The position numbers and the translations under genes are program-made. From NCBI GenBank assembly GCA_001790855.1, contig MGDH01000021.1, positions 18,581 through 82,580 on the forward strand: DNA of 64,000 nucleotides, written 5' to 3'. The stretch is from Candidatus Schekmanbacteria bacterium RIFCSPLOWO2_02_FULL_38_14. Lineage in GTDB: Bacteria; Schekmanbacteria; GWA2-38-11. This document shows positions 1 through 64,000 of the stretch, piece after piece. Positions within the stretch are counted from its first letter, which is position 1, and every line of letters begins with the position of its first letter. Below the pieces are notes generated by a model, which was not told where the DNA came from, ran no database searches, and worked only from the letters and a program-made list of their open reading frames with translations.

Positions 1-704
1 ATCCAATTGCAATACTTTCAGTTGCAGTTGTAGTTGTTGCAGCTCTTTTGATATTTGTTATCCCGACCTTTGCAAAAATGTTTTCAGATTTTGGCGGGAC
101 TCTTCCTGTTCCAACACAGATGGTAATCAATATGAGCCACTTTGCTGCAAGCTGGAAGGGATTAGTCGTAGTTGCTGTAGTAGTTGGAATAATATTTGCT
201 ATCAGAGCTTACGGAAAGACTTCTGCGGGGAGAAAAAACATAGATAAGCTCGTGTTAAAGTTACCGATTTTTGGAGACATCATACGAAAGTCAGCAGTTG
301 CAAAATTCACAAGAACGCTTGGGACATTAATCACAAGCGGAGTCCCTATTCTTGAGGGACTTGATATCGTAGCGAGAACGGCAGGGAATGTAACGATTGC
401 AGATGCAATAATGATGACCCGTATAAGCATTGCAGAAGGTAAGACAATATCCGAGCCATTGGAGAAGACAAAGGTGTTTCCCCCGATGGTTGTGCAGATG
501 ATATCGGTTGGAGAAGCAACAGGTTCCCTTGATGCAATGCTTGGAAAAATAGCTGACTTTTATGAGATAGAGGTTGATAATGCAGTTGATGCGCTGACCT
601 CTCTTATGGAACCAGCCCTGATGGTTGTTCTTGGAGGTGTTGTCGGGTTTATATTAATAGCCATGTATTTGCCTATCTTCACCCTTGCAACATCAATTTC
701 ATGA
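1..704 (+). CDS. pilC: Type IV pilus inner-membrane platform protein PilC, C-terminal part (5' end outside window)
   Basis: The frame is open from the first bases of the window to a TGA at 702-704, so this is the C-terminal third or more of the gene. It shows the second half of the T2SSF fold: a membrane segment near the window start running into the conserved FVIPTFAKMF stretch, a cytoplasmic helical domain with the GVPILEGLD and GEATGSLDAML motifs, and a last hydrophobic segment at the C-terminus. PilC/GspF proteins sit in the inner membrane and couple the PilB/PilT ATPases to pilin assembly and retraction. The following pilS and pilR genes support the pilus rather than the type II secretion assignment. 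Confidence 0.93.
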   Translation, partial: PIAILSVAVVVVAALLIFVIPTFAKMFSDFGGTLPVPTQMVINMSHFAASWKGLVVVAVVVGIIFAIRAYGKTSAGRKNIDKLVLKLPIFGDIIRKSAVAKFTRTLGTLITSGVPILEGLDIVARTAGNVTIADAIMMTRISIAEGKTISEPLEKTKVFPPMVVQMISVGEATGSLDAMLGKIADFYEIEVDNAVDALTSLMEPALMVVLGGVVGFILIAMYLPIFTLATSIS

Positions 705-747
705 TTTAGAAGAGCAAGCAGGGAGAGAAATTCAAATTATAAATACC

Positions 748-2454
748 ATGGCAGAAATTAACTTCAGTTCGCTCAATCCTTCAGGAATCAAATGGCTCAT
801 GACTGCCAGGGTGATTGTTGTCACAGCCCTGCTCGGAACCACTATACTTGTAGAAGCCCAGCATGGTGGTTCTTATATTTCGCCCTATCTTTCTATCCTT
901 TATTTTTTAATAATCGTTACATATTTTCTTACAATTCTTTATTCCCTGCTGCTGAACAGGATAAAAGCCCTTACTCTTTTTGCGTACATCCAGATATTTG
1001 GTGATTTGCTTTTTGACAGTACTTTAATCTATATTACAGGTGGGGTCGGGAGTCCTTTCATATTTCTCTATTTTCTGTCAATTATTGCATCGAGCGTAAT
1101 TTTATTCAGGCAGGGAAGTTTGATTACTGCATCCCTGTCCTGTCTTCTTTTCAGCGCGCTGGCGATTTTTCAGTATAATGATATTCTTCTTCTTCCAATA
1201 CCAACAATACTTTTAGATATTTCTACCATTTCCCTTTCCCTTAACGCCTTATTTTTTAAAGTTTTTTTAAATATAGCTGCCTTTTATCTGGTTGCATTTT
1301 TCAGCAGCAGGGTATCTGAAAGCTTGAGGAGTACACACGAAGAACTTGAGGAGAAAAAAGGGATAGTAAAAGAACTGCAGAACCTTAATGAAAATATATT
1401 GCAAAGCCTGACAAACGGTCTCATAACCACAGATTTAAGCGGCATTATTATTTCATTCAACAAGGCTTCTGAGGAGATAACCGGATGGAGAAGAGGGGAA
1501 GTGGTTGGAAAATGCTGGGACAACTTTTTTCCACAGTTTCCTGCAAGGGAATTGCTTTTAAAAGTCAAAGTATCTCAGGGGAATTCTTTTACATATGAGA
1601 TAGAATTTTTAAAGAATCAGAACATGAAATATCTCGGGTTTACAGTTTCACTTCTTAAAGATGAAGGAGGAAATATTACAGGGTTAATTGGCAATTTCAG
1701 AGACCTTACTGACATCAGAAAGATGGAAGAGTACCTGAAGCGGATTGACAGGCTTGCTGCCATAGGTGAGGTTGCGGCAGGAATGGCTCACGAAATAAGA
1801 AATCCGATGGCATCCATAAGCGGTTCCGTTCAGGTATTGAAGGAAAAGGTAGGGGATAATGGCATAACAGGAAGGCTTATGGATATTGTAATAAAGGAAT
1901 CTGAGAGGCTTGACGGAATAATTAATAATTTTCTTCAGTATGCAAGACCAAAACCTATACAGTTTGTTTTCTGCAATATTAATTACATCTTGAACAGTGT
2001 AGTTACACTTCTTAAGAACAACCCAAAATACGGTTCAAACCTAAATATATCAATCAACTGTGAAACTGAAAACCTTTCTCTGATGGCTGACTCAAAACAG
2101 TTGGAGCAGGTTTTCTGGAACCTGGCAATAAATGCGATGGAAGCAATGCCAAACGGAGGAGACTTAAGGATATTGGTTTCAAGAGACAGGAGGAAAAATC
2201 ATTTTTCAGAAAACTCAAAAAACGATATCCCATATATAAAATTTCTTTTTTCTGATACAGGTGTTGGAATAAGCCATAACAACAGGGCTAAACTGTTTTC
2301 TCCATTTTATACCACAAAAGAGGGAGGGACGGGGCTTGGGCTTGCAATTGTTTACAGAATAGTAGAAGAGCATCACGGGATAATAGAAGTTGAAAGCGAA
2401 CCTGAAAAAGGGTCAAGGTTTATTATTTATCTTCCTGAAAAACAGATGTTATAG
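748..2454 (+). CDS. pilS: PilS-type membrane sensor histidine kinase
   Basis: About 568 residues from the ATG at 748; the frame is open back to an ATG at 685 that overlaps pilC, so the start is uncertain. The N-terminal ~200 residues hold about six membrane segments, as in PilS. A PAS domain follows (TDLSGIIISFNKASEEITGW). The HisKA box MAHEIRNPM carries the phospho-accepting His near residue 348. The ATPase part has an N box (NLAINAMEAMPNGG), a G1 box (DTGVGIS) and a G2 box (GGTGLGLAI). PilS phosphorylates PilR to control pilin transcription. Gene order pilC-pilS-pilR with 60 bp before pilR fits co-transcription. Confidence 0.9.
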   Translation: MAEINFSSLNPSGIKWLMTARVIVVTALLGTTILVEAQHGGSYISPYLSILYFLIIVTYFLTILYSLLLNRIKALTLFAYIQIFGDLLFDSTLIYITGGVGSPFIFLYFLSIIASSVILFRQGSLITASLSCLLFSALAIFQYNDILLLPIPTILLDISTISLSLNALFFKVFLNIAAFYLVAFFSSRVSESLRSTHEELEEKKGIVKELQNLNENILQSLTNGLITTDLSGIIISFNKASEEITGWRRGEVVGKCWDNFFPQFPARELLLKVKVSQGNSFTYEIEFLKNQNMKYLGFTVSLLKDEGGNITGLIGNFRDLTDIRKMEEYLKRIDRLAAIGEVAAGMAHEIRNPMASISGSVQVLKEKVGDNGITGRLMDIVIKESERLDGIINNFLQYARPKPIQFVFCNINYILNSVVTLLKNNPKYGSNLNISINCETENLSLMADSKQLEQVFWNLAINAMEAMPNGGDLRILVSRDRRKNHFSENSKNDIPYIKFLFSDTGVGISHNNRAKLFSPFYTTKEGGTGLGLAIVYRIVEEHHGIIEVESEPEKGSRFIIYLPEKQML

Positions 2455-2514
2455 GATTCAAGGGTTAGAGAAGTCGATTTTGAAAGTAAGCTTGTATATA
2501 AAAGAGGAAACCTA

Positions 2515-3909
2515 ATGGCAAGAATTTTATTGGTTGATGATGAGAAAAACCTGCTTGAGTTTTTAAACATAATGCTTACTCAGGAAGGCTATAATGTTAC
2601 AGTAGCATACGGAGGCAGGGAGGCAATTGATATTCTTCATAAAAATGAATTTGATGTTGTTATAACTGATATCAAAATGCCAAGGGTCAACGGTCTTGAG
2701 GTGCTGAAATTTATAAAAGAAAATTCTCCTGATACAATAGTCATAATGATTACTGCCTTTGCATCTCATGAAACTGCTGTTGAAGCCATGAAAGCAGGCG
2801 CCTATGATTACATCACAAAACCTTTTAATAATGACCAGATAAAATTAGTAATAAAAAAAGCAGTTGAAAAAAGGTTGCTCGTTAGAGAGAACCTCTATCT
2901 TAAGAGAAAACTGGGGAAAGAAGCCGATTCCCGCGACATCATCGGGAAATCAGAGAAGATAAAGGAAGTTTTTGACCTTGTTGAAAAAGTTGCAAAAACT
3001 AATAGCACAGTGCTTATCTACGGAGAAAGCGGAACAGGAAAAGAGCTTGTGGCAAGAGCCATTCATCAAAATAGCAACCGCACTGATAAGCCCTTTGAGA
3101 CAATCAACTGCGGAGCGCTTCTTGATACATTGCTTGAGAGTGAGCTTTTCGGGCATGAAAAGGGCGCTTTTACAGATGCTGTAAATCTCAAGGAAGGGCT
3201 TTTTGAAGTTGCTGACGGAGGGACATTGTTTCTTGATGAGATTGCTGAGACATCTCCCTCAACTCAGGTTAAGCTTCTCAGGGTTCTTCAGGAAATGGAA
3301 TTAAAGCGAGTTGGAGGAACAAAGACAATAAAGGTTGATGTGAGAATAATAGTAGCTACAAATAAGAACCTGAGAGACAGGGTAATAAACGGTTCTTTCA
3401 GGGAAGACCTTTTTTACAGGATTAATGTATTCCCGATTTTTATGCCTCCGTTAAGGGAAAGAACAGAGGATATTGATAACCTTGCGGAGTTTTTTGTTGA
3501 CAGGTTCTGCCTTAAACTCGGAAGAAAACCTCCCCAGATTCTTCCTCAGACAATGGAGGGTTTAAAGTCTTATGCCTGGCCCGGGAATGTGAGAGAACTT
3601 GAGAATGTTATTGAGAGAGTAATGATTCTCTGTACCGGCAACAGGGTTTTTCCCAAGGATTTGCCGGAGGAGATTTTAAAAGGTGAAAAAGAAATTATTT
3701 CTAAAGTCAAGAGACAGGAAGAGGAATTAAAGATTCCTGAGATTGCATCTGAAGGAATAGATTTTGAAAAAGTTGTTGGAAATATAGAAAAAAATCTGCT
3801 CATGGAGGCTTTAAAAAAAACTGATGGAAGAAAAACAAAGGCAGCAGAACTTTTAAAAATAAGTTTCCGTTCTTTCAGGTATCTTCTGGATAAATATAAT
3901 TTGGGATGA
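2515..3909 (+). CDS. pilR: PilR-type sigma-54-dependent response regulator
   Basis: 464 residues with the full NtrC architecture. The receiver domain (residues 1-120) has acidic D8/D9 and phospho-acceptor D52 (VITDIKMP). The AAA+ domain has Walker A GESGTGKE at about 170-177 and a Walker B region GGTLFLDEIAE. The C-terminal Fis-type helix-turn-helix includes KTDGRKTKAAELL. The sigma-54-contacting loop, normally GAFTGA, reads GAFTDA at residues 217-222. The partner is the upstream pilS. In the family, PilR activates sigma-54 transcription of pilA; no pilA is in this window. Confidence 0.9.
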   Translation: MARILLVDDEKNLLEFLNIMLTQEGYNVTVAYGGREAIDILHKNEFDVVITDIKMPRVNGLEVLKFIKENSPDTIVIMITAFASHETAVEAMKAGAYDYITKPFNNDQIKLVIKKAVEKRLLVRENLYLKRKLGKEADSRDIIGKSEKIKEVFDLVEKVAKTNSTVLIYGESGTGKELVARAIHQNSNRTDKPFETINCGALLDTLLESELFGHEKGAFTDAVNLKEGLFEVADGGTLFLDEIAETSPSTQVKLLRVLQEMELKRVGGTKTIKVDVRIIVATNKNLRDRVINGSFREDLFYRINVFPIFMPPLRERTEDIDNLAEFFVDRFCLKLGRKPPQILPQTMEGLKSYAWPGNVRELENVIERVMILCTGNRVFPKDLPEEILKGEKEIISKVKRQEEELKIPEIASEGIDFEKVVGNIEKNLLMEALKKTDGRKTKAAELLKISFRSFRYLLDKYNLG

Positions 3910-3916
3910 AGAAATA

Positions 3917-3938
3917 AGGGGCGGCTTTAGTCGCTCCT
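3917..3938. repeat. Intergenic palindrome after pilR
   Basis: A 9-bp stem (two G-U pairs) with a TTTA loop, in the 62 bp between the convergent ends of pilR and acsA. Read on the minus strand it has the CTAAAG core seen in hairpins at 11901 and 45580. It could serve as a bidirectional terminator, but no clean U-tract follows on either side. Confidence 0.5.
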
Positions 3939-3971
3939 ATCTGCAGATTACAACTTATCGCTTATAACTTT

Positions 3972-5915
3972 TTATTCCTCTTCCTCATATCTTTTCTTTA
4001 AATCATTAATGACATTTGAATCAGCAAGCGTTGTGGTATCTCCAAGGGTTCGTCCCTCAGCAATATCACGGAGAAGCCTTCGCATTATTTTTCCGCTTCT
4101 TGTTTTTGGAAGTTCAGGGGAGAAGAAAAGGTCGTCAGGTCTTGCAAGGGCTCCAATCTTTTTCACAACATGCTCCTTGAGCTCATCAATAAGTTCTTTT
4201 GACTGTGTTACACCTTCTTTGAGTGTCACAAAAACTGCCAATGCCTGCCCCTTCAATTCGTGGCTTTTCCCTATGGCAGCAGCCTCAGCCACTGATTTGT
4301 GGTCAACAAGGGCACTTTCAACTTCCATTGTGCCTATTCTGTGGCCTGCAACATTTATTACATCATCAACCCTTCCCATTATCCAGAAATATCCATCCTT
4401 ATCTTTTTTTGCGCCATCTCCTGTAAAATAAATGTCCTTGTATTTGCTCCAGTACTGCTGGACATACCGGTCAGGGTCACCGTATATTGTTCTCAGCATT
4501 GAGGGCCAGGGTTTTTTCAAAACTAGAAATCCTCCTGCATTCGAAGGCACCTCAATTCCCTTCTCATCAAGAACTGCAGCCTCAATCCCCGGGAATGGTA
4601 TTGTTGCAGAACCAGGCTTTGTTGCCACTACTCCTGGGATAGGGGTTATCATAATCATACCTGTTTCAGTCTGCCACCATGTATCAACAATCGGGCATTT
4701 TTCATTTCCTATGTTTTTCTGATACCACATCCAGGCTTCAGGGTTTATTGGTTCCCCAACTGTTCCAAGAAGTCTTAATGATAAAAGGTTTCTCTTTTTG
4801 GGCCATTCCTCACCCCATTTCATAAATGTCCTGATTGCCGTAGGTGCTGTGTAGAAAACAGTAACTCCGTATTTTTCAATAATTTGCCAGAATCTGTCTT
4901 TTTCAGGATAATCCGGGGCACCTTCATACATTACTGTTGTCTGCCCGTTTGCAAGCGGTCCGTAAACAATGTAGCTGTGACCTGTTACCCAACCAATGTC
5001 AGCAGTGCACCAGAAAACATCTTCTTTCTTTAAATCAAAAACCCATTTTGTTGTAATATAAACACCTGTCAGGTATCCTCCGGTTGTGTGGACAATCCCT
5101 TTTGGCTTTCCAGTGGTTCCACTTGTATAGAGGATATAAAGCATATCCTCGCTGTCCATTTCTTCAGGCTTGCAGTAAAGCTCTGCTTCTTCCATCAAAT
5201 CATTCCACCAGTGGTCTCTTCCATCCTTCATATGAGCCCCGGATTCCTCTCCGACTCTTTTCACAACTATTACATTTTCGATTGATGGTGTACTCTTCAG
5301 GGCTTCATCAACATTTCTCTTGAGGGGAAGAATATTTCCTCTTCTGTAACTTCCATCAGAAGTTATGAGGAGTTTTGACTGTGAATCGTTGATTCTGTCT
5401 TTCAGGGACTCAGCGCTGAATCCACCGAAAACAACGCTGTGAGGCGCGCCGATTCTTGTGCAGGCAAGCATTGCTATCGGGAGTTCAGGAATCATTGGCA
5501 TGTAAATAGTTATCCTGTCTCCCTTTTTAACCCCAAGTTTTTTCAGCACATTGGCAAACTTGTTGACTTCCCTGTAGAGGTCCCAGTAGGTCAGAACCTT
5601 TTCATCGCCGGGTTCTCCCTCCCATATTATTGCCGCCTTTGTTTTTTTGGGAGTGTTGATATGGCGGTCAAGACAATTGTATGAGACATTGATTTTTCCG
5701 TTAACAAACCACTTTGCCCACGGAGGATTCCACTCAAGGATTTTATCCCATTTTTTAAACCAGTGAAGTTCTCCTGCTATCTTTTCCCAAAATGCCTCAG
5801 AGTTTTTCCCTTCTTCGTAGACTTTCTTTTTTGCAATAGCATTCTTCTTGAATTCCTTTGAAGGTTTAAATTTTCTGGTTTCAACAAGAAGAGCTTCTAT
5901 TGGTTTTTGACTCAT
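3972..5915 (-). CDS. acsA: Acetyl-CoA synthetase (AMP-forming)
   Basis: 647 residues, the usual length for bacterial Acs. It converts acetate, ATP and CoA to acetyl-CoA, AMP and PPi in the cytoplasm. The adenylate-forming P-loop [11 protein letters not shown] lies at about 262-272 and the acyl-adenylate motif is TWWQTETGM. The C-terminal catalytic loop [13 protein letters not shown] carries the lysine (about residue 608) that is reversibly acetylated in this family. A good ribosome binding site (AAAGGAGG) precedes the ATG at 5915. It is a single gene, convergent with pilR, and would serve acetate assimilation or scavenging. Confidence 0.95.
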
Positions 5916-5972
5916 ACAGTCCTCCTTTAAAATAAAATATTAAATATTAAAAATAAAAATGTTGTATGATTT

Positions 5973-6332
5973 TCACTCGCCATAGATTATGAGGGTTTTT
6001 TGTTTGTAGAGTTCAAAAAGAGGGGTTCCAATATTAAGAATGCGTATATCCATATGATAAACTTGTGTCATTCCTGCTTCCTTCATGACTTCATTAATTT
6101 TGTCCATATCCCACTCTGCTGTTATTCCAAGACCGCTAAATGGTTCACGAAATCTATGTATTTTAATCTGGCATTTTTTAGAGCCAACCGGTGTGTTGTT
6201 ATAATTTGTATCATAGGGGATGGTTACGTACTTAAAGATTCTCCCTCCGTTATTAAAAAAGAATCCGCATCCATTCAATAACAATGTGACTAATAATAAA
6301 AAGAATAAAAAGTAATATTTTCTAGTCGCCAT
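5973..6332 (-). CDS. Small lipoprotein, TRL-like family
   Basis: 119 residues with a type II signal peptide: basic start, hydrophobic stretch, lipobox LLNGC near residues 18-22. The body starts with a typical TRL-like phrase (YVTIPYDTNYNNTPVGSKKC) and ends with ...IIYGE, matching the ...IVYGD ending of the upstream neighbour. The function of TRL-like proteins is unknown to me. It overlaps the upstream TRL gene by 11 bp, so the two form an operon of paralogues. Confidence 0.7.
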   Translation of the reverse strand: MATRKYYFLFFLLLVTLLLNGCGFFFNNGGRIFKYVTIPYDTNYNNTPVGSKKCQIKIHRFREPFSGLGITAEWDMDKINEVMKEAGMTQVYHMDIRILNIGTPLFELYKQKTLIIYGE

Positions 6333-6621
6333 ATACTATTGTTGTTCTTATTGCAAACAGACCGCTTAAAAATACTAAATCTTTATAATCAGCATGCCTT
6401 ATTATTTTAAGACCGCCGTTGTCTGCAGCAGCTTTTGAACCAGCGTTGCCAAAGGCGAAGAACCATAAAATTACATAGGCGGAAGCTTTTCCCTGTTTTG
6501 TTCCAAGCTCTGTCTTGCTGAAATCTATATCAAGCGGTTGCTGAACGTAGTAAAAACATCCCGAAAGAATGAAAGTTAAAAGGCTTAGAAAGATTACTGC
6601 ATTAAACAAATTTTTTTTCAT
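6322..6621 (-). CDS. Small lipoprotein, TRL-like family
   Basis: 99 residues. Signal peptide with lipobox LSGC near residues 19-22, then the TRL-like core: ELGTKQGKASAY, a W/F-rich FGNAG segment and the end KIIRHADYKDL, closing with IVYGD. The mature protein is expected to be membrane-anchored; its function is unknown. It is the first gene of a two-gene operon with the 119-residue paralogue. An AT-rich stretch of about 200 bp separates it from the divergently transcribed gene at 6820 and probably contains both promoters. Confidence 0.72.
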   Translation of the reverse strand: MKKNLFNAVIFLSLLTFILSGCFYYVQQPLDIDFSKTELGTKQGKASAYVILWFFAFGNAGSKAAADNGGLKIIRHADYKDLVFLSGLFAIRTTIVYGD

Positions 6622-6819
6622 TAAATTACCTTTCTCTTTTAAAATGAAACTTGCAAATACTTTATTTCTTTTGATGAAAAGTCAAGAAAAAATTTTTATA
6701 TAATGTTTGACTATGCAGGGGAAACGGCATAAATTAGAAAAAGAAAAAATAAATATTTATAAATGGCAAGTAAAATATTTTTTTAATTGTTTGTTTAAAT
6801 TTTTTAAGGAGGTTGTTGC

Positions 6820-7338
6820 ATGGAAAAAACCAGAGAAGAGATTGAAAAGGAGATAACAAATTTTCTTGACGGAGGAGGATACTGCGCGCTTGGGACGTGC
6901 AAGGATAATATTCCAAGGGTTACACCTGTTTCTTTTGAAAGCGAGGGTATGAATTTGTGGATAGTTGGAGACCCGGGCGGGAAAATTGAAAATATCAAGG
7001 CAAACCCGATGGTTTCAGCCGGTGTTTATTCAAGGATTGAAGATGACAAGGATAATATAAGCCTTCAGATATTCGGGAAAGCAGAACTTGTTACATACGA
7101 CTCGAATCAGAATGAGTTTATGGACAGGGCAAAGAAAAGGGGAATGATTGATAGGCTTGAATCAAGGAGAAATAAGCAGACAGGACTTGTATATTCTCCG
7201 TTCCTTAAAAAAGAGCTTCCAATGGAGGATATTCTGAGAAGGATTGCATTCATAAAAATTATTCCTGACGAGGTTGTATATCTTCATATTAAAACTCAGG
7301 GAGGAGGAACGTACAAGGCGAAATGGAAAAGGCAGTAA
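6820..7338 (+). CDS. Pyridoxamine 5'-phosphate oxidase-like flavin-binding protein
   Basis: 172 residues with the split-barrel FMN-binding fold: the N-terminal TNFLDGGGYCALGTC...PRVTPVSF segment and the central GGKIENIKANPMVSAGVY segment are typical of the PNPOx-like superfamily. Family members bind FMN, F420 or haem and reduce small molecules; the substrate cannot be told from sequence. A strong ribosome binding site (AAGGAGG) sits 7 bases before the ATG. It appears to be monocistronic and is followed by palindromic repeats. Confidence 0.75.
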   Translation: MEKTREEIEKEITNFLDGGGYCALGTCKDNIPRVTPVSFESEGMNLWIVGDPGGKIENIKANPMVSAGVYSRIEDDKDNISLQIFGKAELVTYDSNQNEFMDRAKKRGMIDRLESRRNKQTGLVYSPFLKKELPMEDILRRIAFIKIIPDEVVYLHIKTQGGGTYKAKWKRQ

Positions 7339-7431
7339 GAGAGTAAGGGTTTAGAAATGGGAATTAATTATTAGCATCTTTTTGAAAAAGAAATTGGAAC
7401 TTCCTGCGGCAAGCTTCAGGAAATTTTCGAA

Positions 7432-7463
7432 AAGTAGGGGCGTTAAATTTAACGCCCCTACTT
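7432..7463. repeat. Perfect 32-bp palindrome
   Basis: AAGTAGGGGCGTTAAA followed directly by its reverse complement. It forms a 13-14 bp stem around the AT centre. It lies three bases before the first copy of the 62-bp inverted repeat and could terminate the 6820 gene. Confidence 0.75.
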
Positions 7464-7465
7464 AA

Positions 7466-7527
7466 CGCAGGCTACCTGTCCCTGCCTGCGGTAGGCAGGT
7501 GCCGACAGGCAGGAAGTCTGCGGCTAC
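7466..7527 (+). repeat. 62-bp GC-rich repeat element, copy 1
   Basis: A GC-rich 62-bp element in AT-rich DNA, built from nested CTGCC/GGCAG palindromes and ending in CGGCTAC. Its reverse complement occurs at 8355-8416 with only two differences (60 of 62 identical). The two copies flank the methyltransferase gene in opposite orientation. Confidence 0.85.
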
Positions 7528-7552
7528 CTGCAAGGAATTTGGATAATCAAAA

Positions 7553-8305
7553 ATGGAAGAGCATAGAATGAGAAGACCAAGTCTCGGAGGGGACCCCGGT
7601 GCATGGAAGGGGAAGGAAGTTTCACAATATGACACGATGCAGAACATTGTCATTCCTAAAAAGGATGAAATGCTTGATGTGATTGTGTCTATGATTCCTT
7701 TTAAAAGCGACAAACCCCTTAAGATAATGGAAATAGGCTCAGGACTTGGCGCGCTTACCCAGAGATTGTTGGGCAAATATCCTAAGGCAGGTTTTTTATG
7801 TCTTGATGGTTCAGAGGAGATGATTAGAAATGGAGGAGAACGGCTCAGGAATTTTCAGGAAAGGATCAGATTCCAGCTGATAAATTTTAACAACCCAAAA
7901 TGGATAAATGGGATTGAAGGGAAACTTGATCTTGTTTGTTCCTCACTCACGCTTCACTACCTTGCAACAAGGAGAAGAAAGGAATTTTTCAAAGAGGTTT
8001 CCGGAATCTTGAAGAAGAATGGTATGTTAATATATTCCTGCGCTGTAAGGGCTAATTCTCCGTTTGTTCAGAAAATTTTTGTAAAAGTTCACAGGCAATA
8101 CTTGCTGGATAAAATTTTTGAAGTCATGGGTATGAGACTGACTGATAAGGAATTGGATGAAAAATTTAAAAAGAGAAGAGATAAGATGGGAATTAACCCA
8201 ATGACTCCTGAAAACCATCTTGAATACATGAGAAAAGCTAAATTTTCAAAGGCAGAATTTATCTGGAAGCACAGGCATTATGCGATTTTTATGGGAGTGA
8301 AATAA
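7553..8305 (+). CDS. Class I SAM-dependent methyltransferase
   Basis: 250 residues with a Rossmann methyltransferase core: motif I IMEIGSGLGALTQRLL near residue 62, an acidic D (LCLDGSEEM) at the end of strand 2, and SSLTLHYL at motif IV/post-IV. The acceptor substrate is unknown. An alternative ATG at 7568 has a better spaced GGAAGAG upstream and may be the true start. The gene lies alone between two inverted copies of a 62-bp repeat (7466-7527 and 8355-8416), so it may have moved as a cassette. Confidence 0.82.
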   Translation: MEEHRMRRPSLGGDPGAWKGKEVSQYDTMQNIVIPKKDEMLDVIVSMIPFKSDKPLKIMEIGSGLGALTQRLLGKYPKAGFLCLDGSEEMIRNGGERLRNFQERIRFQLINFNNPKWINGIEGKLDLVCSSLTLHYLATRRRKEFFKEVSGILKKNGMLIYSCAVRANSPFVQKIFVKVHRQYLLDKIFEVMGMRLTDKELDEKFKKRRDKMGINPMTPENHLEYMRKAKFSKAEFIWKHRHYAIFMGVK

Positions 8306-8354
8306 TTAACTAATAACTTATAACCAGCGACTAATAACAAAAATTAAAAATGGG

Positions 8355-8416
8355 GTAGCCGCAGGCTTCCTGCCTGTCGGCACCTGCCTGCCGCAGGCAG
8401 GGACAGGTAGCCTGCG
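8355..8416 (-). repeat. 62-bp GC-rich repeat element, copy 2 (inverted)
   Basis: Reverse complement of the 7466-7527 element with two C/T differences. The core CCTGCCTGCCGCAGGCAGG is a 9-bp stem with a single-base loop. The shorter palindromes at 49297-49316 and 21668-21701 share the CCTG(C/T)CTGC theme. Confidence 0.85.
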
Positions 8417-8484
8417 TTTTTTAGCATGAAAAAATTTGGGAAAAACAAAATGAGAGGTTCATTTCGTTAACAATTGATTAGTAG

Positions 8485-8503
8485 GTCAGGCGTCTCGCCT
8501 GAC
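8485..8503. terminator. Hairpin followed by TATTTTC, possible terminator
   Basis: A perfect 8-bp stem, GTCAGGCG-TCT-CGCCTGAC, followed on the plus strand by TATTTTC. It lies between the 3' ends of the methyltransferase gene and the convergent alcohol dehydrogenase, where a terminator is expected. Confidence 0.45.
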
Positions 8504-8549
8504 TATTTTCTTTCGCTGAAATGACATAAAGAAACATATAACATCATAT

Positions 8550-9602
8550 TCACGGTTGAAGCAGAACCTTCAGCGAATTCCTGCTGTTTGCAAGCCTGAA
8601 TCCTTCTTCCCATTCACTTAAAGGGAGAATATCAGAGATAATTGGTTTAAGGTTGAGTTTTCCTGTTTCAAGAAGCCTTAAAGTCTTAATCCACGCAATA
8701 GTCGGGTCGCCCCTGCAGCCAAGCAGGTCTATCTGCTTCACCATTATTTTTTTTGAGGCATCAATTTCTACAGCATGATATCCTGCTCCTGCCAAGACCA
8801 CCCTGCCGCAGGTTTTTACTATATCAAGAGCCTGATTGACTGCTTTCCCAGAGCCTGCAATCTCTACAACAACATCAAATCCTTCAAAATTTGTTATATC
8901 CTTTGTTCTCTGAAAAAGGTCTTCCTCGTCTACATTTATGGTAAAATCTGCTCCGAGAGTTTTTGCAATCTCAAGCCTTTTTTCATCAGCCTTAAGTCCT
9001 GTTACTACAACTGGCCAGGCACCTGACAGTTTTGCAATCTGCAACAAGCACAGACCTATTGGTCCCGGTCCAAGTATTGCCACTGATTCGCCTGTCTTAA
9101 CCTTTGCTCTCAGTTCAAGGGCGTTTATTGCTATTGCGAGAGGCTGACAGAGGGCTGCTTCTTCGAATGAGGTTTTATCAGGAATCTTGTGAACATTCTT
9201 TGCAGGAAGCGGAAGATATTTTGAAAATGCTCCCTGATAGAGCATAAAAGAACTGGCAAATTTGCAGAGGTTATTTCTTCCGCTTAAGCAGAGCGGGCAG
9301 ATGCCGCAGGAATCAATTGAGACTTCTGCAACGACTCTGTCTCCCTTGTTGATTCCGCTTGCCTTTTCTCCTGCTTCAATTACAACTCCGGAGAGTTCGT
9401 GCCCAAGCCCAACCTGTTTTACATTTAATATACTTTTTGGAAATCCGTCTCTCCATATGTTCAACTCAGTTCCACAGATTCCGCAGAGTTTCACTTCAAC
9501 TATGACATCTTCAGGCGAATAGACGGTCTTTCCAATTACAGGCTCTGGAATTTCTTCAAGCAAAAAGCTTGAGTCTTCTATATGGCAAACAAGTGATTGC
9601 AT
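8550..9602 (-). CDS. Zinc-dependent alcohol dehydrogenase, medium-chain family (threonine/sorbitol dehydrogenase-like)
   Basis: 350 residues. Catalytic zinc ligands are C43 (LCGICGTE) and H68-E69 (GLGHEL); structural zinc cysteines are C99, C102, C105 and C113. The NAD(P)-binding motif GPGPIG follows at about 178-183. The two-zinc layout matches threonine and polyol dehydrogenases, which oxidise secondary alcohols, but the substrate cannot be named. It lies downstream of, and in the same orientation as, the pterin oxidoreductase and the TPP enzyme, with a 190-bp gap that holds an A-rich inverted repeat. Confidence 0.88.
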   Translation of the reverse strand: MQSLVCHIEDSSFLLEEIPEPVIGKTVYSPEDVIVEVKLCGICGTELNIWRDGFPKSILNVKQVGLGHELSGVVIEAGEKASGINKGDRVVAEVSIDSCGICPLCLSGRNNLCKFASSFMLYQGAFSKYLPLPAKNVHKIPDKTSFEEAALCQPLAIAINALELRAKVKTGESVAILGPGPIGLCLLQIAKLSGAWPVVVTGLKADEKRLEIAKTLGADFTINVDEEDLFQRTKDITNFEGFDVVVEIAGSGKAVNQALDIVKTCGRVVLAGAGYHAVEIDASKKIMVKQIDLLGCRGDPTIAWIKTLRLLETGKLNLKPIISDILPLSEWEEGFRLANSRNSLKVLLQP

Positions 9603-9675
9603 ATCAAATCCCTATTTTTTAAAATACTGTATTTGGTGAGTGAGCTAATGTCAATTGTCAAAGCATAGGGCATTA

Positions 9676-9770
9676 AAAAATCCAAATGACAAAGCCCAAA
9701 GTTCAAATGAAATCCAAATCCCAAATGACTAAAACTTTTGGTATTTGGGTTTAAGAATTTGAACTTAAAA
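9676..9770. repeat. A-rich imperfect inverted repeat
   Basis: The gap between the dehydrogenase and the pterin oxidoreductase holds short degenerate CAAAGTTCAAAT / CCAAATCCCAAAT words on the left that pair imperfectly with TATTTGGGTTT / ATTTGAACTT on the right. Similar stretches occur near 42147, 44545, 46545 and 49190. Confidence 0.5.
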
Positions 9771-9791
9771 GCTTTTTGAAGTAACGTTTGG

Positions 9792-11828
9792 CTAAGATGT
9801 TTTCCTGATTCTGCACAAAAGTGATTTGAGGCTTGGGAATCCTGAAACAGGATCTCTTGCGTCAATATCAGTGAGAAGGTTAACATTTGCTTCTTTCCAG
9901 CCATGCGTGATGTGAGCAACACCCTTTTTAATTTTTTCAGTTAGCCTGACTCTGATTTTTATACTCCCCCTTAGAGATTCAACCAAAACAGTTTCACCGT
10001 CAGAAACATTTAACTTGCCGGCAGTTTCAGAATTAATCTCTACAAATGGTTCAGGATAAAGTTCAAGAAGTTCGGGGATATTTCTCATTTGAGAGTGTGT
10101 AAGGGATGGAATCCTTCCGCCTGAGGTAAGTATTATTGGATAATCTTTTGCAATGTCAGGACTGCTTACTGGTGATTCAAAGGGTTCTGTGTATGCTGGA
10201 ATTGAATTATAGCCTGTTGCTTTTAAGATTTCAGATGAAAGCTCAATCTTTCCTGTTTTTGTAGGAAACCCTTTTTCTCTGATTATTCCGGGGATTGCCT
10301 GTGCAGACTTAAAACCGAATGGATTTTCATCAATCTGTCTGTAATTCAGATTTAGAGGTTTTAATAGAAAATTTATAGCATTTTCTTCATCATCCCATAA
10401 ATCCTCGGTATTAAGGTTAAGCCGTTTTATTAATTCATGATAAAACTTCCAGTCGGGAAGGCTTTCTCCGACCTGAATGAATTTGAGTTGAAGTGTTGGA
10501 GGATTGTTTGTGTTGAGTTCAACCCTTTCAAGAAAGCTTGAGGCAGGAAGAACTATGTGAGCGCATTTTGCAGTATTTGTCATAAAGGTATCCATAACTA
10601 CAAGGAATTCAAGTCCTCTCAGGAATTCTTCTGTTTTTTTGGAGTCAGGCCAGGTCATTGCAGGGTTTGCTCCGCTGAAAATCATGGCCCTTAACGGATA
10701 CGGACTTTTTGTTTTTAAAACCTCTGGCATTACCATTGCCTGAGCCTGCCTGAAGAATTGCGTAAAGAGCGGATGTTCCTTTGTTCCAAATGGTTTTTTC
10801 TCCCCTGTAGGCTGGACGGGTCTTGGCTGGGCTGTCTGAGGGAAGTTTGAGAATATGTTTCCTCCTGCGACATCAAGGTTGCCGGTTACAGCAAGAAGGC
10901 AAACAACAGCCCTTACATTCTGGATGCTGTTTGTGTGCTGTTCAAGGGCGCTTCCCTGGTCAATTGATGCAGGGGATATATTTGCAAAATATCTTGCAAC
11001 TCTGATAATCTCTTCAGGAGGAATAGTTGTTATTTTAGAAACTTTTTCTGGTGTATAGATAGAGGCTTCTTTTTTAAGTTCTTCAAAACCGCTCGTGTAT
11101 TTTTCAACATATTTTTTGTTGTAAAGCTCTTCAGCAATAATCACATTAAGCATACACATTGCAAGTGCGCCATCTGTTCCGGGTCTTGGCTGCAGAAAAA
11201 TATCAGCAAGCCTTGCTGATTGTGTCTGTCGTGGGTCAATAACAATGATTTTGCATCCGCGGTTTTTTGCGTTAAAGAGTTTAATCCTTGTACGGACACT
11301 GCTTGCAACAGGGTTTGTTCCCCAAAGGATTATACACTTTGTGTTCTCATAATCAGGAGATGCCCATCCGCCATATGTGAGAATGTTAGCCTGGACTTTT
11401 GATATGTTGCACAAGGAGCCAGTGCAACAAAGATTATTTGTGCCATAGAGGTTACAGAAGAACTTCATATGGTACATGGCAAGACCCTGAAAGGTTATTG
11501 GGTCGCCAAAATAGACTGCAAGGCTTTCAGGACCTGATTCATCCTTTATTTTTTTCAGATTGCCACAAATAATATCCAGTGCTTCATCCCATAAGATTTT
11601 TTTAAAATTTGAACCGTCTCGTTTAAGTGGTGAGGTAAGTCTGTCAGGTGAAAGGGCAATTTCTCTGGAATATATTCCTTTTACACAAAGTTCACCTTTT
11701 GTAAAAGGGTGTTCAGGAGCGCCTTTTACCTTTTTTATTTTTCCATCCTCCATTTCAACAAGCATGCCACAGCTATCAAAGCAGAGGTTACAGATTGTAG
11801 AAAAAGTTCCGTTTTTTGTTTTTTTCAT
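9792..11828 (-). CDS. Molybdopterin/tungstopterin oxidoreductase (DMSO reductase superfamily), cytoplasmic
   Basis: 678 residues. The N-terminal [4Fe-4S] ligands are C13, C16, C20 and C48. The bis-MGD binding domains follow, with VIDPRQTQSARLAD and ILTSGGR...THSQMRNIP near the C-terminus. The loop that ligates the metal contains NLCCTGSLCN (C134, C135, C140), so the protein ligand is probably Cys. No Tat signal is present, so the enzyme should work in the cytoplasm. No electron-transfer or membrane subunit is encoded next to it. Neighbours are a TPP carboligase-like enzyme upstream and a zinc dehydrogenase downstream. The substrate is unknown; acetylene-hydratase-like and thiosulfate/polysulfide-reductase-like families are the nearest that I can suggest. 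Confidence 0.85.
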   Translation of the reverse strand: MKKTKNGTFSTICNLCFDSCGMLVEMEDGKIKKVKGAPEHPFTKGELCVKGIYSREIALSPDRLTSPLKRDGSNFKKILWDEALDIICGNLKKIKDESGPESLAVYFGDPITFQGLAMYHMKFFCNLYGTNNLCCTGSLCNISKVQANILTYGGWASPDYENTKCIILWGTNPVASSVRTRIKLFNAKNRGCKIIVIDPRQTQSARLADIFLQPRPGTDGALAMCMLNVIIAEELYNKKYVEKYTSGFEELKKEASIYTPEKVSKITTIPPEEIIRVARYFANISPASIDQGSALEQHTNSIQNVRAVVCLLAVTGNLDVAGGNIFSNFPQTAQPRPVQPTGEKKPFGTKEHPLFTQFFRQAQAMVMPEVLKTKSPYPLRAMIFSGANPAMTWPDSKKTEEFLRGLEFLVVMDTFMTNTAKCAHIVLPASSFLERVELNTNNPPTLQLKFIQVGESLPDWKFYHELIKRLNLNTEDLWDDEENAINFLLKPLNLNYRQIDENPFGFKSAQAIPGIIREKGFPTKTGKIELSSEILKATGYNSIPAYTEPFESPVSSPDIAKDYPIILTSGGRIPSLTHSQMRNIPELLELYPEPFVEINSETAGKLNVSDGETVLVESLRGSIKIRVRLTEKIKKGVAHITHGWKEANVNLLTDIDARDPVSGFPSLKSLLCRIRKTS

Positions 11829-11900
11829 AGGATATCCTTAAGAAGTATTGGTTGGCTTTGTACATGCCCAATGAGAACTCAAAACATTGAAACTCATTAC

Positions 11901-11916
11901 GCAGGCTAAAGCCTGC
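11901..11916. repeat. Short hairpin, GCAGGC-TAAA-GCCTGC
   Basis: A perfect 6-bp stem with a TAAA loop, followed by GGCTAC. It lies between the 3' end of the TPP enzyme gene and the start of the pterin oxidoreductase gene. The same layout (stem, CTAA or TAAA loop, then GCTAC) occurs at 45580-45597. Confidence 0.6.
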
Positions 11917-11953
11917 GGCTACTAAATACTCTTCACTATCCACGGATGATTAC

Positions 11954-13618
11954 CTATATTGCCTTTTTCAAAAGCTTCTGCATTACGTCTTTTCTAAGGG
12001 TTGGCATGTTTTTAACCCGGACTGCTATTACAGACGGACCATTTTCTCTCAGAGCTTTGAAAAGAATATCTTCAAGCTCATTTTCATTTCTTATTAAAAA
12101 TCCCTTTGCTCCAAAACCTTCTGCAAGTTTTAAAAAGTCGATTGGTTTCCAGTCAACTGCAGTGCTTTTTCCCTGAAGCATATTTTTTTCAAGTTCTTTT
12201 ATTGAGCCGTAACCATCATTAACCATTATAATCTGGTATAGATTTTTAAGGCTGTAATCCGTACAGGAGGCTATTTCCTGACAGTTAAAAAGAAAGGCAC
12301 CATCACCAGAAAGGCTTATAATTTTTTTCTGCGGGTTTGCAACTGCTGCTCCAATTCCTGCAGGAAATGCAAAACCAAGGCATCCAAAAGAACGGATGCA
12401 GGCAAAGGAATAGGGTTTCAGGATTTTTGGAAAAAGATATGTGGATGGAATCCATACAGAATCAGAAAGGAATATGAAATCCTTTCCTCTTAAAATTTCA
12501 GAAAGTTTTTTGAATAGCGCCGGTGGTGAGATTAATCCGTTGTCAGATTTTGATGCTTGCTCATAATAATTTCTATAGTCAATCAGGGCTGAGCTGAATT
12601 TTTCCATTATCCTGTTTTTTTTGGGGACAATCTTTTTCTTGTCAATTTCTTTCAAAAGCTCAGCAAGAAACTCCCTACAGTCAGACTTAATGTTCAGGGT
12701 AACTTTGTATTTGCTCTTTTTTTCAGGGCTGGCATCAACCCTCACTATTGTCTTGGGAAGGTTAAGGGTTTCCATTTTTGTATTAACAGGATTAAGCCTT
12801 GCACCAATTACTAAGGCTAAATCGGCTTCAGTGAGGTATTCAAATGAAAAATCAAAACTTGGCGAGGCAATTGAAAGAGGATGGCTTTCAGGTATTGCGC
12901 CCTTGCCGCCCAAAGTTGTCATTACAGGTATCTGAAGTTTTTCTGCAAGTTTCTGAAGTTCAGAGGTTGCCTCTGCTCTTAAAACCCCGCTTCCTGCAAA
13001 TATTATTGGGCTTTTCGATTTTTCAAGAAGCTCTGCTACTTTCCTGAGTTTCACCTTATCAACTTTTGGTTTCCGGTTTCTAACTACTGGCTTCTGGCTT
13101 ATGTTTCCTGCTTTTATTTCTTCTTTCAGCAGGTGTGCTGGAATATTTATATATACTGGTCCCGGTTTTCCATCCTTTGAATACAAAATTGCCTTTTGTA
13201 TTGCCGGGATAACTTCAACCGCCTTTTGAGGGTTTAAAATGAGCTTTGTAACAGGTTTCAGCATAGTGAATGAATCAAGCTCGTGAAAGGCTTCGCTTCC
13301 GAGATTTTTTCTTGGGTGGTCTGCTGTTATGATTACCATTGGTACTGACTGGTAATAGGCTTCAGCAATTGCTGAGACAAGATTTGTAACTCCCGGACCG
13401 GGCATTACCATTACCACGCCGGGTTTATTTGTTGTCAGCGCATAGCCCATTGCAGCAAAACCTGCACCTTGTTCATGGCGAAGAAGAATATGTTTGATAG
13501 ATGAACTGTTGTTTATGATTGCGCCGTAAACAGGAATAATTTGAGAACCGGGGAGCCCGAAGATTGTATCAATTTTTTCAGAGATAAGAGTATTGACTAT
13601 AGCTTCGGAGATGTTCAT
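11954..13618 (-). CDS. Thiamine-pyrophosphate enzyme, acetolactate synthase large-subunit-like
   Basis: 554 residues in the three-domain TPP fold. The N-terminal Pyr domain has IFGLPGSQ and the cofactor-activating E49 in LLRHEQGAGF. The central domain runs over about residues 190-330. The C-terminal PP domain carries the GDGAFLFN...VNDGYG metal/TPP motif. The length is typical for IlvB-like proteins, but no small regulatory subunit is nearby. A specialised role (decarboxylase or carboligase on another 2-oxoacid) is as likely as branched-chain amino-acid synthesis. It is upstream of the pterin oxidoreductase on the same strand, 125 bp apart. Confidence 0.8.
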   Translation of the reverse strand: MNISEAIVNTLISEKIDTIFGLPGSQIIPVYGAIINNSSSIKHILLRHEQGAGFAAMGYALTTNKPGVVMVMPGPGVTNLVSAIAEAYYQSVPMVIITADHPRKNLGSEAFHELDSFTMLKPVTKLILNPQKAVEVIPAIQKAILYSKDGKPGPVYINIPAHLLKEEIKAGNISQKPVVRNRKPKVDKVKLRKVAELLEKSKSPIIFAGSGVLRAEATSELQKLAEKLQIPVMTTLGGKGAIPESHPLSIASPSFDFSFEYLTEADLALVIGARLNPVNTKMETLNLPKTIVRVDASPEKKSKYKVTLNIKSDCREFLAELLKEIDKKKIVPKKNRIMEKFSSALIDYRNYYEQASKSDNGLISPPALFKKLSEILRGKDFIFLSDSVWIPSTYLFPKILKPYSFACIRSFGCLGFAFPAGIGAAVANPQKKIISLSGDGAFLFNCQEIASCTDYSLKNLYQIIMVNDGYGSIKELEKNMLQGKSTAVDWKPIDFLKLAEGFGAKGFLIRNENELEDILFKALRENGPSVIAVRVKNMPTLRKDVMQKLLKKAI

Positions 13619-13823
13619 TGATGATGCCTTTCTGTTTTGGAATAGTAGATGGTATAAATAGAAATATTAAATCTAAAATTTATATAGTATTGTTACAATT
13701 AATATTGTTTATGTATATTCATTTTATTAAAAAATCAACATCAAAAATCCCTTTACAAGTATTAAAATAAAAGCTAATTAAAAAAAATATTATGAAATTG
13801 ATAAATCAATAAGGAGTTTTGAA

Positions 13824-14309
13824 ATGAAAAATGGAAAAGTAGGAATAGTCCTTGCTGCGCACGGCGACGTGCCATTTGATTATATTGAAGAGAACAGGGA
13901 GTTTTTCGAGGGTGTTGAGGAGCATATGTATCATCTGTCAGATATTGTAAAGGACATTCCAAGGACAAAAGAAACTGACCCATACAAATTTGAAGCTGAG
14001 GATTTGATAGATATAATAAAACAAAAAACTGGATATCAGGTTGTTGAAGCAGGATATATGAATTTCTGTTCTCCTACAATTGAAGACTGCATAAAGAGAA
14101 TGATTGCCAATGGTGCAAAGAAAATAGTTGTGGTTCCAAAATTTTTAGACAAAAACGGTCATTCACTCCGCGATCTACCAAAAATTATAAGTAAAATGAA
14201 AGAGGAACATCATGGTGTTGAAATAGTTTATACTACTCCGGAACTTGACAGAGAGATTCAGGAAAAAGTTGCAGAATTGATTATTAAAAGACTAAAAAAT
14301 GTAATTTGA
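13824..14309 (+). CDS. CbiX/SirB-like chelatase-family protein
   Basis: 161 residues with the class II chelatase half-fold: N-terminal VGIVLAAHGD (candidate metal-binding H13) and a second conserved site DKNGHSLRDLP. In CbiX and SirB the equivalent histidines insert Co or Fe into sirohydrochlorin. The typical HGSR motif is AHGD here, and the spacing is unusual, so the exact substrate is uncertain. A ribosome binding site (AAGGAG) lies just before the ATG. An AT-rich 205-bp gap separates it from the divergent TPP enzyme gene. Confidence 0.6.
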   Translation: MKNGKVGIVLAAHGDVPFDYIEENREFFEGVEEHMYHLSDIVKDIPRTKETDPYKFEAEDLIDIIKQKTGYQVVEAGYMNFCSPTIEDCIKRMIANGAKKIVVVPKFLDKNGHSLRDLPKIISKMKEEHHGVEIVYTTPELDREIQEKVAELIIKRLKNVI

Positions 14310-14593
14310 AAATAAGAAAGATTTTCTATTCCCTTGCCAGCAAGTTATAAAGCATTGTTTGGTTTTAAAATAAACAAAAAGAGTTAGCTGATTGCTGAAC
14401 ATAACCAATAGCGCCCAAGAAGATATAGTGGAAAAAGAGAAATTTAAAAAAACTTACATCATATTTTTATTATCCTTTTTATTTTTCTAAGATTAGACTA
14501 TTTAACTATTTCTATGGAAGAAACGGATTATGGACTGTCGTTAGAGGAAAGATGGAATGGAACTATAACTCTTGAGATAATGAATGGTCTTAA

Positions 14594-14758
14594 AATGCCA
14601 TCCCAAAAAGACTGTTTGAAAAACCTGTTTCTGATGGCCCTAAAAAAGGAGAAGTTGCAGTTCTTGAGCCAATTCTCGAAGAATACTACATACTCAGAGG
14701 ATAGGATAAAAACGGATTACCAACTCAGGACAAGCTTAAGGAGCTTGGGATAAAATGA
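14594..14758 (+). pseudogene. Remnant of an aldehyde:ferredoxin oxidoreductase (AOR) C-terminus
   Basis: In this frame the DNA reads PKRLFEKPVSDGPKKGEV, then LEEYYILRG, then an in-frame TAG, then DKNGLPTQDKLKELGIK and TGA. This is the typical AOR C-terminus; the TAG stands where the family has the Trp of RGWDKNG, a TGG to TAG change. Upstream, the frame is broken by TAA at 14591 and earlier stops. AOR enzymes are tungstopterin proteins that oxidise aldehydes to acids with ferredoxin. The 79-residue open frame overlapping this stretch (14514-14753) is in another frame and not a gene. The rest of 14310-14593 holds nothing else I can name. Confidence 0.72.
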
Positions 14759-14765
14759 GGAAACT

Positions 14766-16340
14766 ATGAATTTTCATAATAGGGAAGAAAATTTAATAAA
14801 GTCAATTTCTGTTTTACTCCTTACTTTTGTGGTATATAGAAATGCGTGGTTGTGTGATGACGCTTATATAACTTTCAGAACGGTTTATAACTTTGTAAAT
14901 GGATATGGATTAACCTGGAATATAGCTGAAAGGGTACAGGTCTATACTAACCCGCTATGGATGTTCCTTATTTCAGGTTTTTACTTTATAACAAATGAAA
15001 TTTATTATACAAGTATAATTCTTTCTATAACAATTACCTTTGTAACCGCATTTCTGATTGCATTCAAAATAGCTCCGACCACAAGTACTGCTGTAGTCAG
15101 TCTTATTACTTTAACCTTTTCAAAAGCATTTATAGATTACTCAACTTCAGGGCTTGAAAACCCACTGACATTTTTTCTTTTATCTTTATATCTCTTTGTC
15201 TATTTTAAGCATGAAATCAGCTGCAAAGTAATTTTTTTCCTATCTCTCATAGCTGCTTTTGGAGTCCTTGACAGAATTGATACAGTTCTCTTATTTATAC
15301 CATCACTCGCATATGCACTTATTAAGTTAAAAAAAAAGAAAGGAATACTTGCATCACTTGCCGGGCTTATTCCCTTCATTTTGTGGGAATGTTTCTCTCT
15401 TCTTTATTATGGTTTTTTAATACCAAACACTGCTTATGCCAAGCTGAATACCGGCATTAACTGGCAACTTCTCGGGAAACAGGGACTTTTTTATATTGCA
15501 AACTCTCTTAAAATTGATCCATTAACGGTTACAGTGATTATTTTTTCTATAATAGTCACAATCCTGTCAAAAGACAGAAAGGTCATTTCAGCAACAGCAG
15601 GTGTCATCCTTTATCTTCTATATGTAATTAGAGTCGGTGGGGATTTTATGAGTAGCAGGTTTCTGGTAGCTCCTTTTTTATTTTCAGTTATTATTCTTTC
15701 CCAAAGTCGTTTAATTATAAACAAATTAATCTGGCTACCTACTCTGATTTCAGTGCTTCTAATAGGTTTCCTGTCTCCATACCCTCCTATTCTAAACACA
15801 GCATCCTACGGAAAAGATAAAAACCTTTCTGATATCAGAGATAGACATGGAGTTACAGATGAACGTGCTTTTTATTATCAAAACACCGGACTTTTAACAG
15901 ATAGTCCCCACAAAAGAGCCAGACAATGGTGGAAGTTAAAGAATACTCCGGTTCTGACTTCCGCATCTGATAAAAACGGAGGACAAGAAATGAACCAAAA
16001 AGTTGAAAAAAGATGGTTAATCGGAATGCATGGTTTTTACGGTGGACCAGAAGTATATATAGTTGATATGTTCTGCCTTGCAGACCCTCTTAGGGCAAGG
16101 CTTCCTTCAAGAAAAGATAAACCATGGATGATCGGCCATTTCGAGCGCATAATACCGGATGGATACCTTGAATCACTGGCTTGCGGACAAAATAAAATTA
16201 AAGACAAAAAACTTGCTGCCTACTATGATAAACTTTGTATAATTACTCGTGGTAAGCTTTTCAGCATTAACAGACTTATAGAGATATGGAAAATGAATAC
16301 TGGCTACTATGATAATTATTTAAGCTTATACGAACGGTAG
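14766..16340 (+). CDS. Polytopic membrane glycosyltransferase (GT-C fold, AftB-like)
   Basis: 524 residues with about ten hydrophobic segments over residues 11-370 and a soluble C-terminal part. After the first segment comes LCDDAYITFRTVYNFVNGYG (acidic D31-D32), then ERVQVYTNPLW. This signature is seen in GT-C enzymes such as mycobacterial AftB and uncharacterised relatives that use polyprenyl-phosphate sugars outside the membrane. The sugar and acceptor are unknown. It starts 8 bp after the dead AOR tail, so its promoter probably lies in or before that remnant. Confidence 0.65.
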   Translation: MNFHNREENLIKSISVLLLTFVVYRNAWLCDDAYITFRTVYNFVNGYGLTWNIAERVQVYTNPLWMFLISGFYFITNEIYYTSIILSITITFVTAFLIAFKIAPTTSTAVVSLITLTFSKAFIDYSTSGLENPLTFFLLSLYLFVYFKHEISCKVIFFLSLIAAFGVLDRIDTVLLFIPSLAYALIKLKKKKGILASLAGLIPFILWECFSLLYYGFLIPNTAYAKLNTGINWQLLGKQGLFYIANSLKIDPLTVTVIIFSIIVTILSKDRKVISATAGVILYLLYVIRVGGDFMSSRFLVAPFLFSVIILSQSRLIINKLIWLPTLISVLLIGFLSPYPPILNTASYGKDKNLSDIRDRHGVTDERAFYYQNTGLLTDSPHKRARQWWKLKNTPVLTSASDKNGGQEMNQKVEKRWLIGMHGFYGGPEVYIVDMFCLADPLRARLPSRKDKPWMIGHFERIIPDGYLESLACGQNKIKDKKLAAYYDKLCIITRGKLFSINRLIEIWKMNTGYYDNYLSLYER

Positions 16341-16470
16341 AAAAGACAATTCATTTGGAGTTACCTGCTAGTTCAGATTTCCCCGGTTTGAAACAATCAT
16401 AATTATTTTAGAAATATACCATAATTGTATAATCTTGTTCTTAAAAGTTTTTAACCGGAAATCTTTTGAG

Positions 16471-16860
16471 TTATAGAATAAATACTGTACAAAGTTTCCA
16501 ATTGAAATAATCAATCAATACTATTTTTTTAGGTATGTATATGAATCCTGGTCGTATTCTGAAACCAGTAACTGGCCAAAATACGTTTGGATTATCAGAA
16601 ACTCTTCTTTGCCTTTTATAATATTTCTCAATTATTTCTGAGTACCAAGGTGTTTCTCTGTCAATGACTATAGCGCTAAATTTTTTCTCTTGTATAGCAT
16701 GAATTATCTCATCTCCCAATCTAATTTTTGCTTGGCCTTTGCTCATAAACCAAACATCATCAATTGGCGTTAGGTGTGCATAACTTTTTTTGCCAGCCAA
16801 AGTTGAGAAATGTCCATGTTGTAGTATAGAAATATCTCCTTTTATAAAAAAATAATTGAC
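16471..16860 (-). pseudogene. C-terminal fragment of a GT39-type membrane glycosyltransferase
   Basis: An open frame of about 130 codons, bounded upstream by a TAA at 16885-16887, with the text ISILQHGHFSTLAGKKSYAH then LTPIDDVW and a later IVIDRETPWYSEIIEKYY. This looks like the soluble C-terminal end of ArnT/PMT-type membrane glycosyltransferases; no membrane part precedes it. The first usable start (TTG at 16800) lies inside the conserved part. I therefore call it a 5'-truncated remnant, not a gene. Confidence 0.6.
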
Positions 16861-16930
16861 ATATAAACCATATCTACATATATCGTTATCACTTTAGAAA
16901 TAAGTATAAAAGTAAATATTAAGATTTCTC

Positions 16931-18265
16931 ATGAAAAGAGTACTCAATCGCCATATCAAAATTGCGTTAATCTTGGTCGCTTCCTGGTTTGGATCGTGTC
17001 TCTGCTTCGAGACAGGGGGAAAGTATCTCATCAAGAGCGCCTACTGCAAAACCTTTCCTATAAGCGGCTTGAAACAAATCTTTTCCGGCCTCAACATGCA
17101 TTCACAAGTGGACTATATTACATACGCAGATCAGTTGTTTTTCCAATATTCAAAGTGGGTCCTTTTTCTTTCTTTGACAATTGTGCTCGTTTCATTCATA
17201 GTTTACATGGCAATTTTCTTTGGTATTTTCAAAGAACTGACCCTTTCTATCTGTACGACAATACTGTTTCTCCTCTTGTTGGAGGTCTTTTTCCGCTTGT
17301 TTAGCATCAGTGGATATCACCTGCCAAGAACAAGACAATGGTCACATGCATTACTCTCTAAATCTGAACGACTTCCCTGCGTTTCGATACAGTTCAAACC
17401 GTATTCCACATTTCGTTTCCAATATGACAACAATCCCCGAGGATACTTCGATAAGGATAATGGCATTACTTACCGTTTGAATAATTACGGCTTTCGTGAC
17501 CACGACTATAATCAGGAAAAACCTGAAGGAGTCAAACGTATCATAGTACTAGGCGACTCGTTCGCTTTTGGAGAAGGGGTCAGGCAGGAACATACCTTTT
17601 GCAACCGGCTTGAGCAGTTGTTGTCTAAAGTAGGCTTCTCAGTTGAGGTATTAAACTTCTCAGTAAGTGGTTGGGGTACGCGTGCCGAAATTTGTTATCT
17701 CAAGAATATGGCTATGAAGTTCTCTCCGGATCTTATTCTCGTAGCATATGTCCTTAACGATGCTGACTACGCAGGAAAGTTGGATGTATGGGAAGAATTC
17801 ATACGGCAGTACGAAAAAAGCTCCCTTCGGTTTTCATATCTTTTCAGCTACACCTACGCCAAGACAGCTCAACGGCTATATGTAAAAAGCTATGTCGAAA
17901 ATATGACGAATTTTTCAATAAAAGAGACATACAAATGGACGTTTTCATTTAGGCAACTCGACCAAGGCAAGAAGCTTGCAGACTCTCACGGAGTTCAATT
18001 TGCTGTGATAATTTTGCCGTTTATGTACGATCTAACACATAGTCATCCCTTTCTTCCGATTCACCACATGATTGAGGAACACTGTAAGCAAAGCAATATA
18101 CCTGTGTATGACCTCCTCCCTGTTTTCATAGGTCATGACTACGTGCAGTTGTGGGTTCATTCAAGCGATCCACATCCAAATGAGAAAGGCCACAAAATCA
18201 TTGCTAAAGCACTCGCTGATTTTGTGATCACCAAAAAGCTGTTAGAAAGTCCTAAGAATGATTGA
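16931..18265 (+). CDS. SGNH/GDSL-type hydrolase with N-terminal membrane segments
   Basis: 444 residues. Three hydrophobic segments lie in the first 130 residues, then an SGNH domain: nucleophile S210 in IIVLGDSFAFGEG, the glycine block VSGWGT, the Asn in VLNDAD, and the catalytic D413-x-H415 pair in SSDPHPNEKGH. Such proteins usually add or remove acetyl groups on surface or extracellular polysaccharides. Base composition is visibly less AT-rich than in the neighbouring genes, and an IS30 relic follows 150 bp downstream, which together suggest acquisition by transfer. The start ATG has no clear ribosome binding site. Confidence 0.8.
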   Translation: MKRVLNRHIKIALILVASWFGSCLCFETGGKYLIKSAYCKTFPISGLKQIFSGLNMHSQVDYITYADQLFFQYSKWVLFLSLTIVLVSFIVYMAIFFGIFKELTLSICTTILFLLLLEVFFRLFSISGYHLPRTRQWSHALLSKSERLPCVSIQFKPYSTFRFQYDNNPRGYFDKDNGITYRLNNYGFRDHDYNQEKPEGVKRIIVLGDSFAFGEGVRQEHTFCNRLEQLLSKVGFSVEVLNFSVSGWGTRAEICYLKNMAMKFSPDLILVAYVLNDADYAGKLDVWEEFIRQYEKSSLRFSYLFSYTYAKTAQRLYVKSYVENMTNFSIKETYKWTFSFRQLDQGKKLADSHGVQFAVIILPFMYDLTHSHPFLPIHHMIEEHCKQSNIPVYDLLPVFIGHDYVQLWVHSSDPHPNEKGHKIIAKALADFVITKKLLESPKND

Positions 18266-18410
18266 AAGGATAATCCTAACAATTCGCTTAAGTTGACCAA
18301 AAACGGAGCAACGAAGTTGGTTACTGAATAACAGTGCTTGGTGTCTGTTTGTCCCTTGCTTAACAGACAATAGAAAATTCTCATTTACAAAAGTTAAGGT
18401 AGGTTCAATA

Positions 18411-18720
18411 ATCTAACGCAACACTTTGGTATCATAGAGGGTAGCCAAAGGAGGCGTTTAGATTATGAGAATAAAATCGTATAAGCGGCTTAGCGCGGAA
18501 GAACGGGAAGAAATCAGTCGTTGTTTGGCAAACGGGGAATCGTTTCAAGATATTGCGAGGCTGCTCGGCAGGGCCGTTTCGACGATAACGTGGGAAGTGT
18601 GTAGCGCAGGGGCAAATCGTTGGACATACCGTGCAGGATCTGCTCAACGGCAGGCCGAGAAAAGTATTAAACTGGGAAACACCGTTTGAAGTATTGGGAA
18701 GAAGTGTTGCGTTAAAATCT
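18411..18720 (+). mobile_element. IS30-family relic with both ends kept and the middle deleted
   Basis: Bounded by perfect 13-bp inverted repeats TAACGCAACACTT (18414-18426) and its complement (18702-18714). Inside, 18465-18689 encodes an IS30 transposase N-terminus with its helix-turn-helix (YKRLSAEEREEISRCLANGE). From about 18640 another frame gives the transposase C-terminus (LLNGRPRKVLNWETPFEVLG, stop near 18722). The two pieces are joined near CAACGGCAGGCCGAGAA, which reads well in both frames. The DDE catalytic core is missing, so the copy is dead. Its GC content exceeds that of the flanks. Confidence 0.8.
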
Positions 18721-18734
18721 TGAATCCAAGTAAG

Positions 18735-19574
18735 TTAGAAAATGGCATGAACTCCTGTAATAATAAGATTTACTGCAAAGAAAAGAATAAGAGAAAAACT
18801 AAACCCTATTATCGAAATAATAGCACTCCTTGTTCCCACCCATCCATAATTAAGACGTAAATGGAGAAAGGTTGCATAAATAAGCCATGTAAGCAGCATG
18901 CCTGTATCTTTTGAGGACCAATCCCAGTATGTTCCATATAAATAATAAGACCAATATGCTCCTGAAAACATCCCTATAGTCCAAAAAGAAAATCCAAACG
19001 CAATCACCTTATAATTTACTAAATCTAATTCCTTAACATTTGGTAAACGAGATAAAAAAGATTCTTCCTCTTTTCCTTCCTTCTTCTCTACCCTTATCTT
19101 AAACAAAGATATAATACTTATAGTGAAAGCAATAGTAAAGGCAGCATATCCCAAAAAACATGTTATCGCATGGGCATACAACCAATAGCTCTGTAGTTGT
19201 GGGATTATCGGTTTGATCTCATCTGATAAAAAAGTGCTATAAACAAGGGCTATTATGGATAAAGGAATAACAAAGGCTCCTAAAACTTTATATTTATATA
19301 TATATTCAACACCTATATATATAAGTACAACGAGCCATGAGAACAAAATAATAGCCTCAAAAAGACTAGTTAAAGGAATGTGTCCGAAACCTAAATCATA
19401 TGATTCTTTCCATCTCAATACAATCCCGACTGTATGGCAGAGGAATGTCGAAACAATTATTCTTGTTGCAAATTTGCCTAAATTTTCCTTATTCAGAAAA
19501 AGATAAAATATGTAGGTAAGGGTTGCAGCAACATAGAGTATAAGAGAGATTTCAAAAAACCTTGTGCTTAACAT
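18735..19574 (-). CDS. CcsA/ResC-family cytochrome c biogenesis membrane protein, divergent
   Basis: 279 residues with about eight membrane segments and conserved histidines in HAITCFLGYAAF and near the C-terminus (GVHAIF). CcsA with ResB moves haem across the membrane and attaches it to CxxCH motifs. The haem-handling WWD loop is degenerate: it reads YGTYWDWSSKDTG, whereas the second CcsA of this window keeps the canonical WGSYWAWDPKETW. It overlaps the upstream ResB gene by 7 bp and has a good AAAGGAG site. It may serve a special subset of cytochromes or have changed function. Confidence 0.82.
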   Translation of the reverse strand: MLSTRFFEISLILYVAATLTYIFYLFLNKENLGKFATRIIVSTFLCHTVGIVLRWKESYDLGFGHIPLTSLFEAIILFSWLVVLIYIGVEYIYKYKVLGAFVIPLSIIALVYSTFLSDEIKPIIPQLQSYWLYAHAITCFLGYAAFTIAFTISIISLFKIRVEKKEGKEEESFLSRLPNVKELDLVNYKVIAFGFSFWTIGMFSGAYWSYYLYGTYWDWSSKDTGMLLTWLIYATFLHLRLNYGWVGTRSAIISIIGFSFSLILFFAVNLIITGVHAIF

Positions 19575-21058
19575 GTTAAACTCCTTTTTAAATCTGATAC
19601 TAACTCCTTCATTTCTATCTCAAAAGAAATTTTATTTTTGCTTGTTGTTCCACCCACACTCACGCCTTGAGAGTCAAGTTTTACCCATACCCTTTTATGT
19701 GGAACAAAGAATGCTATGAAAATTCCTATTGTCATAATCCCAAACCCTATCCAAATCAAACCAATACCAGGAGCATAGACTGCTCTAATATTTGCTGCAG
19801 GACTCTTATCCGCTAAGGCTATTAATCTAAATTTATACTCACTTTTCTCAAAGGGATGCAAATCAGTATTATTTTTAAAAAGCCATGTAGTATAGACTTT
19901 CTCTCCATCTATAATCTCAAGTTGCACAGCCGGCTTATTTGGTTTTTCAGAACGAAAAACCACTTCTTTCCCACGCAACACAAAATCAGGAATAATCCTC
20001 TTTAACCTTGCTTTGACGCCCTTTGAAACTTGAAATTCTTCACCCACGTTGAGAATAAAGCGTTTTATCTCATTCTCGCTTCGGTACTTAGATAAAACAT
20101 CGATAACTGCATTATTACTTTCCATATTCCCTATTGTACCAGCACATCTTGTGCCAAAACGGGCTTGTAAAAAAGTAATACCATTATAAGTTAAAGCTTC
20201 ATTAGCTTTTATTGTCTTGGATAATACTTTCTTTCCTTCTTTAATTACTGATAATTCGGTATACACTTCCTCAAGGGTTGCATTATCGTAATATGTAATA
20301 TAATTTTTTTCGCATTTGATAGCGAATCCAAATGGGTTATATTTGTAATTAATTATGTCCTTCAAGCCATAGCTTAGTTTACCTTCTGAAAGCTGACAAA
20401 CTCCTTTGAATCCCCATTCAGAATTTATTATAGCACCCAATAATATAAGAAAAACACTTATATGGGTTATCAATACTCCGAGTCTTCCCAATTTCCCTTT
20501 TTCAAAGAGGAGAAATATTTCCTCACCATCCATTATCTTTTTAAGAGAATAGAACTTATTTTTTAAATTGTAAATCAACTTATCCTTCAATTCATAAATA
20601 GAACAATTGACTTCAAAATTTTTCAGATAATTCATTCTGATATCTGTCTCAACAAATTTAATTTTAGGTTCTATAAAATATTTCAAAATTGGAGGAAGAA
20701 TCTTAATGGTACAAAGGAAGAGATTTATGGAGAAAAAAAATAGTAAAGTTGTAAATACCTTAGAATGATATATATCAGTTAATCCAAACCTATTTAAGAT
20801 TTTATATGCTTTCTCCCCATAGGATAAGACCTCATTCATTGAGCGAGGTTCTGGGATAAGATGAAAAAATTTTAAGAAAATAACACTTTTGCTAAGGTTT
20901 AAAATGATTTTATCATAATTTTCACTACCTTCTTGTTGGACAATTAGTCCAACCATAGAAAACAAGATTAGAATAGCAAATATATATATAGCAAACTTAA
21001 CAGAACCTAAAAAATTTATTGTTTTTCCCAAAAGCCCATATTTTTGTTTTTTCTTCAT
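19568..21058 (-). CDS. ResB-family cytochrome c biogenesis protein
   Basis: 496 residues. Early membrane segments (NFLGSVKFAIYIFAILILFS, then one near residue 110 and one near residue 190), a large extracytoplasmic domain (about residues 215-430), and a final segment (IGLIWIGFGIMTIGIFIAFF), the ResB/Ccs1 layout. Together with CcsA it forms the system II haem lyase. It shares a 7-bp overlap with the divergent CcsA gene downstream. It is longer than the second ResB at 62188 (383 residues), so the two pairs are not a recent duplication. Confidence 0.82.
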   Translation of the reverse strand: MKKKQKYGLLGKTINFLGSVKFAIYIFAILILFSMVGLIVQQEGSENYDKIILNLSKSVIFLKFFHLIPEPRSMNEVLSYGEKAYKILNRFGLTDIYHSKVFTTLLFFFSINLFLCTIKILPPILKYFIEPKIKFVETDIRMNYLKNFEVNCSIYELKDKLIYNLKNKFYSLKKIMDGEEIFLLFEKGKLGRLGVLITHISVFLILLGAIINSEWGFKGVCQLSEGKLSYGLKDIINYKYNPFGFAIKCEKNYITYYDNATLEEVYTELSVIKEGKKVLSKTIKANEALTYNGITFLQARFGTRCAGTIGNMESNNAVIDVLSKYRSENEIKRFILNVGEEFQVSKGVKARLKRIIPDFVLRGKEVVFRSEKPNKPAVQLEIIDGEKVYTTWLFKNNTDLHPFEKSEYKFRLIALADKSPAANIRAVYAPGIGLIWIGFGIMTIGIFIAFFVPHKRVWVKLDSQGVSVGGTTSKNKISFEIEMKELVSDLKRSLTC

Positions 21059-21090
21059 TACATAATTTCTATATAAAGTGTTTATAAAAT

Positions 21091-21124
21091 CAGTAAATTA
21101 CTACCGACCTTGTCGGCGGTTTTA
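21091..21124 (+). repeat. 34-bp direct repeat, copy 1
   Basis: Matches 26022-26055 in the same orientation at 28 of 34 positions. This copy contains a perfect hairpin CCGAC-CTT-GTCGG followed by CGGTTTTA, reminiscent of a terminator or of the subterminal hairpins of small transposons. Confidence 0.5.
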
Positions 21125-21165
21125 GAGATAAATAAATAGTATATTACATTTGAAATAATCCCACA

Positions 21166-21923
21166 TTCAACCTCGAAGTGCAACAAATAAGGAAGCGACC
21201 TCAATTGGTATTTTAAACCCCAGGCATTTCCTGGGGCGGTTGTTTATCAGCGACTCTATCTGAGATATCTGCTCTTCACTGATATTACTGCAATCAGTAC
21301 CTTTAGGCAAGTACCATCTTATCAGACCGTTTATATGCTCATTTGTACCACGCTCCCATGATGCATACGGATGGGCAAAGAAACACTTAATCAAGGCTTG
21401 ATGTTATTTCCTGATGTTGGGCATTTTCTGTCCCATTATCCATAGTGAGCGTTCTTCTTCCTTTTGAAGGGAATACCTCTAAGCGTCTAACAACTGCATC
21501 CTTTGTTTCTATTGCGCCCTTACGGTCTAACTTGGTAAGCATAAGCAGATGGCTCTTCCTCTCTGTAAGGCTGTTTAATGCTGCCAAACTCTTCCTGGAT
21601 ACAAAAGACTGTCGCCTTCCCAGTGTCCAAACTCCTGACGTGCCTCTACTGACTTTGGCCTCTCGTCTACCTGTCTGCGTGCGGACACGCACAGGCAGGT
21701 AAGTATTTCTTGTATTCCGGAGAAGAGTTCCGCTCTAACTCCCGTGAGATAGTGCTCTTGTCCCTGCCGGGGGCTTTAGCTATCTCACTAACTTTCTTCC
21801 CTTCCCAGAGCATCTGGGTGATTTGATCTCTCTCGGCCAGGTTTAAATGAACATAGTTTTTTCCCATAACCACTTAGTATAGCATCCTTTCTGCTTTCCC
21901 AAGTGGTGCACTTCATTGTTGAA
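21166..21923 (-). mobile_element. Decayed IS30-family insertion sequence
   Basis: About 758 bp with 20-bp imperfect terminal inverted repeats: 21166-21185 TTCAACCTCGAAGTGCAACA and, inverted, 21904-21923. The transposase is on the minus strand in three frames: the helix-turn-helix part starts at 21873, a middle part has GHWEGDS and then TMDNGTEN, and the C-terminal part has SWERGTNEHINGLIRWYLPK. These are the DDE residues, but each is in a different frame. Roughly 60-80 residues normally between the N-terminal part and GHWEGD are missing, and a CCTG-rich palindrome (21668-21701) lies at that junction. It is not functional. Confidence 0.85.
21668..21701. repeat. GC-rich palindrome inside the IS30 relic
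   Basis: Imperfect stem from TACCTGTCTGCGTG around CGGA to CACGCACAGGCAGGTA. It uses the same CCTG(C/T)CTGC words as the 62-bp elements at 7466 and 8355 and the palindrome at 49297. It lies where coding sequence of the transposase is missing. Confidence 0.6.
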
Positions 21924-22031
21924 CCGGCGAATATAAAATTGTTTCTGATGACAAAATATACCTTAGTAACTTAGATGCATATTTTAATATATTTGATTTC
22001 ATTTCCCTGTAAGAACTAATTACTTATCTTT

Positions 22032-23525
22032 TTAGCAATGTTCATTTTTTAAACCCAATCGCGAAATAAATAGCGATTGTTCTGGCTTGATAAGACAAAC
22101 CAACATTACCAGTCCAACAACTCGATGATAACTAAATGGAAAAACATCAAATGTCGGTAAAACATAAATTAAAAACATACTTGTTCCAACCTGCCATGGT
22201 TTATCTCGCCCCATTATACTGATACTCCAAATGGCGATTGGCAAACTTATAATATAATGATGTTCCCACACCATTGGAGACAGAAGAAGCATAATACCAA
22301 TACCATCTAAAACATGACCACAGATTCTATAAAAATCAGCCTTGTCATTAATTGACAACTTATCTTGATTCACTATACCATGAAACATCCTTTCTCGGAG
22401 AATAAAGCGAATTCCAAACCAGACAATTACAAAAAATGATTCTATGAATACCATAATCTGCGCTACTAATTGTTTTGATGTATATTTAAGATTAAGTTTC
22501 AGAAAATAGGAGATAAGAGAGACTATATTGTACGAAAAACTATGAAGGCTATTATTTCTGAATGAAGCATCTTTAGGAAAAGAAGAAGTAAAAAAAACAA
22601 GAAAATCACTCCATAATTGCCAATTCTGTCCCCAACGGGTTTGAATTAGTAAGATGAAGCAGGCTCCAATAATAGTCCATAATAGAACAATCCGTTTTTT
22701 TGCAAAAAATAATACTATTCCAATAAGTAATGGATAAAGTTTGATATGGGTTCCTATCGCTAAAGCTAATCCACTAACAATTGGATATTCTGGCAAACAT
22801 AAGACAGCTATTAGTATTGATGTTAGGACATATAGATTTACTTGGTTAAAGCTTAAAGTTCTAATAAGAGAATTATTAAAAAGGAATAGCGTGGTAACTA
22901 TAATGAGGGATTGTAAGCTTGTTAAATTTACTTTACATGCAAAACGATAGCAAAGAAAATAAGATAAAATCACAAGAAAAAACTGCATGCACTGGAATAA
23001 ATAAAAAACAAATTGCCAGGATGTGTATTCTAACTTCTGATGATTTAAATTTAAAAATAATATTCCCGAACGAAATAGTTTGAAGGTTAATGCCATGATT
23101 TGGGCAGTGAAAGGAGGATAAAAGTAATTTGTGTTTTCGTAAAGATTGCTTTTAGCGATTACAGCCTTTGCTGCTTGTTCGTAGCGTTCATAATCCCGAG
23201 ATTTATTCGAGTGTTCGACAACTTGGATAAGAAAGAAGAAACACACTAAAACAGGGAGAACAATCTCTATTGCTTTTTCAAGTGATAGGACAGGTTGTTT
23301 TCTTAATTTTGTATATACAATAACCAGTGTTACAAGAGAACAGGAAAATCCAAACAGTTCAAAAATTCCGTAGTCAAATCCATAGGTAAATCCTATAATT
23401 GGTCTAAAGAACTTCCTGAGCACAAGTGGTAAGATTACTGCAAAGCCTACTAAGAACCCATAGTAGAATACATTAATGATATAGCTTTTGTAATCACTTT
23501 TTGTTGAACGCAGGTTATGTTCCAT
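22032..23525 (-). CDS. Polytopic membrane glycosyltransferase, GT87-like
   Basis: 497 residues with about ten to twelve membrane segments. Features of the GT87 (mannosyltransferase PimE-like, DUF2029) family are visible: the extracytoplasmic SRDYERYEQAAKAVI region with acidic residues, YFYPPFTA, NQVNLYVL, and HIKLYPLLIG. These enzymes move a sugar from polyprenyl phosphate to lipid or polymer acceptors. The target is unknown. It stands between an IS30 relic and a GT39-like gene on the same strand; the 113 bp before its start are AT-rich with no evident feature. Confidence 0.7.
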   Translation of the reverse strand: MEHNLRSTKSDYKSYIINVFYYGFLVGFAVILPLVLRKFFRPIIGFTYGFDYGIFELFGFSCSLVTLVIVYTKLRKQPVLSLEKAIEIVLPVLVCFFFLIQVVEHSNKSRDYERYEQAAKAVIAKSNLYENTNYFYPPFTAQIMALTFKLFRSGILFLNLNHQKLEYTSWQFVFYLFQCMQFFLVILSYFLCYRFACKVNLTSLQSLIIVTTLFLFNNSLIRTLSFNQVNLYVLTSILIAVLCLPEYPIVSGLALAIGTHIKLYPLLIGIVLFFAKKRIVLLWTIIGACFILLIQTRWGQNWQLWSDFLVFFTSSFPKDASFRNNSLHSFSYNIVSLISYFLKLNLKYTSKQLVAQIMVFIESFFVIVWFGIRFILRERMFHGIVNQDKLSINDKADFYRICGHVLDGIGIMLLLSPMVWEHHYIISLPIAIWSISIMGRDKPWQVGTSMFLIYVLPTFDVFPFSYHRVVGLVMLVCLIKPEQSLFISRLGLKNEHC

Positions 23526-23638
23526 TATTTAAGTCCATTATTTTTAATACCCCAACAACAAGCATCATCCTATGCTTGGAGTGCTGCTATTTGCATGTAT
23601 CTTTTGGAGGATTTTATCATTAAATGTATATTAGAGTT

Positions 23639-25951
23639 TTAAATAACCTGTTTAATTTCTTCATCCGCTTCTCTTTGAATGAGAGGTTTAATGTCTGATG
23701 GTAATTTATTTATAATATAATTAAATGATTCAGGATCGCCACCAAATCTCAGAGCTATCTGAGATCCTACCCCTTCATAACAAAACGCTCTATAATGAGG
23801 CGGAATTATTTTTAAAAAATCTGAACAATTTTTGAAATTGAAGCCATATTTCTCGGCAACTGATCGGCCAAGACCTTTGTAAAAACCGTCCTTGTTGAAT
23901 CCAGCAATGCTATCTGAGATTTCTTTTATCATATGAACAAGTTGCTGATTTGTAAAACCAACAGATATAACATAATCTTCATAAAAAAAGATTGATTCAC
24001 CAAGACCTTCGCAAAGAAATACTTTAGAACTTTCAGGAAAAAGTTTTACTAATTTATTAAACTTGGTGATATCGTAATCTGAAAACTTGAAAAGCAGATA
24101 TCCTATCCCTTTGCAAACACCGGGTTTTTCATATTCTTTCAAACCATTTACAGTAGCAATAACTTCTTCAATATTTTTACTCTTTTTCAAGATATATCCT
24201 CCCATCAATGGATAGAATAATTTCTTGTGTTTTATATCAATAGCATCTACAATTTTAATTATATCTATATTAATTCCTGCTTCTTTTTCTAAAACCTTAG
24301 CCATGCCGAGAAAAGCATAGGATTGAATGTTTGGAGGAAGTTTATTTTCTATTCTATAGATTGATGGCTTCCATTGGTTATATACAGAGTTAGAACTGAT
24401 TGAATAACCAATTCCTTCATAATAATAAGATCTATCTATTGGTTCAATTTTGCTTAATTTTTTTTGTAATATTTCGTGTTTTTCAAAATGCTTTTTAAAA
24501 ATAAGACCTCTTCCACCGATTTCCCTGCCTAATGCATAATAATAGTAGTGTTTATAATCCTGATCTATTTTTTCTGCTGACTCTTTATATTTATTTAGAT
24601 CATTTCTAAATCTTTTTTGAACCGATAGTCCCTGGGCTTCATAAGAAAAACCTTCAAGACTGAAAAAATTGAATTTCCCAAACTTTGAAACAGATATATT
24701 GCTGAAAAAACCTAATGTTATTAATGAGACGAGGGTTCCGTAGCCGAGAATTTTAATTATTATTTTTTTATCATCAGTTAATCGTGAAAGAAAAAGAGCA
24801 ATTACTATGAAAAAAATATAGTAAAGAGGAGTTATATATCTATGCGAGTCATAAATACTTGGCTCGAAATTAAATGGTAAAGTTTCTTTAGAAGAAAGCA
24901 AATACATTAATGAAAAAAATATAAAATTTGCCACAAAGAAAATATCCTTCGATATTTCATTAGGATAGATTTTAATTTTTTTTAATAGACTCAAATATTT
25001 TATATTTTTTATAATTAGAAAGAGAAAAGATAGAAATAATATTAGGGAACAAAAAACGCGAATTATTATATTGAGGTATGGTGTCTTAATATAGGAAAAA
25101 TAAAACAAAAAAGGAATATCATAAAACAAATATTTAAGTAGCTTTGTTTGTAAAGTATGCTGCCCCGCTACGCCGGTAGCTCTTAATTTAATAATGTCTA
25201 ACCCCCTAAAAGAGTGAGTTGAATTGTAATATATCAAAGGAGTTAATCCTGACACAAGGGACACACAAAATATTATGAAATGCTTTTTTAAAAAAAATAT
25301 TTTATCAAATAAGAACCAGAAAAAAATACATGTCAGTAAGGAATATATATATATATAAGCAAAAAATATAGAAAAAGCTGATATCGCTCCCAAAATAACT
25401 AACCAAATATAGGTTTTGTTTTTTTCTTCAGAGGATTCTTTTTGTTCATGGAAAAAAATCTCAAAAAAAATAAATGTAGTGACAATGGAGAAGAAAATTG
25501 ATTCGCAGTGATTTCCTCTGGTTACTACGGATGAACCTGCATAATGAGGTGGAGGAAAAATAAAAAGGAGGGAAGCAAAACTTGCTGTTTTAAGACCAAA
25601 ATGTTTATTCAAAAAAACAAAAACTAATATTAAGCTTCCCAAAGATAGTGTAAGAGCAACAAGTTTTAGCGCACCATACGAACTTCCAAAGACTAAGAAA
25701 AAAGGGACTGCAAAAATTCCAGAGATTAAAGTTCCTCCTGCGTATGGGTCCTGCAAATAATCAAATAGAGGCATTTTTAGTCCCATTAAAATCTCTCTTG
25801 CAACAGTACCGATATATAATTCATCATTAGTAATTCTAAAAGGATAAGAGTAGATTAATTGGAGTCTAGTCATAAGAAAAAGAATAGAGAATATAGAAAG
25901 TAAAATTTTATCCCTTGTCTTATGGTTTATTTTCGGACTATAAAAGTTCAT
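23639..25951 (-). CDS. GT39-like membrane glycosyltransferase with a C-terminal array of eight ~35-residue repeats
   Basis: 770 residues. Residues 1 to about 425 are a polytopic GT-C domain with the acidic first loop FRITNDELYIGTVAREI, then YLQDPYAGGTL and about ten more hydrophobic segments. From about residue 468 to 755 (DNA 23687-24550) there are eight tandem units of 33-44 residues, each beginning with a motif like Y-x-G-[ILV]-G-x-x-[IVL]: YYYEGIGYSI, VFLCEGLGESI, GFYKGLGRSV, FCYEGVGSQI. The units look like short helical hairpins of the SEL1/TPR type, but I do not recognise the family. The fusion suggests that acceptor binding or complex assembly is built into the enzyme. Confidence 0.7.
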   Translation of the reverse strand: MNFYSPKINHKTRDKILLSIFSILFLMTRLQLIYSYPFRITNDELYIGTVAREILMGLKMPLFDYLQDPYAGGTLISGIFAVPFFLVFGSSYGALKLVALTLSLGSLILVFVFLNKHFGLKTASFASLLFIFPPPHYAGSSVVTRGNHCESIFFSIVTTFIFFEIFFHEQKESSEEKNKTYIWLVILGAISAFSIFFAYIYIYSLLTCIFFWFLFDKIFFLKKHFIIFCVSLVSGLTPLIYYNSTHSFRGLDIIKLRATGVAGQHTLQTKLLKYLFYDIPFLFYFSYIKTPYLNIIIRVFCSLILFLSFLFLIIKNIKYLSLLKKIKIYPNEISKDIFFVANFIFFSLMYLLSSKETLPFNFEPSIYDSHRYITPLYYIFFIVIALFLSRLTDDKKIIIKILGYGTLVSLITLGFFSNISVSKFGKFNFFSLEGFSYEAQGLSVQKRFRNDLNKYKESAEKIDQDYKHYYYYALGREIGGRGLIFKKHFEKHEILQKKLSKIEPIDRSYYYEGIGYSISSNSVYNQWKPSIYRIENKLPPNIQSYAFLGMAKVLEKEAGINIDIIKIVDAIDIKHKKLFYPLMGGYILKKSKNIEEVIATVNGLKEYEKPGVCKGIGYLLFKFSDYDITKFNKLVKLFPESSKVFLCEGLGESIFFYEDYVISVGFTNQQLVHMIKEISDSIAGFNKDGFYKGLGRSVAEKYGFNFKNCSDFLKIIPPHYRAFCYEGVGSQIALRFGGDPESFNYIINKLPSDIKPLIQREADEEIKQVI

Positions 25952-26021
25952 AAATATTTCTTATAGTTAACTCATAACATTAACTTATTTGAAGTTAAAT
26001 AATAAAATAAATAGATAAATG

Positions 26022-26055
26022 CAGTAAACTACCATCGACCTTGTAGGGGGCTTTA
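26022..26055 (+). repeat. 34-bp direct repeat, copy 2
   Basis: Second copy of the 21091-21124 sequence (28 of 34 identical, same orientation). The internal hairpin is degenerate here. The two copies bracket the IS30 relic and the two glycosyltransferase genes. Confidence 0.5.
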
Positions 26056-26117
26056 ATCATACGGCAAGACTTCGGACATTTTCCTTAGTCTTGTCTAAGA
26101 ACTAACTAAAACAATTT

Positions 26118-27275
26118 TTATCCCTTTGCAAGCAAACCATAAAGCATTCCTTTCTTTAAAGTAATCGCCCCATCAGGACATACTTCCTGACAGCAGTAAC
26201 AGCGTATACAGGGATTGTAGTCAATTACTGCACCATTTCTACCAAGCGTTATGGCATTTGCAGGGCAGTTTTCAACGCAGGTATTGCACTTCGTGCATTT
26301 TTTAGGTTTCACAACAGGCTTTGCAGTTGTTCTGCTTCTGAATGTTTTTATTATAAACCTGAAAAGAGGGCTTGTTGAGACATCTGATTCAAGCACCCGA
26401 AAGTCTTTTATCAGGAATTTTTCTACCTTTTCACCGAGGATTTCAATATTTTCAGGATTTGCAATTCCTCTTCCCTGTTCTTCTGCAAGCTTGCAGGTGG
26501 TGAGGGAATAGGGACTTCTGCTGACAATCTGGCATGCAACAGAGTCAACTGCAACTCCATCAACTCCGGCAATTATTGCTCCTATTTTTCTTGGATTTCC
26601 GCTTCCTGGTCCATTGCCGTCCATACCAACAACTCCATCCATTATGTTTATGACAATTCTTGGTTTTATTAGTGTGTAGAGGTCAACAATCATCTGGCTG
26701 AATTCCTGCCTGTGAGGTACACGCATATGAAGCTGACCTTTTAACAACCCTGGGATACATCCAAAAAGGTTTTTAAGGCTTCCTGTAAGAAGTGCAAGAC
26801 CGTGGGTTTTTAATTTTGGCAGGTTTATAATTACATCAACTTTTGACAATTCTCCTGTAATGGTGAATTTTTTAAAAGCGTGTGCATCAGGATTTGTTAC
26901 ATCTATCCGCGAAGAGTTGAAATGAAGAATCTGAATTCCTGTTTCATCAGCTACCTGTTTTATTCCGGCAGTAGTTAAAATTTTTATATATTTTTCGTAA
27001 TTATTATTTCCTTCAGATGCGGGGCTATCGCCAATTATGGAGGTTGCGCCTGCCTCTTTCACCAGATTTATCATTCCCCTGACAATGGTTGGATGAGTTG
27101 TTACGGCTTTTTCGGGCTCTTTCCCTGAGAGAAGGTTTATTTTGAGAAGTACTTTCTGTCCGGGTTTGATGAATTTATTGATTCCGTCAAGAAGGTCAAA
27201 AGCCTTTTTTAATGAAGCGTCAACAAGGCTCTGATCATATTCCCTACACTCTACCAATGCTACAGAAGTTTTCAT
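26118..27275 (-). CDS. DUF362 protein with C-terminal 2x[4Fe-4S] ferredoxin domain
   Basis: 385 residues. The DUF362 domain (about 1-270) has GQKVLLKINLLSG, THPTIVRGMINLVKEAGA, NLPKLKTHGLALLTG and NIMDGVVGMDGNGPG. The C-terminus has two ferredoxin motifs, CTKCNTCVENC and CIRCYCCQEVC. DUF362 proteins are common in anaerobes and are proposed to act in redox or cofactor chemistry, but no member's reaction is known to me. It starts 2 bp after the end of hisC, so the two are probably co-transcribed. Confidence 0.88.
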   Translation of the reverse strand: MKTSVALVECREYDQSLVDASLKKAFDLLDGINKFIKPGQKVLLKINLLSGKEPEKAVTTHPTIVRGMINLVKEAGATSIIGDSPASEGNNNYEKYIKILTTAGIKQVADETGIQILHFNSSRIDVTNPDAHAFKKFTITGELSKVDVIINLPKLKTHGLALLTGSLKNLFGCIPGLLKGQLHMRVPHRQEFSQMIVDLYTLIKPRIVINIMDGVVGMDGNGPGSGNPRKIGAIIAGVDGVAVDSVACQIVSRSPYSLTTCKLAEEQGRGIANPENIEILGEKVEKFLIKDFRVLESDVSTSPLFRFIIKTFRSRTTAKPVVKPKKCTKCNTCVENCPANAITLGRNGAVIDYNPCIRCYCCQEVCPDGAITLKKGMLYGLLAKG

Positions 27276-27277
27276 TT

Positions 27278-28363
27278 CTATTCACCACTTTTTTTATTAA
27301 TAACTTTTTTCAGGGCTGTCAAGAATTTACGGTTTTCTTCAGGAGTTCCAACTGTTACCCTAAGACAGTTGTTCAACGATTGATTCCCTGTAAAACATCT
27401 TACAGCGATATCCTCTTTTATCAGTTTGTTATAGACCGTGGAATTATCGTTTTTTGTTTTAAAAAGAATAAAGTTTGCATCTGATGGATATGGCAGAATA
27501 CCGTTATTTTTTTTCATTTCCATAAAGAGAAAGTCTCTTTCTGCTATTGTTGTTCTGATCTGTTTGTTTAAAAGGGAGAAATTATCGAGAAATATTTTTG
27601 CTGCTGCCTGAGTAAAACTGTTTAAGTTATAGGGGAGTCTTACTTTTTCAAGAGTCTCTATCACATCTCTGTTTGCCAGAGCCATTCCTATTCTCAAACT
27701 GCTCATTCCTATTTTTGAAAGAGTTTTGAGAATAATCAGGTTTTTATATTTTTTTATATGCGAGAGAAAACTTCTGTCAGAAAAATCAGAATAAGCCTCA
27801 TCAATCACAACAATTGAGCTGGAGTCTTTAAGTATTTCAAATATAGCTTTGCCTGAAAAACATTTCCCTGTTGGGTTATTTGGATAACTTAGAAATATAA
27901 TTTTGGTGCCTTTAGCGGACAGTTTCTTCTTAAAAGCCCTGATATCAATATCAAATTCTTTTGTTAATGGAATTTCAACAGGTTTTTGTCCATGGCTTAT
28001 TGAAATTATTTTATACATTGCAAATGTTGGAACCGGGAAGAGCACTTTCCCTCCGGAGTTTCCGAAGGCTGAAATTATATATGATATAATCTCATCTGAG
28101 CCGTTGCCAAGAAGGATAGAATTAACAGGGGTATTTAATTTTTTCGAAATGGCTTTTTTCAGCTCTGCAGCTGAAGGGTCAGGATATCTGTTAAAAGAGA
28201 GAAAAGAAGCTTCTTTAATCACCAGTTTCCTGATTTTTGACGGAACAGGAAAAGGGCTTTCGTTAGCATCCAATCTTATTCTGCAGTTTGGAACAGAGGC
28301 TTGATAGGCTTTTAAGTTTTTAAGCTCGGGCTTTATGAATTTTTGAAGGTTGAATCTGATAAT
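27278..28363 (-). CDS. hisC: Histidinol-phosphate aminotransferase, probable AUU start
   Basis: A fold-type I PLP aminotransferase that makes L-histidinol phosphate. Visible motifs: RLDANESPFPVPSK, LLGNGSDEI, FLSYPNNPTGK, VVIDEAYSDF, and the PLP lysine in LKTLSKIGMSSLRIG. The first conventional start (TTG, 28273) would cut inside the conserved RLDANES block and give only 331 residues. The frame stays open upstream and encodes the typical HisC N-terminus (FIKPELKNLKAYQAS). No ATG, GTG or TTG is available before the stop at 28385-28387. An ATT at 28361-28363, six bases after AGGG, gives 361 residues, the normal family length. Confidence 0.85.
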   Translation of the reverse strand: MIRFNLQKFIKPELKNLKAYQASVPNCRIRLDANESPFPVPSKIRKLVIKEASFLSFNRYPDPSAAELKKAISKKLNTPVNSILLGNGSDEIISYIISAFGNSGGKVLFPVPTFAMYKIISISHGQKPVEIPLTKEFDIDIRAFKKKLSAKGTKIIFLSYPNNPTGKCFSGKAIFEILKDSSSIVVIDEAYSDFSDRSFLSHIKKYKNLIILKTLSKIGMSSLRIGMALANRDVIETLEKVRLPYNLNSFTQAAAKIFLDNFSLLNKQIRTTIAERDFLFMEMKKNNGILPYPSDANFILFKTKNDNSTVYNKLIKEDIAVRCFTGNQSLNNCLRVTVGTPEENRKFLTALKKVINKKSGE

Positions 28364-28552
28364 ATTTTTCCCTGTTACGCTTTTCTAAATTCTGTTATAA
28401 TTCTTATTTTTATTAAAAACATGCAGTTTGTCAAATAAATTGTTATTAACCCGAAGAATCTGAACTGTTTTTTCTTTTTATCTTGTTTTGAAGGAATCAA
28501 TCTGATAAATCTATTATTTAATCAATGAAATTGCTTCAGGAGAAAGAGATTT

Positions 28553-29206
28553 ATGGAGATAATAAAGGCTTTTATTGAGATGGTTCTGCATCTTGACAAG
28601 CATCTTTTTGATTTAGTCAGTCAATATGGAACATGGACTTATGCAATTTTGTTCTTAATTATTTTTTGTGAAACAGGACTTGTGGTAACACCACTTCTTC
28701 CTGGAGATTCGCTTCTCTTTGCCGCAGGCGCAATAGCCGCACTCGGAGCACTCAGATGCGATGTTCTTTTTATAATTCTCAGCATTGCGGCAATAGCAGG
28801 AGATACCGTGAATTACTGGATTGGGCATTTAATTGGTCCAAGCGTTTTTCATAAGGAGAACTCTCGTATTTTTAAAAAAGAGTATCTTGAAAAAACCCAT
28901 AATTTTTATGAAAAGTACGGTAGCAAGACCATAATATTGGCAAGGTTTGTTCCGATTGTCCGTACCTTTGCACCTTTTGTTGCCGGTATTGGAAGCATGA
29001 CTTACGGGCGTTTCATCAATTACAATATCATTGGAGGAGTTGCCTGGATTGCAGTTTTTATCTTTGGTGGTTATTATTTTGGAAATATTCCTATCATAAA
29101 AAGAAATTTTACGATTGTAATTCTGGCAATCATAGTTATTTCAATTATGCCTGGAGTGATTGAATATTTGCGCCACAGATACAGATCATCAAAAGTTCCA
29201 AATTAA
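28553..29206 (+). CDS. DedA-family membrane protein
   Basis: 217 residues with the DedA (SNARE-associated) signature: [20 protein letters not shown], then [20 protein letters not shown], then [16 protein letters not shown]. There are about five hydrophobic segments. DedA proteins are now viewed as lipid scramblases, such as UptA/DedA homologues that recycle undecaprenyl phosphate. A clear ribosome binding site (AGGAGAAAGAG) precedes the ATG. Given the polyprenyl-phosphate-dependent glycosyltransferases around it, a role in lipid-carrier recycling is plausible. Confidence 0.9.
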
Positions 29207-29789
29207 AACAATCCCAGAATTTTTGATGAGCATACCATTGAAAAATAAAATATTTTTTCTCAAAGATGATGGAAGGGTCTCTCAAATCTTAGAAGATACA
29301 GTTAGTCTTGCTGAAGATTTAGGTGTGGATTCTCTTACTTTCCAGCATTCCATGTTCAGCAATGAAGAGGTGAGAAAAGAATATGTCGATGGTGTTGAAG
29401 CTGACAGGGTTAACCAGATAAATATCCTCGGTTTCACTTATAAGGGTGGAATAAATACAGATTCCATGATTAGACAGATTAGGAACATTCAAAAAAGGAA
29501 GTTAAAAATACCCGTAGGTTTTTACCCGAGCATAAAAGTAGATGAAATCAAGTTCTGTTATAATGATTTTAATTATGAGTTCAGAGACAGATGTTTATCA
29601 GCATGGAGGAAAGCTGTTATTACTCCAAAAGGGGATATAGGTCCCTGTGTCAACCATCTATTAGACAATATAGGAAATAAGAGCTTTAATGAAATTTGGA
29701 ACAGCAAGAGATATAAAGGATTCAGAAAGGAACTGAAAACAAGGGGATTGATGCCATCTTGTCTTAGATGCTGCCTCAGGGAATATTAA
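29207..29789 (+). pseudogene. 5'-truncated radical SAM/SPASM protein
   Basis: The frame is open from within the DedA gene (29160), with a possible start ATG at 29226. The C-terminus is a SPASM-type domain: FRDRCLSAWRKAVITPKGDI, GPCVNHLLDNIGN, FNEIWNS, and SCLRCCLREY. The N-terminal radical SAM half with its CxxxCxxC cluster site is absent, so no SAM chemistry is possible. It abuts the DedA stop, which suggests a deletion joined the two. If translated from 29226 it would make a 187-residue Fe-S protein; I regard it as a remnant. Confidence 0.65.
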
Positions 29790-29833
29790 AAAATCATAAT
29801 TTAGGAATCATAAATTAGTATTAATGGTGAAAA

Positions 29834-31645
29834 ATGAAGCAAGATTTGAAAGTTAATATAAATTATCAGATCTTCAGTTTAGTTGTTGCTGTTGTGGCTC
29901 TTATCATTTTCATTAAAATCTCTTTCCTGCCAATTGATTCATTTTTATTGAGAAGAACAAACGAGGTTATTTTTTTAACAGGGATTTTTTTTATTTCAGT
30001 CTTTTTGTCAACAATTTTAAGGTATCAGTTGAGAAAAGCTACAAGGTTTTTAATGGAGATTAGTTATCTGAAGTATATATGTATGATAGGCTTTCTTGTT
30101 TTCCTTATTTCATCATTCTTTTCAGTCTTTGTTCTTCAAGGAATTCCCCACATTCAGGATGAAACAGTCTATCTTTTTCAGGCAAAAGTGTTTGCAATGG
30201 GAAAACTATATGCTATTCCCAACAAACTTGGAGAGTTCTTCGATTATGAGTTTATAATAAACGAAGGAGGAAAATGGTATGGAAAATATTTTTTTGGCTT
30301 CCCTCTATTGCTTTCTCTTGGTGTAATTTTAGGCTATCCATTGATAATAAATCCATTAATTGGAGGCATTTCAATAATTTTTATATCCCTTTTCGGGAGA
30401 GAATTTTTAGGAAAAGAAACAGAAAGATTTTTGCCATTACTTTGCCTTTTATCTCCTTTCTATCTTTTTATGTGTGCAACACATCTTTCTCATCCGAGCG
30501 CACTGCTATTCTCAAGTATTTTTATAATCTATTTTTTAGAATCAATTAAAAAACATTCGTGGAAATACTCTTTTCTTTCAGGAGCAGCCTTAGGATTTAA
30601 CTTTAACATAAGACCTTATGATTCTGTCTTGATAGCGGCACCGTTTTTTATCTACGGAATTTATCATTTAATGAAAAAAGAAATAAAATTGAAACAGGTT
30701 GTTTTTTTTATTGCATCTTTTCTTTTTTTCTTCATGCTTTTTTTGCTTTATAATTTTACTCTGACAGGAGATGCTTTTCAGACTCCGTTCAATAAATATT
30801 GCCCTACTGACCGTCTCGGGTTTGGCAAGGAAATCGGACTTCCATATTTAAAGGAGTACGGGCATACTTTTTGGGATGGTCTTGATAATACAAGAAAAAA
30901 TTTAAAGCTTATTAGCGAGGGGTTGCTTGGCTGGCCGATTTTAACATTCTTTTTAATAATTGTTCCTTTTCTGTTCAAGTCTAAAAACAAGTGGGACTGG
31001 ATATCTCTCTCGTCCTTTTCTGCAGTAGTATTCGGGTATATTTTCTATTATTTTGATGGAATCGCTTTTGGAGCAAGGTATTATTTTATAACATTACCAA
31101 TGCTTCTTGTTCTTACAATCAGAGGGATAACCTTTATTGATGAGCCAATCAAAAAACTGACCCAGAAATATTTTAAATTATCACCTTTTTCTGCTGAAAA
31201 TGTATTGCCAATCATTATCTTTTTTTTAATTTCAAGAAACATAATTTTTTATATTCCAGAAAGAATTGCTGAGTACGGAAACAGATACTGGAATATAGAT
31301 AAGGTATTAGAACAAGAAGTAAAAAAGAGCAGTATCCATAATGCGGTAATATTTATAAAATCAGGAAATTTCAGAAAAGGGGAAGCTGCACCAAATTACT
31401 ATGGAGCAGGTTTCATGTTGAATTCTCCGCAGCTTGATACTGATATAATTTATGCAAGAGATTTGGGTGATGAAAAGAATGAAAAATTAATGAGAGAGTT
31501 CAGTAAAAGAAAATATTTCAGATTTATATATGGTAAATCATTAATAACTTCTGAAAGAAATTATATTGTAAACTTATCACCTGTCATTTATGAATTGCCA
31601 AAACCAGAGATTGGTTCAAAAAACCTTTTTGAATATTTCCCTTAA
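29834..31645 (+). CDS. GT39-like polytopic membrane glycosyltransferase
   Basis: 603 residues with about eleven membrane segments. The first extracytoplasmic loop has the acidic pair expected for this superfamily (GIPHIQDETVYLFQAKVFA), followed by GGKWYGKYFFGFPLLLSLG and THLSHPSALLFS. The soluble C-terminal ~120 residues are unlike known domains that I recognise. Substrates are unknown; family members use polyprenyl-linked sugars outside the cytoplasmic membrane. It lies 44 bp after the SPASM remnant and is convergent with a truncated glycosyltransferase fragment. Confidence 0.68.
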   Translation: MKQDLKVNINYQIFSLVVAVVALIIFIKISFLPIDSFLLRRTNEVIFLTGIFFISVFLSTILRYQLRKATRFLMEISYLKYICMIGFLVFLISSFFSVFVLQGIPHIQDETVYLFQAKVFAMGKLYAIPNKLGEFFDYEFIINEGGKWYGKYFFGFPLLLSLGVILGYPLIINPLIGGISIIFISLFGREFLGKETERFLPLLCLLSPFYLFMCATHLSHPSALLFSSIFIIYFLESIKKHSWKYSFLSGAALGFNFNIRPYDSVLIAAPFFIYGIYHLMKKEIKLKQVVFFIASFLFFFMLFLLYNFTLTGDAFQTPFNKYCPTDRLGFGKEIGLPYLKEYGHTFWDGLDNTRKNLKLISEGLLGWPILTFFLIIVPFLFKSKNKWDWISLSSFSAVVFGYIFYYFDGIAFGARYYFITLPMLLVLTIRGITFIDEPIKKLTQKYFKLSPFSAENVLPIIIFFLISRNIIFYIPERIAEYGNRYWNIDKVLEQEVKKSSIHNAVIFIKSGNFRKGEAAPNYYGAGFMLNSPQLDTDIIYARDLGDEKNEKLMREFSKRKYFRFIYGKSLITSERNYIVNLSPVIYELPKPEIGSKNLFEYFP

Positions 31646-31648
31646 CGT

Positions 31649-32095
31649 TTAATTATTTCCTGATATAAACTGTGGCATAAGTTCTGAGTAATTAGAAAGA
31701 AGGTAATCTATTTTATTGTTAAAGTTTACTGCAACATTAAAAAAGCTTGTTGAGCTTTCTTCAGTGATTCTAAAACTCAGAAAGAGTATTCCTTCCTTAT
31801 ATAAAAAAGCAATACTCATCAAAAACAGGAAACTTAACAATACCAATGTTGTAAGGGTTAACAGCTCTTTTTTCAGTGAAAGAATATTTTTATAGACTGA
31901 AAAGAGATAGTAGACAAATGAAAGATAAATCAGGAAAACAAAAAATGGAAACCATAGCTTACTATAAGTTCCAAGTGGAGAATATTTCCAGTTCCATTCT
32001 TCAGGACCAGTGAGCAAAGGAGAAAAGTTATATGAAATAAGCAGTAGTAAAATTAATGTTAAAGAGGAAGAAAAAAAACAGGAAAAACCGTTCAC
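31649..32095 (-). pseudogene. N-terminal fragment of a membrane glycosyltransferase, or small membrane protein
   Basis: 148 residues with three hydrophobic segments and the text LLTGPEEWNWKYSPLG, then SFRITEESSTSFFNVAVNFN and LLSNYSELMPQF. The segment looks like the beginning of a larger polytopic glycosyltransferase, where a longer luminal domain would follow. Here the frame ends after FISGNN, 3 bp from the convergent GT39-like gene. I favour a 3'-truncated gene; an independent small membrane protein cannot be excluded. Confidence 0.5.
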
Positions 32096-32308
32096 CTTTT
32101 ATTTTATCTGAATTTTTTTCCATGAAATATCCTGTAAGTTTTTATCAGGTAGACTGTGTTCCTGTCAATGATTTAGACTCAGATATTGTTCTGTCATGAT
32201 ATTTTTGTTTGAACTAAAAAAGAATATCTGATATTAATATTTTCTGTTGAATATGTTTATCAGAAATTTAAACTTGAAACTGAATATTGTTATTAAGGAG
32301 GTTTTTAA

Positions 32309-33772
32309 ATGCAAAAATTTCACAAATTCTGTTTAAAAATATTTATTGTATTTATAATTTTTTATCTTCAGGGTTGTAGCAAAGGTTGCAGAAGCGGAGA
32401 AGATAACAAACTTAAAGAAGTTGGAAAACTAATCCAAAAAAGCGAACTAAAAGAGGCTTCTAAAATTTTATATGAGATAATAAAAAATAACCCTAAAAGT
32501 GACAAGGCTTATGAAATGAGAATAAAACTCTATTCTCAGCTTAAAAGAGATGGAGATCTCCTTGATGATTATGACAAAATTGCAGAAATAAGAGGGGCTG
32601 AGCAGCTCCCTCTGCTGAAAGAAATCTGCCTTGGTTTTATAAGGACTTCTTTTGATAATGATGACGTAGATGTTAAAATAGATACTGTTAAAGCTGTTAC
32701 AGATTTAAATGAGAGTTTTTTTATTCCTGATTTGCAAAAATTGATTGGTGATGAAGATTATGATGTAAGGGATGAAGCAGCATCAGCATTAAAGAAGTTT
32801 AATGTATTACCCTCTCAAGCCAGATTGAATGAAATGTTTAACAGCAGCAATGAATGGAACAGGAAATATGCTGTAAAGGTATGGGGTGAAGACAAAAATG
32901 TTTCCTCTATACCTGAATTTAAAAAAGCACTTTATGATAGTGATATTACTGTCAAAATTGAAGCAATTAAAGCCTTGGGGAAAAAGGGTGATAAATCTGC
33001 GATATTGGAGTTGAAACGGTTATTAAATGCAGATGAACCTGAAATAAAACTTTATGCTGCTGAAGGTTTGGTTAAGCTTGGGGAAGTTTCTGCATATAAA
33101 GAATTATTTGGAGCTTTGGATGAAGATGATTATGATATAAGAATTCTGGCAATAAAAATTCTTGGAGAAACAGGAGGGGTAGATGTTACAAAAAGACTTA
33201 GAAGCGTTTTGGAAGAAGATGATGAAATCGTGAGAAAAGAGGCTATAGACACCATAGCAAAGCTAGGGGACAAAAAGGTTATTCCTGCGCTTCTTAAATT
33301 TACAAAAGATGATGATTATGATGTCAGAATATCAGCATTTCTTGCTTTGTATAAACTTGGGGAACCATCTGTTGTTGAAAGGCTTAAAAATGGTTTGAAT
33401 AATGATGATTTTGAAATCAGGAGCTCTGCTGTTTCGGTTATTGGAGAAATAGGGAGTAAAGCAATAACGCTGGATGAGCTGATTAAAATCAGACAACTTT
33501 TACAGGATAATGATCCTGAGGTCAGAATCGCAGCAGTACATTCCTTAGGACTGATAGGGAGTAAGGAAGATGTTAAGGAATTCAGAAAGGCTTTAAAGGA
33601 TGAGGATGACGAGGTGAAGCTTGAGGCAGTTATTGCCTTAGGTAAGATTGGAGATGGTCAGGTTATAAAGGAGTTAAGGGATATATTGAGGAAAAAGATA
33701 ATGAGCCCTGACTTCAAAATCCAGACAGCTCTTGCCTTAGGGAAAATAATTAAAGCCGCAGGAATTCATTAA
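32309..33772 (+). CDS. HEAT-repeat lipoprotein
   Basis: 487 residues. A type II signal peptide ends in the lipobox LQGC (Cys near residue 23). A short TPR-like region (residues 30-90) is followed by about ten HEAT/PBS-lyase-type repeats of ~31 residues with the recurring pattern DDYDVRxxAxxALxxxG, as in DEDYDVRDEAASALKKF and DNDPEVRIAAVHSLGLIG. Such solenoids bind proteins; it should be anchored to a membrane facing the periplasm. A strong AAGGAGG site precedes the ATG. It seems to be a single-gene unit. Confidence 0.85.
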   Translation: MQKFHKFCLKIFIVFIIFYLQGCSKGCRSGEDNKLKEVGKLIQKSELKEASKILYEIIKNNPKSDKAYEMRIKLYSQLKRDGDLLDDYDKIAEIRGAEQLPLLKEICLGFIRTSFDNDDVDVKIDTVKAVTDLNESFFIPDLQKLIGDEDYDVRDEAASALKKFNVLPSQARLNEMFNSSNEWNRKYAVKVWGEDKNVSSIPEFKKALYDSDITVKIEAIKALGKKGDKSAILELKRLLNADEPEIKLYAAEGLVKLGEVSAYKELFGALDEDDYDIRILAIKILGETGGVDVTKRLRSVLEEDDEIVRKEAIDTIAKLGDKKVIPALLKFTKDDDYDVRISAFLALYKLGEPSVVERLKNGLNNDDFEIRSSAVSVIGEIGSKAITLDELIKIRQLLQDNDPEVRIAAVHSLGLIGSKEDVKEFRKALKDEDDEVKLEAVIALGKIGDGQVIKELRDILRKKIMSPDFKIQTALALGKIIKAAGIH

Positions 33773-34184
33773 TTTTAGCACTGTCAACTTAACTGGGTCT
33801 GATTTTTCTTTGAGAAAAAGCTAACCAGTGTAAGTTGTCAATATTAACATCAGCAAATTCTATAGGAGCCTTACCGTTCCTATGAGATTCTCTGTAACAT
33901 TGTTATCCCTTACAAAAAAAGGGATTATGGAAACGGGCAGTTAAAAGATCAAAGTATCTTTCTAATGAGTTTATAACTCTTTTATGGTAAGGGGCTTTAA
34001 ATAGGTTTCTGGGTAATAAGAGTTTCTTGATTTCCTTTTATTTACCAATTATTTTTTCAGGTTGTTTAAAAACAAGATAAAATTAAAATCAACACTAAAG
34101 GATAAGACTGCATTAACTGATGTTTTTTATTTCACAGCCACTGGCGTTCAACTGAACTCACTTTAGTCTGCGAAGAGGTTTCTT
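33773..34184. other. 412-bp gene-free region before larC
   Basis: No open frame with recognisable coding is present. An imperfect inverted repeat runs from TGTCAACTTAACTGG (from 33782) to CCAGTGTAAGTTGTCA (ending near 33840). A smaller stem pairs ATAGGA with TCCTAT near 33860-33885. The rest is AT-rich and presumably contains the larC promoter. I see no riboswitch. Confidence 0.4.
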
Positions 34185-35375
34185 ATGAAAATTGCTTTTT
34201 TTGACTGTTTTTCCGGCATAAGCGGAGACATGGCTGTAGGGGCCCTTATAGATTTAGGGCTTGATTTTGAATATTTAAAAAAGGAATTAAGGAAATTACA
34301 GATTACAGATTACAGATTACAGATTACAAAAGTAAGAAGAAGTGGCATAAGGGGAATAAAGTTTAATGTTGATGTCAATCTTCATAAACAGCATCACAGG
34401 GATTTAGAAGAGATAAATGGAATCATAAATAAAAGCAAATTAAATGATGAAGTAAAAAGTTTAAGCAAAGCCATCTTTTATAAAATTGCAAAGGCTGAAG
34501 CAAAAGTCCACGGAGTAAAAGTCAAGAATGTACATTTTCATGAGATAGGCGCAGTTGATTCAATAATTGATATTGTAGCTTTTTCAATTGGATTAAATTA
34601 TTTAAAAATTGATAAGGTCATAAGCTCTCCCATAAATGTTGGGGAAGGGTTTGTTAAAACAGAACACGGACTTCTCCCTATGCCAGCCCCTGCAACTGCT
34701 GAAATTTTAAAAGGCATACCATTTTACAGCAATGGTACAAAAATGGAGTTAGCAACTCCAACAGGCGCAGCCATTATTGCAACAGTCGCTGAGGGCTTTA
34801 TGAACTTACCAGCAATTATGGCAGAAAAAATCGGATACGGAGCAGGCTCAAGAGAAATCAACGGGACTCCAAACCTTTTAAGAATATTTCTTGCTCAGGA
34901 AAACAGGAGAAACTCTTCCGGCTATGACAACGATATGATAACTGTCATTGAAACAAACATTGACGACCTCCCCTCTCAGGTCTATGAAGAGTTAATGGAA
35001 AATGTTCTTGAAGCCGGAGCCCTTGACATATTCCTGACTCCTATCATAATGAAAAAAAACAGACCTGCAGTTAAAGTCTCAATTCTTACAGAAAAGGAAA
35101 AGGCATTAAGAGTCTGCGATATCTTATTTAAAGAGACCAGCACGTTTGGAATCAGGACTTATGAAGCCTTCAGATATAAACTTGAAAGAGAAGGGAAAAA
35201 AATAAAGACAAGCCTTGGCAATGTTGAAATCAAATCAGGGAAAATCGGTGGAAAAATATTTAAGGTAGCACCTGAATATGAAAACATTAAAAAGATTTCA
35301 AGAGACAAGGGAATACCTCTCCTGAAAGTATTGAAAAAAGTTGAGGCAGAAATTAATAAAAGATTCAAGCTGTAA
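34185..35375 (+). CDS. larC: LarC-like nickel-pincer cofactor biosynthesis protein
   Basis: 396 residues of the TIGR00299/LarC family: MKIAFFDCFSGISGDMAVGA at the N-terminus, VHFHEIGAVDSIIDIV, then ELATPTGAAIIATVAEGF and IETNIDDLPSQVYEELME. LarC inserts nickel into the pyridinium-dithiolate cofactor of lactate racemase and relatives. No larA, larB or larE is in the window, so the gene is an orphan here. An array of the heptamer ATTACAG (34295-34328) inserts LQITDYRLQIT near residue 40. Confidence 0.88.
   Translation: MKIAFFDCFSGISGDMAVGALIDLGLDFEYLKKELRKLQITDYRLQITKVRRSGIRGIKFNVDVNLHKQHHRDLEEINGIINKSKLNDEVKSLSKAIFYKIAKAEAKVHGVKVKNVHFHEIGAVDSIIDIVAFSIGLNYLKIDKVISSPINVGEGFVKTEHGLLPMPAPATAEILKGIPFYSNGTKMELATPTGAAIIATVAEGFMNLPAIMAEKIGYGAGSREINGTPNLLRIFLAQENRRNSSGYDNDMITVIETNIDDLPSQVYEELMENVLEAGALDIFLTPIIMKKNRPAVKVSILTEKEKALRVCDILFKETSTFGIRTYEAFRYKLEREGKKIKTSLGNVEIKSGKIGGKIFKVAPEYENIKKISRDKGIPLLKVLKKVEAEINKRFKL
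34295..34328 (+). repeat. Heptanucleotide tandem repeat inside larC
   Basis: Four complete copies of ATTACAG plus ATTACA (34 bp). As seven is not a multiple of three, gain or loss of one unit would shift the reading frame of larC. Confidence 0.9.
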
Positions 35376-35407
35376 GCTGTTTAAAAATTTGTGGTTTGAG
35401 AATCGGA

Positions 35408-37132
35408 CTATTTCGGGTTTGGTGGCATAATTTCATTAAGCTTCTTCTTTGCTCCTGCATTTTTACTGTCAATCTCAAGGGATTTCTTCCATTCAGAAAT
35501 TGCCATCTCTTTCTGATTAAGCTTTATGTATATATCACCCATATGTTCTCTTATTGTCGGGTCATTAGGAGAGAATTTTATGGCTTCAAGAATCTTTTCT
35601 CTTGCAAGTTTAATTTCACCTTTTTTAAAATATGCCCACCCCAGGCTGTCAAGAAAGAACCCATTTTCAGGCTCAATTTCAAGTGCTTTTTTAACAAGTT
35701 CTACTGCTTCATCAAGGTTAATACCTTTATCAGCAAAAAGATAACCAAGATAGTTATAAGCATTTGCATGTTTGTTGTCTGTTTTTATAGCCTCTCTCAA
35801 TTCTTTTACAGTATTATCCGTATCACCAAGTTTGTCATAGGCTGTAGCCAGATTAAAGTAATAATCAGCATTTCCGGGATCAAGCTCGATGGCTTTTTTA
35901 AAAGAATCAACAGCCTTATCATATTTCTCGCTCTTGTAGAGAGCAAGTCCTTTATAAAAATAAAGTCTTGAATTCTGTGGTTCTATTTCCAAAGCCTTAT
36001 CAATTGGCTCTATTGATTTTTCATTAAGATTCATACTTTGGTAAATAAAGCTCTGATGCACTCTTGCAACCACTGAGTATGGGTCAATTTCCAAAAGATT
36101 ATTAGTCTCTTCCATAGCTTTATCATATTGTTTAAGATCTTCAAGCGTCATAATCACATAAACAATTGTCTGCATATCTTTTGAATTATATTTTAAAAAT
36201 TCCCTGAAAGAAGTCAGAGCATTTTCAAACTCTTTTTTTTCAAAATAAATTACTCCTATCTGGTAATGACTGGACGGGTCATTTGGATATATTTTTTTCA
36301 GATTGAGGAACTGTCCTAATGCCTCATCAAACATATTCTGCTCTATATACAGCTCTGCAAGGTTTTTAATTCCTGCATCATTTTCCGGATTAAGCTCAAT
36401 AAACTTCTTGAAAAACTCCTCAGCTTCCTCAAATTTTTTTTTCTCACTATAAAGATTCGCAAGATTATAAAGAGCTGAATCCATCTGAGGGTTTATTTCA
36501 ATTGCTTTTTTAAAGGCTTCTACTGCATCGTCGTATCTGTCCAGATTAGCATAAGCCTGACCCAAATAAAAATAACCTATTAGTATACCGGAATTCACAG
36601 AAATTAACCTTTTATATATTCTAACAGATTCTTCGAAATCTTTTTTACCGTTATATATTGAACCCAAAAGCAGATAGGCTTCAATAGTTGATGGCTCAAT
36701 TTCTATAATTTTTCTGTAAGCCTCTTCTGCCTTTGAAATATTGCCCGATTTTCCGAAAATCTCACCAATGATATAGTATATTTGCGGAAACTGAGGATTT
36801 AATTTCATTGCTTCGTTTGCGTGCTTCTCAGCTTCTTTAAAATTTCCTGTATTGTAGTATAATGCGGCAAGATTGGCGTGCAGGTACGAAGAAGAGGAAT
36901 CAGCTTCTGTTGCCTTTAATGCTTCGTCAATAGCCTCAATTAAATCTCCTTTAAACCTGCTGGTTTCAGATAAAAGAAAATGGTAGATTGCCTGTGACTT
37001 AGTTTCAGTTGCTTTCTTAGAAAAGTAAGAATCCGGTTCTCCGACGGAATCAACCCCGCCTTCAGCATTTTTAAAAACAAAAGCAAGATTAAAAAGTGCA
37101 GTAATAAGAATAAATATTATAAGTTTTTTCAA
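35408..37132 (-). CDS. Exported TPR-repeat protein
   Basis: 574 residues. The N-terminal hydrophobic stretch (KLIIFILITALFNLAFVF) is a signal peptide or anchor without lipobox. The remainder is about fourteen tetratricopeptide repeats with the usual W/Y-G-A-F-A-P pattern, for example YFYLGQAYANLDRYDDAVEA and NAYNYLGYLFADKGINLDEA. TPR solenoids mediate protein contacts; the client is unknown. It is 24 bp upstream-adjacent to tatC on the same strand and convergent with larC. Confidence 0.85.
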   Translation of the reverse strand: MKKLIIFILITALFNLAFVFKNAEGGVDSVGEPDSYFSKKATETKSQAIYHFLLSETSRFKGDLIEAIDEALKATEADSSSSYLHANLAALYYNTGNFKEAEKHANEAMKLNPQFPQIYYIIGEIFGKSGNISKAEEAYRKIIEIEPSTIEAYLLLGSIYNGKKDFEESVRIYKRLISVNSGILIGYFYLGQAYANLDRYDDAVEAFKKAIEINPQMDSALYNLANLYSEKKKFEEAEEFFKKFIELNPENDAGIKNLAELYIEQNMFDEALGQFLNLKKIYPNDPSSHYQIGVIYFEKKEFENALTSFREFLKYNSKDMQTIVYVIMTLEDLKQYDKAMEETNNLLEIDPYSVVARVHQSFIYQSMNLNEKSIEPIDKALEIEPQNSRLYFYKGLALYKSEKYDKAVDSFKKAIELDPGNADYYFNLATAYDKLGDTDNTVKELREAIKTDNKHANAYNYLGYLFADKGINLDEAVELVKKALEIEPENGFFLDSLGWAYFKKGEIKLAREKILEAIKFSPNDPTIREHMGDIYIKLNQKEMAISEWKKSLEIDSKNAGAKKKLNEIMPPNPK

Positions 37133-37155
37133 TATTTTCCCCTGTTTGAAATTTG

Positions 37156-37923
37156 TTATACTGATTTCTCAGCAGGCTTATTTACAAATATTTTAATTAA
37201 TATAATACTAATCTCATATAAAATATACAATGGAATTGCAAGGGTACATTGAGTAAACATATCAGGGGTTGGTGTTACAACCGCTGCAATTAGAAAACTT
37301 ATCAAAAGCGCGTACTTTCTGTTTTTAGTAAGAATTGCCAGAGATATTATTCCCATTTTAGCCATCAAAAGTAAAAACACCGGAAGCTCAAAGCATATCC
37401 CCAGCCCAAAAAGCAACCAGGAAATGAGAGAAAGGGCATCATTTATTGTTATCATTGGAATCAGCCCCTCTGCAAATTTTAGCAGGAAACTGAAACTAAT
37501 TGGAAGAAGAACAAAATACCCGAAAGATGCTCCGCCTATGAAGAAAAAAATGGAAAGCAGCAAAAAAACAAGCGAATATTTTTTTTCATTCTTGTAAAGC
37601 CCCGGAGAAACAAATCTCCAGAGCTGAAATAATATTAACGGCGAAACAATGAATACCCCGACAATAAGAGCTACTTTTAAATAGACCATAAAAGGTTGTA
37701 CCGGATTGGTAAAAACAAGCTGTTGCTGGCTTTTTGGCAATATTATTAGAAGAGGCTTCATCAGAAGGAAGAAAAGTTCTCTGGAGTAAATATAGCAGAT
37801 TATAAACCCGGCAAAAACCGCGATAGCGCATGTAATAATTCTTTTTCTGAGCTCTTCAAGATGCTCAAAAAAGGTCATCTCTTTGTCATTGCTTTTCTTA
37901 GGACTTTTTTTCTCCGTTTCCAA
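37156..37923 (-). CDS. tatC: Twin-arginine translocase subunit TatC
   Basis: 255 residues, six membrane segments. Conserved features: MTFFEHLEELRKRI at the cytoplasmic N-terminus, PLILFQLWRFVSPGLYKNEK after the second segment, FLLKFAEG, and the last part VVTPTPDMFTQCTLAIPLYI. TatC recognises RR signal peptides of folded proteins. It overlaps the upstream tatB-like gene by 26 bp. The Rieske protein at 57994 has a Tat motif and is a likely client. Confidence 0.95.
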   Translation of the reverse strand: METEKKSPKKSNDKEMTFFEHLEELRKRIITCAIAVFAGFIICYIYSRELFFLLMKPLLIILPKSQQQLVFTNPVQPFMVYLKVALIVGVFIVSPLILFQLWRFVSPGLYKNEKKYSLVFLLLSIFFFIGGASFGYFVLLPISFSFLLKFAEGLIPMITINDALSLISWLLFGLGICFELPVFLLLMAKMGIISLAILTKNRKYALLISFLIAAVVTPTPDMFTQCTLAIPLYILYEISIILIKIFVNKPAEKSV

Positions 37924-38164
37924 CCTTTTCCTCTAAATCAATATTTACCGAACTCTTCATATCTTCGTATTCATCCTTTAAAAGTTTTTTCTCTTCCTTG
38001 AACATCTCTTCATTAACCGTTTCCTTTACATCTTCAACGGCTCGTTTAAATTCAGCAAGAGTCTTCCCAATGGCTTTAGCAACATCAGGCAGCCTTTTGG
38101 GCCCAATAAGCACTAAAGCCAGCACAACTATCACCAGCATTTCCTGAAAACCGATTCCAAACAT
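37898..38164 (-). CDS. tatB: Sec-independent translocase TatA/TatB-type subunit
   Basis: 88 residues: one N-terminal membrane helix (GFQEMLVIVVLALVLIG), the PKRLPDVAKAIGKTLAEF amphipathic helix, and a charged coiled tail. The start MFGIGFQEML with a Gly-Pro hinge and the extended acidic tail are closer to TatB than TatA. In two-component Tat systems one such protein may fill both roles. The gene overlaps tatC, so the two are translated together. Confidence 0.85.
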   Translation of the reverse strand: MFGIGFQEMLVIVVLALVLIGPKRLPDVAKAIGKTLAEFKRAVEDVKETVNEEMFKEEKKLLKDEYEDMKSSVNIDLEEKVGNGEKKS

Positions 38165-38371
38165 AGCTTTTACCTTAATTGCTCATATCTCTTCAGGGAA
38201 AAATTACGTTAAATTCATAAGATTGTCAATTCAAAAGCTCTTTCTGTTTAAAAACATAAATATCAAATTTTTGAATAAAAATATATAGATGTTTCTTTAT
38301 TTCAAATTTCATATTTAACTTTTGGTTCAAATGTGTTAAAAAAATCTAAGATTTAAGTCTCTTTTAATATT

Positions 38372-39613
38372 ATGAAAAACAAATGGAATTTTAATAACCT
38401 TATAAATTCTTCTATTGCCAGAAGAATTATCATTATCCTGATTGTTGCCGGATTGATAGGGATAGGAATTAATGCTGGCTACAGGGCAACAAAAAATACT
38501 GATTTCAACGACTACTATGATGCTGCAAAAGCATTCCGCAGCGGAAAATGGATTTTTGAAATAAGGGGATATAAGTATCCGCAGTTCTTTGCAATAATAT
38601 TTTCCGCCTTTACATTCATTCCTCCATTCCCGTCAGCCATAATCTGGTATGTTCTGAACATATTTTTTTTAGCTTGGTCTGTTATTCTGAGTGTAAAAAT
38701 TGTCAACAATGATTACAAAAGAAAAAAAAATATCCTTTATGTAATCCCTTTGCTTATCACATCTTTATTCTGGATAGACAATCTTATGCTCGGACAGGTT
38801 AACATCTTAATCCTCCTTCTTGTCTGTACAACCTTCTATCTCTTTAAAATCAGGAAAGACTGCCTTGCAGGCATTTTTCTTGCTTGCAGCATTTCAATCA
38901 AAATAACCCCGGCACTTTTCATTCTCTACTTCATTTACAAGAAACAATATAAAATAATTGCCGGAGTTGTTCTCGGGTTAATTATATTTCTTATAATATT
39001 CCCTTCCCTTTTTCTTGGATTTGAGAAAAATACGGCAGAGCTTAAAGGATGGAGCAAAAAAATGTTAATTCCTTTTATTTCTGAAGGAAAAGTGAAACAG
39101 AGATTTAACAACCAGTCACTCCCGGCTGCGCTTAACCGTTTTTTAAGGAAAGTAAATGCAGGGAAAACTAGCAATCCAATATATGTAAATTTCGTGGATT
39201 TGGAAAAAGGAGTTGTAACCAAAACAGTTTTACTCTTTTACTGTCTGATTATGTTAGCTTTAATTGCAGTATGCAGGATAAACCTTTCAGACAGGGATAA
39301 TCCGCTTTTACCTTTTGAATTTTCCTCTGTCCTTATGGCTACGCTTTTCATCTCAGCAACCTCATGGACATTCCATTTCTCTATTCTTCTTTTTCCTTAT
39401 ACTGCAGGAATAAATTATCTTTTGAAAACTGAAAAGACAGAGACGCCATACAAGATAATGCTTGGTTCGATTATAATATCTGCGATTTTTTATTTTCTCA
39501 CGATTTCAGACTTAATGAGGGCATTAAGCTGCATCCTTGCAGGGACTCTGGTTTTCTGGATTGGAACAATAGCAGTAATGTATCTGAATCTGCATAAATC
39601 CATTAAAACATAG
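38372..39613 (+). CDS. Polytopic membrane glycosyltransferase, GT87-like
   Basis: 413 residues with about ten membrane segments. GT87/DUF2029 features: NTDFNDYYDAAKAFRSGKW with the acidic residues of the first extracytoplasmic loop, YKYPQFFAII, LGQVNILILLL and SIKITPALFILYF. It would transfer a sugar from a polyprenyl-phosphate donor outside the cytoplasm. It is divergent from tatB and convergent with the GT4 gene, 11 bp apart. It resembles the protein at 22032 in family but is 84 residues shorter. Confidence 0.75.
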   Translation: MKNKWNFNNLINSSIARRIIIILIVAGLIGIGINAGYRATKNTDFNDYYDAAKAFRSGKWIFEIRGYKYPQFFAIIFSAFTFIPPFPSAIIWYVLNIFFLAWSVILSVKIVNNDYKRKKNILYVIPLLITSLFWIDNLMLGQVNILILLLVCTTFYLFKIRKDCLAGIFLACSISIKITPALFILYFIYKKQYKIIAGVVLGLIIFLIIFPSLFLGFEKNTAELKGWSKKMLIPFISEGKVKQRFNNQSLPAALNRFLRKVNAGKTSNPIYVNFVDLEKGVVTKTVLLFYCLIMLALIAVCRINLSDRDNPLLPFEFSSVLMATLFISATSWTFHFSILLFPYTAGINYLLKTEKTETPYKIMLGSIIISAIFYFLTISDLMRALSCILAGTLVFWIGTIAVMYLNLHKSIKT

Positions 39614-39624
39614 AAAGCAGAAAA

Positions 39625-40767
39625 TCATTTCTTTTCATTGGATGAAACAACTTCAAAGAAAAGCCTTTCATTTTTCTCAACCCATACATTGAAATTAAAT
39701 TTTTTCATTAAGGAATTACAGGCTGCTTCGCCAAGTTTTTTAGCTCCATCCCTGTCTTTAAGAGTCCTTATAATCGCTACAGCCATTGCTTCTGAATCCA
39801 TTTCAGAAATAAGCATTCCTGTAATTCCATCTTCAATTATCTCAGGTATTATTCCCACTTTTGTTGCGATAATAGGTTTCTTCATTGCCATAAACTCATA
39901 ACACGCGCGGCTTGACCCCTCTGACCCTTTGGAAGAAATAACTGCAACATCAAAGGAAGCAACAATTTCTGGAATGTCATCCCTGAAACCGGTAAAAATT
40001 ATACTCTCTTTGATACCAAGCTTTTCAATTATAGATTGGAGATGGGTTAAAAAATTCCTGTCTCTAAAATCTCCTGCAAAGATAAATTTAGCATCAGGAA
40101 ACTCCTTTTTTATTGCTGGAACAGCATTGAGCACGAATCTGTGCCCCTTTATAGGAGTTATCCTTCCAACAACACCTATAACAGGAGAACTCTCAGATAT
40201 TCTAAACTCTCTTCTTATTTTTTCACCTGACAACCTGTAATCAAAAAGCCCTGTATCCGCGCCTGTATAAATAACCTCTAATTTTTTTTCATTGAACCTG
40301 TTATTGCTGATAAGATTATCTCTTATATGGTTTGCCACACAGATAATCTTATCAGTCTTATAATTATAAAGCCATTTGTTGAAAATATGGTTTTTTACCG
40401 CAACATTGACATGCCTTGTTCTCATGAGAGGTATTTTTTTTCTTGAAATTGAAAGAGCTAAAGCTGCAAGCCAGTGGTCATGGCCTCTGTGTGAATGGAC
40501 AATATCAATCTTCTGGTTTCTGAAAATTGCAACAAGCCTTGAAATATCCTCAAAATTATCTCTTATATTAAAATGACCATTCATATTCAGAGGTATATTT
40601 GGCAAACCTGCCTCGTCAGCCTTTTTGCTCAGCTCCCATCCACGCCTTGTAATGAGAAAAACTTTATGACCTCTCTGGATAAGTCTGCTGGAAAGGTTAA
40701 ACACATGAGCTGCTTCACCTATCCATCTGCGGCTGCTGATGATTTCTAATATGCTAAGACTTTTCAA
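39625..40767 (-). CDS. Glycosyltransferase family 4 (GT-B)
   Basis: 380 residues with an N-terminal acceptor domain starting SILEIISSRRWIGEAAHVF and containing DIVHSHRGHDHWLA. The C-terminal donor domain has IGVVGRITPIKGHRF, FAGDFRDRN, FRDDIPEIVASFDV, and the E-x7-E type pair in SKGSEGSSRACYEFMAMKKP. GT4 enzymes use nucleotide sugars in the cytoplasm, typically for LPS core or O-antigen synthesis. The neighbouring LPS-kinase-like gene, transcribed divergently, supports a role in LPS core assembly. Confidence 0.88.
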   Translation of the reverse strand: MKSLSILEIISSRRWIGEAAHVFNLSSRLIQRGHKVFLITRRGWELSKKADEAGLPNIPLNMNGHFNIRDNFEDISRLVAIFRNQKIDIVHSHRGHDHWLAALALSISRKKIPLMRTRHVNVAVKNHIFNKWLYNYKTDKIICVANHIRDNLISNNRFNEKKLEVIYTGADTGLFDYRLSGEKIRREFRISESSPVIGVVGRITPIKGHRFVLNAVPAIKKEFPDAKFIFAGDFRDRNFLTHLQSIIEKLGIKESIIFTGFRDDIPEIVASFDVAVISSKGSEGSSRACYEFMAMKKPIIATKVGIIPEIIEDGITGMLISEMDSEAMAVAIIRTLKDRDGAKKLGEAACNSLMKKFNFNVWVEKNERLFFEVVSSNEKK

Positions 40768-40912
40768 TGATACCTCTTAGAATGTAATTCAAGGGTTCAA
40801 GGGTTGTTCCGGAACACTTTCAACAATTAAATAAAGCTATTTCCAAATTATTCCCTTGTCAACAAAATACAAAGATGGTAAAAAAATAAGACTTTGTTTT
40901 AAAAAGGGATTT

Positions 40913-41836
40913 ATGAATTTGTTATTTAGAAATCTTATTTGTATTTTAGAAAGTAATTTCAATTACCTTTCACAGATGCTTTTTAAAAATGATAATTCTC
41001 ACTTTCTGTATCAGGACGGTATGAGAATTTTCTGGACAGATGAAATCTCATCTGAAACAGCAAGATCAATAAATTCTATATTAGATTTAAGCCTCAGTGA
41101 AAATGGCTCGCTTGTAAAATCAAGCAGGTCAAGGACTGTAATTACTGTTTCTCTCCCCCAAAAAAATTCTGAAAGCAAAAAGATTTTTATAAAAAAATAT
41201 GTAGTCAAGAACAGACTGAAAGGATTTGTGAACCTCTTTGCCCCATCAAAAGCCTGGAGAGAGATGTATCTGATGCGCAAGATGGTTGAGTCAGGAATTC
41301 CAAGCACAAAACCGCTTATAGTTGCTGAAAAAAGATATAATTCAATGCTTAAGGAAAGCTATCTCATTACTGAAGAAGTTCCAAACTCCCAGAACTTCCT
41401 ATCCTTTATTAAACAGAATTTCTCGGAGAAAGAAAAAAGAGAACCCCTGCTGAAACTGGCAAACTTTATCTCCTGGATTCATAATAAAGGGTTTTTCCAT
41501 TCTGACTTAACGCTTAAAAACATTTTAGTTTCTGCCACAAATGGAAATGATGAAAATCTTTTAATAATGGATTTAGACAATGCTATTTTTACAAAAGGGA
41601 ATATCTCTATATGGAACAGGGCTAAAAACCTTTTTCAACTGTCAAGGCTTATGAGCAGTGAAAACTCTTTTACAGAAGAGGACAGAAAATTTTTTGTTGA
41701 TAGTTATTGCAGAATTTCAAATTCCCTTCCAGTTAAAAAAATTCTAAAAAAAATAGAAATGGTAAAATTATATTCAAGTTTGAAGGATAGTTACAGAAAA
41801 TTTGAAAAAATGTTATCAAGAAAATCAAATAGTTAG
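40913..41836 (+). CDS. Lipopolysaccharide kinase-like (KdkA/WaaP-type) protein
   Basis: 307 residues from the ATG at 40913, which has an AGGG six bases upstream; the frame is open to a TTG at 40856 without a site. It has a protein-kinase-like fold: candidate ATP-binding K in SKKIFIKKYVVKN, catalytic loop FFHSDLTLKNIL (Asp and Asn) and metal-binding IMDLDNAIF. KdkA, WaaP and InaA-type kinases phosphorylate Kdo or heptose in the LPS core. The divergent GT4 gene fits. The exact acceptor cannot be assigned. Confidence 0.75.
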   Translation: MNLLFRNLICILESNFNYLSQMLFKNDNSHFLYQDGMRIFWTDEISSETARSINSILDLSLSENGSLVKSSRSRTVITVSLPQKNSESKKIFIKKYVVKNRLKGFVNLFAPSKAWREMYLMRKMVESGIPSTKPLIVAEKRYNSMLKESYLITEEVPNSQNFLSFIKQNFSEKEKREPLLKLANFISWIHNKGFFHSDLTLKNILVSATNGNDENLLIMDLDNAIFTKGNISIWNRAKNLFQLSRLMSSENSFTEEDRKFFVDSYCRISNSLPVKKILKKIEMVKLYSSLKDSYRKFEKMLSRKSNS

Positions 41837-41921
41837 CTTTAAGACTATTATTTCCTTTGACATTTTGAGTTTGATATTTAAACTATTAAAGTTATTTAAG
41901 CAATCAAAGGAGGTGTTTCGG

Positions 41922-42110
41922 GTGGCACAAAGATGCGATATCTGTGGGAAGGGACCAATGTATGGCCACAACATAAGCCATGCCCACAATGTTTCAAATA
42001 GAAGATTTAATCCAAATCTTCAAAACCGTAAGGTCCTCATTAATGGAACTAAAAAGACCATAAAAGTCTGTACAAGATGTATCCGTTCAGGTGCAGTTGT
42101 TGCAGCTTAG
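41922..42110 (+). CDS. rpmB: 50S ribosomal protein L28
   Basis: 62 residues from a GTG start at 41922, chosen because AAAGGAGGTG lies right before it; the longer frame reading back to 41802 is not conserved. Sequence is typical for bacterial L28: AQRCDICGKGPMYGHNISHA, then RRFNPNLQNRKV and the C-terminal KVCTRCIRSG. Cysteines 5, 8, 50 and 53 form the zinc site of the C+ version. It is a stand-alone gene here, not next to rpmG. Confidence 0.95.
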   Translation: MAQRCDICGKGPMYGHNISHAHNVSNRRFNPNLQNRKVLINGTKKTIKVCTRCIRSGAVVAA

Positions 42111-42146
42111 ATATATTTAGTGTTTAAAGATTCTGAGGGGAAGGCT

Positions 42147-42231
42147 AAAAACCCCAGACGCAAAGTTCAAAGCTAAAACTCAAAATTAAAAACTTTAAAC
42201 TTTAGTTTTGAATTTTTCTTTTGGGGTTTTT
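42147..42231. repeat. Long inverted repeat after rpmB
   Basis: AAAAACCCCAGA on the left pairs with TTTTGGGGTTTTT on the right, about 85 bp apart. Inside, GTTCAAAGCTAAAACTCAAAATT pairs imperfectly with AACTTTAGTTTTGAATT. It is one of the A-rich intergenic inverted repeats and could form the rpmB terminator. Confidence 0.55.
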
Positions 42232-42308
42232 AACTGGCTCAAATTCTTGTTTCCTCAGAAACTGAACCATATTATTTTTGAATCACTATACATTTTCAAG
42301 CCTCTATT

Positions 42309-42845
42309 ATGGTTTCTGAAAACGAAAAGGAGATAAGGGAAAGAGTACAGGAAATCCTGGCACAGGAAGAAAAAAGAAAAAAAATCATTAAAATAGTTCC
42401 TGTTCTGTTTCTATATGCAATCGGGATAATAACTGTGGTTGCAATTCTTGGTATATTTATTAACCTGATAAAAACCAAGGAAAAACCTGAAGAAATAAAA
42501 AAATCGCACATTACAGAAACCATAAAACCAGACACTGAACAGTTCAACACTGTTTTCAAATCAAAATTTCTTAAAAAAACAGAACAAGCAGAATTCATTG
42601 ATTCATGGTCACTTAATAAAGAAAGAAATAAACTCACAATAAAAGTCAATAAAAAGTGGTATCAGATGAAGGACCATACCAAGATAAAAGCTTTAAAGAT
42701 TTTCAGAGAAGAATTTTTAAAAATATATTCAGAATCAAACCTGTCAGAAAAAACTGATAAATCTCCCGAGATTAATGTAATTAATTTTAATGGCAATACC
42801 ATAGCCGTTTGTGATGAAAATGGAACTTCTTTAAGAAAACCTTAG
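42309..42845 (+). CDS. Hypothetical single-pass membrane protein
   Basis: 178 residues. A charged, helical N-terminus (about 28 residues, EIRERVQEILAQEEKRKK) precedes one membrane segment (VPVLFLYAIGIITVVAILGI). The extracytoplasmic part of about 120 residues has a hydrophilic linker and then a small domain with KLTIKVNKKWYQM and an end rich in VINFNGNTIAVCDENG. The C-terminal domain resembles in outline small secreted alpha/beta domains, but I do not recognise a family. It is probably co-transcribed with the 42894 gene. Confidence 0.65.
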   Translation: MVSENEKEIRERVQEILAQEEKRKKIIKIVPVLFLYAIGIITVVAILGIFINLIKTKEKPEEIKKSHITETIKPDTEQFNTVFKSKFLKKTEQAEFIDSWSLNKERNKLTIKVNKKWYQMKDHTKIKALKIFREEFLKIYSESNLSEKTDKSPEINVINFNGNTIAVCDENGTSLRKP

Positions 42846-42893
42846 AATCAAGAATTTTTCTTTATTTTAAATTTTAAATAAGAGGAGGTTTTA

Positions 42894-43283
42894 ATGGAAG
42901 AATTCTTTGCCTTTGCCGGATTTGTTATAGCAATTTTTTGGGGATTAAGGGTTAAATTATTCCGTGATAAAGAAAAACGTATCAGTGATGCTCTATATCT
43001 TGTTGGAATGATAATACTAATTTTTGGCGCAAGCGCCAGCCTGTCTTTGTTTTTTGAGACTTATGCTAAATATTCAAAGACCTCTTATTATCTGAAACAG
43101 AACCCTGACTCCATAATAAGCTATTTTGACTTTATCCAGTGGCGGTATGCAAAAGTTATATTTGTTGCAGGATTTGTCGGGAGTATTGTGTGCGGGTTTT
43201 TCTTTATAGCTTTAACAAAACTAATTGGTTCCCTTGATGAAATAAGCAAGTCTCTTAAAGAAAACATCCGGAAAACAGACTGA
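42894..43283 (+). CDS. Hypothetical membrane protein with three hydrophobic segments
   Basis: 129 residues. Three membrane segments at about residues 4-18, 33-54 and 82-106, with a 25-residue loop rich in Tyr and Ser between the second and third. The C-terminal tail (GSLDEISKSLKENIRKTD) looks amphipathic. A strong AGGAGG site precedes the ATG. No family recognised. It lies 48 bp after the 42309 gene on the same strand, suggesting an operon of two unknown membrane proteins. Confidence 0.7.
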   Translation: MEEFFAFAGFVIAIFWGLRVKLFRDKEKRISDALYLVGMIILIFGASASLSLFFETYAKYSKTSYYLKQNPDSIISYFDFIQWRYAKVIFVAGFVGSIVCGFFFIALTKLIGSLDEISKSLKENIRKTD

Positions 43284-43291
43284 GCTTTTAT

Positions 43292-44509
43292 CTAATAGCT
43301 TTTCTCCCACCAGATTACAGCACCCTGTTTATTAACCACAGTTTTGAACCCGTAAGGCGTTTTAAATAGTTTCTTTTTTAAAAAAGATTTTAACTTTTTA
43401 TCATAATCCCTGCCTTTGATATTCAGATATTCTTTCCAGAAATCAACAGCCTCATCAAGGCTCTTAAAAGGCTGGTCCATATTGTAACTAATTATCTTTA
43501 TGTTTGCATAAACACCAAGATGATGAAGACTGTCATAAATCTGGAGGTAATCATTTTTTTCAGGAAATATTTTTCTGAAAATAAGAGGGTACAGCTCTTT
43601 AAAATAAAATTTATCTTTTTTGGAATCCACTCCATGAATTAAAAAAACAAGTCTCGGTTTGATTTTGTCCAAATCTTCAAGGAATAGTTTCATATCCTTT
43701 AAAACCTTTGGAACATTTGCCAGAAATAATATGCTGTGAACTGATAACTTCGTTTTCCCCCATAGAGCATTTACAAAATTTATATTCTTTAACCCTTTTT
43801 TCAAAGCCTCTCTTCTCATAATATTCATCATTGGTTTTGATGGTTCTAAAGCTGTAACTTTTTTTACCCTTTCTGCAAGAGGAATTGTCAGTGCTCCACA
43901 ACCAGCGCCTATATCAAGAACAGAGTCGCTATTCCTGACTAAAGGCATTACTGCTGCCATTACCATCTCTGAAAAATCACTTTCCCGAAGAGCCCTGAAA
44001 TACCATTTCGCCTTTTTCTGATTCCAGTCAGTAAATATTTCAGGGGCGTATGGCTTAATAGGTTTCTTGTTGATTGAGCATCCAAGCGCTTTTTCAATAA
44101 CATTCCTTGTAGCCGGATTGAGACTGAAAGCATCAAGCTTCTCAGGAGATACAAATCGTGCCTCAACAATATCAGAAGAAGCTTTCAGCTTTCCGCCAAG
44201 ACATTTACCGCAATAATCAATTAAAACGTAGTGATACCTTACTCGATTATCCAAATCAGAGGAAATCCTTTCCAGAAGCTCAACAGGCTCTTCAACAAAA
44301 ATATCAAGCCCCGTCTCTTCCTTTATTTCTCTTGCTGCTGCTACCTTAAGCGATTCGCCGACATTTACTGCCCCACCCGGGATACTCCATTCCCCTCGGC
44401 TTGGATTCTTTCCCCTTTTCACAAGAAGGACTTTCCCATCCTTTACTACTACTACTCCAACGCCAACTACAGGCTGTGATGGATATTCTCTCTTTATTCT
44501 TTTGGTCAT
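43292..44509 (-). CDS. Fusion of a Nudix hydrolase and a SAM-dependent methyltransferase
   Basis: 405 residues from the ATG at 44509, which follows a GAGAG site; the frame continues to 44563 without better evidence. Residues 1-150 are a Nudix domain with a complete Nudix box (GGAVNVGESL then AAAREIKEETGL). Residues 165-405 are a class I methyltransferase with motif I SVLDIGAGCGALTIPLAERV, the acidic residue in VTALEPSKPM, and LFLANVP at the motif IV position. The Nudix part would hydrolyse a nucleoside-diphosphate-X compound. The combination in one chain is uncommon; the substrates are unknown. Confidence 0.85.
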   Translation of the reverse strand: MTKRIKREYPSQPVVGVGVVVVKDGKVLLVKRGKNPSRGEWSIPGGAVNVGESLKVAAAREIKEETGLDIFVEEPVELLERISSDLDNRVRYHYVLIDYCGKCLGGKLKASSDIVEARFVSPEKLDAFSLNPATRNVIEKALGCSINKKPIKPYAPEIFTDWNQKKAKWYFRALRESDFSEMVMAAVMPLVRNSDSVLDIGAGCGALTIPLAERVKKVTALEPSKPMMNIMRREALKKGLKNINFVNALWGKTKLSVHSILFLANVPKVLKDMKLFLEDLDKIKPRLVFLIHGVDSKKDKFYFKELYPLIFRKIFPEKNDYLQIYDSLHHLGVYANIKIISYNMDQPFKSLDEAVDFWKEYLNIKGRDYDKKLKSFLKKKLFKTPYGFKTVVNKQGAVIWWEKSY

Positions 44510-44544
44510 AATTTCTCTCGATTGCAGGCAAAGAAAAATATAAA

Positions 44545-44620
44545 ATATAAGTTCAAATATCAAAGTCCAAATGTCAAATCAAGTTCAAAACTTTGAGCTT
44601 TGATATTTGACATTAGTTTA
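44545..44620. repeat. A-rich inverted repeat before the inositol monophosphatase gene
   Basis: AAATATCAAAGTCCAAATGTCAAAT on the left pairs with TTTGAGCTTTGATATTTGACATT on the right. It is a member of the A-rich intergenic family seen also near 9676, 42147, 46545 and 49190. Confidence 0.55.
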
Positions 44621-44767
44621 TCTGCCAACTATAGTTTAATCTATTGAAAGTTATGGCAGCAGAATTTTTTATTTTGACTTCTAATTTGTCATTTTGAATT
44701 TTGATAGAATCCATGACCCCTCAACCCCTTGAACCCTTTTAATACTTTTTTGAGAGAAAGGAAGAAG

Positions 44768-45541
44768 ATGGATGAATTGCAGAAAGTAGCCATAGAAGCA
44801 GCTTTAAAGGCAGGAAAAATATTGAGGGATAATGTTGATAAGAAATTTTCTATTGACTACAAGTCAGAAAAAAATCTTGTTACTGCGATAGACACTGCTG
44901 CAGAGAAAGCGATACTTGGGATAATTAATGAAAAGTTTCCATCACACAGTATTTTGACTGAAGAAAATGGTGAGGAAACCAGAGACTCAAATTTTAAATG
45001 GATAATAGACCCCCTTGACGGTACTACCAATTACGCTCATGGATTCAGAATGTTCTGTGTTTCAATCGGCATAGAAAAAAATGGAGAAGTGATTTTTGGA
45101 GTTGTTTATGACCCTATAGCAGATGAGTTATTTACAGGGATTAAAAACTCAGGAGCTTTTTTAAACAACAAAAGAATCTTTGTTTCAAAGATAAAATCTC
45201 TATCTGACAGCCTGCTTGCAACAGGCTTTCCTTATGACATAGAGAAAAACCCAAAAAACAACCTTAACCACTTCAGCAGATTTTCCTTTAATGCACAGGC
45301 AATAAGAAGGGCAGGCTCAGCAGCCCTTGACCTGTGCTATGTTGCCTGCGGAAGATTTGATGGTTTCTGGGAATCAGGCTTAAACCCGTGGGATGTAGCG
45401 GCAGGAGGGCTCATAGTAAGTGAAGCCAGAGGCATGGTGAGTGATTTTTCAGGAAAGGATTTCAGCATCTACAGAAGAGAAACCCTTGCAAGCAATGGAA
45501 AGATTCATCAGCAGATGATGAAAACACTCTCCAAAAAGTAA
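44768..45541 (+). CDS. suhB: Inositol-1-monophosphatase family phosphatase
   Basis: 257 residues from the ATG at 44768, preceded by GAAAGGAAG; the upstream extension to 44729 is not conserved. Metal-binding motifs are complete: LTEENGEE, then IDPLDGTTNYAHGF, and the C-terminal GLNPWDVAAGGLIVSEARG. The Mg-dependent enzyme dephosphorylates inositol phosphates or related sugar phosphates. SuhB-type proteins also bind the transcription machinery in some bacteria. It lies upstream of lipA on the same strand with a 150-bp gap. Confidence 0.9.
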   Translation: MDELQKVAIEAALKAGKILRDNVDKKFSIDYKSEKNLVTAIDTAAEKAILGIINEKFPSHSILTEENGEETRDSNFKWIIDPLDGTTNYAHGFRMFCVSIGIEKNGEVIFGVVYDPIADELFTGIKNSGAFLNNKRIFVSKIKSLSDSLLATGFPYDIEKNPKNNLNHFSRFSFNAQAIRRAGSAALDLCYVACGRFDGFWESGLNPWDVAAGGLIVSEARGMVSDFSGKDFSIYRRETLASNGKIHQQMMKTLSKK

Positions 45542-45579
45542 AAACATATATTTACGTATGTTAGTTATAAATTAAAATT

Positions 45580-45597
45580 AACAGGTCTAAACCTGTT
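45580..45597. repeat. Short hairpin, AACAGGT-CTAA-ACCTGTT
   Basis: A perfect 7-bp stem with a CTAA loop followed by GCTAC, between the inositol monophosphatase gene and lipA. Same layout as the 11901-11916 hairpin. Confidence 0.6.
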
Positions 45598-45690
45598 GCT
45601 ACAGAAAATTAGTTAGTAAAATTTCTTGATGTTTTAGAAACTCTTTATTATTATAATTAAATTTTAACTTTTTGGAAAGAAGATATTATC

Positions 45691-46539
45691 TTGAAAAGAA
45701 ACGTTCCCAATTGGCTTGTAAAACGTGGCTTTGATATTTCCCAGCTACACGATGTAAAAACCCTGCTGAGAAAAAAAGGGCTACATACTGTCTGTGAAGA
45801 AGCAAGATGCCCGAACATCGGAGAGTGTTTTAAAAAGCCAACGGCAACCTTTATGATAATGGGAAACACCTGCACAAGAAGTTGCAGGTTTTGCGCGGTA
45901 ACACAGGGGAATCCCGAGCCGCTGGAAAAGAGTGAACCCTCAAGAATTGCAGAGGCAGTAATGGAATTAAAACTTAGACATGTTGTTGTAACCTCTGTAA
46001 CAAGGGATGATATCAGCGACGGAGGAGCATCCCATTTTGCAGAAACAGTTAAGGAGATTAGAAAACTCAATAAGGATATTGCAATTGAAGTTCTGATACC
46101 TGATTTCAAAGGTTCATCTGAGAGTCTTTCAAAGGTATGCAAATCAGAGCCTGATATAATCAACCACAACCTTGAAACAGTACCGCGCCTTTACAGGGAT
46201 ATAAGGCCTGAAGCAGATTATTTGCGCTCACTTGATCTGATTAAAAAAGTTAAAGACTTGTTTTCAGGAGCATTGACAAAATCAGGAATTATGGTTGGCC
46301 TTGGAGAAACAAAAAAAGAAGTAGTTTCTGTTTTAGAGGACTTAAGAAATTTTAATTGCGATATGGTAACAATCGGACAGTATTTAAGTCCGGAAAAAGA
46401 CAGCTTTCCTGTACAGGAATATGTTCCGCCTGACACCTTTGAGTATTACAGAAAGACAGGAGAGATGATGGGTTTTAAGAATATTGCATCTGCGCCATTT
46501 GTAAGAAGTTCATATATGGCAGAAGAACAGATGCTATAA
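45691..46539 (+). CDS. lipA: Lipoyl synthase
   Basis: 282 residues from a TTG start at 45691, directly before the family-typical KRNVPNWLVKRG; GGAAAGAAG lies about a dozen bases upstream. It has both LipA clusters: the auxiliary cluster CEEARCPNIGEC and the radical SAM CTRSCRFC. The C-terminal RSSY serine ligand motif is present (VRSSYMAEE). LipA inserts two sulfurs into protein-bound octanoate. No lipB or lplA lies in the window. Confidence 0.95.
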   Translation: MKRNVPNWLVKRGFDISQLHDVKTLLRKKGLHTVCEEARCPNIGECFKKPTATFMIMGNTCTRSCRFCAVTQGNPEPLEKSEPSRIAEAVMELKLRHVVVTSVTRDDISDGGASHFAETVKEIRKLNKDIAIEVLIPDFKGSSESLSKVCKSEPDIINHNLETVPRLYRDIRPEADYLRSLDLIKKVKDLFSGALTKSGIMVGLGETKKEVVSVLEDLRNFNCDMVTIGQYLSPEKDSFPVQEYVPPDTFEYYRKTGEMMGFKNIASAPFVRSSYMAEEQML

Positions 46540-46544
46540 ATAAA

Positions 46545-46687
46545 GTTTAGAACTCAAAGTGCAAAATGCAAAGTTAAAGTTTAAAGATAAAAGTTGCTTT
46601 ATCTGAAACAATTGAAAGATAATCTTAAAGTTTTGAACTTTGAGTTTTAGTTTTACACTTTGTATTTTATACTTTACACTAACAAAG
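46545..46687. repeat. A-rich inverted repeat upstream of the aminotransferase
   Basis: AACTCAAAGTGCAAAATGCAAAGTT on the left and AAGTTTTGAACTTTGAGTTTTAG on the right form an imperfect hairpin of over 100 bp. It fills nearly the whole gap between lipA and the aminotransferase gene. Confidence 0.5.
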
Positions 46688-47857
46688 ATGGAAGAATTCC
46701 ACAGAATAAAGAGGCTTCCGCCCTATGTTTTCGCCATCATTGATGAGATGAAATTTAAGGCAAGAAGAAAGGGTGAGGACATAATTGACCTTGGGATGGG
46801 GAATCCTGATCTGGAAACCCCCAAACCGATAGTTGAGAAATTGGTGGAGGCAGTAAGAAATCCAAAAAACCACAGGTATTCCGTTTCAAGGGGAATTTAT
46901 AAACTCCGCATAGCAATCTCCGACTGGTATAAAAGAAAATATAATGTTGACATTGACCCGGATACAGAAGCAATTGTGACAATAGGGGTAAAAGAAGGGC
47001 TCTCGCATCTGGCACTTGCAATCATAGAGCCGGGAGATGTCGCTCTTGTTCCAAGCCCAACATATCCAATCCATTCCTTCTGCGTAGTTATAGCAGGTGG
47101 AAGCCTGAAAAGCGTAAAACTCTCAAGGGATTCAGATTTTTTTGAAAACCTTGTCAAAGCCTATGAAGAAAGCTGGCCAAGACCCAAACTTCTTATTCTT
47201 AGCTTTCCTCATAATCCAACAACAGAGGTTGTTGATATAAACTTTTTCAATAAAGTTGTTGATTTTGCCAGAGAACACGAGATGCTTGTAATCCACGATT
47301 TTGCCTATGCAGATTTTACCTTTGAAGATTACAAGGCGCCAAGCCTCATGCAGGTAAAAGGTGCAAAGGAAATCGGAGTTGAATTCTATACTATGTCCAA
47401 AAGCTACAGTATGCCCGGATGGAGGGTTGGATTCTGTGTCGGAAACAAAAAAGTAATCCACGCCCTGACAAGGCTTAAGAGCTATTTTGATTATGGAATC
47501 TTCCAGCCCGTCCAGATTGCAAGTATCATTGCTTTAAATGAATACGGTTCGTGCGTGAGTGAAATAGTCAAAACATATGAACTGCGTTGCGATACACTGA
47601 TTTCAGGGCTGAAAAGAGCTGGGTGGAAAATAGAAAAACCAAAAGGGACAATGTTTGTATGGGCAGAACTCCCTGATGAATTTAAAAAGATGGGCTCTCT
47701 GGAATTTTCCAAACTTCTGCTTACAGAAGGGAAAGTAGCTGTATCACCGGGCATCGGTTTTGGCCCCTATGGAAACGGATTTGTAAGATTTGCACTTGTT
47801 GAGAATGAACACAGAATAAAGCAGGCAGTAAAAGGAATAAAAAAGATATTTCAGTAA
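46688..47857 (+). CDS. Class I aminotransferase, AlaC-like
   Basis: 389 residues from the ATG at 46688, where similarity to the family begins ([20 protein letters not shown]); the upstream frame to 46640 runs through repeat DNA. Motifs: [39 protein letters not shown], and the PLP lysine in [16 protein letters not shown]. The nearest family is AlaC/YfdZ (glutamate-pyruvate transaminase) and aspartate aminotransferase relatives. It is the first gene of a cluster with homoserine dehydrogenase 17 bp downstream, so it may provide aspartate for that pathway; this is an inference. Confidence 0.85.
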
Positions 47858-47874
47858 AAAAAGAGGATGGAAAG

Positions 47875-49176
47875 ATGAGACAGGTAAATGTTGGAATTAT
47901 CGGATTCGGCACTGTTGGAAAAGGAACCGTTAAGGTTCTTTTAAACAATAAAGAAATTATAAGTGAGAGGCTTGGTGCAGAAATCAAAATAAAAAAAATT
48001 GCTGACCTTGACATAACTGCTTCAAGGGGAATAGAGATAAAAAAAGAACTCCTCACAAAAGATGCCCTTCAAGTCATAAATGACCCTGAGATTGACATTG
48101 TTGCTGAACTTATTGGCGGCTACAGTCCTGCAAAGGAATTTATTCTAAAAGCCCTGAAGAACAAAAAACGTGTTGTAACTGCAAACAAAGCCCTCCTTGC
48201 CCTTGAAGGGTATGAAATTTTCAAATGTGCACAGGAAAACAACATGAGTGTTGGTTTTGAGGCAAGTGTTGCAGGAGGCATCCCAATCATCAAAGCAATT
48301 AAAGAGGGACTTGTTGCAAACCACATTCAGTCAATATACGGGATAATAAACGGTACTTCAAATTACATACTCACAAAGATGACTGATGAAGGGAAAGAGT
48401 TCGGCGAGGTTCTGAAAAAAGCGCAGGAGATGGGTTTTGCAGAAGCAGATCCTACCTTTGATATTGAAGGAATTGATACATCACATAAAATTGCAATTCT
48501 GGCAACCTTAGCCTATGGAACCAGAGTTAACCTGAAAGAAGTCTATACAGAGGGAATTACTAAGGTTTCCCCTCTTGATATAAAATATGCCATGGAACTG
48601 GGTTATAAGATTAAACTCCTTGCAATTGCCAAGGATGTAAACGGTGAGATTGATGTAAGAGTTCATCCGACAATGGTTTCTCTTTCAAATCCTCTTTCTA
48701 CAGTTGGAGGGGTATTTAACGCGATACGCGTTACAGGAGATGCAGTTGGTGAAACAATTTTTTATGGAAGAGGAGCAGGTGAATTACCGACAGCAAGCGC
48801 TGTTGTTGCAGATATAGTTGAAATAAGCCGTGATATCCTGACAGGCTCCAAGAACCGTGTGCCTCTGCTGTCGTTTCAGCCTGATTGCATAAAGGATAAA
48901 AAGATAAGAAAGATAAGCAAGGGCAGGTCAAGGTTTTATTTCAGATTTTCAGTGATTGACCAGCCAGGAGTTCTTTCCAAAATATCAGGCATTCTTGGAG
49001 ATAACAATATCAGCATCGCATCAGTAATTCAGAAAGAAAGGAAAGAGGGAGAAGAGGTCTCTGTTGTTATAATGGCACATGAAGCCCTCGAAAAAGATGT
49101 TGAAAAAGCATTAAACCTCACAAACAAACTGCCTGTGGTGCTGAAGGATACGGTGTTGATAAGAGTCGAAGAGTAA
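47875..49176 (+). CDS. hom: Homoserine dehydrogenase
   Basis: 433 residues. The NAD(P)-binding N-terminus starts VNVGIIGFGTVGKGTVKVL. Catalytic parts are VVTANKALLA (conserved Lys), YGIINGTSNYILTKM and GFAEADPTFDIEGIDTSHK. A C-terminal ACT domain (about 355-430) contains IDQPGVLSKISGILGDNNIS and would bind an amino-acid effector such as threonine. It reduces aspartate semialdehyde to homoserine. It is 17 bp after the aminotransferase gene. Confidence 0.95.
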   Translation: MRQVNVGIIGFGTVGKGTVKVLLNNKEIISERLGAEIKIKKIADLDITASRGIEIKKELLTKDALQVINDPEIDIVAELIGGYSPAKEFILKALKNKKRVVTANKALLALEGYEIFKCAQENNMSVGFEASVAGGIPIIKAIKEGLVANHIQSIYGIINGTSNYILTKMTDEGKEFGEVLKKAQEMGFAEADPTFDIEGIDTSHKIAILATLAYGTRVNLKEVYTEGITKVSPLDIKYAMELGYKIKLLAIAKDVNGEIDVRVHPTMVSLSNPLSTVGGVFNAIRVTGDAVGETIFYGRGAGELPTASAVVADIVEISRDILTGSKNRVPLLSFQPDCIKDKKIRKISKGRSRFYFRFSVIDQPGVLSKISGILGDNNISIASVIQKERKEGEEVSVVIMAHEALEKDVEKALNLTNKLPVVLKDTVLIRVEE

Positions 49177-49189
49177 ATTAAAACGGAGT

Positions 49190-49345
49190 TTAAAATCCTA
49201 AAACATAAATCCCAAATTCTAAACAATATCAAAATACAAAATTCCAATTTTCAAAACTACTTTGAATTTATCTAATTTAAATTTTGAATTTGTTTGCCTG
49301 TCTGCCGGCAGGCAGGGAATTTAGATATTAGAATTTAGAATTTTT
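49190..49345. repeat. A-rich repeat region with an embedded GC palindrome
   Basis: Words such as AAATCCCAAATTC and AAAATTCCAATTTTC on the left pair imperfectly with GAATTTAGAATTT-type words on the right. At 49297-49316 the GC palindrome CCTGTCTGCCGGCAGGCAGG is inserted into this AT-rich stretch. It fills the 178-bp gap between hom and the next operon gene. Confidence 0.6.
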
Positions 49346-49354
49346 AAAAGATAA

Positions 49355-50551
49355 ATGGCTCAAAGCATGAAGTACATAGTTTTACTTGGGGACGGGATGT
49401 CAGATTATCCCATTGCAGAACTCGGGGGCAAGACCCCCCTTCAGGTTGCAAAAGTACCAAACCTTGATTTTATAGCAAGAGAGGGAGTAGCAGGGGTGGT
49501 AAGGACAATTCCGCGCGGGATGGACCCCGGAAGTGACATTGGTACGCTCTCTGTTTTTGGCTATAACCCGAAAACCTGCTACACGGGGAGAGCTCCGCTT
49601 GAGGCTGCAAGCATTGGAGTAAATCTTGAAGCCTCGGATGTGGCATTCCGCTGCAACCTTGTCACAATTAAAAATGGCATCATGGATGATTACAGCGCAG
49701 GACATATAAAAACCGAAGATGCACGTGAGTTCATAAAACTTATAAACAGTTCTTTGTCTGATAATGAAATGAAATTCTATCCGGGGAAAAGTTACAGGCA
49801 CTTAATGGTCTGGAAAAATGGAGAAGACAAGCTGAAACTTACTTCCCCTCATTCAATATCAGGAAAAGAAGCAAATGCTTATCTTCCAAAAGGAAGCAAA
49901 GCAGAAAAACTGCTGGCACTTATGGAAAAGTCCCAGAAGCTTCTTTCCTCTTCAGAACTCAACCGTTTAAGGATTGAAAAAAACAATAAGCCTGTCACAA
50001 GTATATGGCTGTGGGGGCAGGGGAAAAGACCGTCATTTAAAACCTTTAAGGAAAGATTCGGAAAAAGCGGAGCAGTGATATCAGCAGTAGATTTAATAAA
50101 AGGGATTGCAGTTTATCTCGGTTTTGATAATATTGAAGTCCCCGGAGCAACAGGATACCTTGACACAAACTATAGGGGTAAGGCAGAATATGCGCTTAAT
50201 GCCCTTGAAGAAAAAGATTTTGTGTTTCTCCATGTTGAAGCCCCTGATGAGGCAGGACACAACGGGGATTTGAAAGCTAAGATAAAAGCTATTGAAGACT
50301 TTGATGGAAAGGTGGTAGGAGTAGTGCTTGAAGGAATTAAAAAACATAAAAAATATAAAGTTATGGCTCTTCCTGACCATCCAACTTCGCTGAGGTTAAG
50401 AGACCACACAGGAGAGCCTGTTCCCTTTGCAATATACAGCTCCTGCAATACTAAAGATGGCGCAAAATGTTTTGATGAAGAAGAAGCAAAAAAAGGCTCG
50501 TTAAAATTTGAAGAAGGACATAAATTAATGGAATATTTTTTAGGAATTTAA
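49355..50551 (+). CDS. Phosphoglycerate-mutase-like proposed homoserine kinase
   Basis: 398 residues of the archaeal-type cofactor-independent phosphoglycerate mutase (ApgM) superfamily: KYIVLLGDGMSDYPI, then MDPGSDIGTLSVFGYNP, and the C-terminal metal ligands in HVEAPDEAGHNGD and MALPDHPTSLRLRDHTGEP. A subgroup of this family is repeatedly found beside hom and thrC and is proposed to phosphorylate homoserine. Here it lies between hom and lysC and no classical thrB is seen, so I favour that role over glycolysis. A second ATG (codon 5) is an alternative start. Confidence 0.82.
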   Translation: MAQSMKYIVLLGDGMSDYPIAELGGKTPLQVAKVPNLDFIAREGVAGVVRTIPRGMDPGSDIGTLSVFGYNPKTCYTGRAPLEAASIGVNLEASDVAFRCNLVTIKNGIMDDYSAGHIKTEDAREFIKLINSSLSDNEMKFYPGKSYRHLMVWKNGEDKLKLTSPHSISGKEANAYLPKGSKAEKLLALMEKSQKLLSSSELNRLRIEKNNKPVTSIWLWGQGKRPSFKTFKERFGKSGAVISAVDLIKGIAVYLGFDNIEVPGATGYLDTNYRGKAEYALNALEEKDFVFLHVEAPDEAGHNGDLKAKIKAIEDFDGKVVGVVLEGIKKHKKYKVMALPDHPTSLRLRDHTGEPVPFAIYSSCNTKDGAKCFDEEEAKKGSLKFEEGHKLMEYFLGI

Positions 50552-50567
50552 AACTAACTTAATAATA

Positions 50568-50588
50568 GGACAGGCGGGATGCCTGTCC
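50568..50588. repeat. Short hairpin before lysC
   Basis: A perfect 8-bp stem GGACAGGC-GGGAT-GCCTGTCC, 33 bp ahead of the lysC start. It is like the palindromes at 8485 and 51889; a transcriptional or mRNA-stability role inside the operon is possible. Confidence 0.55.
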
Positions 50589-50620
50589 ATAAAATATGAA
50601 TATTTTGGAGGTGAATTGAT

Positions 50621-51838
50621 ATGGCATTGGTTGTACAGAAATATGGCGGAACTTCAGTCGGTGACATTGAAAGAATTAAAAATGTTGCCAGAAAAATCGC
50701 TGAAGCCCGCAAAAAAGGGGATGATGTAATTGTTGTTGTCTCTGCAATGGCGGGAGAAACTGATAAGCTTGTAAACCTTGCTTACCAGATAACGGATTCA
50801 CCAAATGAAAGGGAAATGGACGTGCTTTTATCCTCCGGAGAAAGGGTCTCCATTGCCCTTGTAGCAATTGCCCTGCATGCAATGGGAGTTAAAGCGCAGT
50901 CCTTCACAGGAAGGCAGGTTGGCATGATTACCGACAGCGCCCATACAAAAGCACGCATAGAAAAAATAACAGCAGAAAGAATCAAAGAGGCTTTGAAAGA
51001 TGGTGCCGTTGCAATTGTTGCCGGATTCCAGGGCATAACTGCTGAAGGAGATGTTACAACCCTCGGCAGAGGCGGTTCTGATACTTCAGCAGTAGCGATT
51101 GCAGCAGCGCTTAGGGCTGATGTCTGCGAAATATACACTGATGTTGACGGTGTTTACACCACTGACCCAAAAATTGTTCCTGAGGCAAGAAGGATTGATA
51201 AAATTTCCTATGACGAGATGCTTGAGATGGCAAGCCTTGGAGCAAAGGTTCTTCAGATAAGGTCAGTAGAATTTGCAAAGAAATACGAAGTACCGTTATA
51301 TGTAAAATCAAGTTTCTTTGAAGGCAAAGGAACATTAGTTACAAAGGAGAGTGATAGTATGGAACAGGTTTCAGTAACTGCAGTTACCTATAAAAAAGAT
51401 GAATCTAAAATTTCAGTTAGAAGGGCGCCGGACAAACCCGGAGTTGCGGCAAAGATTTTTGGCGCCCTGGCTGATGCAAACATTGTAGTTGATACAATAG
51501 TGCAAAACATTAGCGTTGACGGCCACACCGACATAACTTTCACAGTGGCAAAAATTGAATCAAAAAAATCCCTTGATATAGTTAAAAAAATTGCAAAGGA
51601 GATAGGTGCAGTTGATGTCAGCATTGATGATAACATTGCAAAGGTTTCAATTGTTGGCTCAGGAATGAGAAGCCACTCAGGAGTTGCATCCAAGATGTTC
51701 TCGGCCCTTTCAAAAGACGGAATTAATATTCAGATGATTAGCACATCTGAAATTAAAGTAACCTGCGTAATTGAAGCCAAATACACAGAGCTTGCAGTAA
51801 GGGTTCTCCACGATACATTTAATCTTGAGAAGGAATAA
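50621..51838 (+). CDS. lysC: Aspartate kinase
   Basis: 405 residues. The amino-acid kinase domain begins [16 protein letters not shown] and includes [29 protein letters not shown] and [15 protein letters not shown]. Two ACT domains follow (about 265-405: [19 protein letters not shown] and [20 protein letters not shown]), as in monofunctional, feedback-inhibited LysC. It phosphorylates aspartate for lysine, methionine and threonine. The strong TTGGAGGTG site precedes the ATG. It closes the operon aminotransferase-hom-kinase-lysC. Confidence 0.96.
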
Positions 51839-51865
51839 TCCTTCCAACGCCACAGAAAAATAATG

Positions 51866-51909
51866 GGGCAGGGCTTGTTCCTGCCCTCGGACAGCCATAA
51901 AGGCTGTCC
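51866..51909. terminator. Two adjacent hairpins downstream of lysC
   Basis: GGGCAGG-loop-CCTGCCC at 51866-51886 is directly followed by GGACAGCC-ATAAA-GGCTGTCC at 51889-51909. They lie 28 bp after the lysC stop. They may end transcription of the operon, though a U-rich tail is absent; they also belong to the small palindrome families of this genome. Confidence 0.5.
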
Positions 51910-52060
51910 CTACAAAATAAATTTATAGAAAGAGATTTTTCATGTTTTGGGAATTTTCAGAGGCACAAGATAAAATTTTTAAAACGGGCTCCCCTCTACA
52001 AATCATTTGGGAAAAGATGGATTAAAGGATCTCTGGAAAAATAGTTTTTCTTAAGAGCTG

Positions 52061-52312
52061 TTAAAGCTCCTCAGACTCCTTTGTCCATGGGGGAGCGCTT
52101 TTTCCCTCAGCACAGCTCACCATTAGACCGCAGATATCAGATTTTACTATATCCTTCTGCAGAATCGATCTTAAGGCCTCTTTTAGCCTATCTTTAAATT
52201 CTGGGTCTGGTTCTTTCTCATCTCTTTCGGCTATAAGGGAAAGCGCTACCACTACCAACTCTTCTAAAAGTTTATCAAGGCTTATCTCAATCTTTAGGTG
52301 AAACTTTGCCAT
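52061..52312 (-). CDS. Small hypothetical protein at the end of the electron-transfer cluster
   Basis: 83 residues, highly charged, no membrane segment: LKIEISLDKLLEELVVVALS then a hydrophilic helix and CGLMVSCAEGKSAPPW. The AAAGGAGG site six bases before the ATG supports expression. I do not recognise a family. It starts 12 bp after the stop of the exported coiled-coil protein and is the last gene of the minus-strand cluster that runs to 64 kb. Confidence 0.65.
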   Translation of the reverse strand: MAKFHLKIEISLDKLLEELVVVALSLIAERDEKEPDPEFKDRLKEALRSILQKDIVKSDICGLMVSCAEGKSAPPWTKESEEL

Positions 52313-52324
52313 CTCAATCCTCCT

Positions 52325-53116
52325 TTAAAAGACCTTTTTTCTTACCTCTATATCTTTTACAAAATTTATCTTACCCTTTTCTACCTCTACATCAGGGTCA
52401 AGACGCAGGCGCCTTATCCATGTTTCTTGGGAAGGGGGCTTCCAGAGGATTTTATATTTTCCTACAGGGATATTCAAAAATTTATAATAGCCATCATTAT
52501 CTGTGGTGGTCTCAAAAACTACCCCTACCTTTATCTCTTTGAATATGCCAAAAAAGGAATCTGCCTGAAGGATCTTTGCTATCTTCACCCTGCAACCTTG
52601 AAGGGGTCTGCCAGAAGAAAGAATCCTTCCTGCCACATCTCCTACCTCTACTGGCTCTTCCTTTTCCCTTTCTGCTATCATCTCCTTTTCTATCTGCTCC
52701 TTGACTTGAGTCATTACCTCTTTTTTTATCAGCTCTTTTATCTCTTCTTTTTTTACCCCAGGCTCATCTCTTGCCTCTTCTGACCTCTCTTCCTCTCTTT
52801 CTTTTAAGCCTTCTTTCATCCTTGAAAATCTTATCACTATATGAGATTCAGATATCTCAATCACCTTTCCTTTAATCCCTTCATTTTTATCTTTAAAATA
52901 GATTATGTCAGGATCAGGGCCCTTTTTTCCAAAATCAAGGTTTAAAGATTTTATCTCCTCTTTTTTAAATTTTATCGTTATGGACTCATCATCCATATCA
53001 AGAAGTTCTCCTTTGCCCTCAAAGAGAGGGCTTTGCCCGGTTGAGATTTTTGTTAGAAAGATGCAGAGGAAAAGAAGAGATGATAATAAGAGAATTTTTT
53101 TAAAATTATTTGGCAT
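52325..53116 (-). CDS. Exported coiled-coil protein with C-terminal carboxypeptidase-regulatory-like domain
   Basis: 263 residues. A signal peptide (KKILLLSSLLFLCIFLTKIS) is followed by two short beta segments (GELLDMDDESITIKF; GKVIEISESHIVIRFS). A charged coiled coil covers about residues 95-155. The C-terminal part (VGDVAGRILSSGRPLQGCRV ... TDNDGYYKFLNIPVGKYKI) is a beta-sandwich of the carboxypeptidase regulatory-like type. It overlaps the upstream cytochrome gene by 11 bp. It is likely to be a periplasmic structural partner of the cytochromes; this is inference from context. Confidence 0.7.
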   Translation of the reverse strand: MPNNFKKILLLSSLLFLCIFLTKISTGQSPLFEGKGELLDMDDESITIKFKKEEIKSLNLDFGKKGPDPDIIYFKDKNEGIKGKVIEISESHIVIRFSRMKEGLKEREEERSEEARDEPGVKKEEIKELIKKEVMTQVKEQIEKEMIAEREKEEPVEVGDVAGRILSSGRPLQGCRVKIAKILQADSFFGIFKEIKVGVVFETTTDNDGYYKFLNIPVGKYKILWKPPSQETWIRRLRLDPDVEVEKGKINFVKDIEVRKKVF

Positions 53117-53537
53117 TAGAAAGCCCCCTTATAAAATAGATGATATTTTTAATCTCCTCCTCATTAAAGGTATTTTCCCAGGGAGGACATAGGTTGGATT
53201 TTCCAAAAAATGCAGGGCCCTTGCTTATGGACTCAAAAAGATATTTATTAGATAATTTTTCCATATATCTTTTTTCAGTAAAATTCCTGGGCTTTGGAGA
53301 GAGTTCAGTTGCAACATATCTTCCATTTCCATCCCCCTTTTCTCCATGGCAGGGACTGCAATATTTTAAAAAGATTGCCTTTCCCTTTTTCTTGGCCATG
53401 AGGGCAAAATTTGGATTATTCCCCTTTGCCTCATTTTTATCTTTTGAAATTTCACAGCCAAGAGACAAAAATAACAGTATACTTAAAAATATCAACAACT
53501 TTAAGAAAAAAGCCAGAATTCTACAATTTTTTATCAT
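53106..53537 (-). CDS. Monohaem cytochrome c lipoprotein
   Basis: 143 residues. Lipobox LSLGC ends the signal peptide near residue 28, so the mature protein should be lipid-anchored. A single haem site CSPCH lies in IFLKYCSPCHGEKGDGNGRY. The C-terminal helix FNEEEIKNIIYFIRGLS is typical of class I c-type domains. It overlaps the octahaem gene upstream by 4 bp and the coiled-coil gene downstream by 11 bp. It would pass electrons between the cytochrome b complex and other carriers. Confidence 0.88.
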   Translation of the reverse strand: MIKNCRILAFFLKLLIFLSILLFLSLGCEISKDKNEAKGNNPNFALMAKKKGKAIFLKYCSPCHGEKGDGNGRYVATELSPKPRNFTEKRYMEKLSNKYLFESISKGPAFFGKSNLCPPWENTFNEEEIKNIIYFIRGLSNAK

Positions 53538-56158
53538 TTATCTTTAAAAGCTAATTTTTCTCCATTTATTTTCTTTTTATCTGATGCCAAAAAGGCTGTA
53601 AGAGAAGTAGCCTCCTCCTCAGATAAACCGAAGATAGGTTCTGCTGCTTGGGCGGTAAAGCGATGGGGGTCTTTTATATACTGATATATGTAATTGGAAT
53701 AAAGCCTTTTTCCTGCTTTTGTTAGATCAGGTCCTATGACTCCACCTATCCTTCCCATCTGATGACAGGTATGACAACCCTTTTCAAAGAAGAGCCTCTC
53801 TCCCTTTTCTTTTAAAGAAGGCTCGCCTATCTTATCCTCTGAAAATAGCTCTTCCATCTCTTCATCAATCAATTGAGCTTTTATGTAATCAGTAATTGTC
53901 TCCACTTCTCTCGGTGTTAAATTCCCCTGAATCATATTTTTTTCAGAAGAGATATTGAACTGAGGCATCTGCTGGAGAAGCGGTCTTATTATATTGGGCG
54001 AACTCAAAAAATTTTTAAGCCATTCTCTCTTTGCCTTGCTCCCCACATAGGTCAAATCAGGGGCATAGTTTGCGCCGACTCCCCTTATCTTATGACAGGT
54101 GAGGCAGTTGATATCCTCTGCTATTAAGCCGAAGTCTCCTGAGGGCTTATAACCCTTCCATTTAAATGGGTATTTTAAATTTTGGATATCTCTTCTCTCC
54201 TTTAATCCCAATAAAAATGTAACAATTCCCTTTAACTCCTCTTCATTAAAATTAAAATAGGGCATCTTTAACTTTTCATCCTCATTTTTGACCTTTCCTT
54301 GATCAAAGATTCGCGGGTCTTTTAGTTTCTGATAAAGCCAGTCATCGAGGGTATGTTCCATCTTTCCCTCAAGCAGGGCAAAATCAAGCCTGTCAACCGC
54401 CTTATCTCCGATGTTTGAAAGCTCAGCTCCCACCTTTCCCTTTTTCTCCATCCCTTTTATATCATGGCATCCAGAGCAGCCGTATCGCCTGATTAGACCC
54501 CTGCCCTTATCTATAAAATGACTACCTATTGAGGGTTTTGCCTTTTTTATCTGAAAAGTCTCCTCAGCTTGAAATTCAGGATCCCTCATAATAAATTCTA
54601 TAAGAGCTCTTATCTGGCCATCAGTAAATCTATATCTGGGCATTATGCTTTTGAGAAAATATTTCTTTGGCTCCTTTATCCAGGAATAGAGCCAGTCCCT
54701 TCCAATTTTTTCAGTTATATTTCCCAAATCAGGTCCTATGTCAAAGGCTCCTCCAAGACCATTCAAGGAATGACATATAGCGCACCTTGATTGGCCCCAT
54801 AATCCTTTTCCCTTCTGATAGAGGAGATCCATTGCATTAAACTCCATATCGCTCATCTCATCTTCCCTTTTTAAAAGATATGGGTCCCAGTGGTATTTAG
54901 GAAGAGGCGCTTCATTTATGCTTTTTAAATATTCTATGATCTCAAAAATCTCTTGGGAATTTAATTTAAATGTCGGCATCCTCGGACTTGCGAGAGAATT
55001 TTTTGGCTCAAGGAGCCAGTTAAAAATCCATATTTCATTGGTCTTTAAAGTTACATTCAAAAGTGGTGGCCCTATCTTTCTCTTTTTCTCAAAGCCTTTG
55101 ACATTGTGACAGCCATAGCAACCCCTCTTTTCAAAGAGGCTCCTGCCCAAGTTTAAGTAAGGCGCATCTATTAATTCTTCTTCTCTTTCATGACATTTGT
55201 AGCAGGAGGCTTCAATATAGGTTAAAGAAAGTTGGGGATATTCCCAGTGTTCAAGCCTTTTCCAACCGAATCTCTCCTTCCATTGTTTTTTCTTTGTTTC
55301 ACCAGAAGGGGTATGGGAGGCATCAGTAAAACTATCAGCAGGACCCTGGCCCTCATGGCAGATGGTGCATCCGAATTTAGCTAATGGATGGGGAGACTTA
55401 CTTGAAATAAAAAGCCTTAAATTGGGATGTCTCCTATAAGGCTGTCTCTCTTCTTCAAAACCAGCTTTATCTATGCCCAAATGACACGAGATGCATCTAT
55501 CAACCTTATCTGGGATTTCATCATTATCAAGATCAAGGAGAACCTGTTTTATCGCTATCGGTTCTTTTTTTATATTCTCTTTTTTCTTTTCTATCTGCTC
55601 TATTTCAAAAAGAAATTTATTTTCCGTTTCGCTTAAAATCCCTCTTTTCCCTTCCATGGATTTTATCTTTTCTTTTATCCCTTCAAGGCTTTTCTCGTAA
55701 TTCAAAACTATGGGTTTTGATTTTGTCATCTCGCCCTTCCATCTTTTCATAGCTTTCCATTGGCTGGAGGTTTCTTTCTTTTTATCTTTTAATTTTTCAA
55801 AGAAATATTTGACCGCATCGTATTCACTTTTGGCAAATTGATATGCCTGGTCTTTTTTGTAAAGGTTATATTCAAGATCCCACTGTTCTTTGACTAACTT
55901 TTTGTATGCTACATCTTTATTCAACTCTTTTAATAATTTTTCCCTTTTCAATCCCTTCTTCTTTAATTCTTCTCCCGAGAACCCGAGTTCGCCTTTAACC
56001 CTTTGAAAAACATCTTCTTTTGCCTTATCATTTTTTTTTAATTCCATGGACTTGAATTCCCTCTGATATTTTTTCCATTCCCTGTTATAATCATCCTCCA
56101 ATGACCAAAGGAAGGTCAAAACCAGAAGAAGGGTTGAGATGACAAAGGCTTTTTTCAT
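53534..56158 (-). CDS. Octahaem cytochrome c with a long helical N-terminal domain
   Basis: 874 residues. Signal peptide (1-20), then about 200 residues of charged helix (probable coiled coil, many Lys and Glu). Eight CxxCH sites follow: C222ISCH, C264TICH, C319YKCH, C347YGCH, C459AICH, C561SGCH, C675LTCH and C785HTCH. The first three are closely spaced; the last five each start a class-I-type domain (GxxLF, then CxxCH, GPDL, and usually a downstream MP axial Met region). The gene lies 4 bp from the cytochrome b half and overlaps the monohaem gene. The layout points to a periplasmic electron-distributing subunit of the Rieske/cytochrome b complex. Confidence 0.85.
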   Translation of the reverse strand: MKKAFVISTLLLVLTFLWSLEDDYNREWKKYQREFKSMELKKNDKAKEDVFQRVKGELGFSGEELKKKGLKREKLLKELNKDVAYKKLVKEQWDLEYNLYKKDQAYQFAKSEYDAVKYFFEKLKDKKKETSSQWKAMKRWKGEMTKSKPIVLNYEKSLEGIKEKIKSMEGKRGILSETENKFLFEIEQIEKKKENIKKEPIAIKQVLLDLDNDEIPDKVDRCISCHLGIDKAGFEEERQPYRRHPNLRLFISSKSPHPLAKFGCTICHEGQGPADSFTDASHTPSGETKKKQWKERFGWKRLEHWEYPQLSLTYIEASCYKCHEREEELIDAPYLNLGRSLFEKRGCYGCHNVKGFEKKRKIGPPLLNVTLKTNEIWIFNWLLEPKNSLASPRMPTFKLNSQEIFEIIEYLKSINEAPLPKYHWDPYLLKREDEMSDMEFNAMDLLYQKGKGLWGQSRCAICHSLNGLGGAFDIGPDLGNITEKIGRDWLYSWIKEPKKYFLKSIMPRYRFTDGQIRALIEFIMRDPEFQAEETFQIKKAKPSIGSHFIDKGRGLIRRYGCSGCHDIKGMEKKGKVGAELSNIGDKAVDRLDFALLEGKMEHTLDDWLYQKLKDPRIFDQGKVKNEDEKLKMPYFNFNEEELKGIVTFLLGLKERRDIQNLKYPFKWKGYKPSGDFGLIAEDINCLTCHKIRGVGANYAPDLTYVGSKAKREWLKNFLSSPNIIRPLLQQMPQFNISSEKNMIQGNLTPREVETITDYIKAQLIDEEMEELFSEDKIGEPSLKEKGERLFFEKGCHTCHQMGRIGGVIGPDLTKAGKRLYSNYIYQYIKDPHRFTAQAAEPIFGLSEEEATSLTAFLASDKKKINGEKLAFKDK

Positions 56159-56162
56159 AGGA

Positions 56163-57215
56163 TTAAATATTAAACCAGGGAGTGACTATCAGATATTTTA
56201 AATTTATGGTCCATGTTAAAAACATCTTTATAGGCAGAGCAAGCATTATCAAGAGAAGAACTATGGTTATTACAAACCGTAAAAATCCGAGGCTTTTATA
56301 AAAATCTCTCTTTAGGATAGCTAAGATCAAAGGTAGACCAAAAAAATAAAGAATTAGGAGAAAAAATCCAGGAAGTTCCCTGATAATCCAGTGGCTTTTA
56401 GGGTTGAGGCCTAAAATTTCTGAAAGGTTTACATTTGTTAAGGGTTCCACTTTGTAAGTGTCCCATTTTTCATAAGGGGAGAAAAAGTTCCAGCCAGGTC
56501 CCCTCAAAAAGGTTCCCACAATTATTAGAAAAACCCAGAGGATTAAAAACCCGAATAAGAATGTGGTTACTGCAAATTTTCTTTCAGAGAGGGTATAATA
56601 GCCATTCCCTTTTGGGTTTGTATCAATATAGGGAATCGCCATAAGGCCAAAAATGATAAGAAGGGGTAAAAGAACACCTGCTATCCAGGGGTCATAATAG
56701 ACAAGCATCTCTTGAAGACCTAAAAAATACCAGGGAGCCTTAGCGGGATTTGGAGTCTTTGTAGGATTTGCAGGCTCCTCTAAGGGAGCATCAAGGAGGA
56801 TGGACCAGACTGTTAGAAAGACAGTAACAAGGATCATAACTATGAGTTCTCTGAAGACCAGCTCAGGCCAGACATGGACTTTCTCAATCGCTTTAGGATT
56901 TGATTTTGTTCCCCCATTGTTTTCTAATTTTTTTGCAACATCATTAAGACTTGCCTTTTTTAAGCCAAGATAAGTGAAAAAAATGACCAGAAAGAGCATA
57001 AAAGCAATTGCCACATTATCCGGTTTTGTTATTATCTTTTTAAAATTTTCATTAAAACAGGAGATGATAAAATATATTAAGATAAGAATACCAAGAAGAA
57101 CAGAGAACTTAAGGGAAGTTATAATTTTATAAAATTTAAGGATTAAAAAAAAGATAAAGATAACTAAGGAAAAAGAGATTCTCGGATCAAAGAGAAAGTT
57201 TAAAAAATCAATCAT
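56163..57215 (-). CDS. Cytochrome b C-terminal half (subunit IV-like)
   Basis: 350 residues with about eight membrane segments, longer than b6f subunit IV (about 160) because of an N-terminal four-segment extension (residues 1-90). The conserved core is VWPELVFRELIVMILVTVFL, LEEPANPTKTPNPAKAPWYF, LGLQEMLVYYDPWIAG. The Qo-site PEWY motif is represented by APWY, so the usual Glu is absent. It pairs with the b6-type protein encoded 13 bp upstream. Together they form the split cytochrome b of a quinol:electron-acceptor complex. Confidence 0.85.
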   Translation of the reverse strand: MIDFLNFLFDPRISFSLVIFIFFLILKFYKIITSLKFSVLLGILILIYFIISCFNENFKKIITKPDNVAIAFMLFLVIFFTYLGLKKASLNDVAKKLENNGGTKSNPKAIEKVHVWPELVFRELIVMILVTVFLTVWSILLDAPLEEPANPTKTPNPAKAPWYFLGLQEMLVYYDPWIAGVLLPLLIIFGLMAIPYIDTNPKGNGYYTLSERKFAVTTFLFGFLILWVFLIIVGTFLRGPGWNFFSPYEKWDTYKVEPLTNVNLSEILGLNPKSHWIIRELPGFFLLILYFFGLPLILAILKRDFYKSLGFLRFVITIVLLLIMLALPIKMFLTWTINLKYLIVTPWFNI

Positions 57216-57228
57216 AAATTATAAAGAA

Positions 57229-57987
57229 TTATAAAGGGCCTGAAATCCCGCCATCCTTTCTTACCCTCCAGAAATGGATGGCCATTAAGATCCCTGCAAC
57301 CAGAGGGATTCCGACGCAGTGCCAGACATAGAACCGCAAAAGGGCATTTCCTCCAACAAACTTGCCGCCTATAAGGGCAAATCTGATATCAGAGCCCGCA
57401 TCAACTATTGCAAAGGGTCCCTCATGGCCTAAAAATGGAGTTGCCCTCGCCATATTGGTTCCAACAGTGATTGCCCACATAGCTAACTGATCCCAAGGCA
57501 ATAGGTATCCGGTAAAAGATAAGAGAAGGGTTAAGACCAAAAGGACAACACCGAGCACCCAGTTAAATTCCCTCGGTTTTTTATAAGAGCCTGTCAAAAA
57601 TACCCTGAACATATGAAGCCAAACAGTTATCACCATCCCATGACCTGCCCATCTGTGGAGGTTTCTTAAAAGCATCCCAAAGGGAACATCAAATTCTATA
57701 TATTTCATATCTATGTAAGCTTCCCTTGCTGTAGGGTGATAATAAAACATCAAAAGCAGGCCTGTTATGGTCTCCACGATGAAGAGAAAAAAGGTTATTC
57801 CTCCCATGCACCAGGTGGAGGAGAGCTTCAAGCCATCTTTTCTTAACCGTATTGGATGGAGATGCAGGAAGAAATTGGAGACAACAGCTAAAGCTCGGTT
57901 TCTCGCGGTTTTAGGAAACTCATGCCTGAATATCGATTTATAAACCTGACTTTCTAAAAGCCTCTCGATAAAATTTTTTTTGTCCAT
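57229..57987 (-). CDS. Cytochrome b6-type protein (N-terminal cytochrome b half)
   Basis: 252 residues, four main membrane segments. The haem ligand pairs are H111/H125 ([19 protein letters not shown]) and H223/H238 (VWHCVG ... AIHFW). The spacing of 15 in the second pair is that of cytochrome b6 rather than bc1. C60 in [13 protein letters not shown] aligns with the Cys of b6 that covalently binds the extra haem c(i). The Qo region has [20 protein letters not shown]. It follows the Rieske gene by 6 bp. It oxidises quinol at the periplasmic face. Confidence 0.92.
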
Positions 57988-57993
57988 AGTAGT

Positions 57994-58500
57994 TTAAATT
58001 CTCAAAAAGGCTTCAGGATTTTCCCATTCTTCTTTTTCAAATAGAAACTTTGAGCTCTTATCAATGAGGATTTGACCATCCTCAGCCAAAGTTATCTTAA
58101 ATTTTTCTAAGGGCCTCGGTGCAGGGCCCTCAAAATTTCTTCCATCTCTGTGAAAACCACTTCCATGGCAGGGGCATTTGAATTTATTTTCTGCCTCAAG
58201 CCAGTTAGGGGTGCATCCTAAATGCGTGCAGACTGTTGAGAGGGCAAAAAACCCCTCCTTTTCCCTGACTATCCAGACCCCAAATTTGTCTACCCATTTT
58301 GTGCTGACGCCTGAGGAATACTCCTCAGGAAATCCTGCTTTGAAAGAGGACAAGGGCTCAAAGAGGACATTGGGGAAAAAAAATCTGATAGTAGCTGCAA
58401 GGGATCCTGTAAGGGTTGCAAAAAAGGCTGCCCAAGCAAGGCCGAGTGATGTAAAAATTTTTAAAAAATTTCTCCTCGAATATTGGCTATTTACGCTCAT
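57994..58500 (-). CDS. Rieske iron-sulfur protein
   Basis: 168 residues. The N-terminus has a Tat-type signal (SRRNFLKIF) with an uncleaved membrane anchor. The Rieske motifs are CTHLGCTP and CPCHGSGF, which give the two His and two Cys ligands of the [2Fe-2S] centre plus the disulfide. It takes electrons from quinol at the Qo site and passes them to cytochrome c. The gene is 6 bp upstream of the cytochrome b6 gene. The TatBC genes at 37 kb provide the export route. Confidence 0.95.
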   Translation of the reverse strand: MSVNSQYSRRNFLKIFTSLGLAWAAFFATLTGSLAATIRFFFPNVLFEPLSSFKAGFPEEYSSGVSTKWVDKFGVWIVREKEGFFALSTVCTHLGCTPNWLEAENKFKCPCHGSGFHRDGRNFEGPAPRPLEKFKITLAEDGQILIDKSSKFLFEKEEWENPEAFLRI

Positions 58501-58524
58501 TTATGCCTCTTGCATGTCAGACCT

Positions 58525-59028
58525 TTACCTCTTGATCATCTCTAATGCCCAGGCTGATACCTTTTTTATACCTTCATCCCTCTCTTTGCTTAAATTTATA
58601 AGACAGCTTTGAGCCCTTTTTTCTTTAAGGTTTCCCAGGGCCAGAATAGAACAGATCTTAAGCTCTCTTTTTTTGCTAAAAAGGGCCTTTATTAAAAAAG
58701 GAGATGCCTTTTTATTCTGCATCTTTCCTAAGGCTAAAGCGGCAAACATCTGAATCTTTTCATCTTTATTTTTTGAAAGCAGATTTATCAGCTCGTCGAC
58801 AATTTTTGGGTCTTTAGATTTTTGTAGGGAAAAGACCCAGGCTGCCTGCCATCGCCTGTTGTCTTCATAACCTTTTATCTTTTGTAAATATTGAAGTCCT
58901 CCATCCCTTTCAAAAAAATAAGCTGATATAAGTAGAAAGCTAAAAACTCCTGATGAAACAATTAAGAAAGGGAGAAGGAGCATCTTTGATATAAATCTTA
59001 TACTAATCCATTTTTTGATATCCCTCAC
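58525..59028 (-). CDS. Membrane-anchored HEAT-repeat protein
   Basis: 167 residues: one membrane segment (MLLPFLIVSSGVFSFLLISA, about 15-35) and then three or four HEAT-type helical repeats (KIQMFAALALGKMQNKKASP, LKICSILALGNLKEKRAQSC). No catalytic motif is seen. It overlaps the four-cluster ferredoxin gene by 26 bp and precedes the Rieske gene by 24 bp, so it should be co-translated with both. It may be an assembly or docking factor for the complex; its role is inferred from position only. Confidence 0.75.
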   Translation of the reverse strand: MRDIKKWISIRFISKMLLLPFLIVSSGVFSFLLISAYFFERDGGLQYLQKIKGYEDNRRWQAAWVFSLQKSKDPKIVDELINLLSKNKDEKIQMFAALALGKMQNKKASPFLIKALFSKKRELKICSILALGNLKEKRAQSCLINLSKERDEGIKKVSAWALEMIKR

Positions 59029-59461
59029 CCTCCTTTATCCCTACACTCACCCTCTCTTCTATTCTTATTGCCCTTTTTATGCATATCTCCTCACAGAGGC
59101 CGCAACCAACGCATTTTTTAAAATCGACTTTGACAACCTTATCAAAACTCTCTCCATGAGGATATTTAATAAGGGTCAGAGAACCAAAGGGGCAGATTCC
59201 AACACAGTTCTCGCAGCCATTGCAGTCATTAATATTTACAATGGCTTTAGGCATCTCCTGCGGTGAAATCCTTTCTATGACCTCTCCGAGACTATTAACA
59301 ATTGCTGATTGCGGACAATATCTTCCGCAGACACTGCAATCAATACAAAAGTTTACATCTATAAAATACATCTTTTTCCTCTCCCCAGAAATAGCAGAAA
59401 CTGGGCATTTGATAGCGCATACTCCGCACCCTACGCATTTCTCTGTTATAAGATGTGCCAT
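59003..59461 (-). CDS. Ferredoxin-type protein with four [4Fe-4S] cluster motifs
   Basis: 152 residues containing four CxxCxxCxxxC motifs in a row: CVGCGVCAIKC, CIDCSVCGRYC, CNGCENCVGIC and CVGCGLCEEIC. Sixteen cysteines could hold four clusters. No signal peptide, so it should be cytoplasmic or bound at the inner face of the membrane. It is encoded 8 bp after the copper protein gene and overlaps the HEAT gene. A polyferredoxin in a Rieske/cytochrome b operon is unusual and may link the complex to low-potential cytoplasmic electrons. Confidence 0.9.
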   Translation of the reverse strand: MAHLITEKCVGCGVCAIKCPVSAISGERKKMYFIDVNFCIDCSVCGRYCPQSAIVNSLGEVIERISPQEMPKAIVNINDCNGCENCVGICPFGSLTLIKYPHGESFDKVVKVDFKKCVGCGLCEEICIKRAIRIEERVSVGIKEGEGYQKMD

Positions 59462-59469
59462 TAGCCCTC

Positions 59470-60069
59470 TTATTTTCTAACTAATTTGCTGAATTCCACC
59501 TGGATTTCCTTTGAGGCCTCCACAGTGATCTCCTGACTCTGGGGCCTCAATTTCTCATGCCAGACTGTTATTTTATATTTTCCAGGAGAGACATTTTTAA
59601 TTATAAAATCCCCTTTTCTATCAGTCAGGGAAAAATATGGGGTCTTGCAAACAATGATATAGGCTGACATCTCAGAATGAACATTGCATAAAAGCGGAAC
59701 AACACCAGGCTCATCGAATTTGACCTCTTTCACAACGCCAACATCATAGGTTCCTAAATTAAAAACCTTTGCTGAGCCCTTTGGAGAAAAGACATTGTGC
59801 CTTACAGTATCAGAATTGGGAAAATCCACAGTTGCTCCAACAACAATTGGCAACACATGGGGAATGAAGACCAGATTCTTCTGGTCCATTATGGCATGCT
59901 CTTTTGGAGAATCAAATTTTTTGTCAGAGCCGTTTTCAAGATACACCACTGCCTCAAGTCTTGAAACCCAGGGGCTTTTGACCTTACCTGTTATAGTCCC
60001 TCCTCTCTCTTCTCCTAAACCCTTCTGTGCAAAAAACAGGATGATTAAAATAAAGATATACTTTTTTAT
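59470..60069 (-). CDS. Blue-copper (cupredoxin-like) exported protein, probable AUA start
   Basis: About 199 residues. From ATA at 60069 the chain begins with a signal peptide (IKKYIFILIILFFAQKGLG). The cupredoxin-type core has a candidate His ligand (DTVRHNVFSPKG) and the C-x2-H-x2-M group in PLLCNVHSEM. A carboxypeptidase-regulatory-like C-terminus follows (DRKGDFIIKNVSPGKYKITV). The first conventional start (GTG, 59949) would remove the signal peptide and first strand. AGGAGGG lies five bases before ATA. It would act as a periplasmic electron carrier next to the cytochrome complex. Confidence 0.8.
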   Translation of the reverse strand: MKKYIFILIILFFAQKGLGEERGGTITGKVKSPWVSRLEAVVYLENGSDKKFDSPKEHAIMDQKNLVFIPHVLPIVVGATVDFPNSDTVRHNVFSPKGSAKVFNLGTYDVGVVKEVKFDEPGVVPLLCNVHSEMSAYIIVCKTPYFSLTDRKGDFIIKNVSPGKYKITVWHEKLRPQSQEITVEASKEIQVEFSKLVRK

Positions 60070-60081
60070 TTTCTCCCTCCT
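60070..60081 (-). promoter_or_regulatory. Ribosome binding site deciding a non-standard AUA start
   Basis: On the minus strand AGGAGGG (60081-60075) is followed by AGAAA and then ATA at 60069-60067. No other start codon lies in the frame between the upstream TGA and residue 41 of the protein, so this site marks the likely start. Confidence 0.65.
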
Positions 60082-60083
60082 TT

Positions 60084-61382
60084 TTAAAAAGCAAAATCAA
60101 GCCTTGCTAAAAAGGCATCCCTGCTATTATCCTCGCCTTTTCTTATCCTTGAACCATCAACGAATTCTCCATCTACAACCACCTTTAAATTTGCCCTTAT
60201 GGAGACGGTGGCGCTTACTATAAATTTTTTTATCTCATTTAAATCTTCTGAATTCGGGCCTTTAAAATTTAAATCCTCAAATCTCAGTGCACCGACAAGC
60301 CATGGGAAAAAGACATAATTTGCCTCACAAAAAAAGAGGCTGCTTCCAACATCAAATCCGTCATTGGCAGGGTTTTCATCATCGCCCCAAAGGTATGCAC
60401 CGACCAAATCAAGGTCTTGGTAATTGATCCTGAAATCGACTCCGAGCCTTATAAAATCTATGTTATATTTTCTGCCCAGTCCTGCTACATCGCTTGCGGT
60501 ATTTGCTCCAAAATAACCAAAATGGCCAACAGTTATGGAATTGTCCTGCCAGTTCTCTGTCTGCTTTAAGGATTCCTCAAGCTCTGCGCCTGCTCCATCA
60601 AAGCCCATCCCCCACAGTTTAAAAGCAGTCCTGTAATAAAAATCCTTTTTTGAATTGTTGTCAGGAGAATCACCGGACCCATTGGTCAGACCAAAAAGGT
60701 ATTTAAATCTGCTAAAAAGGACTCCATCTATTTCAAATCCACTCTGCCTATCAAATTGAAAATTATTTGCATTTCCATTGGCAAACTCCAGATTAAAGGT
60801 GCTAAAGAGATTCTGGACTACAGTGAGCCGTCTCTCATTTGAAAAGGCTACAACACCAGGTTCAAAGAGGCCGATCCTCAAATTCAGAGCATATCTTGGA
60901 ATTTTATTATCAAAGAGATTGTTAAATTGGATATAGACCCTTCGTCCCTCACCTATGTGGCCAAAAAAGGAGATATCCCTTCCGAGAGTCCCTCCCACCA
61001 GGAAAAGAAAGGTCTCAGGAAAGGTAAAATCACCCTTTACATCACCCTTCTCCCTCTGCTTTATGGCAAACCTTGTCAAGAAGGCGATGGGAGGAAGGTG
61101 AGGGAACTCTCCAGGCCAGACAGAATAGGGCCACATCATTTTCCACTCCTCAGCTCCGAGGCTTACAGGCTCATCCTTCACATAGATTTCGTCATCCTGG
61201 GGGATCTGAAAGCCATTGGCCCTAAAAGCCTCTCCAAAATCATTAAGCTTTGGAAAGACCACATGGCAGGTAGTGCAGGATGTCCTGTATTTTCTCGCAA
61301 AGGCTGGAATCGCTCCTCCCTCCTTTTCAAGAATTAAGGAAAATATTAAGCTCGCTATAATAAAAATAAATAACCTTTTCAA
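60084..61382 (-). CDS. Outer-membrane porin with an N-terminal c-type haem motif
   Basis: 432 residues. Signal peptide (1-23), then FARKYRTSCTTCHVVFPKLN with one CxxCH site and FGEAFRANGFQIP. The remaining ~380 residues alternate short beta strands rich in aromatic and Gly residues, with the final strand DAFLARLDFAF ending in Phe, as in outer-membrane barrels. Such haem-bearing porins occur in anaerobic respirers and may conduct electrons or ions across the outer membrane. It lies 14 bp before the AUA start of the copper protein and 30 bp after ccsA. Confidence 0.75.
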   Translation of the reverse strand: MKRLFIFIIASLIFSLILEKEGGAIPAFARKYRTSCTTCHVVFPKLNDFGEAFRANGFQIPQDDEIYVKDEPVSLGAEEWKMMWPYSVWPGEFPHLPPIAFLTRFAIKQREKGDVKGDFTFPETFLFLVGGTLGRDISFFGHIGEGRRVYIQFNNLFDNKIPRYALNLRIGLFEPGVVAFSNERRLTVVQNLFSTFNLEFANGNANNFQFDRQSGFEIDGVLFSRFKYLFGLTNGSGDSPDNNSKKDFYYRTAFKLWGMGFDGAGAELEESLKQTENWQDNSITVGHFGYFGANTASDVAGLGRKYNIDFIRLGVDFRINYQDLDLVGAYLWGDDENPANDGFDVGSSLFFCEANYVFFPWLVGALRFEDLNFKGPNSEDLNEIKKFIVSATVSIRANLKVVVDGEFVDGSRIRKGEDNSRDAFLARLDFAF

Positions 61383-61412
61383 CTCTTCTTAACCTCCATT
61401 TCTTTAAAAACC

Positions 61413-62207
61413 TCAAGCATAGCTATGAAGTCCTGGCAAGAAATAGGTTACTCCCAAATAGGTAAAAATGACGGATAAAAAGCCTATGATGGAAATAAAA
61501 GCAGCCCTTGCTTCCCTCCATCCCATAACAAATCTCAAATGGAGATAGGCAGCATATATAAACCATGTGATCAGAGACCAGGTCTCTTTTGGATCCCAGG
61601 CCCAGTAAGAACCCCAGGCCTGCTCAGCCCAGATAGCGCCTGAGAGGATTCCGAGGGATAAAAATGGAAACCCGAATACAACGGATTGATAGCTTATTTC
61701 ATCGAGGGATAAAAGAATTGGATCCCTTTTTGGATTTTTAGATTTTGCTTTAAAAAAATATAAAAGGCTTGTAATAAAGGATAATGTAAAGGCAGCATAT
61801 CCTAAAAAGCTCACAACTACATGGAAGATGAGCCAGTTGCTGCGAAGCGCAGGAATCAGAGGCTCAACCGACTTATCAAAAAAAGAGGAGTAGTTTAAAA
61901 TGAGCAAAGCGGATATTGAAACAAAAAAATCCAAAAAATCAATTTTAAAAATTGCCTTGAAAATCAAATAGACAAAGACCACTGCCCAGGAAAAGAATAC
62001 GAGGGATTCATAGATATTAGAAAAGGGTGGCCTTTGGGCCTCGCGCCATCTCTCTATGATGCTTAAGGTCTCAATAGCAAATCCTAAAGAAAGAATGGAA
62101 AAAGCTATCTTTTGGATAAAATCCTTTTTAAAAGCCCAGTGGATTCCATAGAGGATGCTTGATGCTAAATAGAACCCCATTGTTCCATTAAGAAGCCCTG
62201 TAGACAT
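61413..62207 (-). CDS. ccsA: CcsA/ResC cytochrome c biogenesis protein
   Basis: 264 residues, about eight membrane segments. The canonical haem-binding WWD loop is present: WGSYWAWDPKETWSLITW. External histidines are in FHVVVSFLGYAAF and at the C-terminus (LPGLHSYA). With ResB it forms the system II synthetase that attaches haem to CxxCH sites. It overlaps resB by 20 bp. It is the second such pair in the window and, unlike the first, has intact motifs, so it is the likely maturation system of the cytochromes in this cluster. Confidence 0.93.
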   Translation of the reverse strand: MSTGLLNGTMGFYLASSILYGIHWAFKKDFIQKIAFSILSLGFAIETLSIIERWREAQRPPFSNIYESLVFFSWAVVFVYLIFKAIFKIDFLDFFVSISALLILNYSSFFDKSVEPLIPALRSNWLIFHVVVSFLGYAAFTLSFITSLLYFFKAKSKNPKRDPILLSLDEISYQSVVFGFPFLSLGILSGAIWAEQAWGSYWAWDPKETWSLITWFIYAAYLHLRFVMGWREARAAFISIIGFLSVIFTYLGVTYFLPGLHSYA

Positions 62208-63339
62208 CCTTCCTCCCTTTTGAGTAAAATCTCGGATATAGATGAAAGCCTAATCCTAAAGTGAAAAGAAGAAATCCAGCATATATAAAAGGAACTGAAG
62301 GATCCTTGACGATCTTTAATATTGTCCATTGATAGGCAATAGGGTCATAATCATACTGGTAGAAGCTATATCCCATAAATTTTAGGGGGGCATTTACCTT
62401 GACAAGGCCTTCTGTGCTATCCTCTTTGCTAAAAATTCTTATGCTGCTTATAAGGTCTCTGATATCAGGCTCTCTTTTGTAGTAGGTCAAGATATTTTCA
62501 TCTGCCTTGATATTAATATCAAGATAAGGATTATTGGAGAAAAGCCATCTTATATCCCTTTTGCCAAAAGGTTCTATGATAGCAAGCTTTAACGCAGGAC
62601 CCTTTAATGCCTTTATCTCTCTTACCTCTATTGGAATGCTCGCATCTTTTGAAAAGTCAGGGGTTTCCTTTAAGATCAAAATCTTGTAAGGGGTCCCCTC
62701 TAACTTGAATTCCCTTTTACCATTTAAAACAAAATCCCATGTAATATTTTTTTCTAAGAGGGTTATCTTAAGACGGCTTTTGAAATTCTTGTATGTTTCC
62801 CTCGTAAAATCCTGCAAGATAATATTAAAATCTAAGGACCTTGGCTTATTATATCTATCATAGAAGATATTTGCCCTTTCTCCCTTCTTAAGTTTTACAA
62901 GCCCTTCCTCCCCAAACATAAGTCCAACAAGACCTCCAGCAGCAATCAATATAAGGCTTAAATGGAGGAGGATCGAGGGGATAGGTATAACCTTCCGTTT
63001 AATCCTTAGAGCAGTGCACAACAGAAGATTCTGGGAAAAAAGAAAAAGGAGAAAAATAAACCAGAAGGAGTGGTAGATGTCATTAATAGAGAGAAGACTT
63101 ATTAATTTATAACCTATTCTTCCAAATCTCCCCTCATAATAGCCTTGGGGATGGTTTTGGACTATTACTGTTCCTAAAAAAGAGCTAATGCAAATGATGA
63201 GCATCAAAAATATCCCTGTCTTCATCGAAGAAAGGAAATTAAATATCGGATAAATTCTCACTATAAAACCTTTCTCAGTATGAAACAGTCCCCTTAAATT
63301 TATTTGAGCATCAGCTTCCATATTTTTAAAACCCTTCAA
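62188..63339 (-). CDS. resB: ResB cytochrome c biogenesis protein
   Basis: 383 residues. First membrane segments at IFNFLSSMKTGIFLMLIICI and SFWFIFLLFLFSQNLLLCTA, a third near residue 127, an extracytoplasmic domain (about 150-345), and a last segment (DPSVPFIYAGFLLFTLGLGF). Typical ResB layout, somewhat short. It overlaps ccsA downstream by 20 bp and the upstream cytochrome gene by 4 bp. It forms the system II haem lyase with CcsA. Confidence 0.9.
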   Translation of the reverse strand: MKGFKNMEADAQINLRGLFHTEKGFIVRIYPIFNFLSSMKTGIFLMLIICISSFLGTVIVQNHPQGYYEGRFGRIGYKLISLLSINDIYHSFWFIFLLFLFSQNLLLCTALRIKRKVIPIPSILLHLSLILIAAGGLVGLMFGEEGLVKLKKGERANIFYDRYNKPRSLDFNIILQDFTRETYKNFKSRLKITLLEKNITWDFVLNGKREFKLEGTPYKILILKETPDFSKDASIPIEVREIKALKGPALKLAIIEPFGKRDIRWLFSNNPYLDINIKADENILTYYKREPDIRDLISSIRIFSKEDSTEGLVKVNAPLKFMGYSFYQYDYDPIAYQWTILKIVKDPSVPFIYAGFLLFTLGLGFHLYPRFYSKGRKDVYRAS

Positions 63340-64000
63340 TTGTTCTTTGCTCCCTGGTCTATCCAGTTCTTAATTTTCAGCTGATCCTCTATTGACAGAT
63401 AGGGTCCGCCTTGGGGCATCCGCTCTCCTACTGGAGGCTTAGGCATGGATACTTTCTGATATATGAGGCTCTTTGTAGCATTTTTCGGGACAATTTCTGG
63501 ATTGGTATTATTGTTATTACCGCCTAAAATTAAGGTATCATAAGAATCAAGCCTTAAACCACCAGAGCTATTTCCTCCTCTGTGGCAGGAGCAGTTGGCA
63601 GATAGGATTGGAAGGATATGGGCATGGAAAGAGATTTTTTTTATCCCGCCATTACCTCCATTGCCATTTCCTCCGTCTCCATCTGGGGGAGGCTCCTCTT
63701 TAGGAACAGAGGGAACAAAAACAGTGCTCGCCTTTATTTGTTCAGGCAGGTAAAAAAGAAAATCAACCTCTTCTGTTGGTCCACTTACTGCCTGATAAGC
63801 TGGGGCATTTCCCTCCTTGTTTATGTTGTCTTGGTAGGTGGCTTTTCCTTTGTCGTTGATTATTGTTGCAAGGGTGTCATCAAAGCTTGATGCTGAGATA
63901 AAGTGCATATCATCAGCAAAGCCTACTGGATTTGTCCTTGCTGACTTCCACTGCCAGATATCCACAGAGCCAGCCGTTGTCCTCATCCTGGGCTTTGGAC
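63336..64000 (-). CDS. Ethylbenzene dehydrogenase-like haem protein fused to a cytochrome c domain (5' end outside window)
   Basis: The frame is open to the window end (PKPRMRTTAG...), so the N-terminus is missing. The visible part has two regions. First, a segment like the C-terminus of ethylbenzene-dehydrogenase-related haem-binding proteins (MRTTAGSVDIWQWKSARTNP, FADDMHF). Second, after a Gly/Asn/Pro-rich linker, a planctomycete-type c-haem domain with SANCSCHRGG, RLDSYDTLILGG and the ending MPQGGPYLSIED ... IKNWIDQGAKNN. It overlaps resB by 4 bp. It would be the most upstream cluster gene in the window and an exported electron carrier or enzyme subunit. Confidence 0.72.
   Translation of the reverse strand, partial: PKPRMRTTAGSVDIWQWKSARTNPVGFADDMHFISASSFDDTLATIINDKGKATYQDNINKEGNAPAYQAVSGPTEEVDFLFYLPEQIKASTVFVPSVPKEEPPPDGDGGNGNGGNGGIKKISFHAHILPILSANCSCHRGGNSSGGLRLDSYDTLILGGNNNNTNPEIVPKNATKSLIYQKVSMPKPPVGERMPQGGPYLSIEDQLKIKNWIDQGAKNN

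Follow-up and report, generated by a model that had tools for sequence, protein, structure and literature searches.

A Schekmanbacteria operon that may connect a Cyc2-like outer-membrane cytochrome with a Rieske/cytochrome b/octahaem quinone complex

Introduction

It is still unsettled how, in neutrophilic bacteria, electrons travel from Cyc2-type outer-membrane cytochromes to the inner membrane, and both alternative complex III (ACIII) and bc1 complexes have been suggested from genome co-occurrence. A contig of Candidatus Schekmanbacteria bacterium RIFCSPLOWO2_02_FULL_38_14 carries, at positions 52061-64000 of the 64,000-nucleotide stretch analysed here (the window), a run of redox genes in which a haem-bearing barrel and a blue copper protein stand beside a Rieske/cytochrome b complex. 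Do these genes encode one electron path, and if so, between which compartments and in which direction?

Results

Organization of the operon

The region contains a minus-strand cluster of 14 genes (A to N) with intergenic gaps of -26 to +30 bp. The compact cluster reported in the initial annotation was thus borne out, and every gene class listed there was found at its place on the minus strand. The genes are as follows.

Gene A, 52061..52312, minus: 83-aa protein, last in the operon; ORF without Pfam match
Gene B, 52325..53116, minus: 263-aa exported protein, CarboxypepD_reg-like (PF13620, E 1e-5, under its cut-off)
Gene C, 53106..53537, minus: monohaem c-type cytochrome (PF13442, PF00034; CSPCH; lipobox LSLGC)
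Gene D, 53534..56158, minus: octahaem cytochrome c (8 CXXCH), anchored in the membrane at its N-terminus and containing a long helical domain
Gene E, 56163..57215, minus: cytochrome b C-terminal half, subunit IV-like (petD-like; PF00032)
Gene F, 57229..57987, minus: b6-type cytochrome b (PF00033, E 1e-43)
Gene G, 57994..58500, minus: Rieske [2Fe-2S] protein (PF00355)
Gene H, 58525..59028, minus: membrane-anchored HEAT-repeat protein (PF13646, E 8e-14)
Gene I, 59003..59461, minus: polyferredoxin with four [4Fe-4S] motifs (PF00037, four times)
Gene J, 59470..60069, minus: cupredoxin with CarboxypepD_reg-like domain (PF00127, 20 bits, a little short of its cut-off; PF13620)
Gene K, 60084..61382, minus: Cyc2-like fused monohaem cytochrome-porin (Cyc2 motif)
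Gene L, 61413..62207, minus: CcsB/CcsA, system II cytochrome c maturation (TIGR03144, 269 bits, cut-off 188)
Gene M, 62188..63339, minus: ResB, system II cytochrome c maturation (PF05140, 117 bits)
Gene N, 63336..64000, minus: truncated; EB_dh (haem-b gamma-subunit-like) and PSCyt1-like domains (PF09459, PF07635)

The operon is closed by the two small genes A and B. A terminator-like hairpin lies at 51866-51886 (minus strand), a weak signal in that 13 such sites were found against 15.2 expected by chance. At the other side, the contig end at 64000 cuts the cluster and truncates gene N. The missing 5' part of this gene is probably located at the end of contig C5 of the same genome; the sole support for this join is the collinearity of the gene N region with a tandem paralogue on C5, and a search for an exact sequence overlap between C5 and the contig end at 64000 found none. 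The A-rich and palindromic repeats said to fill the rest of the window could not be confirmed: no 14-mer reaches five copies in the window, and few inverted repeats exist either inside the cluster (3 pairs in 12 kb) or outside it (10 in 52 kb). That the cluster has no repeats between its genes is trivial, since there is hardly any space between them.

The quinone complex and its cytochromes

Genes G, F and E are predicted to form a b6f-type quinone complex. The Rieske protein G has its cluster-binding boxes CTHLGC at 91 and CPCHG at 109. In the four-helix cytochrome b encoded by gene F, two haem-b sites are given by the His pairs 111/125 and 223/238 (14 and 15 residues apart), and Cys59, within WCMGGIT, corresponds to the Cys for haem c_n. 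Gene E encodes 8 predicted membrane segments, and its Qo motif is APWY rather than PEWY, as it is in 97 of 103 relatives.

No cytochrome f was found in the core. The genetic place of cytochrome f/c1 is occupied by gene D, which encodes an octahaem cytochrome of 874 aa with class I cytochrome c domains (Pfam); its predicted model, of moderate confidence, shows a TM helix and long helices at 27-198. An assignment to the HAO-type octahaem cytochromes was considered and rejected, as Pfam, PDB sequence and Foldseek comparisons, the last with weak fold matches, all pointed to class I cytochrome c domains.

Gene C encodes a monohaem lipoprotein of 143 aa with one CXXCH and a lipobox, and gene J a cupredoxin with an intact type 1 copper site (H90, C127, H130 and M133; residue numbers follow the ORF as listed, from 60066). 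Gene J probably starts at a non-standard ATA downstream of an AGGAGGG Shine-Dalgarno sequence. Both C and J are candidate periplasmic carriers, and L and M are predicted c-haem maturation proteins.

Gene K encodes a Cyc2-like protein

Published criteria for Cyc2 are a motif AXPXFAR[Q/K][T/Y] upstream of a single CXXCH, PXL downstream of it and a length of at least 365 aa (PMC8406198). The 432-aa product of gene K agrees with all of them, having one CXXCH and the motif AIPAFARKY-RTS-CTTCH-VVF-PKL (AIPAFARKYRTSCTTCHVVFPKL). The gene listed in the initial annotation as a haem-bearing barrel is thus present, with its one CXXCH; its Cyc2 motif had escaped notice, and this motif changes the likely purpose of the cluster. 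Like Cyc2 (PMC8406198), K also shows a signal-like N-terminus and an aromatic C-terminal end, here the Phe of the outer-membrane-protein signature. Such an aromatic end is found in 26 of 33 K homologues. Unlike the published Cyc2 proteins, K is joined to a quinone complex in a single operon.

The evidence on a 16-strand outer-membrane barrel, as in Cyc2, was less distinct. An AlphaFold2 single-sequence model reached a pLDDT of only 32, the count of alternating-hydrophobicity strands was no different from that of shuffled sequences (10 versus 9.9), no solved structure resembled K, and searching plasmids for named Cyc2 relatives gave no match. On its motif and ends, K is likely an outer-membrane haem protein, a fused cytochrome-porin of the Cyc2 kind.

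Ferredoxin and HEAT protein

Ferredoxin I has four CxxCxxCxxxC motifs and no signal peptide, and is probably cytoplasmic. It is 49% identical to the ferredoxin of the paralogous cluster on contig C9 of the same genome and 44% identical to that of a Sericytochromatia locus (L043). The HEAT protein H has one membrane segment; its homologues lie immediately upstream of the Rieske gene in Omnitrophota, Vicinamibacteria and Planctomycetota, and behind the ferredoxin gene in Sericytochromatia. Ferredoxin and HEAT genes recur together next to the core in Sericytochromatia, and a ferredoxin gene is found next to the C9 paralogue.

Distribution of the core and of the K-J pair

The core is common in Poribacteria, Nitrospinota, NC10, Omnitrophota and Acidobacteriota. 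Of the 80 named loci retrieved with cytochrome b, most keep the core's gene order, and homologues of D adjoin the core in most loci. In Poribacteria, NC10 and Acidobacteriota it occurs with J-like cupredoxins but without K.

Neighbourhoods of K were counted in 25 loci found by searching with K alone, blind to the neighbours. Cupredoxin J adjoined K in about 20 of them, and in 17 a quinone-level complex was encoded downstream of K on the same strand: a Rieske/b/octahaem complex in 4 (from four phyla, the present locus included) and alternative complex III in 13. The order K-J-X-Rieske-cytochrome b-subunit IV-octahaem-monohaem c, where X is a protein with Pyr_redox_2 and Fer4 domains, recurs in two genomes from other phyla; a third genome has J and K, then further genes, then Rieske-cytochrome b-subunit IV-octahaem. 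X lies upstream of the Rieske gene in loci L173 and L257 and in contig C18 of the present genome. The tree of K demands at least two partner switches between the Rieske/b/octahaem complex and alternative complex III, which suggests that K and J make up a portable cassette placed upstream of either complex. Alternative complex III is of the ActB/NrfD type, unrelated to Rieske/cytochrome b, and no ActB Mo/Fe-S-like or NrfD-like subunits were found in the 52061-64000 cluster.

K-J is joined to a Rieske/b operon only sporadically: the 46 other sampled genomes of the phylum of G196 contain no such K, and the relatives G001-G003 have no close K homologue; the sample searched held at most three other genomes of this organism's order. 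A search for the gene order elsewhere had been put forward in the initial annotation as a check on its proposal that the additional genes belong with the core. The outcome was in favour, the order being shared with genomes of other phyla, and the recurrence of HEAT with Rieske, of ferredoxin with HEAT and of K with J supports the proposal.

Discussion

Relation to described systems

The initial annotation knew of no described complex of this composition, which holds only in part. Complexes of Rieske protein, split cytochrome b and octahaem cytochrome c have been reported in Nitrospina gracilis, Kuenenia and Methylomirabilis (PMC3578206, PMC12954380). They share with the present core the contiguous order Rieske-cytochrome b-subunit IV-octahaem c, a b6-like cytochrome b with the haem c_n Cys and a long-helix octahaem protein. 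Subunit IV here differs in its additional N-terminal membrane segments, and here a Cyc2-like barrel and a cupredoxin precede the core, with a HEAT protein and a monohaem cytochrome c added. In Kuenenia, the variants Kustd1480-1485 and Kuste4569-4574 include a cytoplasmic Fe-S NAD(P) oxidoreductase, and bifurcation has been proposed for them (PMC12954380); such an oxidoreductase was not found here, where the four-cluster ferredoxin I stands at the equivalent place. The full wiring in one operon, from the membrane core through the outer membrane, seems to be undescribed, as apparently is the portable porin-cytochrome/cupredoxin cassette.

In Fe(II) oxidation by Acidithiobacillus, the rus operon has the order cyc2-cyc1-cup-coxBACD-rus, and the petI bc1 genes have resBC adjacent (PMC2754497, PMC10654088). 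Both systems comprise a Cyc2 or Cyc2-like protein, a copper protein, c-type cytochromes and a quinone complex with ResB/Ccs genes. In Acidithiobacillus the genes are divided between the rus and petI operons, the oxidase is of the aa3 type and the quinone complex is a true bc1, whereas the present genes form a single operon with a b6-type complex and octahaem cytochrome; no terminal aa3 oxidase genes were found within 52061-64000. The Geobacter ext cluster (ExtHIJKLMNOPQS, PMC5877670) likewise groups a porin with Rieske, b-type cytochrome, subunit IV-like and multihaem proteins, but ExtI has not been described as a haem-bearing porin and the multihaem proteins differ. Membership of the ext family was rejected on the NCBIfam equivalog cut-offs (F, 267.8 against 290 bits for ExtP; E, 58.4 against 150 bits for ExtQ).

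Proposed electron path

From gene content and order, these genes probably provide an unbroken route by which electrons move between outer membrane and quinone pool. Electrons would pass between K and J (and C), then D, then Rieske/cytochrome b and (mena)quinone. Ferredoxin I, which stands at the operon position held by the NAD(P) oxidoreductase of relatives, may relay electrons on the cytoplasmic side. The cupredoxin and the outer-membrane barrel more plausibly act along a pathway than sit together in one complex. Tentatively, the portable K-J cassette could tie the cell surface directly to the quinone complex of each lineage, with a dedicated cytoplasmic four-cluster ferredoxin added here, so that a single operon would reach from the outer membrane through the quinone pool to a low-potential carrier in the cytoplasm.

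Inward flow has about an even chance, and outward flow is somewhat unlikely. With inward flow, the cell would oxidise a soluble donor outside it, for instance Fe(II), and might push some of the electrons onto quinone by running the complex in reverse, in the manner of the Acidithiobacillus bc1 complex. A redox potential of 208 mV has been published for Cyc2. Blue copper, like a Cyc2 haem at about +200 mV, accepts electrons well from Fe(II) but reduces ferric minerals poorly. Counting against the inward path, the operon has no terminal oxidase as electron sink, and in the genome only a COX1-like fragment of 142 aa and a single bd-like oxidase were found.

The same components could serve outward extracellular respiration, which we judge unlikely. 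Menaquinol would be oxidised at Qo, the high-potential electron passing by Rieske, D and C/J to K and an external acceptor, and the low-potential one by haems b and c_n to ferredoxin I in a quinone-based bifurcation. The bifurcation proposed for the anammox Kuenenia complexes with NAD(P) oxidoreductase (PMC12954380) argues for this, as do the position of X in L173, L257 and C18, matched by I here, and the pairing of porin and Rieske/b complex in Geobacter ext. However, with expected potentials of +200 mV or above, blue copper and a porin-cytochrome with a single haem cannot readily reduce ferric minerals, and the operon has no multihaem outer-membrane conduit. Still less probable is a purely periplasmic respiratory module, in which the Rieske/b/octahaem complex would feed C and J and, through them, a type II DMSO-reductase-family enzyme or an oxidase, K being an ion or metal uptake porin with a structural haem. 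It is consistent with the EB_dh-type genes near three of the four Rieske/b clusters of this genome (C9, C18 and N here), the DMSO-reductase II alpha/beta/gamma-like proteins encoded on C9 and the phyla whose core has J-like cupredoxins and no K. It does not account for the K-J pair, repeatedly upstream of two unrelated quinone complexes.

For the path between K and the quinone pool, this operon family names a candidate carrier, one particular cupredoxin, and an inner-membrane partner (ACIII or Rieske/b/octahaem) for the Cyc2-like protein, and opens the electron route to expression and deletion tests. With a ferredoxin where relatives have the NAD(P) oxidoreductase, the operon is a natural variant for testing whether such complexes supply the cytoplasm with low-potential electrons. 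That the redox genes share an operon merely for joint expression, with no functional unity, is very improbable: order and accessory genes do vary, with H, I, X, C and J shifting position, but the same order recurs in distant phyla, far above the chance of finding such genes within a few kb.

Gene organization of the operon

The window's genome (G000) is assembled into 43 contigs (2.68 Mb), and the window corresponds to positions 18581-82580 of contig C21, its position 64000 being the exact end of that contig. The compact minus-strand cluster with small gaps and overlaps reported in the initial annotation was confirmed: from 52061 to the contig end there are 14 minus-strand genes, separated by intergenic gaps of -26 to +30 bp.

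Genes of the operon (52061-64000)
A, minus strand, 83 aa
B, minus strand, CarboxypepD_reg
C, minus strand, monohaem c lipoprotein
D, minus strand, octahaem c
E, minus strand, subunit IV-like
F, minus strand, b6-like cytochrome b
G, minus strand, Rieske
H, minus strand, HEAT
I, minus strand, four-cluster ferredoxin
J, minus strand, cupredoxin
K, minus strand, monohaem barrel
L, minus strand, CcsB
M, minus strand, ResB
N, minus strand, EB_dh + PSCyt1, cut by the contig end

Gene N probably continues on contig C5, which terminates within an EB_dh gene. The tandem neighbour of that gene, also on C5, aligns collinearly with both pieces, the C5 fragment coming first (45% over 128 aa) and N second (33% over 85 aa), and this order suggests the join. 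Upstream of EB_dh on C5 lie an NtrC-type regulator and two sensor-type ORFs; these assignments come from sequence resemblance rather than from a family scan. A stretch of N and a change of frame break the first of the two tandem EB_dh genes (C5 32781-34070, L213), which probably reflects a gap in the scaffolding. In gene N, the PSCyt1-like domain has NCSCH (63575-63595, minus strand) in place of the canonical CXXCH, and may thus lack covalent haem binding. For J (60067-60069, minus strand), no ATG, GTG or TTG precedes the signal peptide; an ATA codon, preceded by an AGGAGGG motif and in frame directly past the K stop, is either a rare start codon or an assembly error.

The Rieske/b/octahaem core

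F shows the b6 pattern: its His pairs have spacings of 14 and 15 residues, and a Cys occupies the haem c_n site. The Qo motif of E is APWY, as in 97 of 103 relatives, and our alignment places a conserved WPxLxxxE Glu of E close to where the haem c_n ligand is expected; for the Kuenenia complexes, a glutamate ligand of this haem has been modelled (PMC12954380). A single genome-wide scan using F as query gave 80 named loci, spread over Poribacteria, Nitrospinota, Nitrospirota, NC10, Omnitrophota, Acidobacteriota, Planctomycetota, Sericytochromatia and other groups. Nearly all those of sufficient length keep the order Rieske-F-E-D, D usually having eight haems.

This core is an already known kind of complex. 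A Rieske/b/octahaem operon was described in Nitrospina gracilis and said to occur also in Kuenenia and Methylomirabilis (PMC3578206). The Kuenenia versions (Kustd1480-1485, Kuste4569-4574) include a large multihaem protein, which in the case of Kustd1485 has long helices, and a cytoplasmic-side NAD(P) oxidoreductase proposed to receive bifurcated electrons (PMC12954380). The moderate-confidence model of D, predicting an N-terminal membrane helix, long helices (27-198) and then class I cytochrome c domains, fits that long-helix description and does not resemble HAO.

The accessory genes also recur next to the core. In Omnitrophota, Vicinamibacteria and Planctomycetota the gene immediately preceding Rieske encodes a HEAT protein, and in two Sericytochromatia the octahaem-type gene is followed by ferredoxin and HEAT together. 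C and J follow the octahaem-type gene in about 35 Poribacteria, J without C in NC10, Acidobacteriota and Omnitrophota.

The K-J cassette

The N-terminus of K (AIPAFARKY-RTS-CTTCH-VVF-PKL) fits the published Cyc2 signature, namely AXPXFAR[Q/K][T/Y] upstream of a single CXXCH, PXL four residues downstream and at least 365 aa (PMC8406198). The last residue of K is Phe, as is typical of outer-membrane proteins, and 26 of 33 homologues have an aromatic C-terminal residue. By its motif K is therefore Cyc2-like. An iron-oxidase role is not implied, since the motif is common to a broad family, some of whose members occur in bacteria for which iron oxidation is not known (PMC5566968).

Searches were run with K as the sole query (290 relatives, then two more phyla), and gene neighbourhoods were read only afterwards, at 25 loci including the window's own copy, nearly all with E < 1e-25. 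A J-type cupredoxin gene adjoins K in about 20 of the 25, and 17 have a quinone-level complex downstream on the same strand. Thirteen of these are alternative-complex-III (ACIII)-type operons with ActB and NrfD, most of them also encoding a monohaem c; one phylum supplies most of the thirteen, so that the loci are not independent. The other four, in four phyla by phylum searches, are Rieske/b/octahaem: the window, L173, L257 and L243. The same gene order was thus found elsewhere, as K-J-X-G-F-E-D(8 haems)-C in L173 and L257, where X is an NAD(P) oxidoreductase, and as J-K-..-G-F-E-D8 in L243. Strongly supported branches of the K tree require at least two switches between Rieske/b/octahaem and ACIII partners. 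The combination of the cassette with a Rieske/b complex is sporadic, as K was absent at the search threshold from 46 other genomes of the phylum of genome G196. A second recurrent pairing was observed in a separate clade of K-like proteins of about 400 aa (L180, L182, L185, L190), whose neighbour is each time a pentahaem cytochrome of about 450 aa instead of a cupredoxin.

The initial annotation knew of no described complex with exactly this composition. For the core this does not hold. The open-licence literature searched also describes the rus/petI pair and, at the genome level, Cyc2 occurring together with ACIII; it gave no report of a Cyc2-like/cupredoxin pair operon-linked to either complex, which is weak evidence that none exists.

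Proposed electron path

The operon's components and their motifs are established, as is the conservation of their association. Electrons would pass between K in the outer membrane, J and C in the periplasm, D, Rieske/cytochrome b and quinone, with I presumably on the cytoplasmic side, at the operon position held by X in relatives. The nearest working precedent is found in Acidithiobacillus: there the rus operon products (Cyc2, copper proteins and c-type cytochromes) deliver electrons to an aa3 oxidase, and the petI bc1 complex, with resBC adjacent, operates in reverse (PMC2754497, PMC10654088). Here the counterpart genes are united in one operon, which, unlike the rus path, lacks an oxidase.

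Inward flow is favoured, because a Cyc2 haem (+208 mV; PMC8406198) and a blue-copper centre would be better suited to accepting electrons from Fe(II) than to donating them to ferric minerals. Outward flow with bifurcation to I is a serious alternative. For inward flow, candidate sinks in the genome are a COX1-like fragment, a bd-like oxidase and a DMSO-reductase II-type enzyme.

Other Rieske/b clusters of the genome

Three further Rieske/b clusters were found, on contigs C9, C18 and C36. The first (C9 18000-50000; L023, L211) is a paralogous Rieske/fused cytochrome b/octahaem cluster that includes a ferredoxin with 49% identity to I. After this cluster come genes resembling DMSO-reductase type II alpha, beta, chaperone and gamma, and a J-like gene; genome G001 shares the start of the cluster. 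The second (C18 48000-68900; L024, L212) has a GltD-like NAD(P) oxidoreductase right before Rieske, a fused cytochrome b with multihaem proteins, an ActB/NrfD cluster, a pentahaem c and several tetrahaem proteins; the last gene is EB_dh. The C36 cluster is of a different type, with the Qo motif PEWY.
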